A DNA stretch of 34,489 nt. It comes from Halalkalicoccus subterraneus (GTDB lineage Archaea > Halobacteriota > Halobacteria > Halobacteriales > Halalkalicoccaceae). Shown here piece by piece: positions 1 to 34,489 of the stretch. Below the pieces are notes generated by a model. That model saw only the letters and a program-made list of their open reading frames with translations, was not told where the DNA came from and ran no database searches. Both the position numbers and the translations under genes were made by a program. Location of the stretch: assembly GCF_003697815.1 (NCBI RefSeq), contig NZ_RDQG01000063.1:1-34489 (forward strand), read 5' to 3'. Position 1 is the first letter of the stretch; each line of letters begins with the position of its first letter.

Positions 1-1200
1 GATCATCGAGTCGTAATCCGTGACGATCTCGTCGCCCTGCCGGAGCGCGTCGTCCATCCGCACACCGATCCCGCCCGGCGGATCGTAGATCGCCAGTTTC
101 CCACCCGGGGAGGGTGCGAACTCCTCGGCGGCGTTCTCGGCGTTGATCCGGAACTCCATCGCGTGGCCGTCGATTCCCACGTCGTCCTGCCCGAAGTCGA
201 TCTCCTCGCCGGCGGCGGCCCGGAGTTGCCACTTCACGATGTCGATACCCGTGATCTCCTCCGTGACCGTGTGTTCGACCTGAATCCTCGTATTCACTTC
301 GAGGAAGTAGAAGTTCGTCTCCGAACCCAGCAGTTCGCCGTCCTCCCGTTCCGGGTCCTCCTCGACGAGGAATTCGACGGTGCCGGCGTTGGTGTACTCG
401 GCGGCACTCACCCCGCGGCGGGCCGATTCGCCGATCTTCTCCCTGAGGTCGTCGGTCAGTGCCGGACTGGGCCCCTCCTCGATGACCTTCTGGTGACGGC
501 GCTGGAGCGAGCAGTCACGCTCGCCCAGATGCCGGACGTTGCCCTCGTGATCCGCGAGGATTTGGACCTCGATGTGGCGTGGGTTCTCGAGGAACCGCTC
601 GACGTAGACCGAATCGTTGTCGAAGTAGGCCTCTCCCTCGCGTTTCGCGCTTTGAAGCTGATCCGCTGCTTCGTCGGGGCCCTGAACGATCTTCATCCCG
701 CGACCGCCGCCGCCGCCCTCGGCCTTGATCGCGACCGGGTAGCCGTGGTCCTCGCCGAACTCCTTGACCTCCTCGGGGTCGGTGACGGGGTCTGTCGTCC
801 CGGGGACGATCGGCACCCCAGCCTCCTGCATGACCCGGCGGGCGTTGGTCTTCTCGCCGAGTTGCTCCATCGCGTCGCTTTTCGGCCCGATCCACGTAAT
901 GGCGTCCTCGGCCTCGACCTTCGCGGCGAACTCGGCGTTTTCCGCGAGGAAGCCGTAGCCCGGATGGATCGCGTCGGCGTCGGCCTTCCGGGCGGCCTCT
1001 ATCACCGCCTCGTGATCCAGATACGAGTCGGCCGCCCGCGCCGGCCCGACGTTGTAGGCCTCGTCGGCGTAGCGGACGTGACCCGAATCCGTGTCGGCCT
1101 CGCTGTAGACGGCGACCGTACTGACGTTCAGTTCCTCGCACGCACGCATGACGCGAACGGCGATCTCACCTCGATTCGCGACTAAGACTTTCCTAAACAT
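1..1200 (-). CDS. pccA: Biotin carboxylase subunit of acyl-CoA carboxylase (acetyl/propionyl-CoA), 3' end outside window
   Basis: ATP-dependent carboxylation of biotin, the first half-reaction of acetyl/propionyl-CoA carboxylase. The reading frame starts at the ATG at 1200 ([16 protein letters not shown], the classic biotin carboxylase N-terminus) and stays open for 400 codons to the window edge. Seen: the glycine-rich ATP-grasp loop [11 protein letters not shown] near residues 160-170, the [16 protein letters not shown] segment and the [12 protein letters not shown] active-site segment. Haloarchaeal homologues are about 600 residues and usually carry a C-terminal biotinyl domain, which would lie beyond base 1. 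It is the third gene after pccB and pccX, 21 nt downstream of pccX. The acetyl- versus propionyl-CoA specificity cannot be read from this subunit. Confidence 0.93.
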
Positions 1201-1221
1201 TGTTGATGGTCTCGGCGTAAG

Positions 1222-1479
1222 TTACCTCATTCTGTCGGTTCGACCCGCCGCCGCCCAGCCGTCGGTCGGCGCGCCGCTCGGTACGCGCACCCGTCTGCTT
1301 TGGGTGTTCTCGATCCGGCCCGCGAAGGTCCAGCGCTCGCCCTCCCAGGTCGGTTCGGCCTCGCCGCCCGCAGCGGCCTCCTGGTCGCGCAAGTGTGACC
1401 CGATTGCCGCCGCGATCGCCGCGGCCTCGGCCTCGCTGGCGCTTTCGGGAATCGAAAGCGTGGTATCGCCCTCGCTCAT
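1222..1479 (-). CDS. pccX: Small subunit of propionyl-CoA carboxylase (PccX / acc operon protein)
   Basis: An 85-residue acidic protein encoded between the carboxyltransferase and biotin carboxylase genes. Its start overlaps the pccB stop by four bases (ATGA). An Ala/Glu-rich helix (residues 12-40) is followed by a W-x-x-x-x-R-W core, resembling the small epsilon-like subunits of actinobacterial and haloarchaeal acyl-CoA carboxylases. In Haloferax mediterranei an equivalent small subunit, PccX, is required for propionyl-CoA carboxylase activity (established for that species). Assignment here rests on size, composition and gene order. It probably stabilises the PccA-PccB complex. Confidence 0.8.
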
Positions 1480-3026
1480 AGCGGGATGTTTCCGTGTTTC
1501 CTCTCCGGTTGGGATTCGCGTTTCGAGCGCAGCATCTCGAGGTCGTCGACCAGCCGCGGGCGGGTGTCGGCGGGTTCGATCACGTCGTCGACGAAGCCCC
1601 TGTCGGCGGCGGTGTAGGGGTTCGCGAACTCCTCGCGGTACTCGTCGATCAGCTCCTGACGCCGGGCCTCCGTGTCCTCGGCCTCCTCGAGTTCCTGCCG
1701 GTAGAGGATGTTCACCGCCCCCTGCGGGCCCATCACCGCGATCTCGCTCGTCGGCCAGGCGTAGTTGACGTCCGCGCCCAGATGTTTCGAGGCCATCACG
1801 CAGTACGCGCCGCCGTAGGCTTTGCGGGTGATCACCGTCAGTAACGGTACCGTTGCCTCCGAGTACGCATAGAGGAGTTTCGCGCCGTGGCGGATGATCC
1901 CCCGGTGTTCCTGGTCGGTGCCGGGCATATATCCCGGAACGTCGACGAACGTCAGGATCGGGACGTTGAACGCGTCACAGAACCGGACGAACCTCGAGGC
2001 CTTCATGCTCGCGTCGACGGTGAGGGTGCCGGCGTTCGCACGGGGCTGGTTCGCGACGACCCCTATGGAATGGCCGTCCAGTCGGGAGAAGCCGACGACG
2101 ACGTTCTTCGCGAATTCGGGGGCGACCTCGAAGAACGCCCCCTCGTCGGTGACGCCGTCGATCACGTCGACCATGTCGTAGGGTTTGCGGGGCTCGTCGG
2201 GGACGATCCCGTTCAGCGACTCGTCCCGGCGATCGGGGTCGTCCCACGGCTCGACCCGCGGCGGGTCCTCGACGTTGTTCTGTGGGACGTACGACAGCAG
2301 GCGCTTGATGTCGTCGAGCGCGGCCTTCTCGCTTTCGGCGGCGAACTGCGCGACGCCGGTCTTGTTCGCGTGGGTGCGCGCGCCGCCCAGTTCCTCTTGA
2401 GTGACCTGCTCGCCGGTGACCGTCTCAATCACCCCCGGACCGGTGATGTACATGTGGCTCGTGTCCTTCACCATGAAGACGAAGTCCGTGATCGAGGGCG
2501 AGTAGACCGCCCCGCCCGCACACGGCCCCATAATCGCCGAGATCTGGGGAACCACGCCGCTCGCCTTCTGGTTGCGGTGGAAGATATCGGTAAAGCCCGC
2601 CAGCGAGGTAACTCCCTCCTGGATTCGTGCGCCCGCCGAGTCGTTGAACCCGACGATCGGCGCACCGACCTCCATGGCGGTGTCCATCACCTTGCAGATC
2701 TTCTCGGCGAACACTTCCCCGAGGGAGCCCCCGAAGACGGTGAAGTCGTGGGCGAAGACGAACGTCTTTCGCCCGTTGACGTCGCCGTAGCCGGTGACGA
2801 CGCCGTCACCGAGTATCTTCCGTTCCTCCATTCCGAAGTTGTGGCTCCGGTGGGTCCGAAGCTGGTCGAACTCGTGGAAGGACCCGTCGTCGAGGAAGTA
2901 CTCGATGCGCTCTCTGGCAGTCATCTTTCCCTTCTCGTGTTGGGACTCGATACGGTCCTCCCCACCGCCGAGCTCGGCCTCGGCCTTCAGCTCGCGGAGC
3001 TCCTCGATGTCGTCGTCGATGGTCAC
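1476..3026 (-). CDS. pccB: Acyl-CoA (propionyl-CoA) carboxylase carboxyltransferase subunit
   Basis: Transfers the carboxyl group from carboxybiotin to propionyl-CoA (or acetyl-CoA), giving methylmalonyl-CoA. About 516 residues, the usual length of PccB/AccD5 proteins. Seen: the N-terminal [18 protein letters not shown] segment, the crotonase-like core with [12 protein letters not shown] and GAYCVMAS, and the C-terminal end RKHGNIPL typical of the family. The frame is open to GTG codons at 3035, 3032 and 3026. I chose GTG 3026 because the product then begins [14 protein letters not shown], which matches the usual haloarchaeal N-terminus, and because the TGA of an upstream mini-ORF overlaps it (GTGA). 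First gene of the pccB-pccX-pccA operon. Confidence 0.93.
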
Positions 3027-3055
3027 CGCCACCACCGTCCTTCACGGTTCAGCAT
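3023..3055 (-). other. Candidate leaderless mini-ORF upstream of pccB (10 codons, [10 protein letters not shown])
   Basis: ATG at 3055 opens a 10-codon frame ending in TGA at 3023-3025, and that TGA overlaps the GTG (3026) chosen as the pccB start. A T-rich element on the minus strand at 3078-3085 sits about 27 nt before this ATG, the spacing expected if the transcript begins at the mini-ORF rather than at pccB. Two Trp and three Arg in ten residues are unusual. Inference: the peptide delivers ribosomes to pccB by termination-reinitiation. Chance occurrence is possible. Confidence 0.4.
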
Positions 3056-3077
3056 ACGCCAACCCATTACGGAGGCG

Positions 3078-3085
3078 ATCAAAAA
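3078..3085 (-). promoter_or_regulatory. TATA-like element of the pcc operon
   Basis: TTTTTGA-type tract on the minus strand in an otherwise GC-rich gap. It is centred about 27 nt upstream of the mini-ORF ATG at 3055 and about 56 nt upstream of the pccB start, so it fits the mini-ORF better than pccB. Confidence 0.45.
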
Positions 3086-3113
3086 CGTTCCGCACGATCG
3101 AGCCCGGGCGGGG

Positions 3114-4469
3114 CTACTGCAGCGGCGCCGGGACGATATAATAGCCCGTCTCGGGCGTGAGAAACAGGTCGTTGAAGTTGAGCGCGACGACTACCAGAAC
3201 GACCACGAGGACGAACGTCCGGAGCGACCACAGCCACGCCGGGCCGACGCCCAGCGAGGAGCCCCGCTCGAGTTCGTCGATCGCCTCGTCGCCCATGATC
3301 CACCCGACGAACACGACGACCGCCAGCACGGCAAGCGGCAGGAACAGCGTCACGCCCAGTCCGTCGAACCAGTCGAGCCACGCGGTGTCGAGCGCCGAGG
3401 GGATTCCCAGGAGGAACCCGGCGATCCCCAGCCCGACGGCGGCCGGCGCGCGCGCGACCCCAAACGTATCGACGGCGTAGGCAACGGCGGCCTCCAGCAG
3501 GCTGATCGCCGACGAGAGGGCCGCGATGAAGACGACGCCGAAGAAGACGACCCCGACGATCTGTGCGAGGAGGTCGCCGCCGGGGAGTTCGGCCAGCGCC
3601 GTCGGGATGGCGACGAACACGGCACCGGCACCGCCCTCGCCCGGCGGGACGCCCTGTGCGAACAGTAGCGGCATGACGACGAGCCCCGCGAGCACGCCGA
3701 CGAACGTGTTCGTGACCGCGATGGCCAACCCGTCGGCGAAGAGGCTGTCATCGCGGCCGAGATAGGACGCGTACGTGATCATCACCGAGAAGCCGAGCGA
3801 CAGCGAGAACAGCGCCTGTCCGAACGCCGCCGGCAGGATCGACTGCCAGTTCTCGGCGATCACGCCGAAATCGGGCGATAGGAAGAAGGCGTATCCCTCA
3901 CCTGCGCCGGGGAGCGTTGCCGTAAAGCCCGCGAGTACGAGCAGCAGGACGACGATGCTCGGGACCATGAACTTCGTCGCGAGTTCGATCCCCCGCTCGA
4001 TGCCGAAGGCGACGATGCCGATCGTGATCGCGATGAAGATCGCGTGCGTGAGGACCGCGGGGAGGCCAGCCGAGACGGCGCCGAAATAGCTTTCGGGGGC
4101 CGCGAGCGCGTTGCCGGTGACGCTGCCGGCGATATAGCGGGTAACCCAGCCGCCGACGACGCTGTAGTACGACAGCGTCCAGAACGACGCGAGAATACCG
4201 ATCGCACCGACGAAGCGCCAACTCGGGCGGTCGAGGGTGCGAAACGCCTTCACGGCGTCGACGTTCGCCCGGCGACCGATCGAGAACTCCGCGAGGATCA
4301 CCGGGATACCGATCAGCAACACCGCCGCGAGGTAGACGACGAGGAACGCTGCCCCACCGTTGGCCGAGGTCTGGAACGGGAACCGCCAGATGTTCCCCAG
4401 ACCGACCGCACTGCCGACGGCGGCCAGGATGAACCCCGTTCTGGTCGCCCATGTTTCACGTTGTGACAT
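3114..4469 (-). CDS. Neurotransmitter:sodium symporter (NSS/SNF) family transporter
   Basis: Na+-coupled uptake of an amino acid or related solute across the cytoplasmic membrane. From ATG 4469 the product is 451 residues. It begins MSQRETWATRTGF followed by AAVGSAVGLGNIWRFPF, the TM1 signature of the family, where the unwound helix binds Na+ and substrate. About 11-12 hydrophobic segments follow, as expected for prokaryotic NSS proteins. The frame is open further upstream to 4685, but that extension is Arg/Ser-rich, not membrane-like, and lies before a TATA box, so it was not used. Monocistronic, with its own promoter. The substrate cannot be told from sequence. Confidence 0.9.
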   Translation of the reverse strand: MSQRETWATRTGFILAAVGSAVGLGNIWRFPFQTSANGGAAFLVVYLAAVLLIGIPVILAEFSIGRRANVDAVKAFRTLDRPSWRFVGAIGILASFWTLSYYSVVGGWVTRYIAGSVTGNALAAPESYFGAVSAGLPAVLTHAIFIAITIGIVAFGIERGIELATKFMVPSIVVLLLVLAGFTATLPGAGEGYAFFLSPDFGVIAENWQSILPAAFGQALFSLSLGFSVMITYASYLGRDDSLFADGLAIAVTNTFVGVLAGLVVMPLLFAQGVPPGEGGAGAVFVAIPTALAELPGGDLLAQIVGVVFFGVVFIAALSSAISLLEAAVAYAVDTFGVARAPAAVGLGIAGFLLGIPSALDTAWLDWFDGLGVTLFLPLAVLAVVVFVGWIMGDEAIDELERGSSLGVGPAWLWSLRTFVLVVVLVVVALNFNDLFLTPETGYYIVPAPLQ

Positions 4470-4492
4470 GGGGCCATCATTCGCTCCGTCTG

Positions 4493-4498
4493 TTATAA
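4493..4498 (-). promoter_or_regulatory. TATA box of the NSS transporter gene (leaderless)
   Basis: TTATAA, read on the minus strand as GGTTTATAACAG, is centred 26-27 nt before ATG 4469. Transcription would start at or next to the start codon, which supports the shorter N-terminus. Confidence 0.7.
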
Positions 4499-4650
4499 AC
4501 CCACCGATAGAGGGAACCAGATGACATGATTTCTGCTGGCTTCCAGGCGAATCGAATCGCCGGCAAGCGTAGGTGTTCGATACGGAGTCGGTTCCCAGTA
4601 ACTCGAACGTTCCAATGAATGGATGTATCAGGCCTCGCCGTAGACCGCGC

Positions 4651-4725
4651 CGCACCCGCCTTGACGAAGCCTTCACAGATCGCACTGCCGAACGAGCCGG
4701 TCACCAGTGCTACCCGCCCGTCCGA
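4651..4725 (-). pseudogene. Remnant of a short-chain dehydrogenase/reductase N-terminus
   Basis: On the minus strand this stretch translates as SDGRVALVTGSFGSAI followed by CEGFVKAGA, which matches the first beta strand, nucleotide-binding turn and following helix of classical SDR proteins (consensus GRVALVTGxxxGIGxAIAxxFxxAGA). The Gly-rich turn is shortened (TGSFGSAI instead of TGxxxGxG), and the frame loses all SDR character straight after the helix. The rest of the 250-residue fold is absent. A gene fragment left by deletion is the simplest reading; chance resemblance over 25 residues is less likely but possible. Confidence 0.4.
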
Positions 4726-4785
4726 GCGGCGATACCGAGACCGGAACGACAAGCTACTTCCCGGTCGGCGTTGAGTGTAGAGTCA

Positions 4786-5676
4786 ATGCAGACTTCCCAG
4801 TCCTCCATCCCGGGCGACGTCGCCGAGGAGGGTGACAGCCCGGCGACCGTGCTGCTCTGTGGTCCCCACGGCGAGTCGTGGGGTCCGATCTGGGACCAGC
4901 GCGATCCGGAGTCGGTGAACGTCCTCGCGATCACGACCCATCTCGACCCGCTCGAATGGATCGACGCCTGCGAACAGCAACTCGGCACCCTTCCGATGAA
5001 GACCGGCGCGATTCGACTCGGAACGCCCATCGACCCACTGACGACCGACCACCCGAGCCACGAGGGCGCGGACCTGCCGTTGACGGCCGTCGAGCGCCCA
5101 AGCGACCTCGACGAGCTCTACACGGCTATCAACCTCTACATCACCGAGTGGCTTCACACCGACCAGCAGACGCTGATCTGGCTCGAATCGCTGACGCCCG
5201 TGATCGAGCACGTCGGGGCCAAGCGCACGATCGCGTTCGTCGAGTCGCTCGCCGAACGCCTGCGTATGACCGGAACGGTCGCCTACGCGCGCCTCGACCC
5301 GCGCGATCACGACGAGCACACCCGCTCGATGATCCGAAGCGCGTTCGACCGCGTGGTCGAGATCGAGGCGGACGGACCCGCCGTCGCGGCGGATTCGCGC
5401 GAGGAACTCGTGTTGCGGGCGCTCAGAGCCGAGGGACGGCTCTCTGCCGACGCGCTCGCCGGGCGGGTCGCCGCAAACGAGAACGCCCGCCATCCGGACG
5501 GGTACGACCCCGCGAACGCCCGGCTCATCGAGATCGACCTCTATCACGCGAGCCTCCCGAAGCTCGCCGACGCGGGGTTCGTAAACGTCGAGTGGGACGA
5601 GCGGATCGTCGAGCTCGCAGTCGAGCCGGAACGTATCGACGGGCTGCTCGAACGGAGGAACGGCGGCGCGAGATAG
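4786..5676 (+). CDS. DUF7504-like protein with C-terminal DUF7344-like winged-helix region
   Basis: A 296-residue haloarchaeal protein. Residues about 1-190 look like DUF7504 (a RecA/KaiC-like fold): ATVLLCGPHGESWG where a P-loop would be, TLIWLESLTPVIEHVG in the Walker-B position and a terminal VVEIEADG strand. The canonical Walker A GxxxxGKT is missing, so ATP binding is doubtful. Residues about 200-290 (LVLRALRAEGRLSADALAG, then DLYHASLPKLADAGFV) resemble the DUF7344-type winged helix found in haloarchaeal regulators. The ATG at 4786 was chosen because the upstream in-frame extension is Arg/Pro-rich. It lies 4 nt before the HalOD1 gene, so the two probably form an operon with a shared, unknown signalling or regulatory role. 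Confidence 0.65.
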   Translation: MQTSQSSIPGDVAEEGDSPATVLLCGPHGESWGPIWDQRDPESVNVLAITTHLDPLEWIDACEQQLGTLPMKTGAIRLGTPIDPLTTDHPSHEGADLPLTAVERPSDLDELYTAINLYITEWLHTDQQTLIWLESLTPVIEHVGAKRTIAFVESLAERLRMTGTVAYARLDPRDHDEHTRSMIRSAFDRVVEIEADGPAVAADSREELVLRALRAEGRLSADALAGRVAANENARHPDGYDPANARLIEIDLYHASLPKLADAGFVNVEWDERIVELAVEPERIDGLLERRNGGAR

Positions 5677-5680
5677 GACC

Positions 5681-6265
5681 ATGTCAAAGGACGACTCGAT
5701 CAGTAGGACGGGTTCGACCGAACACGAGACACACCACCCGCCCGCGGCCGACACGTCGCCCGTCGTGTCGGTCACGGCGGCGATCGCCGCCGCGCGGGAC
5801 GAGGCCCCGATGGACCTCGTCCCGCCACTCGAATCGGTCGTCGACACGGACGAACTCCGCGCCCACGTCGAGGACGCGGCCGACGACGAACGGCTCTCGT
5901 TTCGGTACAAGGACTGTTCGGTCGAGATCTACGGCAGCGGCCGGATCGTCGTCGAAACCGACCGGCCACGCCTCCCGAAACGCGACGTCCCCGACCGGAT
6001 CCGACGGCTCGTCGAGGAGCGGTACGTCCCCGGAACCGGGGCCGAACAGACCGAACGCAGGCGGGCGATCCGGGCGGCGTACTGCTTCCTCCGCAACCAG
6101 GGCAGTGCCCGGCGGAGCGACTTCATCCGCGAGGTCTATCCCTGCTATCCGGGCGGGTACTCGATCCCCGACGGCGGGTGGTGGGAGACGATCGTCAAAC
6201 CCGGTCTGAGCGCCTGTCCCGACATCGCGAAGGGCAACGCGATGTGGTACTACGTCGGTGACTGA
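5681..6265 (+). CDS. HalOD1 output-domain protein with C-terminal conserved domain
   Basis: A 194-residue protein. Residues about 28-95 carry the halobacterial output domain 1 pattern: a helix, then LVPPLESVVDTDELRAHV, then LSFRYKDCSVEIYGSGRIVV. HalOD1 is common in haloarchaeal signal-transduction proteins, but its biochemical output is not known. Residues about 120-194 form a second domain with the order AAYCFLRNQGSARRSDFI ... WWETIVKPGLS ... MWYYVG, which looks like a small winged-helix or DNA-binding unit; this is inference. Translated just after the DUF7504-like gene and convergent with the MDR gene (17 nt apart). Confidence 0.7.
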   Translation: MSKDDSISRTGSTEHETHHPPAADTSPVVSVTAAIAAARDEAPMDLVPPLESVVDTDELRAHVEDAADDERLSFRYKDCSVEIYGSGRIVVETDRPRLPKRDVPDRIRRLVEERYVPGTGAEQTERRRAIRAAYCFLRNQGSARRSDFIREVYPCYPGGYSIPDGGWWETIVKPGLSACPDIAKGNAMWYYVGD

Positions 6266-6282
6266 AAAGGACGAGGAGTGTT

Positions 6283-7236
6283 CTACGGCTCGATCAGTAG
6301 TTTTCCCAGGAAGCTCTCCTCAAGCACCGCACGCTGGGCCTCGCCCGCTTCTTCGAGGGAGTAGCTTCGCTCGACGCGGATCGAAAGCTCCCCGCGTTCC
6401 ATGAGCGTCGCGAGCCGTTCCAAGGGACGGGAGAGGTCCGGCGTGTTGAACATGCTCATGAGGTGGACCCGGAGTTCCTTCGCGCGGGCGGCCGGGACGT
6501 TCTCCCAGCCTGCTTCCGGTACTGTGTTCCCGATCCCGACGATGCGCGCGCCCTGCTGGGCGACCGCCGCATCGAAGTCGAGGTACTCGTCGAGGCGATG
6601 GTCGAGGATCACCGCCGGTTCGTACTCCCCGACTACTTCTTCGAGGTTTTCATCAGCGTAGTCGAAGACCGCGTCCGCGCCCAGCCCTTCCAAGGCCTCG
6701 TGATACTCGGGCGAGGCGGTCGTGAGTACGTCCGCACCGGTCGCCGCGGCGAGCTGGACGGCAGCGTGGCCCACCCCACCGGAGCCGCCGTGGATCAGGC
6801 AGGTCTCGGCGGGTTCGAGGCCAGCGTGGTCGATCAGCGCGCGCCAGGCGGTCACGGCGGCGACGCCCGCCCCGCCGCCCGCACCGAATCCGACGTTCTC
6901 GGGGAGGTGTGCGATCCGGTCCGTCGGGACGAGCACGTACTCGGCGTAGGAACCTTGGTGATCCCTGCCGAGGCCGGTCCCGAACACCCGGTCGTCCGCC
7001 TCGAAGCCAGGCGTCCAGTCGCCGGCCTCCTCGACGATACCCGCAAAATCCGAGCCGGGCGTCATCGGCAACTGGGAGGGCTGGAACGACCCTTCGCGGA
7101 AGTAGGTGTCGACGGGGTTCACCCCGGCAGCCTCGACACGCACGAGCAGTTCGTGCCCGCCCGGCTCCGGCCGGTCGATGTCGTCTACGTCCAGTACCTC
7201 GGGACCGCCATGATCGTGGTATCGTACCGCACGCAT
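6283..7236 (-). CDS. NADPH:quinone reductase-like zinc-independent MDR oxidoreductase
   Basis: A 317-residue medium-chain dehydrogenase/reductase of the quinone oxidoreductase branch. Seen: the N-terminal GroES-like domain (VEAAGVNPVDTYFREG, PMTPGSDFAGIVEEAG), no catalytic zinc-ligand set, and a Rossmann fold with IHGGSGGVGHAAVQLA near residues 145-160 for NAD(P)H. The C-terminus has the usual EAGEAQRAVLE...GKLLIEP ending. Likely reduces quinones or alpha,beta-unsaturated carbonyls. The substrate is unknown. The start at 7236 matches the family N-terminus (MRAVRYHDHGGPEVLDV). Weak A/T-rich elements lie 25-32 nt upstream. Confidence 0.88.
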   Translation of the reverse strand: MRAVRYHDHGGPEVLDVDDIDRPEPGGHELLVRVEAAGVNPVDTYFREGSFQPSQLPMTPGSDFAGIVEEAGDWTPGFEADDRVFGTGLGRDHQGSYAEYVLVPTDRIAHLPENVGFGAGGGAGVAAVTAWRALIDHAGLEPAETCLIHGGSGGVGHAAVQLAAATGADVLTTASPEYHEALEGLGADAVFDYADENLEEVVGEYEPAVILDHRLDEYLDFDAAVAQQGARIVGIGNTVPEAGWENVPAARAKELRVHLMSMFNTPDLSRPLERLATLMERGELSIRVERSYSLEEAGEAQRAVLEESFLGKLLIEP

Positions 7237-7273
7237 ACCCAGGAATCGAAGCCGGAGAACAAAGCCTTACTGT

Positions 7274-8047
7274 TCAGTCCGTCAGCCCGTAGCCCCGCGC
7301 GAACATGGCGATGTCGAGCGCGACCACGGCGAGCGTCAGCCCCGAGAGGACCGCAAGCGCGGCGTTCGGATCGACGTCGGAGTAGCCGAGAAAGCCGTAC
7401 CTGACGCCGTTTACCATGTAGACCATCGGGTTCAGGAGTGAAACGGTCCGCCACAGTGACGGCAGGATCTCGAGCGAGTAGAAGACGCCGCCGAAGAAGA
7501 CCAACGGTCGAAGGATGAACTGGTTCATCACCGTGAGGTGATCGAAATCGTCGGCGATCAATCCCCCGATGATCCCGAGGGCGGCGAACAGCAGCGAGAC
7601 GACGAACATGAACGCGACGAGATAGAACGGCTGTTCGACTCCCACTGGCGTGAAGAACGCGCCGATGACTGCGATGATGACCCCGACGACGACCCCGCGG
7701 GCCGCACTGGAGAGGACGTAGGCCAGCACCATTTCGGTGTACGAAAGCGGCGAGGTGATCGTCTCGTGGATGTACTCGTTCCAGCGCCCGTGGAAGATCG
7801 AAAACGAGGCGTTCTCGAAGGCGTTCGAGATCGCCCCCAGCACCACGAGTCCGGGCAGGAGAAAGAGGATGTACGAGAAGCCCTGTATCTCCTGAATGCG
7901 CGTCCCGAGGATGACGCCGAACACCGAGAAGTACAACACGTTCGTGATCATCGGCGGGAGGAAGGTGTTCCACGGCCGACGGACGAACCGCTGGACCTCG
8001 CGTTCGAGCAGCGTGTAAAAGCGCGCCGAGAGCGGGTTGGCGACCAT
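7274..8047 (-). CDS. ABC-2 type transporter permease
   Basis: A 257-residue integral membrane protein with about six hydrophobic helices. The YadH/DrrB-like motifs include LPPMITNVLYFSVFGVILG near the N-terminus, the cytoplasmic NAFENASFSIFHGRWNEYI loop and the FFGGVFYSLEILP C-terminal segment. Such permeases form half of multidrug, lipid or polysaccharide exporters. Its ATG shares one base with the TGA of the upstream ATPase gene (TGATG), so the pair is translationally coupled and functions as one exporter. The cargo is unknown. Confidence 0.9.
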   Translation of the reverse strand: MVANPLSARFYTLLEREVQRFVRRPWNTFLPPMITNVLYFSVFGVILGTRIQEIQGFSYILFLLPGLVVLGAISNAFENASFSIFHGRWNEYIHETITSPLSYTEMVLAYVLSSAARGVVVGVIIAVIGAFFTPVGVEQPFYLVAFMFVVSLLFAALGIIGGLIADDFDHLTVMNQFILRPLVFFGGVFYSLEILPSLWRTVSLLNPMVYMVNGVRYGFLGYSDVDPNAALAVLSGLTLAVVALDIAMFARGYGLTD

Positions 8048-9060
8048 CAGCGCGCCTCCCCCGCGAGGCGGGTGGGTTCGTCGGGCTCGTCGGCTTCGTG
8101 GGATTCCTCGGACGCCTCCGCGTCGTCGCTCCCGCCCTGGCCCTCGGTGAGTTCGACGAATATCTCCTCCAACGACGTGCGCGAGATCTCGATATCCGTG
8201 ATCTCGTGGCCCCGCGCTTCGAGCGCGTTGAGCAGGCGTGGCGCGACCCGACCGCCACCGCCGGCGACGCGCGCGACGAGGTGACTCCCCTCCAGTCGGA
8301 CCTCCTCGACGGCCTCGATCTCGCGGTCGATATCCGGCGCGCTCGCGGGCGGGTCGCGCAGTTCGACGGAGACCGTATCGCTTCCACGCGCCATGAGTTC
8401 GTCGGGCGTCGCGACCGTGACCTTTCGGCCCGCGTCCATGATCGCGACCCGGTCACAGAGGCGTTCGGCCTCCTCGATGTAGTGGGTGGTCAGCAGGATC
8501 GTCGTCCCCTCGTCGTTCAGCCGGTTGATCACCTCCCAGAGGTCGTGGCGCAACTGGACGTCGACGCCCGCGGTCGGCTCGTCGAGGATCAGGAGGTCGG
8601 GCTCGGTCACGATCGCGCGCGCGAGGAGCAGCCGACGCTTCATCCCGCCCGAGAGCCAGTCGAAGCGGGTGTTTCGCTTCTCGTAGATCCCGACGAGCTT
8701 CAGCGCCTCGTCCGCGCGGCGTTCGGCCTCCTCGCCGCTGATACCGTGATAGCCCGCCTTGTGCAGCAGCACCTCGCGGATCGGGAAAAAGCGGTCGACG
8801 TTGAACTCCTGGGGGGCGAGCCCGATGGAGTCGCGCACCTCCCGGTAGTCGTCCTCGACGTCGTTGCCGAACACGCGCACCTCGCCGCCGGTCTTTCTGA
8901 CGAGTCCGACCAGCGTGTTGATGAACGTGGTCTTGCCCGCGCCGTTCGGTCCGAGCAGTCCGAAGAACTCCCCGGCCTCGATCGACAGGGAGAGACCGTC
9001 CAGCGCCCGGACGTCGTCGTACTCCTTTTCGAGTCCTCTCGCTTCGATCGCCAGTGTCAT
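8047..9060 (-). CDS. ABC transporter ATP-binding protein (ABC-2 exporter)
   Basis: A 337-residue ATPase driving the adjacent permease. Seen: Walker A GPNGAGKTT (residues 37-45), Q-loop APQEFN, signature LSGGMKRR near 137, Walker B LLILDEPTAGVD near 155 and switch His in LLTTHYIEEAERL. The roughly 100-residue tail after position 230 is the regulatory domain typical of DrrA/CcmA-like exporters, ending in an acidic low-complexity stretch. First gene of a two-gene operon with a TATA box 26 nt upstream. Confidence 0.93.
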   Translation of the reverse strand: MTLAIEARGLEKEYDDVRALDGLSLSIEAGEFFGLLGPNGAGKTTFINTLVGLVRKTGGEVRVFGNDVEDDYREVRDSIGLAPQEFNVDRFFPIREVLLHKAGYHGISGEEAERRADEALKLVGIYEKRNTRFDWLSGGMKRRLLLARAIVTEPDLLILDEPTAGVDVQLRHDLWEVINRLNDEGTTILLTTHYIEEAERLCDRVAIMDAGRKVTVATPDELMARGSDTVSVELRDPPASAPDIDREIEAVEEVRLEGSHLVARVAGGGGRVAPRLLNALEARGHEITDIEISRTSLEEIFVELTEGQGGSDDAEASEESHEADEPDEPTRLAGEAR

Positions 9061-9082
9061 TACCGGGTCGAGGCGCTCGCAA

Positions 9083-9090
9083 CGATAAAG
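9083..9090 (-). promoter_or_regulatory. TATA box of the ABC exporter operon
   Basis: CTTTATCG on the minus strand, centred about 26 nt before the ATG at 9060, indicating a leaderless transcript. Confidence 0.6.
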
Positions 9091-9108
9091 CGCGACGGAT
9101 GCGGAAGC

Positions 9109-10743
9109 CTATTCGAGATAGCCAAGATCCGAAAGCCGACCCTCGACGTCCCCATCGGCGGTGGTCGTTCGAGTCCCCGCCTCGCGTTCGGGATACGTCA
9201 TCTCGTCGGACGGTGGAACCAGCCCCAGGGGCTCGCCGTCCATGCGGTCGCTCCGGGGAACCCCGAGCGCGGAGAGGACCGTCGGGGCGATGTCGAGGAG
9301 GTGGGCACCCGATATCTCCTCGTCCCCGTCCCCGGTTTCGATGCCGGGGCCCGCCGCCATCACGACGCCGTCGAGCTTGTGGTTCCACGGCTCGGCGGGC
9401 GAGGCAAACAGCTCGTCGCGTAGTTGGGCCGAGAGGAAGTAGTTCCAGTCGTTGGGTACGGTCATGACGTCGACCGCGCGATCGACGTTCGGCCCCTCGA
9501 AGTACTCCTCGACGCGCGCGACGTCCTCGAAGACGCGCTCGCCGTCCGGGGCGCGAACCCCCGAAAGTAGCCCGATCAGTTCGTCGCGTACGTCCTCGTA
9601 CTCCTCAGGGGAAACGACGCCCTCCGGATCGCGCCCTTCGAGGTTGATCCGGACGCCCGTCTCGACGCGCGAACGCATGTAGGCGGCCGAGGCGGCGAAG
9701 TCGACCTGTTCGTCGGAGGCCTTGACGATTCCGGCGGGCGCATGGCGTTTCGCCAGGTCGTTGAGACCGACGCGTTCGAGCGTCCGACCGATTTTCCTGG
9801 TCGTCACGCCGAAGTTCGCGGCGGACGCGACTCCGCGTTCGAGCAGCGTCGGTTCGCGCTCGGTCGTCTCCTCGCCCTTCCTGAGCGACTGCTCACGAAC
9901 CGTCTGCCAGGAGGGCATCCCCGCAGCACTGCGGGTCGTCTCGACGTATCCGTGCCCCCTGAGGAAGGTGTTGAGGCGGAATTCGCTGCCCTCGTACTTC
10001 CCGAGGCCGTGGTCGCTCACGAGCAGCGCGACGTTCGGATCCGTCTCCTCGAGGATCCGCTCGACCTCCCGGTCGACCGCCTCGTAGATCTCCGTGACCA
10101 GCTCCTCCTGGTAGCCGTACTGGTGAAAGACCGTGTCGGTGACCTGGAACTGGACGAACCCGAAATCGGGCTCGAACCTCTCGGCGAGATACAGGAACGC
10201 GTCGCTTCGCATCGAGACCGAATCGACGTACTCCTCGAAGGCGTCGGCCTCGCCGCCCGGCGTCGGATAGACGGTGTACTCGCCGATCGCCTCGCGGACC
10301 TCCTCAAGGATCCCCTCGGGATGGGAGGGCGGGTTTTCGGGGGCAGTGAAGCCGGGGATGACCGCCCCGTCGATCTCGCTTGGCGGGTAGGTCATCGGAA
10401 CGTTGACGACGACGCTTCGCTTGTCGTGGTGGTCAAGCAGTTCCCACAGCGAGTGTTCGTCGACCGAACTCGCGTTCGCGACCCCCCAGTCGTAGCCGTC
10501 GTAGGTCAGAAAGTCGAACACGCCGTGTTTGCCGGGGTTCGTCCCCGTGTACAGCGAGGGCCACGCGCTGGCGGTCCACGGCGGGATCTGTGATTCGAGC
10601 GTCCCGCTCGGTTCCCCCTCCCAAATCGACTGGATCGTCGGTACGCGCCCCTCCTCGAACAACGGTTCGAGTATCCCCCGACTGCAGGCGTCGATCCCAA
10701 TCAACAGCGTATCGACGTCCCCCTCACTGTGGTCCGGTGTCAT
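9109..10743 (-). CDS. Alkaline-phosphatase-superfamily hydrolase (type I phosphodiesterase / nucleotide pyrophosphatase-like)
   Basis: A 544-residue metal-dependent phosphohydrolase or phosphotransferase. Seen: the first metal aspartate in LLIGIDACSRG (Asp18), the nucleophile region IPPWTASAWPSLYTGTNPG (candidate Thr57) followed by KHGVFDFL, and the second metal site LLVSDHGLGKYEG. A final metal-site region lies near the C-terminus (SGAHLLDIAPTVLSALG). There is no signal peptide, so it should act in the cytoplasm. Relatives act on nucleotides, phospholipid-like or glycan-phosphate substrates; the substrate here is unknown. The ABC exporter is encoded just downstream (48 nt) but has its own promoter, so no link is claimed. 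Confidence 0.85.
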   Translation of the reverse strand: MTPDHSEGDVDTLLIGIDACSRGILEPLFEEGRVPTIQSIWEGEPSGTLESQIPPWTASAWPSLYTGTNPGKHGVFDFLTYDGYDWGVANASSVDEHSLWELLDHHDKRSVVVNVPMTYPPSEIDGAVIPGFTAPENPPSHPEGILEEVREAIGEYTVYPTPGGEADAFEEYVDSVSMRSDAFLYLAERFEPDFGFVQFQVTDTVFHQYGYQEELVTEIYEAVDREVERILEETDPNVALLVSDHGLGKYEGSEFRLNTFLRGHGYVETTRSAAGMPSWQTVREQSLRKGEETTEREPTLLERGVASAANFGVTTRKIGRTLERVGLNDLAKRHAPAGIVKASDEQVDFAASAAYMRSRVETGVRINLEGRDPEGVVSPEEYEDVRDELIGLLSGVRAPDGERVFEDVARVEEYFEGPNVDRAVDVMTVPNDWNYFLSAQLRDELFASPAEPWNHKLDGVVMAAGPGIETGDGDEEISGAHLLDIAPTVLSALGVPRSDRMDGEPLGLVPPSDEMTYPEREAGTRTTTADGDVEGRLSDLGYLE

Positions 10744-10770
10744 GCGTATACCGAAGAACGGCTCGCGCCC

Positions 10771-10777
10771 TTATTAT
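10771..10777 (-). promoter_or_regulatory. TATA-like element of the phosphatase-superfamily gene
   Basis: ATAATAA on the minus strand, about 31 nt before the ATG at 10743. A transcript with a leader of only a few bases is expected. Confidence 0.5.
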
Positions 10778-10882
10778 GGATCATGTAATCCGACGAACGA
10801 GCGATTAGCTGGCACATAAACGCGGTCTATCGGACGGTCGGCGGGCGTTACTCGGCGCGTGCGGGAACCGATATGAGCGGGA

Positions 10883-10888
10883 TTTAAG
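10883..10888 (+). promoter_or_regulatory. TATA box of sucCD
   Basis: TTTAAG within GGGATTTAAGCGG, about 29-30 nt before the sucC ATG at 10915. It implies a very short or absent leader. Confidence 0.55.
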
Positions 10889-10914
10889 CGGTCACCGAAC
10901 ACGGGTATAGCTGC

Positions 10915-12060
10915 ATGAAGCTTCACGAATACCAAGCGAAGTCGGTGTTCGCCGACGCCGGGATCCCGACACCCGATTCGCAGCTCGCAGAAAGCACCGA
11001 CGAGGTGCTCGCTGCGGCCGAGTCGGTCGGCTACCCGGTCGCCGTCAAGGCGCAGGTACAGGTCGGCGGTCGCGGCAAGGCCGGCGGGATCGAACTCGTC
11101 GAGGACGACGAGGAGGCCCGCGAGGCCGCCGACTCGATCCTCGGGATGGACCTCAAGGGCTACACCGTCGATCGCGTGCTCGTCGAGGAGGCCGTCGACT
11201 TCGTCGACGAACTCTACGTCGGCGTAACGATGGACCGCGGCGAGGGGAAACCCGTCGCGATGGTCTCGGAGAAAGGTGGGGTGGACATCGAGTCGGTCGC
11301 AGAGGAGGACCCCGACGCGATCGCCCGCGAACACGTCGACCCCGCGTTCGGTCTCCAGCCGTACCAGGCCCGCCGCGCGGTCTACGACGCCGGGATCGAC
11401 CGCGAGGTCGCAAGCGACGTCTCGAGCGTACTCACGACGCTCTTTTCGCTCTGGGACGATCGGGACGCCAGCGACACGGAGATCAACCCGCTGATGGTCA
11501 CGAGCGACGGCGAAGTGATCGCTGCCGACGCCGTGATGAACATCGACGAGGACGCGCTGTTTCGCCAGTCCGAACTGGCCGAGATGGAGGAGGAGTCCTA
11601 CACCGACGACCTCGAACGAAAGGCCGGCGAGTACGGCTTCGATTACGTTCGATTGGAGGGCGACGTCGGCATCATCGGTAACGGTGCGGGTCTCGTGATG
11701 ACGACCCTCGACCTCGTCGATTACTATGGGGGCGAGCCCGCGAACTTCCTCGACGTCGGCGGCGGCGCGAAGGCAGACCGGATCGCCAACGCGCTTGACA
11801 TGGTCTTCTCCGACGAGAACGTCGAGTCGGTCGTGTTCAACATCTTCGGCGGCATTACTCGAGGGGATGAGGTCGCGAAAGGGATCAACAACGCCCTCGA
11901 ACAGTTCGAGGAGATCCCCAAACCGGTGGTCGTCCGGCTTGCGGGGACGAACGCCGAGGAGGGCATGGAGATCCTGAACGCGGATCTCGTGCAGGTCGAA
12001 CAGACATTGGAGGAAGCGGTTCAGCGTGCCGTCGAGAACGCACAGGAGGGAGACGCATGA
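10915..12060 (+). CDS. sucC: Succinyl-CoA synthetase (ADP-forming) beta subunit
   Basis: The 381-residue beta chain of the citric acid cycle enzyme that interconverts succinyl-CoA and succinate with ATP formation. Seen: [20 protein letters not shown] at the N-terminus, the ATP-grasp lysine region [17 protein letters not shown] (residues about 42-58), [19 protein letters not shown], the CoA/phosphate segment [10 protein letters not shown] and [14 protein letters not shown]. Length matches bacterial and archaeal SucC. Its TGA overlaps the sucD ATG (ATGA), so synthesis of the two subunits is coupled. Confidence 0.97.
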
Positions 12061-12926
12061 GCATTCTAGTCGACGACGACACCCGCGTGGTCGTACAGGG
12101 CATCACCGGCGGCGAGGGCAAGTTCCACGCCGAACAGATGATGGAGTACGGCACCAACGTCGTCGCGGGTGCGGTGCCCAACCGCGGCGGCCAAGAAGTA
12201 GCCGGCGTGCCGGTCTACGACACCGTCAGCCAAGCAGTCAGGGAGGAGGACGCCGACGCCTCGGTGATCTTCGTGCCGCCCGCGTTCGCCGCGGACGCCG
12301 TCTTCGAGTCGCTCGATTCGGAACTGGATCTGGCAGTGGCGATTACCGAGGGGATCCCGACCCAGGACATGAGCAAGGTCTACAAGCGCCTCTCGGAGGT
12401 CGATACCCGGCTGATCGGGCCGAACTGTCCGGGAATCATCACGCCCGGCGAGGCGAAGTTGGGCATCCTGCCGGGGGACATCTTCTCGGCGGGCAACGTC
12501 GGGCTCGTCTCGCGCTCTGGTACCCTGACCTACCAGGTCGTCGACAACCTCACGAACCGCGGACTCGGCCAGTCGACCGCGATCGGGATCGGTGGCGACC
12601 CGATCATCGGAACCTCCTTCGTCGACGCGCTCTCGACCTTCGAGGACGACCCCGAGACCGACGCGGTCGTCATGTGCGGCGAGATCGGCGGCGAGGACGA
12701 GGAGCAGGCCGCCGAGTTCATCGCCGACAACATGGACACCCCGGTCGCGGGCTTCATCGCCGGCCGGACCGCCCCGCCCGGAAAGCGGATGGGCCACGCC
12801 GGTGCGATCGTTTCGGGCAGCGGGACCGGTACCGCAGAATCGAAGATCGACGCGCTCAACGACGCCGGCGTCCCCGTCGGGGACACCCCCGAGGAGGTCG
12901 CCGACAACGTCGAGGAGCTGCTGTAG
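12057..12926 (+). CDS. sucD: Succinyl-CoA synthetase alpha subunit
   Basis: The 289-residue alpha chain carrying the phosphohistidine. Seen: [20 protein letters not shown] (CoA-binding Rossmann part), [38 protein letters not shown], and the active-site His in [15 protein letters not shown]. Cotranscribed with sucC. It ends three bases before the stop codon of the convergent gshA gene. Confidence 0.97.
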
Positions 12927-12929
12927 CCC

Positions 12930-14033
12930 TCAGGCGTTCTGTTTTCGGTGCACGCGCTGTCCGCGCCCGGAGAGCCGGGCGACGTCGCGTTCGAGTGCGG
13001 CCGCGTACTCGAGCCGAAGCGTGCGGGCGTCGGTGTCGTCGATCGACGCTCCCGTATCGATCCGCCGTGTGAGCGGATCGTAGGCCCCGGTGTCGAACCC
13101 CATCCGCTCGAGGTATTCGCGGACACGATCCGATTCGAGCCCCTCGTGAATCGCGGCGTCGGTGTACTCGCGAACGGCCTCGAACTCCGGAAGCGTGATC
13201 GTATCGTCGGTGACGAGCCCGAGGTCGCCCTCAACGCGGACATCCACCTGGCTCGCCTCGTCCACCAGTGGGTACATCTCGCCCGCGAGCTGGAGGATCT
13301 GGCTCGGGAGCGTGGCGTCGGGCGAGCGCCATTCGACGGTCGGGAAACACTTGCGCAGCCGTATCGGCGTCCAGATCGCATCGTCGGCCGTGAAGCACGC
13401 CTCGAACTCCTCGTCGGAGACACCGACATCCATCGCCGCCCGTTCGAACTCGGCGTAGCGCCGTTCGAGCCGGTCGTCCCACTCGGCGACGCTCCCGGCG
13501 TAGTTCCAGAGCTGACCGTGATCGGGGAACTTCTCGTACCCCTTCTTCCGGTAGATGTAGGGACGCGCGCCGGCGGCGACCCGCTGGCCCCTGTAGTACG
13601 GCGAGGAGTTCACCAACGCGAGTGCGGGATCGAGCGCGGTCAGCGTGTTCAACTGGTCGACGACGCGGCGCTTCTCGAAGTGAATGTGCGTGCCCGCACA
13701 GTGTTTCGCGTACTCGAAATCGTCGCCGAGAACCCGCTCTTGGATCCGGGTTCTGTCGCCGGGCAGCTGTTCGATCGCATCTGAGGCCAGGGGCGTCGCC
13801 AACGGGACGAGTCCCTTACCACGCGACCTCGCCTCGCGCAGCGTTTCCTCTAACAGCCCGGTGAACTGCGTGGCGAGATCGGTGACTGACTCACACGGTG
13901 TCGTCTTGATTTCGAGGAGACAGTCGACGAACTCCTCTTCGACCTGTGGCGAGATCCCCGTCAGGCTACCGGGCGTACACAGCTCGCCCTCCCGGTCGAT
14001 CACCCAGTACTCGACTTCGACGCTCGTTTTCAT
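12930..14033 (-). CDS. gshA: Glutamate-cysteine ligase (gamma-glutamylcysteine synthetase), haloarchaeal type
   Basis: A 367-residue GCS2/YbdK-like ligase that joins glutamate and cysteine. In haloarchaea gamma-glutamylcysteine is the main low-molecular-weight thiol (established for the group). Seen: the N-terminal TSVEVEYWVIDREGEL, the active-site segment CAGTHIHFEKRRV and FPTVEWRSPDATLP, where metal and ATP ligands sit in the fold. ATG 14033 was chosen because the product then starts at the conserved first strand. The 91 extra in-frame codons up to 14306 are Arg/Ser-rich and cross a TATA-like site. A thiol-forming enzyme is relevant to an arsenic-exposed cell, but the gene is 11 kb from the ars island. 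Confidence 0.85.
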   Translation of the reverse strand: MKTSVEVEYWVIDREGELCTPGSLTGISPQVEEEFVDCLLEIKTTPCESVTDLATQFTGLLEETLREARSRGKGLVPLATPLASDAIEQLPGDRTRIQERVLGDDFEYAKHCAGTHIHFEKRRVVDQLNTLTALDPALALVNSSPYYRGQRVAAGARPYIYRKKGYEKFPDHGQLWNYAGSVAEWDDRLERRYAEFERAAMDVGVSDEEFEACFTADDAIWTPIRLRKCFPTVEWRSPDATLPSQILQLAGEMYPLVDEASQVDVRVEGDLGLVTDDTITLPEFEAVREYTDAAIHEGLESDRVREYLERMGFDTGAYDPLTRRIDTGASIDDTDARTLRLEYAAALERDVARLSGRGQRVHRKQNA

Positions 14034-14148
14034 TGTGTTGGTTGGCTCCGTGACCGCATCACCCGCGCTTGTTCGTCGACAACGATGCACCGCCACGGTG
14101 GCGCCGTGTGGGTCGGTCCGGGATCGAGTGTCTCGAAGACCGTCCGTG

Positions 14149-14232
14149 CTACTTCGGTGGATCGAGCGATGATACACCCCCGGACTCCGTGATCCCGACA
14201 TCCATGACGGACGAATCGAATGGTTCGACCAT
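14149..14232 (-). CDS. Small leaderless ORF upstream of gshA, possibly frameshifted
   Basis: ATG 14232 starts an acidic 27-residue frame (MVEPFDSSVMDVGITESG ... SLDPPK) ending at TAG 14149. A TATA element at 14254-14262 is about 26 nt upstream, ideal for a leaderless start. Near the stop another frame continues with protein-like sequence (STEVARTVFETLDPGP, then PPWRCIVVDEQARV) and ends in a TGA overlapping the gshA ATG. The two parts would join into one protein of about 70 residues with a single frame change. It may be an intact mini-gene, a frameshifted small gene, or chance. No family recognised. Confidence 0.35.
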   Translation of the reverse strand: MVEPFDSSVMDVGITESGGVSSLDPPK

Positions 14233-14253
14233 GTAGTTAGAATGTATCGACAG

Positions 14254-14262
14254 TTAATAAAT
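14254..14262 (-). promoter_or_regulatory. TATA box serving the small ORF and probably gshA
   Basis: ATTTATTAA on the minus strand, the strongest AT-rich element in the gap. It is centred about 26 nt before ATG 14232. It is about 225 nt from the gshA ATG, so gshA would have a long leader or be read after the small ORF. Confidence 0.55.
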
Positions 14263-14371
14263 CTAAGTGTGCGGACTATCCATCCACGAACGGTCCTATT
14301 CGGCATACTTTAGAATACAGACGTCAACACAGCCACCGACATCACCTGGTCGATCGGTTACGCTCTCGGCA

Positions 14372-15520
14372 TTACAACACCCGGGTCAGATCATCGAGTT
14401 CGATCGTCCTCGCGTCCACCTCGGTCTCGCTCGACTCCTTGAACCCGTTGCCGGTGAGGATCGTTACGACCCGTTCACCCGTGACGATCTCGTCGCGTTC
14501 GGCCAGTCGTTCGAGGCCCGCGTACGCGACCGCCGAGGAGGCCTCGACGCGGAACCCCCCTGCGTGTGCGAGCCGCCGCTGGGCGCTACGGGTTTCCTGG
14601 TCGGAGACCGAGATCGCCCCGCCGTCCGTATCGCGCAGCGCCGCAAGCGCCCGGTTTCCGCTGGGCGGGTCGGCGTTGGCGATCGAGTAGGCGATCGTCC
14701 CTTCAGCCTCGACCGGTTCCACTTCCGTTTCGCCCGCCTCGAACGTCCGAACGATCGGGTCGCAGGCACTCGACTGACAGGCGTACAACCGCGGGAACTG
14801 CTCGATCAGCCCGGCAACTCGGAGTTCGGAAAGCGCCCGCCAGATGCCGCTCAACTGGCCGCCACTGGAGACGGGAAGCACGATCGCGTCGGGGACCTCG
14901 GGCGAGAACGCCTCACAGATCTCGAACGCGACCGTCCGCTGGCCCGCAACCCGAAGCGGTGTATCGGAGTTGACGAACTCGACCTCCTCGATTCTCAGGG
15001 ATTCTTCGTAGAGACGGCCGTAGTCGCCCTCGACGCGCAGGATATCGGGCTCGTAGTGTGCGATGTGCGAGAGGCGTTCGTCGGGGATGTCGCCGGGAAC
15101 GCAGACCGTACAGTCCAGCCCGGAACCGGCGGCACAGGCGGCGGTGCTCATCGCCATATTGCCGTGTGAGACGGTTCCGAGGCGGTCGATCCCGTTCTCG
15201 CGGGCGTAGGAAACCGCCAGCGCGCTGCCGCGGTCCTTGAAGCTCCCCGTCGGGTTCTGGCCCTCGTCCTTCAGGTACAGTTCGACGCCGCCGAGGTCGA
15301 GGCGTGGCGTCCGTACCAGCGGCGTGCCGCCGGCGGCCGCCGCGACGCCCGAGGGACGTTCGGCGGGAAGCACGTCGGCGTAGCGCCACATCCCCGGATC
15401 GCGCCCGGCGGGCCACTCGAAGCGCTCGGGTTCGAACCAGAGGGGCTCGCCGCAGGGACAGCGTTTTCGCTCGTCGAAGTCGAACGAACGGCCGCAGTCG
15501 TAACACTGGACGGTCGTCAT
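14372..15520 (-). CDS. thrC: Threonine synthase (PLP-dependent), zinc-ribbon type
   Basis: A 382-residue fold-type II PLP enzyme expected to convert O-phosphohomoserine to threonine. An N-terminal Cys4 ribbon (CYDC at 6-9, CPCG at 21-24) precedes the catalytic domain. The PLP lysine is in NPTGSFKDRG (Lys95). The phosphate-binding loop is LPVSSGGQLSGI, and the substrate loop reads SHGNMAMSTAA where SSGNxxxS is usual. That variation is a reason for caution, because haloarchaea encode several threonine synthase paralogues and some may act on other substrates. A T-rich element lies about 25 nt upstream (15541-15548). Confidence 0.8.
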   Translation of the reverse strand: MTTVQCYDCGRSFDFDERKRCPCGEPLWFEPERFEWPAGRDPGMWRYADVLPAERPSGVAAAAGGTPLVRTPRLDLGGVELYLKDEGQNPTGSFKDRGSALAVSYARENGIDRLGTVSHGNMAMSTAACAAGSGLDCTVCVPGDIPDERLSHIAHYEPDILRVEGDYGRLYEESLRIEEVEFVNSDTPLRVAGQRTVAFEICEAFSPEVPDAIVLPVSSGGQLSGIWRALSELRVAGLIEQFPRLYACQSSACDPIVRTFEAGETEVEPVEAEGTIAYSIANADPPSGNRALAALRDTDGGAISVSDQETRSAQRRLAHAGGFRVEASSAVAYAGLERLAERDEIVTGERVVTILTGNGFKESSETEVDARTIELDDLTRVL

Positions 15521-15558
15521 ACCGCACGCGACGACGACTGGGAAAAAGAGCCTGCTGG

Positions 15559-16320
15559 TCAGAGGTACGCGGCGTCCCAGCGCGTCGCCTTACGCGTGTT
15601 GCCACACTCGTTACAGACGACCCGACCCGAGGCGTCCATCGCGTTGTCGAAGCTCTCGCAGGCCGAGCAGAACCAGCCGTAGCGCTTCTCCAAGCTCTCG
15701 TCCATGTACGACACGTGGAAGGCGCCCCGCGATCCCACGGAGGCCTCCCGGTAGGCGACGTAGAGGGTGTTGCCCTCCTCGTCCTCGTGGGGTTCGACCG
15801 CGCGACGGTACTGCTCGCCCTCGGGAACGTCGACCCAGACGTTCTCGGTGTGCTCCTCGCCGGCGATCTCCTGGGTGTGGGTGTAGGCGTCGTCGTAGCC
15901 CCGGCGCTCGTAGAACTCGTTGCCGGGTTCGTTCTCCGCGAAGACGAACCCCTTGAAGCGGTCGATCCCTTGTTCCTCGAAAATGTCGCGGACGTGCTCG
16001 TAGAGTTGCGAACCGTAGCCCTCGCCGCGGTGGTCGGGATCGACGTGCAGCCAGTGGATCTCGCCGACGCGCTCGGGGAACTCGACGAGGTAACACTGCG
16101 CGAAGGCGACGATCTCCCCGTCGACCTCGACGACGGGAATGTAGACGTCGTCGGCCTCGTCGGAGATCAGCTCCTCGAGGCGACCGTCGCCGTACCACTG
16201 CTCGACGGCGTCGTCGATGGTTTCCTCGTCCAGGAAGTCCGCGTAGGAGTCCTGTAGCGAGCGGCGAGCCACTTCGCGGACCGCCTCGACGTCCGAGCGC
16301 GTTGCGTCTCTCAGTTCCAT
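15559..16320 (-). CDS. GNAT family N-acetyltransferase with C-terminal zinc-ribbon (DUF5816-like) domain
   Basis: A 253-residue protein. Residues 1-150 form a GNAT fold: VGEIHWLHVDPDHRGEGYGS contains the acetyl-CoA pyrophosphate loop (R/Q-x-x-G-x-G/A), followed by FVFAENEPGNEFYERRGY. Residues about 165-253 hold a separate domain with paired cysteines (FCSACESF near 219 and VCNECGN near 238) that look like a zinc ribbon, matching the DUF5816 module often fused to GNATs in haloarchaea. Substrate unknown. The TATA box is 25 nt upstream. Confidence 0.85.
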   Translation of the reverse strand: MELRDATRSDVEAVREVARRSLQDSYADFLDEETIDDAVEQWYGDGRLEELISDEADDVYIPVVEVDGEIVAFAQCYLVEFPERVGEIHWLHVDPDHRGEGYGSQLYEHVRDIFEEQGIDRFKGFVFAENEPGNEFYERRGYDDAYTHTQEIAGEEHTENVWVDVPEGEQYRRAVEPHEDEEGNTLYVAYREASVGSRGAFHVSYMDESLEKRYGWFCSACESFDNAMDASGRVVCNECGNTRKATRWDAAYL

Positions 16321-16341
16321 ACCTCGATTGTGGCGGCTCGC

Positions 16342-16349
16342 TACTAAAC
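16342..16349 (-). promoter_or_regulatory. TATA box of the GNAT gene
   Basis: GTTTAGTA on the minus strand, centred about 25 nt before ATG 16320; a leaderless arrangement. Confidence 0.6.
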
Positions 16350-16411
16350 TGTTTTCCGCGAGCGTCGTCAGCTAGTGGCGCTCCCCGTGGCGGCGGACCG
16401 CCGAGGAAGGC

Positions 16412-16418
16412 TTATGAA
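16412..16418 (+). promoter_or_regulatory. TATA box of the 44-residue membrane protein gene
   Basis: TTATGAA preceded by a purine-rich BRE-like GAGGAAGGC, centred 25 nt before ATG 16440. It fixes the start at 16440 instead of the upstream in-frame Pro/Gly-rich extension. Confidence 0.65.
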
Positions 16419-16439
16419 CCGCCGCCGACACCTCCGGGT

Positions 16440-16574
16440 ATGTTAGAGGAGGAGCTCGGGTTCGAGCGCGAGAAGCTCTCGCCGATCGTCCCCGTCGTGA
16501 CGACCCTGCTGATTACCCTGTTCGTGATCGGGCTCCTCTATCGGCTCGTCGTCGCCGTCGGCCTCCTCGGCTAG
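16440..16574 (+). CDS. Small single-span membrane protein (44 residues)
   Basis: MLEEELGFEREKLSPIVPVV followed by one hydrophobic segment (about residues 18-42, TTLLITLFVIGLLYRLVVAV), ending VGLLG. The acidic cytoplasmic-type head and the single helix suggest a small membrane-anchored or subunit-like protein. No family recognised. The evidence that it is real is the TATA box at the correct spacing and the clean switch from charged to hydrophobic sequence. It precedes the DUF4129/DUF58 operon by 148 bases and might be a small partner of that membrane system (inference). Confidence 0.65.
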   Translation: MLEEELGFEREKLSPIVPVVTTLLITLFVIGLLYRLVVAVGLLG

Positions 16575-16722
16575 ACCGGGTCGACTCCGAGGAGCTCGCG
16601 GGGGACGGGCTACACTGGATCCGAACGGGAGAAAGCTTCTTGGAGCCGTCACGTCATTCGGCGCGTATACCGAGACGACGGCCGGTGGACCGGTCCCGCC
16701 CGGTCGGTCGGCCCCGCAACCG

Positions 16723-17622
16723 ATGAACGACGCCACCCGTTCCGCCCTGATCGCCGCCCTCGCCCTGCTCGCGGTCGCGTTCGCCGCGGCGACCCTCGGG
16801 TCCACGGTGACCACCGAGGACGGCTCGCCGGGGTCCGGGGACGGTATCGGTGGGGGGGAGGGCGGGGGCGGTCCGCTCCCGCCGCCCGAACCCGGATCGC
16901 CCGGAGAAACGATCGTGGTCCCCTACCTCACGGAGCTCCTGACGGTGCTGGCGGTGCTCGCGTCCCTCGTACTCCTCGTCTACGCCTTTCTCCACCGGCG
17001 CGAGGCGCTAGCACTGCTGGTCGCGCTCGCGCTCCTGCTCGCCCTCATCTACCTCCTCTTCGAACTGGTCGCCGACCTGGGCGGGGAGTTCTCCCCACCG
17101 CTCGACCCCGGGTCGAGGAGCCCGTTCGGCGGCGGGAGTGGGGGGGACGGGGCGGCGGGCGACTCGACTGGCCCGTCGACGCCGTCGGTTCTATCGGGGG
17201 TCGTCCTCGTGCTCGCGGTCGTCGGGGGACTGATCGCGCTGGTGGGTCGGTCGAGTGACGCGGAACCCGAACCCGAGAAGACCGGCTCCGGTCCCGATGC
17301 CGACGCGGCGGCCGTCGGCCGGGCGGCGGGACGGGCGGCCGACCGGGTCGCGAGCCGTGAAACCGAACACGGAAACGAGGTGTACCGCGCCTGGCGAGAG
17401 ATGACCGGGCTGCTCGACGCTTCGGATTCCGAGGCCCGGACGCCCAGGGAGTTCGCCGACCGGGCGGTCGCGGCTGGGCTCGCCGAAAAGGACGTCGAGG
17501 AGCTGACCCGGCTGTTCGAGGACGTTCGGTACGGGGAGCGGGCCGCCTCGGAGGAGTACGAGCACCGCGCAGTCGAGACCTTCCGGCGGATCGAGCGCCG
17601 GTACGCGGAGGACGAACGGTGA
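16723..17622 (+). CDS. DUF4129 domain-containing membrane protein
   Basis: A 299-residue protein with an N-terminal hydrophobic helix (residues 7-25), a Gly/Ser/Pro/Glu-rich external loop (33-60), a pair of helices (about 65-112), a second low-complexity loop and a further helix (about 156-175). The cytoplasmic C-terminal part (EVYRAWREMTGLLD ... TPREFADRAVAAGL ... VRYGERAASEEY) is the DUF4129 signature. DUF4129 proteins are usually encoded with DUF58 and MoxR genes, as here. Its TGA overlaps the GTG start of the next gene. Role unknown; probably part of a MoxR-assisted envelope assembly complex (inference). Confidence 0.85.
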   Translation: MNDATRSALIAALALLAVAFAAATLGSTVTTEDGSPGSGDGIGGGEGGGGPLPPPEPGSPGETIVVPYLTELLTVLAVLASLVLLVYAFLHRREALALLVALALLLALIYLLFELVADLGGEFSPPLDPGSRSPFGGGSGGDGAAGDSTGPSTPSVLSGVVLVLAVVGGLIALVGRSSDAEPEPEKTGSGPDADAAAVGRAAGRAADRVASRETEHGNEVYRAWREMTGLLDASDSEARTPREFADRAVAAGLAEKDVEELTRLFEDVRYGERAASEEYEHRAVETFRRIERRYAEDER

Positions 17623-19550
17623 ACACCGGCCGGCTTCTACTGGTCCTCGGCCTCGCCGCGCTGGGGCTCGGCCTCGCGTCGATCCTCGTCCCCGACGCTA
17701 TCGGGCTCGACCTCGGCACGGCGGTCGTCACGCTGGTCGGGCTGCTGGCGGTGGTCGAGGCGCTTCGGGCCGTCCAGTCCCGCCGGCGCACCGACCTCGA
17801 CGAGGCGACGACCCCCGACCCGGAGCTTTCGCTCTCGGTTCCCGCGCCCGGCGAGGAGTTCGACTCCGCCGTCGGGGCGTTCATCGGGGATCGGCAGGGG
17901 TACTACCGCGGAACCCGGGCCCGCGAGGGGCTCCGGGCGGCGGCGGTCGCCGTCCTCCGGGAGTACCAGGGGCTTCCCGAAACGGAAGCGAAAACGCGGA
18001 TCGAGGAGGGGATCTGGACCGACGACCCCTACGCGGCCGCCTTCCTCGGCGGCGAGGGCGCGCCAGAGCCCGCCCGGTGGGATCGAATTCGGGACCTCGC
18101 ACGCCGGGAGTCCGCGCGCGACCGGCGGATCCGACGGACCGTCGACGCGATCGCCGGGGTGGCCGGGATGGGCGGGGAGGGCCGCTCGGAGAACGGCTAT
18201 AGTCCGCCCGTCGATGGGGACCGCCCGGCCCGGTTCTCGACGGGGACGAACCGTGAGTTCGAGGACTGGGTGATCGCCCGCGGACCACACCCGACGGAAC
18301 GCTGGCAGGGGATCGGGTCGCTCGCGTTCGCCGGGATCGGGCTCGGCATCCTCGTCGAGCAGCCGGCGGTGTTGCTCGCCGGGGCCGTCGGCGTCGGCTA
18401 CGCCGCCTACGCACGCTCGTCGGCGTTTTCACCGGGAAGAGTCTCGGCCGACAGGGTCGTCGAGGACCCCCAGCCGGCACCCGGTGACGAGGTCTCAGTG
18501 CAGGTGACCGTCACAAACGAGAGCGGCCGGTTCCTGCCCGATCTCAGGCTGGTCGACGGCGTGCCCGAGGCACTCTCGGTCGCGGAGGGCTCGCCCCGGC
18601 TCGGAACGGCGCTGCGGGCCGGCGAGAGCGCGACGTTCTCCTACAGCGTGACCGTCCGTCGGGGCGTCCACGAGTTCGGGCCGGCCCTCCTCGTCGCCCG
18701 TGACCTCGCGGGCGCGACCGAGGAGGAGCGGCTGCTCGCGGCCGAGACGACGCTGACCTGCGTGCCCCCGCTTCGCGGGACCGGGGAGCCCCTGGCGCTC
18801 CGCCGGCAGGCCACGCGGTACGCCGGCCGTGTCGAGACCGGGCGGGGCGGCGAGGGGACCCAGTTCCACGCGACCCGGGAGTACCGCCCGGGCGATCCCC
18901 TGCGGCGGATCGACTGGAACCGCCGGGCCCGGACGGGCGAGCTGACCACCGTCGAGTTCCGCGAGGAACGCGCCGCGACGGTCGTCGTCCTGATCGACGC
19001 CCGCAAATCCGCTTACCGGGCACCCGCTCCCGATGAGTCCCACGCGGTCGATCGCTCGGTCGACGCCTCCGGTAGTCTGTTCGCCACGCTCTCGGCGGCC
19101 GGCGACCGGATCGGGATCGCCGCTCTCAGTAACGAGCCCTGCTGGCTCGCCCCGGGGACCGGACGCGACCACCGGTCGGCGGCGCGCGAGCTGCTCGCGA
19201 CCCATCCCGCCCTCTCGTCCGTCCCGCCGGCGACCCCCTCGGGCTGGTTCCGATCGCGACGGCGGCTCCGCCGGCGGCTGTCGCCGGGCACGCAGGTCGT
19301 TTTCTGTACGCCGCTGGTCGACGATTCCGCGGACCGGTTCGCCCGCCGGCTCGACGAGCATGGTTACCCCGTCACGGTCCTCAGCCCCGACCCGACGGGT
19401 GATCGAACGCCCGGCCACCGGCTGGCGGCCGTCTCACGAACGCTCCGGATCAGCGCGCTCCGGCGGGCCGGGATCCCGGTGATCGACTGGCAGGCAGGCG
19501 AACCGCTCGACGCCGCGCTCGCCCGCCACGGTGAGCGGGGGTCGGGATGA
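17619..19550 (+). CDS. DUF7269-like / DUF58 fusion protein
   Basis: GTG start at 17619 overlapping the previous stop; 643 residues in one frame. Residues 1-60 hold two hydrophobic helices and 80-200 an acidic helical part ending in RRTVDAIAGVAG, resembling the DUF7269 protein usually encoded separately at this place. Residues about 218-643 are a complete DUF58 protein: two helices, a beta-rich region, then the signature HATREYRPGDPLRRIDWN and VVVLIDARKSAY, the start of a von Willebrand A-like domain. An in-frame GTG at 18270 also contains TGA in the next frame (GTGA), exactly the junction expected between two separate genes. So either a true fusion or an old or recent frame repair. Confidence 0.8.
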   Translation: MNTGRLLLVLGLAALGLGLASILVPDAIGLDLGTAVVTLVGLLAVVEALRAVQSRRRTDLDEATTPDPELSLSVPAPGEEFDSAVGAFIGDRQGYYRGTRAREGLRAAAVAVLREYQGLPETEAKTRIEEGIWTDDPYAAAFLGGEGAPEPARWDRIRDLARRESARDRRIRRTVDAIAGVAGMGGEGRSENGYSPPVDGDRPARFSTGTNREFEDWVIARGPHPTERWQGIGSLAFAGIGLGILVEQPAVLLAGAVGVGYAAYARSSAFSPGRVSADRVVEDPQPAPGDEVSVQVTVTNESGRFLPDLRLVDGVPEALSVAEGSPRLGTALRAGESATFSYSVTVRRGVHEFGPALLVARDLAGATEEERLLAAETTLTCVPPLRGTGEPLALRRQATRYAGRVETGRGGEGTQFHATREYRPGDPLRRIDWNRRARTGELTTVEFREERAATVVVLIDARKSAYRAPAPDESHAVDRSVDASGSLFATLSAAGDRIGIAALSNEPCWLAPGTGRDHRSAARELLATHPALSSVPPATPSGWFRSRRRLRRRLSPGTQVVFCTPLVDDSADRFARRLDEHGYPVTVLSPDPTGDRTPGHRLAAVSRTLRISALRRAGIPVIDWQAGEPLDAALARHGERGSG

Positions 19551-20041
19551 ACCGAGTCGACCGATCGCCGGCGCCGCTGAGCCGGCGGGTCTCGCTCGTG
19601 GCGGCGCTCGTCGCCGTGCTGTCGAGTGGCTTCTACTCCTGGCTCGCGCTCGGCCTCGGCGCCATCGGCTTCCTGCTCCTCGCGACCGGGCTCGCCCGGG
19701 GAACGACTCGCCCGGTGACCCTCGGGGCAGCCGGGCTCGCCGGCGGGGCGCTCGCGGCCGGGGTCGAGGGCGCGCCGGTACCCACGGTGCTCGCGGGCGT
19801 GGCGGGCGCCGTGCTCGCCTGGGACGTCGGGATCAACGCGATCGTGATCGGGCGCCAGCTCGGCCGGGAAGCAGGGACTGAACGGCTGGAGGCGGTCCAC
19901 GCGGTCGCGAGCGCGGGTGTCGGGCTGGCTACGGCGGGTGCAGGCTACGGGCTCTATCGGATGGGGACCGGCGAGCAGCCCGTCGCCGCGCTGGTCTTTC
20001 TATTGGTGGCGGCGGTGTTACTGCTCGAAACGCTCGATTAA
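19547..20041 (+). CDS. Small membrane protein of the DUF58/MoxR operon (DUF7519-like)
   Basis: A 164-residue hydrophobic protein with four to six predicted helices (SLVAALVAVLSSGFYSWLAL, LGAIGFLLLATGLARG, further Gly/Ala-rich spans, and a C-terminal VAALVFLLVAAVLLLET). Its ATG overlaps the TGA of the DUF58 gene (ATGA). In other haloarchaea a protein of this size and character follows the DUF58 gene and is called DUF7519; that name rests on context and general resemblance. Its TAA stop shares the palindrome TTAA with the stop codon of the convergent moxR gene. Confidence 0.7.
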   Translation: MNRVDRSPAPLSRRVSLVAALVAVLSSGFYSWLALGLGAIGFLLLATGLARGTTRPVTLGAAGLAGGALAAGVEGAPVPTVLAGVAGAVLAWDVGINAIVIGRQLGREAGTERLEAVHAVASAGVGLATAGAGYGLYRMGTGEQPVAALVFLLVAAVLLLETLD

Positions 20042-20988
20042 TCGACCGTCGGGACGGGGAGTGATTCCACGATCCCTTCGATCACGGCCCGCTTTTCGAT
20101 CCCGGCGACCCGCGCGTCCGGCGTCAGCACGAGTCGGTGGGCGAGTACGGGCTCGGCGACCGTCTTGATCGCGTCAGGGGTGACGTACTCGCGGCCAGCA
20201 AGGACCGCCCGGGCGCGTGCGGCCTCGAACAGCCGTTGGGTGCCACGCGGCGAGACCCCGACTGCGACCCGCCGATCCTCCCGGGTCGCCCGACAGAGCT
20301 CGACCATGTAGGTCAGTAGGTCCCCCTCGACCCGGACGGTCTCGGGGATCCCCTGGAGGGCCTCGACCCGGTCAGGCGAAAGGACGGGCTCGGCCGACGG
20401 CGCCCGGCGGGTGCGGTCGGCCCGCCGGGCCAGCAGTTCGCGCTCGCCGTCGAGGTCGGGATAGCCCAGCGAGGTCTTGACGAGGAAGCGGTCGACCTGC
20501 GCCTCGGGCAGCGGGAAGGTGCCGTCCTGCTCGACGGGGTTCTGGGTCGCGATCACGAGGAAGGGTTCGGGTAGCGCGCGGGTCTCGCCGTCGGCGGTCA
20601 CCTGGCGCTCCTCCATCGCTTCGAGTAGCGCGCTCTGAGTTTTGGGCGGCGCGCGGTTGATCTCGTCGGCCAGCACGACGTTCGCGAAGATCGGCCCCTC
20701 GGTGAACTCGAAGCCCCGCTCGCGCTCGTCGAAGACGTGGGTGCCCGTGATGTCCGACGGCAGGAGGTCGGGCGTGAACTGGACCCGCGAAAACGAGAGC
20801 CCCAGCGCCCGCGCGAGGCTCCGAGCGGCGAGGGTCTTTCCGGTTCCCGGGACGTCCTCCAACAGTACGTGCCCGCGTGCGAGGGTGCCGAGCAGGACCG
20901 TTTCCAATACGGCGCGGTCGGCGATCACCGCCCCCTCGACGGCTTCGAGGACGCGCTCGCATTCGGCGGTGGCGTCGGCGATCTCCAT
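20038..20988 (-). CDS. moxR: MoxR-family AAA ATPase
   Basis: A 316-residue AAA ATPase chaperone. Seen: Walker A EDVPGTGKT (residues about 45-52), the QFTPDLLPSDITG stretch, Walker B VVLADEINRAPPKTQSALLE, sensor IATQNPVEQDGTFPLPEAQ and VDRFLVK. MoxR proteins work with DUF58/VWA partners, whose genes converge on this one. ATG 20988 (MEIADATAECERVLEAV) was preferred to the in-frame start at 21051, which adds a Pro/Arg tail. A CCTATTCC element lies about 29 nt upstream. Confidence 0.93.
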   Translation of the reverse strand: MEIADATAECERVLEAVEGAVIADRAVLETVLLGTLARGHVLLEDVPGTGKTLAARSLARALGLSFSRVQFTPDLLPSDITGTHVFDERERGFEFTEGPIFANVVLADEINRAPPKTQSALLEAMEERQVTADGETRALPEPFLVIATQNPVEQDGTFPLPEAQVDRFLVKTSLGYPDLDGERELLARRADRTRRAPSAEPVLSPDRVEALQGIPETVRVEGDLLTYMVELCRATREDRRVAVGVSPRGTQRLFEAARARAVLAGREYVTPDAIKTVAEPVLAHRLVLTPDARVAGIEKRAVIEGIVESLPVPTVD

Positions 20989-21270
20989 TTCATTCTGGTG
21001 GTCACGGGCCGTGGGAATAGGTCTCCCGGTCGGGGCAGAGTTGAATCTCAAGGACTTCGCTTCAATCGTTCTCTGGATTCAAACCGCCCGACGCTTCGGT
21101 TCTCCGGCACGGGGTTGCTCACACACGCTCGCTGTCGCTCGCGGTGTTCGCAGGATGTGTCGGAGAACACTCAGTGGGTTGGAAACTCGGTCGCAGCAAG
21201 CTGCTTCCTGCTTCAAATCCTTCCTCCCCATTGCGCGTTTTCTCCTCGCTACGCTCGTCGAAAATGCTCA
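20989..21270. other. Non-coding stretch between moxR and tRNA-Val with inverted repeats and tRNA-like fragments
   Basis: No convincing gene. An imperfect 12-base inverted repeat (GTTCTCCGGCAC at 21099-21110 and GTGTCGGAGAAC at 21157-21168) encloses 46 bases. A second GCAGC-AA-GCTGC palindrome lies at 21193-21204. GGATTCAAACCGCCCGAC near 21075-21092 resembles the T-arm side of the neighbouring tRNA gene (GGATTTGAACCGCCGAC). GAGCG/AGCGAG-type low-complexity words recur. Confidence 0.5.
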
Positions 21271-21345
21271 TGGGTTGGGGCGGATTTGAACCGCCGACTT
21301 CCTCCGTGTGAAGGAGGTATCATAGCCGGACTAGATCACCAACCC
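21271..21345 (-). tRNA. tRNA-Val (anticodon CAC)
   Basis: The minus strand folds as a 75-nt tRNA: 7-bp acceptor stem GGGTTGG/CCAACCC, a D-arm, anticodon stem CCTCC/GGAGG with loop TTCACAC (anticodon CAC, reading GUG valine codons), variable loop AAGTC, and T-arm GGCGG-TTCAAAT-CCGCC. The discriminator base is A (21271) and CCA is not encoded, as usual in haloarchaea. No intron is needed for the fold. Confidence 0.95.
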
Positions 21346-21370
21346 GCAGCGGGTAGTTCCTCCGCACCGG

Positions 21371-21378
21371 ACTTAAGG
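21371..21378 (-). promoter_or_regulatory. TATA box of tRNA-Val
   Basis: CCTTAAGT on the minus strand, about 30 nt before the mature tRNA 5' end at 21345, so the primary transcript would have a leader of a few bases. Confidence 0.55.
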
Positions 21379-21414
21379 ATTCTGTCTCACCCTGCGCCCG
21401 CCGCGACACAACAG

Positions 21415-21420
21415 GTTTAG
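21415..21420 (+). promoter_or_regulatory. TATA-like element of the ade region
   Basis: GTTTAG within ACAGGTTTAGTCC, about 27-28 nt before the ATG at 21445 of the mini-ORF and about 56 nt before the ade ATG, so it is spaced for the mini-ORF. Confidence 0.5.
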
Positions 21421-21444
21421 TCCCCGCTCCGGTATCACGTACCA

Positions 21445-21477
21445 ATGACGTGCAACGAGGCAGTGATCAGCCGATGA
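21445..21477 (+). other. Candidate leaderless mini-ORF upstream of the ade-like gene (10 codons, MTCNEAVISR)
   Basis: ATG 21445 opens ten codons ending in TGA at 21475-21477, which overlaps the ATG of the amidohydrolase gene at 21474 (ATGA). It is the first ATG downstream of the TATA-like element at the leaderless distance. The alternative is that the main gene uses GTG 21450. Coupled translation from the mini-ORF is inferred from geometry only. Confidence 0.4.
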
Positions 21478-23177
21478 ACGACCTCCAGCCGGTCGCACTC
21501 GAAGCCGAACCCGCGGATCTCGTCGTCGCGGGCGGGCGGGTGTTGCTCCCCGAACTCGGCGAGTTCCAGTCGCGGGACGTCGCGGTCGTCAACAACCGCG
21601 TCGCGGCACTCCCCGAGGACGCCGACCCCGTGATCGGTCCCGACACCGAAGTGCTCGGCGCCAACGGCCAGGCCGTCGTCCCGGGCTTCATCGACGCCCA
21701 CACCCACCTCGACCTGTTTCAGTGCTATGAACTCGCCTATCACCACTCGCTCGAAGGCGGCACCACGACGGTGATCTCGGAGTGTTCGGGCTTCGGGGCG
21801 TTCGGCCCGCAGGGAATCGAGGAGTTCCTCGTGGCGAGTGCCTACCTCCCCGTCACCGTGCGGGCTGCCCTCTCGCCGGTCGGGCTGTTCGACACGTTCG
21901 AACCTCCGCTGACGACCGGCGAGGAGGCAAGCCAGCTGATCGACCTGCTCGACGACGACCGGGTCGTCGGCGTCGGCGAAACCGACTGGATCCACGCGGT
22001 CGGTCGCGACACGCCCGCCGAGGCGCTCTACGAGCGCGCACGCGAACTCGGCAAGCCGGTGACGGGCCACGCCGCCGGCTGTCGCGGCGGGAAGCTCACG
22101 GCGTTTTCCTCGATCATCGACAACGACCACGAGGCGATCAGCCGCGAGGAGGTCATCGAGCGCGCCGAGAACGGGCTCCACGTCGTCGGGCGCTGCGGCT
22201 CGGTCCGCGACGACATCGAAGCGCTCGCCGCAGCCATCGACCGGGTCGATCCCGCCGAGTGCTCGCTGTCGACGGACGGACTCTGGCCGCGCGATCTGAC
22301 CGACGGCCATATGGACCGGGTGGTTCGCCGCGCGATCGAGGCCGGGATCGCTCCCACGGACGCGATCCGCATGGCGACGCTCTCGCCGGCGCGGCACTTC
22401 GGACTCGACGACCGGGGTTCGCTCGCGCCGGGCAGCGTCGCGGACATCGTCGTGCTCTCGGATATCGAGGAGGTACGAGTGAAGACCGTCATCAGTGGCG
22501 GCGAGGTCGTCGTCAGGCACGGTTCGGCCACCGTCGGCCCACGAAACCGCGAGTACCCCGCGGAGTTTTACGACAGCGTCTCGCTTTCGGTGAGTCCCGA
22601 GACGTTCTCGGTACCGGCTTCGGAGGGGGTGGCCCGTGCGATCTCGGTCGAAGAAGGGCTGTTGACGGGCGAAACGTGCGTCTCGCCGCCAAGCGAGGAC
22701 GTCCAGTTTCGCCCCGATCCTGAGAGAGGCGTGCTCAAGGCCGCCCTTCTGGATCGCCGTCCCGGAGAGGACGGCGGCTTCACCGGCTTTCTCACCGGAT
22801 ACGGCCTCGAATCCGGGGCGGCGGCCACCTCGCTGACCTGGGAACGCCCCGGCGTCGCGGTCGTCGGGGCCGACGAGCACGAAATGGCCCGCGCCGCGGC
22901 ACGCGTCGCGGAGATGGGCGGAGGCTGGGCGGTCGCCGACGACGGGATCGTCGCCGAACTGCCACTCAGGGTCGGCGGGACCTGCTCGGACCTCGACGTC
23001 GAGGAGACCGCGACCCTGATCGGCACCGTCGAGAGCGCGCTTCGTGCGCGCGGAGTCACCGTCGAGAACCCGCTGCTGACGGTACAAACGCTCTCGTTTC
23101 CGGGGGTTCCCTCGCTCAAACTCTCCTTTTCGGGCTACGCCGACGTATTGGATCGAGAGATCGTCGGCGTTCAGTAG
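21474..23177 (+). CDS. ade: Adenine deaminase-like amidohydrolase (divergent)
   Basis: A 567-residue binuclear-metal amidohydrolase most like adenine deaminase (adenine to hypoxanthine). Seen in family order: GFIDAHTHLD metal His pair (residues about 72-76), bridging Glu in VVGVGETDW, GHAAGCRGGKLTAF, the DNDHEAISREE segment, LSTDGLWPRDL, ATLSPARHFGL, the C-terminal GGGWAVADDGIVAELPL and VPSLKLSFSGYAD. Two hallmarks of classical Ade are replaced: the DPHEI segment by SECSGFGAFG, and HDSHN by TWERPG. Substrate may therefore differ. GTG 21450 is an alternative start. The 3' end overlaps the convergent pduO gene by seven bases. Confidence 0.75.
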   Translation: MNDLQPVALEAEPADLVVAGGRVLLPELGEFQSRDVAVVNNRVAALPEDADPVIGPDTEVLGANGQAVVPGFIDAHTHLDLFQCYELAYHHSLEGGTTTVISECSGFGAFGPQGIEEFLVASAYLPVTVRAALSPVGLFDTFEPPLTTGEEASQLIDLLDDDRVVGVGETDWIHAVGRDTPAEALYERARELGKPVTGHAAGCRGGKLTAFSSIIDNDHEAISREEVIERAENGLHVVGRCGSVRDDIEALAAAIDRVDPAECSLSTDGLWPRDLTDGHMDRVVRRAIEAGIAPTDAIRMATLSPARHFGLDDRGSLAPGSVADIVVLSDIEEVRVKTVISGGEVVVRHGSATVGPRNREYPAEFYDSVSLSVSPETFSVPASEGVARAISVEEGLLTGETCVSPPSEDVQFRPDPERGVLKAALLDRRPGEDGGFTGFLTGYGLESGAAATSLTWERPGVAVVGADEHEMARAAARVAEMGGGWAVADDGIVAELPLRVGGTCSDLDVEETATLIGTVESALRARGVTVENPLLTVQTLSFPGVPSLKLSFSGYADVLDREIVGVQ

Positions 23178-23704
23178 GTCGGGTTCTCCTCGCGACCCCC
23201 GTCGCGCTTGTTGACCGCGCGCGCGATAACGAACAGCGCGTCCGAGAGCCGGTTGAGGTAGACGACCGCCGTCCCGTTGATCGGTTCTTCCTCGGCAAGT
23301 CCGACCGCCCGGCGTTCGGCCCGCCGGACGACCGCCCGGGCGTGATGCAGCGTCGCGCCCGTCTCGCCCCCGCCGGGGAGGATGAACTGCTGGAGGGGGT
23401 CGAGTTCGTCGTCGTACGAGTCGATCCACCCCTCCAGCTCCTCGACGTGGTCCTCGCGCACGCGGTGGTCGTCCTCGTCCGGTTCGGGGTTCGCGAAGTC
23501 GGCCTGCACGACGTGGAGGTGGTTCTGGATCCCCCGGAGCTGGTCGTCGACGTCGTCGTAGCCCGTCGGGCGTGCGGTTCCGATCAGCGCGTTGGCCTCG
23601 TCGACGGTTCCGTAGGCCTCGATCCGGGCGTTCGTCTTCGAGACCCGGTCCATGTTCTGCAGGTCGGTCTGGCCCTCATCGCCACGGCCCGTGTAGACCT
23701 TCAT
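23171..23704 (-). CDS. pduO: Cob(I)alamin adenosyltransferase, PduO type
   Basis: A 177-residue ATP:corrinoid adenosyltransferase that makes adenosylcobalamin. Seen: the N-terminal ATP site YTGRGDEGQTDL, RIEAYGTVDEANALIG, QFILPGGGETGATLHHARA and VVRRAERRAVGL, and the C-terminal YLNRLSDALFVIARAVNK, all in family order. Adenosylcobalamin serves methylmalonyl-CoA mutase, which would act after the propionyl-CoA carboxylase encoded at the left end (pathway link inferred, not positional). A TATA element (23725-23733, minus) is about 25 nt upstream, so the mRNA is probably leaderless. Confidence 0.93.
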   Translation of the reverse strand: MKVYTGRGDEGQTDLQNMDRVSKTNARIEAYGTVDEANALIGTARPTGYDDVDDQLRGIQNHLHVVQADFANPEPDEDDHRVREDHVEELEGWIDSYDDELDPLQQFILPGGGETGATLHHARAVVRRAERRAVGLAEEEPINGTAVVYLNRLSDALFVIARAVNKRDGGREENPTY

Positions 23705-23724
23705 ACCGGCCGGAAGACGGGCGA

Positions 23725-23733
23725 GTACTTAGC
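23725..23733 (-). promoter_or_regulatory. TATA box of pduO
   Basis: GCTAAGTAC on the minus strand, centred about 25 nt before ATG 23704. Confidence 0.55.
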
Positions 23734-23777
23734 TCCTGAGGGCCGGACTTCCGGCAGTCGGTGCCGAGGCGATAACC

Positions 23778-23785
23778 CCTAAGAG
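23778..23785 (+). promoter_or_regulatory. TATA-like element of the MFS gene
   Basis: CCTAAGAG centred about 26 nt before ATG 23807 of the mini-ORF; a second AT-rich GATAAC lies a few bases upstream. The main gene start is 41 nt further on. Confidence 0.4.
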
Positions 23786-23806
23786 CGCGACCGTGGTACA
23801 GCGTCC

Positions 23807-23851
23807 ATGCGTCCCGTCGAACCCCACGAGTGGAGGCCGTCCCCGCCGTGA
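23807..23851 (+). other. Candidate leaderless mini-ORF upstream of the MFS gene (14 codons)
   Basis: ATG 23807 opens a 14-codon frame (MRPVEPHEWRPSPP) ending in TGA at 23849-23851, which overlaps GTG 23848, an in-frame start of the transporter (GTGA). The TATA-like element is spaced for this ATG. Same geometry as at pccB and the ade-like gene. Confidence 0.4.
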
Positions 23852-25062
23852 AGCGCGAACACGCGGTCGTTCTCGCGGTCATCCTCAGTACGTTCTTCGT
23901 CGGCTTCGGCGGCGGAGTCGTCTTCCCGATCCTCCCCAATTTGGGGGCCGTCCTCGGAATCTCGCCGTTCCTCGTCGGGTTCATCCTGAGCGCGAATCGC
24001 TTCACCCGAACCGTCGCCAACACGCCCGCCGGGGCGTTGGTCGACCGGATCGGCACCCGAACGCCCTTCATCGCGGGGCTGTTCGTCGAGGCCGTCGCCA
24101 CCCTCGGCTACATCGTCGCGATGATCGCTCCCTACCCCGAGGCGTGGTTCCTCCTCGCGCGGGTGATCTGGGGGATCGGCAGCGCGCTGGTGTTCGCGAC
24201 CGCCTACACCATCGCCGCCGACGTCAGCACCGGCCGGTCGAGGGGGACGAACATGGGCGTGGTGCGGGGCGGCATGACGCTCGGCTTTCCCGCGGGCCTC
24301 GTCCTCGGCGGGGTCGTCAGCGAGCTGTTTTCCATTCCGACGGCGTTTTCACTCGCGGCGGCGTTCGCGTTCGTCGCGGGCGTTCTCGCCTACGCGACCA
24401 TCCCCGAAACGCACGTCAGCGACTCGAAGGAGACGATCAAACCGTGGGAGATCGAAACGACCGTCCCCGCGCTCACGGTCGGGCTGGTCAATTTCGGGCT
24501 CTACTTCGCGTATCTGGGCGCGTTGTTCTCGACGCTCGTCCTCTTTCTGGGTGCCAACGACTTCTCGGTGTTCGGCTCCGGCCCGCAGGCCTCCTCGGGC
24601 GTTCTCATGGCCGTTACCGTCCTCTCCGCGTCGGTGTTGATGCTCGGCGGCGGGGTCGTGAGCGACCGACTCGGTGCCCGCGTTCCCGTTTTGCTTGCCT
24701 TCCTCGTCGTCTCCTTCGTCGGGTTCGTCCTGCTCACGACGGCCGGGTCGGTGGCGGGGCTCGTCGTCGCCTGCGTGTTCATCGGCGCGGGCCAGGGCGG
24801 GACCAGCGGCCCGATGATCGCCCTGCTCGCGGATCTGACCCCCGACGAGCGCATGGGCCGGGCAATGGGGACGAACAACGTGCTCGGCGACGTCGGCGGC
24901 GGACTCGGCCCGGTGCTCTCGCTACCTCTCGTCGAGTCGGTCGGATTCGCGCCCGTCTATGCCGCCTGTGCGGTCATCCCGCTCGTCGCCGGCGCGATCC
25001 TCGTCTACGGGGTTCACCGCCAGACCGGCAGTATCAGCCCGCGAACCTCGCTTGGAAGCTAA
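23848..25062 (+). CDS. Major facilitator superfamily transporter
   Basis: About 404 residues with twelve hydrophobic segments. Seen: the motif-A-like loop between TM2 and TM3 (AGALVDRIGTRTPF, near residues 65-75), a second copy GGVVSDRLGARVPV in the C-terminal half, and GAGQGGTSGPMIALLADL in TM10. The first helix starts a few residues after GTG 23848 (MKREHAVVLAVILSTFFVGF). GTG 23830 is an alternative start that adds six residues. Probably a drug or metabolite efflux carrier; substrate unknown. Confidence 0.88.
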   Translation: MKREHAVVLAVILSTFFVGFGGGVVFPILPNLGAVLGISPFLVGFILSANRFTRTVANTPAGALVDRIGTRTPFIAGLFVEAVATLGYIVAMIAPYPEAWFLLARVIWGIGSALVFATAYTIAADVSTGRSRGTNMGVVRGGMTLGFPAGLVLGGVVSELFSIPTAFSLAAAFAFVAGVLAYATIPETHVSDSKETIKPWEIETTVPALTVGLVNFGLYFAYLGALFSTLVLFLGANDFSVFGSGPQASSGVLMAVTVLSASVLMLGGGVVSDRLGARVPVLLAFLVVSFVGFVLLTTAGSVAGLVVACVFIGAGQGGTSGPMIALLADLTPDERMGRAMGTNNVLGDVGGGLGPVLSLPLVESVGFAPVYAACAVIPLVAGAILVYGVHRQTGSISPRTSLGS

Positions 25063-25106
25063 CCGCTACCACGCCGCGCGTGCTACGCGACGACACCTCA
25101 GATTAT

Positions 25107-25114
25107 CTTTATAT
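25107..25114 (+). promoter_or_regulatory. TATA box of the 93-residue protein gene
   Basis: CTTTATAT in an AT-rich island after the MFS gene, about 27 nt before ATG 25138; one of the clearest TATA boxes in the window. Confidence 0.7.
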
Positions 25115-25137
25115 CCTCTCGTCGAGGACGATTATCC

Positions 25138-25419
25138 ATGATGGAACGACCGGCGGTCATCGAAATCGAGAGACGCGACGGTGCCTACCGGATCGAACTC
25201 AGCGAGCGGGAGACGGGGCGCTCGCTCGGTACTCGGACCTTCGAGCGAACCGAGGCAACCGAGACGCCGTACAAGCACGTCTGCAAGCTCCGCCTGCCCG
25301 TCGAGAGCGAGCCGACGATCGACATCGAATCCGACAACGAGGGGGACCGGATCGTCCTCCGGACGGCGGAGCGGACCTGCTATCGCCACGCGCTGCCGAC
25401 GCCGGTGGCCGCGAACTGA
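25138..25419 (+). CDS. Hypothetical protein, 93 residues
   Basis: A small acidic, probably beta-rich protein (alternating charged/hydrophobic strands such as VIEIERRDGAYRIELSE and PTIDIESDNEGDRIVLRT) with two cysteines (VCKL and RTCYRH). Its start is fixed by the TATA box at leaderless distance; ATG 25141 would serve equally. I do not recognise the family. It lies between the MFS gene and the zinc-ribbon gene, just outside the arsenic island, with no sign of cotranscription. Confidence 0.7.
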   Translation: MMERPAVIEIERRDGAYRIELSERETGRSLGTRTFERTEATETPYKHVCKLRLPVESEPTIDIESDNEGDRIVLRTAERTCYRHALPTPVAAN

Positions 25420-25440
25420 AGGCGGGTGGTGAATCACCAC

Positions 25441-25447
25441 GGTTAAG
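25441..25447 (+). promoter_or_regulatory. TATA box of the small zinc-ribbon gene
   Basis: GGTTAAG centred about 28 nt before ATG 25472; leaderless spacing. Confidence 0.55.
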
Positions 25448-25471
25448 CGCGACGGCGTGCCAACGAGGTGT

Positions 25472-25633
25472 ATGCAGGAACTCGACCACGACTGTCCGGA
25501 CTGTGGCACCGAACGGACGTTCTACCGGGCGGCGAGCACGACGCTCCATCTGGGCGAGAAGGTCAAGTGGCACTGCCCCGAGTGCGACTACGGCTTCGTC
25601 AAGATCAACGGTATCGACACCAGCCAAGTCTGA
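25472..25633 (+). CDS. Small zinc beta-ribbon protein (53 residues)
   Basis: A 53-residue protein with two CxxC knuckles: CPDC (8-11) and CPEC (35-38), separated by RTFYRAASTTLHLGEKVKW and followed by DYGFVKINGI. It fits a one-domain zinc beta-ribbon family widespread in haloarchaea (I recall it as DUF7838, not checked). Function unknown; such ribbons often bind nucleic acid or a partner protein. A TATA box at the right distance supports the start. It immediately precedes arsC (76 nt) on the same strand. Confidence 0.8.
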   Translation: MQELDHDCPDCGTERTFYRAASTTLHLGEKVKWHCPECDYGFVKINGIDTSQV

Positions 25634-25650
25634 GGACGATCTCCGAACTG

Positions 25651-25686
25651 CATAGCGATATATAGCCATCATAGCAGCAGTAAAGC
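25651..25686 (+). promoter_or_regulatory. arsC promoter region with repeated CATAGC
   Basis: AT-rich promoter. Two CATAGC copies (25651-25656 and 25670-25675, 19 bases apart) flank a GCGATATATAGC core, and AGTAAAGCC (25678-25686) sits about 27 nt before ATG 25710. The repeats around the TATA core could bind a regulator such as ArsR (inference). Confidence 0.45.
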
Positions 25687-25709
25687 CTCGAGGCCCCGTT
25701 CAGGTGCGC

Positions 25710-26141
25710 ATGGCCTCCGAGAGCCCCGCTCGGTTCGGGTTCGTCTGTGTCCAGAACGCCGGCCGCAGCCAGATGTCCGCCGCGTTCGCCGAACGCGAGC
25801 GCGAACGACGCGGTCTCGGCGACGACCTCGCTATCGTCACCGGCGGGACGTATCCGGCCGAAACGGTCCACGAGGAAGTGATCGAGGCGATGGCCGAACT
25901 CGATATCGACCTCTCGAACCGCGAGCCCCGCGAGATCTCGACCGAGGAACTCGACTCGTGCGACGTCGTCGCGACCATGGGCTGTTCGACGCTCGAGATC
26001 GACGCCAACGTCGACGAGCGAGACTGGGACCTGGAGGATCCCCACGGAAAGAGCGTCGAGCAAGTGCGCGCGATCCGCGACGAGATCGAACGGCGTGTCG
26101 AGGCACTGTTCGACGAGTACTTCCTGGAGGTAGAACAGTAA
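25710..26141 (+). CDS. arsC: Arsenate reductase, low-molecular-weight phosphatase type
   Basis: A 143-residue enzyme reducing arsenate to arsenite. The active-site loop is CVQNAGRSQM (Cys13, Arg19). Cys84 and Cys92 in DSCDVVATMGC correspond to the two additional redox cysteines of thioredoxin-coupled ArsC (Cys10/82/89 in Staphylococcus aureus ArsC). DWDLEDPHGKSVEQVRAIRDE matches the family's acid loop and last helix. ATG 25710 was chosen, since GTG 25704 adds only two residues and the promoter fits 25710. First gene of the arsenic island. It has its own promoter, with arsR starting 97 nt downstream. Confidence 0.9.
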   Translation: MASESPARFGFVCVQNAGRSQMSAAFAERERERRGLGDDLAIVTGGTYPAETVHEEVIEAMAELDIDLSNREPREISTEELDSCDVVATMGCSTLEIDANVDERDWDLEDPHGKSVEQVRAIRDEIERRVEALFDEYFLEVEQ

Positions 26142-26209
26142 CCGCGACCGGCGACGCGACACGCGAATCGATCGGTCGCCCTCGCGTCACGGGGCGGAAC
26201 GTCGGAACG

Positions 26210-26216
26210 CTTATTT
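26210..26216 (+). promoter_or_regulatory. TATA box of arsR
   Basis: CTTATTT, centred about 26 nt before ATG 26239; leaderless arrangement. Confidence 0.65.
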
Positions 26217-26223
26217 GAGAGAT

Positions 26224-26237
26224 CGAACAACTGTTCG
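26224..26237 (+). promoter_or_regulatory. Palindromic candidate operator at the arsR start
   Basis: CGAACA-AC-TGTTCG, a perfect 6+6 inverted repeat lying between the TATA box and the ATG, where a bound repressor would block transcription start. Its position suggests autoregulation by ArsR; binding is not shown. Confidence 0.6.
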
Positions 26238-26238
26238 T

Positions 26239-26628
26239 ATGGCCGAAGCGACGAGCCGGATCCAGCGATACCTGGAGGACGAACTGGGCGAGTGTCGCAA
26301 CGAGGACCTCCAGCAGCGGCTCGACGAACTCGACGAACTCGACGCGCTGGTCGACGAAGGAACGCGTTCGACCGACGTCGGGACCCTCGCGGCGCTGGGC
26401 AACGAGACGCGATACCGGCTCGTTCGGCTGCTGGTAGAAGCCGACAGCGAGCTGTGTGTCTGTGAGCTCACGCCGCTGATGGACGTCAGCGACAGCGCAG
26501 TGAGCCACGCGCTCGCGAAACTCGTCGAGACCGGTCTCGTCACCAAACGAAAGGACGGCCGATGGCGAAAGTACAGGGCGACCCCGCGGGCGAGTGCACT
26601 TCTGATCGCCCTCGACGGCACCCGCTGA
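26239..26628 (+). CDS. arsR: ArsR-family arsenite-responsive repressor
   Basis: A 129-residue winged-helix repressor. LAALGNETRYRLVRLLVEA is the ArsR HTH entry. ELCVCEL (Cys73, Cys75) is the CVC As(III)/Sb(III) sensor motif of classical ArsR. DVSDSAVSHALAKLVETGLV is the recognition helix, and KRKDGRWRKYRATP the wing. An acidic N-terminal helix (residues 1-45) precedes the domain. ATG 26239 was chosen over the upstream in-frame codons because the TATA box and palindrome end just before it. It should dissociate from DNA on binding arsenite and derepress the island. Confidence 0.92.
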   Translation: MAEATSRIQRYLEDELGECRNEDLQQRLDELDELDALVDEGTRSTDVGTLAALGNETRYRLVRLLVEADSELCVCELTPLMDVSDSAVSHALAKLVETGLVTKRKDGRWRKYRATPRASALLIALDGTR

Positions 26629-26692
26629 ACTCCAACCGCGAGCGCGCGTGACTCGTCGATCCCGTCCTCCGAACCGCACCGGCAGCGACAGA

Positions 26693-26719
26693 CTTATGAA
26701 TGAATCTGTGTTCAATTGA
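26693..26719 (+). promoter_or_regulatory. Promoter and candidate operator of the ridA-like/acr3 operon
   Basis: The TATA box CTTATGAA is about 26 nt before ATG 26723. It is followed at once by TGAA-TCTGTG-TTCA (26701-26714) and the overlapping TCAATTGA (26712-26719). GTTCAAT recurs across the start codon (26710 and 26726). Overlapping inverted and direct repeats between TATA box and start suit a repressor site, plausibly ArsR. It differs in sequence from the arsR palindrome. Confidence 0.5.
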
Positions 26720-26722
26720 GAC

Positions 26723-27169
26723 ATGGTTCAATCGTCAAGTCGATCGACGGTGCGAAACGACGGGGCCAGCGCGGGCCGTCTCGACCGCCCGAGCGGCGAG
26801 AGTCGGAAACAACGCGAAGGGAACGGAACCACCGGCGCGTTCGGCCAACGGACGGGGAGTTCGGACCTCCTCTTTTTCGAGGGGATTCTCCCCGAACGCG
26901 ACGGCGAAATGTTGAACGGTCTTTCAATCGACGAGCAGGCCGACGAGTGTCTGGACCGGCTGGAAGCGATGCTCGACCGGCAGGATGCGACGCTTGCGGA
27001 CGTGATGAAGGTCGAGGTCCAGTTGACCGATCTCGACGAGCGCGAGGCCGTCGACGAGGTCTATCGGGCGCGCTTCGACGGCGAGTTCCCGCCGCGAACG
27101 ACCGTCGGCGTCTGCTCGCTGCCCGGTGGAGCGGGGATCCAACTGGACGTCGTCGCCGCCGAGGAGTGA
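26723..27169 (+). CDS. RidA/YjgF-like protein in the arsenic operon, N-terminally extended and divergent
   Basis: 148 residues. Residues 50-148 follow the RidA fold: SSDLLFFEGILPERDGEML, DRQDATLADVMKVEVQLTDL, EVYRARFDGEFPPRTTVGVCSL, GIQLDVVA. The conserved Arg (Arg125, in PPRT) of imine deaminases is present, but the glutamate before the C-terminus is replaced by Asp142 and the usual SGQ is EGI. The first 45 residues are Ser/Arg/Gly-rich and have no RidA counterpart. RidA proteins hydrolyse reactive enamines/imines or act as binding proteins. Its place as promoter-proximal gene of the acr3 unit suggests an arsenic-linked role, not yet known to me. Cys131 is its only conserved-looking thiol near the core. 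Confidence 0.75.
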   Translation: MVQSSSRSTVRNDGASAGRLDRPSGESRKQREGNGTTGAFGQRTGSSDLLFFEGILPERDGEMLNGLSIDEQADECLDRLEAMLDRQDATLADVMKVEVQLTDLDEREAVDEVYRARFDGEFPPRTTVGVCSLPGGAGIQLDVVAAEE

Positions 27170-27180
27170 CCACGATACCG

Positions 27181-27267
27181 ATGAGATCGATACTGAAACA
27201 CGCACACGGCCGAGCTGAATCGAATCGAACGGCGACGACCATCCCGTCTGCGGGAGGGACGAGATGA
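27181..27267 (+). other. Small ORF linking the ridA-like gene and acr3 (28 codons)
   Basis: ATG 27181, 11 nt after the ridA-like stop, opens 28 codons whose TGA overlaps the acr3 ATG (ATGA). The peptide (MRSILKHAHGRAESNR ...) is basic, unlike haloarchaeal proteins, so it is more likely a coupling ORF or chance than a functional protein. A strong GGGAGGG Shine-Dalgarno-like tract near 27253-27259 lies inside it and could drive acr3 directly. Confidence 0.3.
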
Positions 27268-28424
27268 GTGTCGAACACGAACACGGTCCCGACTGTGACT
27301 GTGAATCCTGTGGTGACCCGCGCTCGATGGACTTCCTCGATAAGTACCTCACCGTCTGGATCTTCGGCGCGATGGCGGTCGGCGTCGGATTGGGGTTCGT
27401 TGCCCCGTCGGTGACGGGATCGATCCAGGACCTCCACCTCGTCGAGATCGGACTCGTGTTGATGATGTATCCGCCGCTGGCGAAGGCCGACTACTCGCAG
27501 CTCACGACCGTCTTTCGTAACTGGCGCGTGCTGGGGCTGAGCCTGGTCCAGAACTGGCTGATCGGGCCGACCCTGATGTTCGGGCTCGCGGTGGTCTTTT
27601 TCGGTGGACTGGTCCCGGGCCTACCGGCCCGTCCGGAGTTCTTCCTCGGGCTCGTGTTCATCGGGATGGCTCGGTGTATCGCGATGGTGCTGGTCTGGAA
27701 CGAACTCGCCGAAGGCTCACCCGAGTACGTCACCGGGCTGGTCGCGTTCAACAGCCTCTTCCAGATCATCACCTACGGCGTGTACGTCTGGTTCTTCGCG
27801 CTGTTCCTGCCCCCGATTCTGGGTATGGAATCGCTCGTTGCGGGGATCACCACCTTCGAGATCGCCCCGATGCAGGTGTTCCAGGCGATCGTCGTCTTCC
27901 TCGGGATCCCCTTCGCCGCCGGATTCCTCTCGCGGTACGTCGGGACGCGCGCCAAGAGCGAGGAGTGGTACGACGAACAGTTCGTCCCGAGGGTCGATCC
28001 TCTGACCTTGATCGCGCTGCTGTTCACCGTGATCGTGATGTTCGCAACGCAGGGCGAGAACATCGTCGCCTCACCGGGTGACGTGCTGTTGATCGCGGTG
28101 CCGCTGACGATCTACTTCGTCGTAATGTTCCTCGTGAGCTTCGGGATGGGCCGGGGGATCGGTGCGGACTACTCGACGACGACCGCGATCGGATTCACCG
28201 CGGCGTCAAACAACTTCGAACTCGCGATCGCCGTCGCGGTAGCGGTCTTCGGCGTCGGCTCCGGTGTCGCCTTCACGACCGTGGTCGGCCCGCTCATCGA
28301 GGTGCCGGTGTTGCTCGCGCTGGTCCACGTCGCGCTGTACTTCCAGCGCCGACTCGACTGGGGCGGCTCGGGAACCACGAGTCAGGGATCGACCTCGCGC
28401 CAGTCGACGGCCGACGACGACTGA
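27264..28424 (+). CDS. acr3: Arsenite efflux permease, Acr3 family
   Basis: A 386-residue membrane protein with ten predicted helices that exports arsenite. Seen: GMARCIAMVLVWNELAEG, with the conserved Cys138 (equivalent to Cys129 of Alkaliphilus Acr3), and NNFELAIAVAVAVFG, with Glu319 (equivalent to Glu305); both are required in studied homologues. An unusual soluble N-terminus carries His/Cys residues: HEHGPDCDCESCGD (CxCxxC at 11-16). GGGAGGG lies just upstream as a Shine-Dalgarno-like site, fitting a downstream operon gene. With ArsA present, transport is probably ATP-driven instead of using the proton gradient. Confidence 0.95.
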   Translation: MSVEHEHGPDCDCESCGDPRSMDFLDKYLTVWIFGAMAVGVGLGFVAPSVTGSIQDLHLVEIGLVLMMYPPLAKADYSQLTTVFRNWRVLGLSLVQNWLIGPTLMFGLAVVFFGGLVPGLPARPEFFLGLVFIGMARCIAMVLVWNELAEGSPEYVTGLVAFNSLFQIITYGVYVWFFALFLPPILGMESLVAGITTFEIAPMQVFQAIVVFLGIPFAAGFLSRYVGTRAKSEEWYDEQFVPRVDPLTLIALLFTVIVMFATQGENIVASPGDVLLIAVPLTIYFVVMFLVSFGMGRGIGADYSTTTAIGFTAASNNFELAIAVAVAVFGVGSGVAFTTVVGPLIEVPVLLALVHVALYFQRRLDWGGSGTTSQGSTSRQSTADDD

Positions 28425-28509
28425 TCGGGGACCGAGCGTTCGACACCGGCTTCGCCCGTTGAGAACGATCACCACGGGCTGCAACGTGGGGACACGGCTA
28501 CCGAAACGA

Positions 28510-28524
28510 CGTCATATGATGACG
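28510..28524. repeat. Palindrome CGTCAT-ATG-ATGACG
   Basis: Perfect 6+6 inverted repeat about 85 bases after acr3 and 110 bases before the arsD TATA element, followed by GATATCAATTG. Could be a regulator site or part of a terminator; there is no T-run. Confidence 0.45.
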
Positions 28525-28634
28525 ATATCAATTGTCAGTTCTATCAACCCCGCCTCCTGAGTGTCGGCGCCATATCACGCCGAATCGACTTGTTTCGCCG
28601 TCTGAAGTCAAACTATCGGGTGGGTACCGAAGTA

Positions 28635-28665
28635 CTTATTTTAGACAGCGTTCAAACGATATCGT
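28635..28665 (+). promoter_or_regulatory. arsD operon promoter with palindrome at the start point
   Basis: TATA element CTTATTTTAG (28635-28644) overlaps the AAGTACTT palindrome. Twelve bases later ACGATATCGT (28656-28665), a perfect 10-base palindrome, covers the predicted start point. A repressor bound there would block initiation. A weaker GCTACTTC lies about 25 nt before ATG 28769. Confidence 0.5.
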
Positions 28666-28768
28666 GGTCAGAGTTCGGAGGAGCCACCGGACGGCGGTCC
28701 GTCGATACGAACGGACGCCGTTGGGGCCGCGAGGGGTGGGCTACTTCGAACGACGATACGAGTCAACC

Positions 28769-29098
28769 ATGACCGAAATAACGATCTTCGAGGAGGCGAT
28801 GTGTTGTTCCACCGGCGTCTGTGGGCCGGACCCGGACAAGGAACTGGTCTCGTTTACGCACACGGTAGACCGGATCGAGGAGGAGTTCGCCGACGTGGAG
28901 GTGTCGAGGGCGAACCTCTCGGGCGGCATCGAGCGCTTCCTCGATCACGAGACGGTCTACGACGCCGTCGAGTCCGAGGGGCCGTCGGTCCTTCCGATCA
29001 CTACCGTCGACGACGAGATCGTCGCCCGTGAGGAGTACCCCTCCTACGACCGATTGGCGAGCCTCGTCGAGGAGCGCCAGCCACAGGAGGCCCACTGA
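28769..29098 (+). CDS. arsD: Arsenite metallochaperone ArsD
   Basis: A 109-residue thioredoxin-fold protein that passes arsenite to ArsA. ITIFEEAMCCSTGVCG holds Cys12-Cys13-Cys18, the same numbering as the As(III) site of Escherichia coli ArsD. ATLSG-like (ANLSGGIERFL) and SVLPITTVDDEIV segments match the family. The later vicinal cysteine pairs of E. coli ArsD (112/113, 119/120) are absent, which is common and compatible with chaperone function. ATG 28769 restores the conserved N-terminus; longer frames upstream are Arg-rich. One base separates its stop from the arsA ATG. Confidence 0.93.
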   Translation: MTEITIFEEAMCCSTGVCGPDPDKELVSFTHTVDRIEEEFADVEVSRANLSGGIERFLDHETVYDAVESEGPSVLPITTVDDEIVAREEYPSYDRLASLVEERQPQEAH

Positions 29099-29099
29099 G

Positions 29100-31010
29100 A
29101 TGAGTGGGGCATCCCGAGACGTCGTCGAACCGACGGGCGAGGACACCGAGTTCGTCTTCTTCAGCGGGAAGGGTGGCGTCGGCAAGAGCACGGTGAGCTG
29201 TGCGACCGCCGCGTGGCTCGCCGACGAGGGCTACGACACCCTGCTGGTCACGACCGATCCCGCGCCGAACCTTTCCGATGTCTTCGGCCAGCGGATCGGC
29301 CACGCGATCACGCCGATCGAGACCGTCGAGAACCTCTCCGCGATCGAGATCGATCCCGACGAGGCCGCCGCGGAGTACCGACAGCGCACCCTCGAACCGA
29401 TGCGTCAACTCCTCGACGACGAACAGATCGAGACGATCGAGGAGCAACTCGACAGCCCGTGTGTCGACGAGATCGCCGCCTTCGACCGGTTCATCGAGTT
29501 CATGGACGATCCGGAGTACGACGTGGTGGTGTTCGACACCGCGCCCACGGGGCATACGATCCGCCTCATGGAGCTTCCGACCGGCTGGAACGAAGAGTTA
29601 GAGAACGGCGGGGCGACCTGCATTGGCCCGGCGGCCTCGATGCAGGACCAAAAGGAGCGCTATGAGGCGGCCATCGAGACGCTTTCCGACGGTGAGCGCA
29701 CGTCGTTCGTGTTCGTCGGCCGGCCCGAGGAGGCCGCGATCAACGAGATCGAGCGCAGTTCCGAGAACCTCGCCGAACTGGGGATCGGGACCGATCTCGT
29801 CGTCGTCAACGGCTACCTGCCCGAGACGGTCTGTCAGGATCCCTTCTTCGAGGGCAAACGCGAGGACGAACAGGCGGTCCTCGAGGAGGTCAGCTCGACG
29901 TTTGCCGACCAGCCGGTGGCGACGTACCCGCTCCAGCCCGGCGAGATCACGGGGACGGACCTGCTCGCGGACGTGGCGGGGGTCCTCTACGAGGGCGAGG
30001 AGGCGACAGTCGAGGTCGACGCCGACACCAAAGCGACGGACACGACCGAACCGCTCCACGCGGGGACGGACACGGACGCCGTCATGGACCGACTCCGTCC
30101 CGAGGAGGACACCCGATACCTGTTCTTCACCGGCAAGGGTGGCGTCGGCAAGAGCACGATGGCGGCGACGACCGCGACGGCGCTCGCCGACGAGGGCTAC
30201 GAGACGCTGATCGTCACCACCGACCCGGCCTCACACCTCCAGGACGTGTTCGGGACGGCGGTCGGACACGACCCGACCCCGGTCGGGATCGACGGGCTCG
30301 AGGCCGCCCGGATCGACCAGGAGAGGGCGCTGTCCGAGTACAAAGAGGGGATGCTCGCACAGGTCGAGGCCTCCTTCGAGGGCGACGAGGACACCGACGT
30401 CGAAGCGGTCAAAGCACAGGTCGCGGAGGAACTCGACAGCCCGTGTGCCGAGGAGATGGCGGCCCTCGAGAAGTTCGTGGGCTACTTCGACGATCCCGAC
30501 TACGACGTCGTGGTGTTCGACACCGCGCCGACGGGCCACACCCTCAGGCTGCTCGAACTGCCCTCCGAGTGGAAGGGCTTCATGGATCTCGGATCGCTGA
30601 CCAAGGAGGCCTCGGGATCGGGCGCGAAGTACGACCGGGTCATCGAGACGATGCGCGACCCGGAGCGGAGCTCGTTCGTCTTCGTGATGTACCCCGAGTA
30701 CACGCCGATGATGGAGGCCTACCGCGCCGCCGAGGACCTGCGCGAACAGGTCGGCATCGAGACGGCGCTTGTCGCGGTCAACTACCTGCTCCCCGACGAG
30801 TACGGCGACAACGCCTTCTTCGAGAGCCGGCGCGAGCAACAGCGCGAGTATCTCGCGGAGATCCGTGAGCGCTTCTCGGTACCGGCGATGCTCGCACCGC
30901 TTCGCGAGAGCGAGCCGACGGGCGTCGAGGAGCTCCGACGCCTCGGCGATGACGTCCTCGCCACGGCGGAATCGACACGGAACGACCAGCCGACGATCGA
31001 GATCCAATGA
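29100..31010 (+). CDS. arsA: Arsenite-stimulated ATPase ArsA, tandem double domain
   Basis: 636 residues with two homologous ATPase halves, the architecture of bacterial pump ArsA. Walker A GKGGVGKST occurs at 23-31 and 345-353, and the ArsA-specific DTAPTGHT occurs in both halves. Candidate metal-binding cysteines are Cys121 (LDSPCVDE), Cys174 (GATCIG) and Cys449 (LDSPCAEE), matching E. coli Cys113, 172 and 422. These features separate it from single-domain Get3-like tail-anchored protein ATPases. It receives As(III) from ArsD and energises Acr3. ATG 29100 was chosen (the frame is open further back inside arsD). Its TGA overlaps the hcsL ATG. Confidence 0.96.
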   Translation: MSGASRDVVEPTGEDTEFVFFSGKGGVGKSTVSCATAAWLADEGYDTLLVTTDPAPNLSDVFGQRIGHAITPIETVENLSAIEIDPDEAAAEYRQRTLEPMRQLLDDEQIETIEEQLDSPCVDEIAAFDRFIEFMDDPEYDVVVFDTAPTGHTIRLMELPTGWNEELENGGATCIGPAASMQDQKERYEAAIETLSDGERTSFVFVGRPEEAAINEIERSSENLAELGIGTDLVVVNGYLPETVCQDPFFEGKREDEQAVLEEVSSTFADQPVATYPLQPGEITGTDLLADVAGVLYEGEEATVEVDADTKATDTTEPLHAGTDTDAVMDRLRPEEDTRYLFFTGKGGVGKSTMAATTATALADEGYETLIVTTDPASHLQDVFGTAVGHDPTPVGIDGLEAARIDQERALSEYKEGMLAQVEASFEGDEDTDVEAVKAQVAEELDSPCAEEMAALEKFVGYFDDPDYDVVVFDTAPTGHTLRLLELPSEWKGFMDLGSLTKEASGSGAKYDRVIETMRDPERSSFVFVMYPEYTPMMEAYRAAEDLREQVGIETALVAVNYLLPDEYGDNAFFESRREQQREYLAEIRERFSVPAMLAPLRESEPTGVEELRRLGDDVLATAESTRNDQPTIEIQ

Positions 31011-31375
31011 GTGAATCCACGACCACCGACGCCGACGTCGAGACGCGATTGACCGAGTTCGTCGACGCGATCGGCGAGTCAGAGCGATACGAGCGGTTCG
31101 TCGCGAGCCAACAGCGATTGGAGAACGACGAGGAGGCCCGGCAACTGTTGGGCGAGTTCCGACGAAAACGACGCCAGCTTCAGAAGAACGGCTTCGACGG
31201 GGAGACGATGGCGGAGCTACGCGAGCTTCAAGAGGAGATGGACGACGACGAGACCATCAACGAACTGCGCGAGGCCGAAGCGGCGCTGATCGACCTGCTC
31301 GATGAGACGAACGACGTCGTCAGTGAGCGGATCGGTGAGGAGTTCGCCCGGAGCACCGGAGGTGGGTGCTGTTGA
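31007..31375 (+). CDS. hcsL: Halo-CC-star protein HcsL: YlbF-like helical protein ending in Cys-Cys
   Basis: A 122-residue, almost wholly helical acidic protein that matches the YlbF/YmcA-type pattern (ETRLTEFVDAIGESERY, RLENDEEARQLLGEFRRKR, then LRELQEEMDDDETINEL). It ends ARSTGGGCC, with the two cysteines as the last residues (121-122) and no other cysteine. I recognise it as the haloarchaeal family named HcsL for its C-terminal CC before the stop. It is coupled to arsA by an ATGA overlap. In Bacillus, YlbF/YmcA partners bind an Fe-S cluster through C-terminal cysteines; by analogy the CC tail may hold arsenite or a cluster (inference). Function not established to my knowledge. Confidence 0.85.
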   Translation: MSESTTTDADVETRLTEFVDAIGESERYERFVASQQRLENDEEARQLLGEFRRKRRQLQKNGFDGETMAELRELQEEMDDDETINELREAEAALIDLLDETNDVVSERIGEEFARSTGGGCC

Positions 31376-31554
31376 GCGCGACCGACTCCGAGGTGCTTTC
31401 GGCGGCCGAGCGGTTGGCCGACGCGCTCGCGGAGACGAAGACTCACTCGGACTCCGAGGAGTTCGAGGCGCTCCTGACCGAGTGCAACGAGGGAATCGAA
31501 CGCGAACTCGGTATCGACTACGGCGCGGTCTGTGGCGACGACGGCTGTTGCTAA
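31372..31554 (+). CDS. hcsS: Halo-CC-star protein HcsS: small protein ending in Cys-Cys
   Basis: About 60 residues: a helical N-terminal part (SEVLSAAERLADALAETKTH, EEFEALLTECNEGIE) similar to the first helices of YlbF proteins, then GIDYGAVCGDDGCC with the CC as last residues. Cysteines are at 38, 54, 59 and 60 when counted from TTG 31372. That TTG overlaps the hcsL TGA (TTGA), mirroring the ATGA couplings before it; GTG 31366 is the alternative start. Paired with HcsL, so the two probably form a complex sharing clustered terminal thiols. Role in arsenic handling is inferred from the operon. Confidence 0.82.
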   Translation: MSATDSEVLSAAERLADALAETKTHSDSEEFEALLTECNEGIERELGIDYGAVCGDDGCC

Positions 31555-31597
31555 CCGGCCGGACCGATGCCGTCTCCCGTCGTAGTTCGGCGGGCGA

Positions 31598-32026
31598 TCA
31601 CGACCCCGAAAGCGCCGCGGCGAAGTCGTCGACCGGGATCACCGAGTAATCGACCGTGAGGATATCGCCAGTCGCGCGGATCTTGCCGACGAACTGTGAA
31701 ATGGTCTCCAGATCGCCCTCGAGGACGAACAGTTCCATGCAGTAGTGGTTCCCGACGTGGCTGTGGAAGTTCGAGGCGACCAGCGACTCGTGTTCGTGGC
31801 GCAGACGCATCATGCGCTCCTCGACGCTGGTCGTCTCATAGTCGAACAGCACGGTCACGACACCCATCAGGTCGTGACCCTCCAACTCCCTGTCCTGGAA
31901 CTCCCCCAGCAAGTTCCGCGAGGCCTCGCGGACGACCTCGCTGCGGCCGGTGTAGCCGTGATCGCCCGCAAACTCGTCGATCCTGTTCAGAAGCTCCTCG
32001 GGCATCGAGACGCTGACGACTGTCAT
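31598..32026 (-). CDS. nikR: Nickel-responsive regulator NikR
   Basis: A 142-residue ribbon-helix-helix repressor with an ACT-like C-terminal metal domain. [17 protein letters not shown] is the RHH DNA-binding strand and helix, and [19 protein letters not shown] the metal site. His77, His88, His90 and Cys96 match the square-planar Ni ligands of E. coli NikR (His76, 87, 89, Cys95) with a shift of one. It converges on hcsS (43 bp between stops) and is not part of the ars operon. A palindrome covers its own start codon, suggesting autoregulation. No nickel transporter is encoded in the window. Confidence 0.92.
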
Positions 32027-32039
32027 GTATTAATCCATG
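32024..32039. promoter_or_regulatory. Candidate NikR operator over the nikR start codon
   Basis: CATG-T-ATTAAT-C-CATG, a 16-base inverted repeat perfect except for one base in each half. The first CATG contains the complement of the nikR ATG. It lies 12-27 nt from the TATA-like TCTTACT (32051-32057, minus strand), so a bound repressor would cover the transcription start. Confidence 0.6.
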
Positions 32040-32050
32040 GGGAAGGAGAT

Positions 32051-32057
32051 AGTAAGA
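32051..32057 (-). promoter_or_regulatory. TATA-like element of nikR
   Basis: TCTTACT on the minus strand, about 27-28 nt before ATG 32026; a second TATTTTAG lies about 14 nt further upstream. Confidence 0.45.
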
Positions 32058-32089
32058 GTTGCTAAAATACGGGCGATATGCGGGTCGAG

Positions 32090-33517
32090 TTATGAATCGT
32101 CGGCGAGCGCCTGCCACGAGAGTCTGAGGTCCCGCGCCGCTTCGGTCTGGTCGATTCGTCTCGCCGTGGTTCGTTCGGGTGCCGCCTCGATCGTCTCTCG
32201 GTCCTCGTCGGCCACGGCGTTGAACGCGGCGGCGAGCTGGTCGAGCGAGCGGCTGTTCTCGACTTCGGTGGGCTCGGTCATCAGCGCCTCGCTCACGAGT
32301 TCGGGCCACTTGGTCGTCGGCGGGTGAACACCGTAATCGAGCATTCGCTTGGCGACGTCGGCGGCGTCCTGCTCGCCCGCACTCGCGACGAACTCGTGGT
32401 GGAACGGCTCGTATGGGGTGTCGTACTCGATCCGGCTCGCGAGGTAGTTCGCGTTGAGTACGGCCTTCGCGCTCGCATCAGCCAGTCCTTCGTCGCCCAG
32501 TCGGGCGATGTAGGCGTAGGCCTTGATCAGGACGAGCCAGTTGCCCGTAAAGCCGTGGACCTTCCCGATCGAGCGCTCGGGCTCGAACAGCTCGTAGCCG
32601 GTGTCACTCTCGCGGACATGGGGACTTGGCAGGAACTCCGCGAGTTCCTCGCTGACGCCGACCGGGCCGGCACCGGGCCCGCCCCCGCCGTGGGGCGTCG
32701 CGAACGTCTTGTGGACGTTGTAGTGCATGACGTCGAAGCCCATGTCGCCGGGGCGCGCTCTCCCAAGGAGGGCATTCAGGTTTGCCCCGTCGTAGTACAG
32801 CAGGCCACCGACGTCGTGGACCATCCCGGCGATCTCCTCGATCTCGCGCTCGAACAGTCCTAGAGTGTTGGGGTTGGTGAGCATCAGCGCCGCCGTCTCC
32901 TCCGAAAGGGCGGCCTCCAGCGCGTCGAGATCGACCCGCCCGTCCTCGCCGGAGGGCAGTTCGACCACGTCGTAGCCGCCCAGCGCGGCGCTCGCGAAGT
33001 TCGTCCCGTGGGCGGCGTCGGGGATCACGACCTCGGTTCGCTCGTCCTCGCGCGATTCGTGGTAGGCCTTCGCGATCAGGATGCCGACGAACTCGCCGGC
33101 CGCACCCGCGGGCGGCTGGAGGGTGACGGCGTCCATCCCACCGATCCGGGCGAGTTGACTCTCCAACCTGGCGAGCAGTTCGAGCGTGCCCTGGACGCTC
33201 TCGGGCGAGCGATCCGGGTGGACGCCCGCCGACGGCAGCGCTGCGACGTCCTCGGTGAACTTCGGGTTGTACTTCATCGTGCAGCTTCCCAATGGATAGG
33301 GACCGCTATCGACCCCGTAGTTCATCTGGCTGAGTCGGGTGTAGTGGCGCGCGAGTTCGGGTTCCGAGAGTTCCGGCAGCGAAAGCGAGTCGCGTTTCAG
33401 GTCGTCGGGTAGCGGGACGTCGTCGGTGTCGATGGTCTCCTCGCTTTTCTCCGAGAGTAGCGGCTCGTAGCCGTCCTCGTCCGTGTTCCAGCGTGCTTGC
33501 GTGTAGTCGAGCGTCAT
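32090..33517 (-). CDS. gcvPB: Glycine dehydrogenase (decarboxylating) subunit 2, P-protein
   Basis: The 475-residue catalytic half of the split glycine-cleavage P-protein, which decarboxylates glycine and passes the aminomethyl group to the lipoyl H-protein. Seen: [34 protein letters not shown] (near the PLP site), and [20 protein letters not shown] with the PLP-binding lysine in NVHKTF. ATG 33517 ([16 protein letters not shown]) matches the family start; the longer frame to 33844 lies within gcvPA. Its ATG overlaps the gcvPA TGA (ATGA). Confidence 0.96.
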
Positions 33518-34489
33518 TTGGCGGCCTCCCTGAAGGCGGTGACCAGCGCGTCCGTTTTCCCTCGATTCGTCTCGGTCACACACAGTTGGACGAGGTGCTT
33601 GTCGACCGCGTGGACCGCGAAGCCGTACTCCTCGAGCGTTTCGCGTACGGCGGGTGCCGGCTGGTCGGTCCGGGCGACGAACTCTCGGAAGTGATGCCGG
33701 TCGTGGACCGGGGCTTGTACTCCGACGATGTCGTCGAGGCGCTCGGCCAACTCGACGGGCGCTTCGAGACATTCGCGGGCGAGCTCTACGAGCCCCGAGG
33801 GACCGAGCGAGGCGGCGTGGATCGCGGTCCGCAGCGCGACCCACGCCTGGTTCGTACAGATGTTCGAGGTCGCGCGCTCCCGGCGGATGTGCTGTTCACG
33901 CGTCTGGAGGGTCAGCGTGTAGGTGCGCTCGCCCGCGGCGTCGGTACTCGCACCGACCAGTCGTCCCGGAACCTGCCGGACGAACGCCTCGCGGGTGGCG
34001 AAAAGCCCGAGTCCCATCCCGTAGCTCGTGCCCAATCCGAGGGTCGCGGCGTCGCCGATCACGACGTCCGCGCCGATGTTCTTGGGTTGTTCGAGCACCG
34101 ACAGCGCGATCGGGTCCGAACCGAGGGTAAAGAGCGCGTCGTTGTCGTGTGCGAGCTCCGCGATCCTGCCCAGGTCCTCCTCGATAGTTCCTCGAACGGT
34201 GGGGCTTTCGGCGTAGATCATCATCGTCTCCTCGCTTGCGAGCTCCGCGAGCGCCTCCCTGTCTGCGTTCGCGTCGTCGTTCGGGTACGTCTCGACCGCG
34301 AGCCCCACACCCTCGGTGTAGTTCTCGAGGACCGAGCGGCGTTCGTCTCTCATGAGGTCGGGAACCAGAACGGTCGACCCGCTCGTTTCTCTCACCCGGT
34401 CGGCGAGCGTCGCGGCCTCGCCTAACGCCGTCGCGGCGTCGTACATCGAGCAGTTCGCGATTTCGAGTCCAGTTAGCTCGACCAGCATC
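33514..34489 (-). CDS. gcvPA: Glycine dehydrogenase (decarboxylating) subunit 1, 5' end outside window
   Basis: C-terminal 324 or so residues of the non-catalytic half of the P-protein. The visible part begins at [20 protein letters not shown], which is internal in the family (full length about 440-450 residues), so about 120 N-terminal residues lie beyond the right edge. Later motifs include [17 protein letters not shown] and [19 protein letters not shown], typical of GcvPA. It precedes gcvPB with a four-base overlap; the upstream gcvT/gcvH genes would be expected further right. Confidence 0.94.

Follow-up and report, generated by a model that had tools for sequence, protein, structure and literature searches.

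The arsenic cluster and its gene junctions

The window, i.e. the whole stretch of 34,489 nucleotides from Halalkalicoccus subterraneus analysed here, carries a plus-strand arsenic cluster in which an arsenate reductase candidate of the low-molecular-weight-phosphatase type, an ArsR-type regulator, a RidA-family gene and acr3 follow one another; after a gap of 344 bp between acr3 and arsD, the cluster continues with arsD, arsA, hcsL and hcsS (Table 1). The earlier note had described the last four genes as consecutive, with arsD and arsA spaced by one base (29098 versus 29100) and the arsA stop overlapping the hcsL start in an ATGA (31007 versus 31010), all of which the coordinates bear out. The arsA-hcsL overlap, as ATGA or GTGA, recurs in 58 of the 58 loci read. 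The TTGA said to join hcsL and hcsS is present in the sequence, but since it arises from the last Cys codon of hcsL (TGT) and the stop codon TGA, it does not by itself speak for a start at TTG. In relatives, e.g. NRC-1, NCBI places the hcsS start at the equivalent of the GTG, six bases earlier than the TTG, and the true start may be either GTG 31366 or TTG 31372. Both products indeed terminate in Cys-Cys (HcsL in STGGGCC, HcsS in VCGDDGCC); in HcsS, however, this description counted only two of four conserved cysteines and missed C40 and C56. Family matches and conservation rule out that hcsL and hcsS are chance open reading frames or a frame artefact.

The RidA-family gene (26723-27169) adjoins acr3 and the ars genes, as is also the case in Halobacterium sp. 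BOL4-2 (L124, 362-2954). About 120 bp upstream of arsD, at 28630-28660, lies the AT-rich stretch tacttattttagac, which by eye is archaeal TATA-like and suggests that arsDA-hcsLS could have a promoter of its own.

Table 1. Features of the arsenic cluster in the window
Feature	Position	Strand	Remarks
acr3, arsenite permease	27264..28424	+	upstream of arsD; TIGR00832 373 bits
arsD	28769..29098	+	109 aa, As(III) metallochaperone, C12/C13/C18 present; NF033727 110.5 bits
arsA	29100..31010	+	636 aa, double-domain ATPase, haloarchaeal type; NF041417 (ArsA_halo) 1163 bits, above curated cut-off
arsA C121, C174, C449 (metalloid site equivalents)	within 29100..31010	+	all present
hcsL	31007..31375	+	122 aa, predicted YlbF/YmcA fold; NF041416 149.8 bits (curated cut-off 140; profile 1-113 covered; ends GGGCC), PF06133 E 1.1e-19, RicF/RicA by profile and fold
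HcsL Cys121-Cys122 codons, terminal	31367..31372	+	invariant, 54/54 distinct sequences
hcsS	31366..31554	+	60-62 aa, start GTG 31366 or TTG 31372; NF041415 88.3 bits (curated cut-off 55; ends DGCC)
hcsS product	31366..31554	+	predicted helical hairpin and Cys tail; model pLDDT 82
HcsS Cys40 codon (from GTG 31366)	31483..31485	+	conserved 57/59; in helix 2 of model
HcsS Cys56 codon (from GTG 31366)	31531..31533	+	conserved 58/59
HcsS Cys61-Cys62 codons, terminal	31546..31551	+	53/59 and 57/59

Family assignment and fold

The earlier note regarded the pair as the best candidate for an undescribed arsenic-handling component. NCBI, however, already names both families and annotates the genes: NF041416 and NF041415 carry the NCBIfam label 'halo-CC-star protein', a name without assigned function, and HcsL and HcsS of the window score above the respective curated cut-offs. 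The consecutive accessions NF041415, NF041416 and NF041417 suggest that curators examined this locus. NCBI labels hcsL and hcsS on many haloarchaeal plasmids, and in four of four records inspected they lie beside arsD-arsA; on pNRC100 of NRC-1 they sit between arsA and the arsR2-arsM genes. Literature searches on HcsL or HcsS function returned no paper. The window proteins do not differ from the NCBIfam families, which are here extended beyond haloarchaea. The HcsL-HcsS observation is real and reproducible; the families themselves are known, and new here are the linkage survey, the cysteine conservation, the RicF/RicA kinship, the absence of RicT, the recurrence in another class and the GCC tail of a separate YlbF protein.

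HcsL matches the Pfam family PF06133 (Com_YlbF) with 71.3 bits against a gathering score of 23.9, and a profile built from 11 HcsL sequences retrieves the solved structures of RicF (6prk_A, 2.6e-7) and RicA/YmcA (2pih, 6prh). The profile alignment pairs the YmcA segment HTISNQVTNEIITSTGG with the part of HcsL whose sequence in the window is NDVVSERIGEEFARSTGG. The AlphaFold2 model of HcsL (43 sequences, pLDDT 85) shows five helices, with the Cys-Cys in a low-confidence tail; Foldseek returns 6prk_A as first match of this model (TM 0.76/0.80), 6prk_A and 2pih_A both with probability 1.00. Profile and predicted structure together show HcsL to be a helical protein of predicted YlbF/YmcA fold. Of all the clues to the mechanism, this kinship to YlbF/RicA-RicF, missed in the earlier note, is the most informative.

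The model of HcsS is a helical hairpin whose tail is loose. HcsS matches no Pfam family, PF06133 included, and its model finds no match in the PDB by Foldseek; hhalign relates its C-terminal half to the corresponding part of HcsL and of a haloarchaeal YlbF paralog (P 93-95%). Neither HcsL nor HcsS matches the ArsD families PF06953 and NF033727. HcsS and ArsD are alike in that both are small, belong to the same operon and combine a vicinal Cys pair with a further Cys (CC-x4-C in ArsD, C-x4-CC in HcsS of the window). Fold and sequence are nevertheless unrelated, the spacing varies from 4 to 6 in HcsS relatives, and ArsD itself is present in the operon.

Closer parallels are found in RicA-RicF (YmcA-YlbF) of the B. 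subtilis RicAFT complex, which share the HcsL fold, the two-partner arrangement and cysteines on flexible C-terminal tails. Of the two [4Fe-4S] clusters in the Bacillus RicAFT complex, one is ligated by RicF C134 and C146 near the C terminus, the C-terminal RicA C141 and RicT C167 (PMC6751060). In contrast to RicA-RicF, HcsS is half-length, the last two residues of HcsL are invariably Cys, RicT is absent, and the genes adjoin arsA, whereas RicA-RicF act on RNase Y. RicT (PSP1 domain) was found in none of 21 genomes, the present one included, with a positive B. subtilis control, which rules out that the pair belongs to a RicAFT complex.

Linkage to arsD-arsA

The earlier note had proposed a survey of hcsL/hcsS co-occurrence with ars genes. 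We ran it on 292 genomes of the class Halobacteria, of which 51 hold HcsL and 52 hold ArsA_halo above the profile cut-offs; HcsS was found in 56 and ArsD in 52. Two further HcsL were counted as low-scoring or split copies (G049 and G246); in G246 an interruption of about 1.1 kb splits hcsL, with arsA and hcsS seemingly intact (L110, 6875-8398). Both hcsL and hcsS occur in 51 of the 52 genomes with a full-length haloarchaeal ArsA, and all 53 HcsL genomes contain such an ArsA, whole or partial: in the two that lie outside the ArsA set, a partial ArsA is found at the same place (at contig ends in G015, truncated in G193). The Fisher p value of about 1e-53 is overstated, as the genomes are related and plasmid-borne cassettes are mobile. 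A pair located mostly away from ars genes, which would have spoken against a shared role, is not what the 292 genomes display. G129 is the sole genome with a full-length ArsA and no pair, and ArsD is missing from it as well. In G129 (L111, 2659-7644) and in Natronorubrum bangense (L225, 1962-14560), the neighbourhood of arsA includes a gene for a molybdoenzyme of the DMSO-reductase superfamily.

The order arsD-arsA-hcsL-hcsS is constant in the fetched loci, and the pair belongs to the arsDA module in 51 of 52 ArsA genomes. The permease gene acr3 lies near the cassette in no more than about 10 of the loci that were read, hence the pair tracks arsD-arsA and not the permease. Orphan hcsS genes occur in four genomes (G060, G068, G248, G008). 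A full-length haloarchaeal ArsA is missing from all four, and in G068, G248 and G008 the gene is altered or truncated; the orphans thus resemble what a lost cassette leaves behind and do not look like a second context. A search for a viral or phage origin of the pair found none, and the matches to HcsL comprised haloarchaea only, with no homologues on bacterial plasmids. Judged by comparative genomics, arsD-arsA-hcsL-hcsS appears to form one functional module.

Conservation of the cysteines

Besides the tie to ArsD-ArsA, the conservation of the thiols supports part of the interpretation in the earlier note. The terminal Cys-Cys of HcsL is retained in 57 of 57 intact genes (54 of 54 distinct sequences), constitutes its only conserved cysteines and is more conserved than the remainder of the protein. 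HcsS possesses four conserved cysteines, retained in 57, 58, 53 and 57 of 59 distinct sequences. ArsA keeps C34, C121, C174, C245 and C449 in 56 of 56 sequences, of which C121, C174 and C449 match, by motif position, the metalloid-site cysteines of the plasmid R773 ArsA; ArsD likewise keeps C12, C13 and C18 in 56 of 56. As ArsA and ArsD thus retain their own As-binding cysteines, the pair is no stand-in for missing As ligands, and a replacement of lost As sites is ruled out.

ArsD binds As(III) at a CC-x4-C motif, and MerA hands on Hg(II) via a mobile C-terminal vicinal Cys pair; both parallels speak for a relay by thiols. The step from terminal Cys-Cys to arsenic binding taken in the earlier note is nevertheless weak, because a housekeeping YlbF protein shares the tail. 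In all 21 cases checked, the C terminus of this haloarchaeal YlbF paralog is GCC followed by two or three residues, and 14 of the 21 have dph2 nearby (L002, 1492-1887; L205-L224); the paralog is present in most haloarchaea, with or without arsA. With HcsL it shares the GCC tail and the family of its fold (P=99% in hhalign), and it differs in the residues that follow the Cys-Cys, in forming a separate clade and in its independence of arsA. Since a paralog unrelated to ars genes carries GCC, the Cys-Cys tail is not arsenic-specific. The dph2 gene encodes a diphthamide-synthesis enzyme with a [4Fe-4S] cluster, and the paralog may be an archaeal partner of the Dph2 enzyme.

Occurrence outside the class

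In another class of the same phylum, G362 and G467 carry arsR-arsD-CMD-arsA-hcsL-hcsS-acr3. Here HcsL ends in GGCC and HcsS in CAPAGGCDCGGKC, the HcsS tail corresponding to C-x5-C-x-C-x3-C. The gene between arsD and arsA in both of these methanogen-class cassettes belongs to the carboxymuconolactone-decarboxylase (CMD) family (L190, 8241-8570; L202, 4972-5346). In G485 and G508, two genomes of one genus of that class, hcsL-hcsS occurs as two tandem pairs away from any ars gene, and neither genome encodes an ArsA_halo, which indicates that HcsL-HcsS is a unit by itself. Their HcsL ends in GGCY or GGCR, so that the terminal Cys-Cys is lost and the tails are reduced; a non-arsenic role of HcsL-HcsS may be found here. 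The tandem pairs lie at L203 6390-7713 and L204 6773-8096, and in L203 a gene for an [Fe-S] flavodoxin-like protein follows. In the tree, all these HcsL split from the YlbF paralogs with support 98/93, a value that carries a long-branch warning for the paralog side. Within this clade, an intact terminal Cys pair coincides with linkage to ArsA, on a sample that includes very few unlinked pairs.

Discussion

HcsL-HcsS is probably a working part of the pump and not a chance neighbour. The reading that we tentatively favour is that of a RicAF-like, thiol-tailed partner of ArsD-ArsA which most likely relays As(III). By analogy with RicA-RicF, HcsL and HcsS would form a heteromer, in which HcsS, related to HcsL through its C-terminal half, is the short helical partner. 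The flexible tails, with two cysteines from HcsL and four from HcsS, could meet as a shared thiolate site that would hold As(III) or Sb(III) and, as its most likely job, pass it on in the ArsD-ArsA-permease pathway, perhaps while the pair docks to ArsA. Such a site would supplement those by which ArsD and ArsA bind As, instead of taking their place. Worded more broadly and held with slightly more reserve, the pair could be an obligatory, so far unrecognised component of archaeal ArsA pumps, in which a repurposed RicAF-type scaffold presents the tail cysteines either as an inter-subunit As(III) relay or as an As-sensing Fe-S site.

The relay reading is favoured by the near-absolute linkage, the constant order and overlap, the recurrence in G362 and G467, and the invariant Cys-Cys of HcsL together with the four HcsS cysteines. 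Moreover, the one genome whose ArsA comes without the pair has no ArsD either, and the unlinked pairs of G485 and G508 lack the HcsL Cys-Cys. The RicF/RicA fold kinship, the C-terminal homology of HcsL and HcsS and the tails, which are modelled as loose, are consistent with it. Against it stand the GCC tail of a YlbF paralog outside ars loci, the complete As sites already present in ArsD and ArsA, the G129 ArsA that does without the pair, and the closest characterised relatives, which ligate an Fe-S cluster. To our knowledge, bacterial ArsDAB functions without a pair like HcsL-HcsS.

These characterised relatives lead to the main rival, which we consider rather unlikely, even though the sequence data do not separate it from an As(III) relay: the tails of HcsL-HcsS would ligate an Fe-S cluster, as in RicA/RicF, and the pair would serve ArsA as an escort, or as a redox or As-sensitive switch, instead of carrying arsenite. 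The kinship extends to the tails, whose C-terminal cysteines co-ligate a [4Fe-4S] cluster in RicA/RicF, and the HcsS tail of G362 and G467 recalls a ferredoxin-like or RicF Cys cluster (RicF C138-x5-C144-x-C146) (PMC6751060). RicA-RicF moreover serve as delivery pair for RicT (PMC10470536). However, RicAF holds no cluster without RicT, which the 21 genomes lack, and vicinal cysteines seldom ligate one cluster (PMC6751060); in addition, arsenic and oxygen stress target Fe-S centres. On the side of a cluster is also the position of the GCC-tailed paralog by the gene of a [4Fe-4S] enzyme, dph2.

Linkage to ArsA but not to a particular permease, along with the translational overlap with arsA, would also fit a factor that helps the halophilic ArsA to assemble, to stay stable or to dock to the membrane, and whose own cysteines form only a structural or disulphide clamp. 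As pairs exist without ArsA in G485 and G508 and the HcsL Cys-Cys outdoes the rest of the protein in conservation, we regard such a factor as unlikely. A still less probable role is the regulation of ars mRNA or transcription, as exerted by YlbF/YmcA via RNase Y in Bacillus. This is the best-known function of the family and is compatible with the ArsA-free pairs of one genus, but RicT is absent from the relatives (21 genomes), and the pair is linked to arsD-arsA, with regulator and permease genes that differ between loci. Furthermore, we know of no RNase Y from haloarchaea. Finally, many cassettes reside on plasmids, where hitch-hiking is common, and the pair might be a passenger on mobile ars cassettes with no arsenic-handling role. 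Fixed order and overlap, invariant cysteines, retention across families and in a second class, and decay of the pair once the cassette is lost render this highly improbable.

ArsA is a textbook metalloid-pump ATPase. If the archaeal enzyme needs two further proteins, these have so far been left out by work on haloarchaeal arsenic resistance; for the model strain NRC-1, a review covers only arsADRC and arsR2M and remarks that the pump partner of ArsA is unknown there (PMC3600143). If our reading is true, the YlbF/RicAF fold would gain a role outside RNA processing, which would suggest that cysteine-tailed YlbF proteins may be a general soft-metal or Fe-S device.
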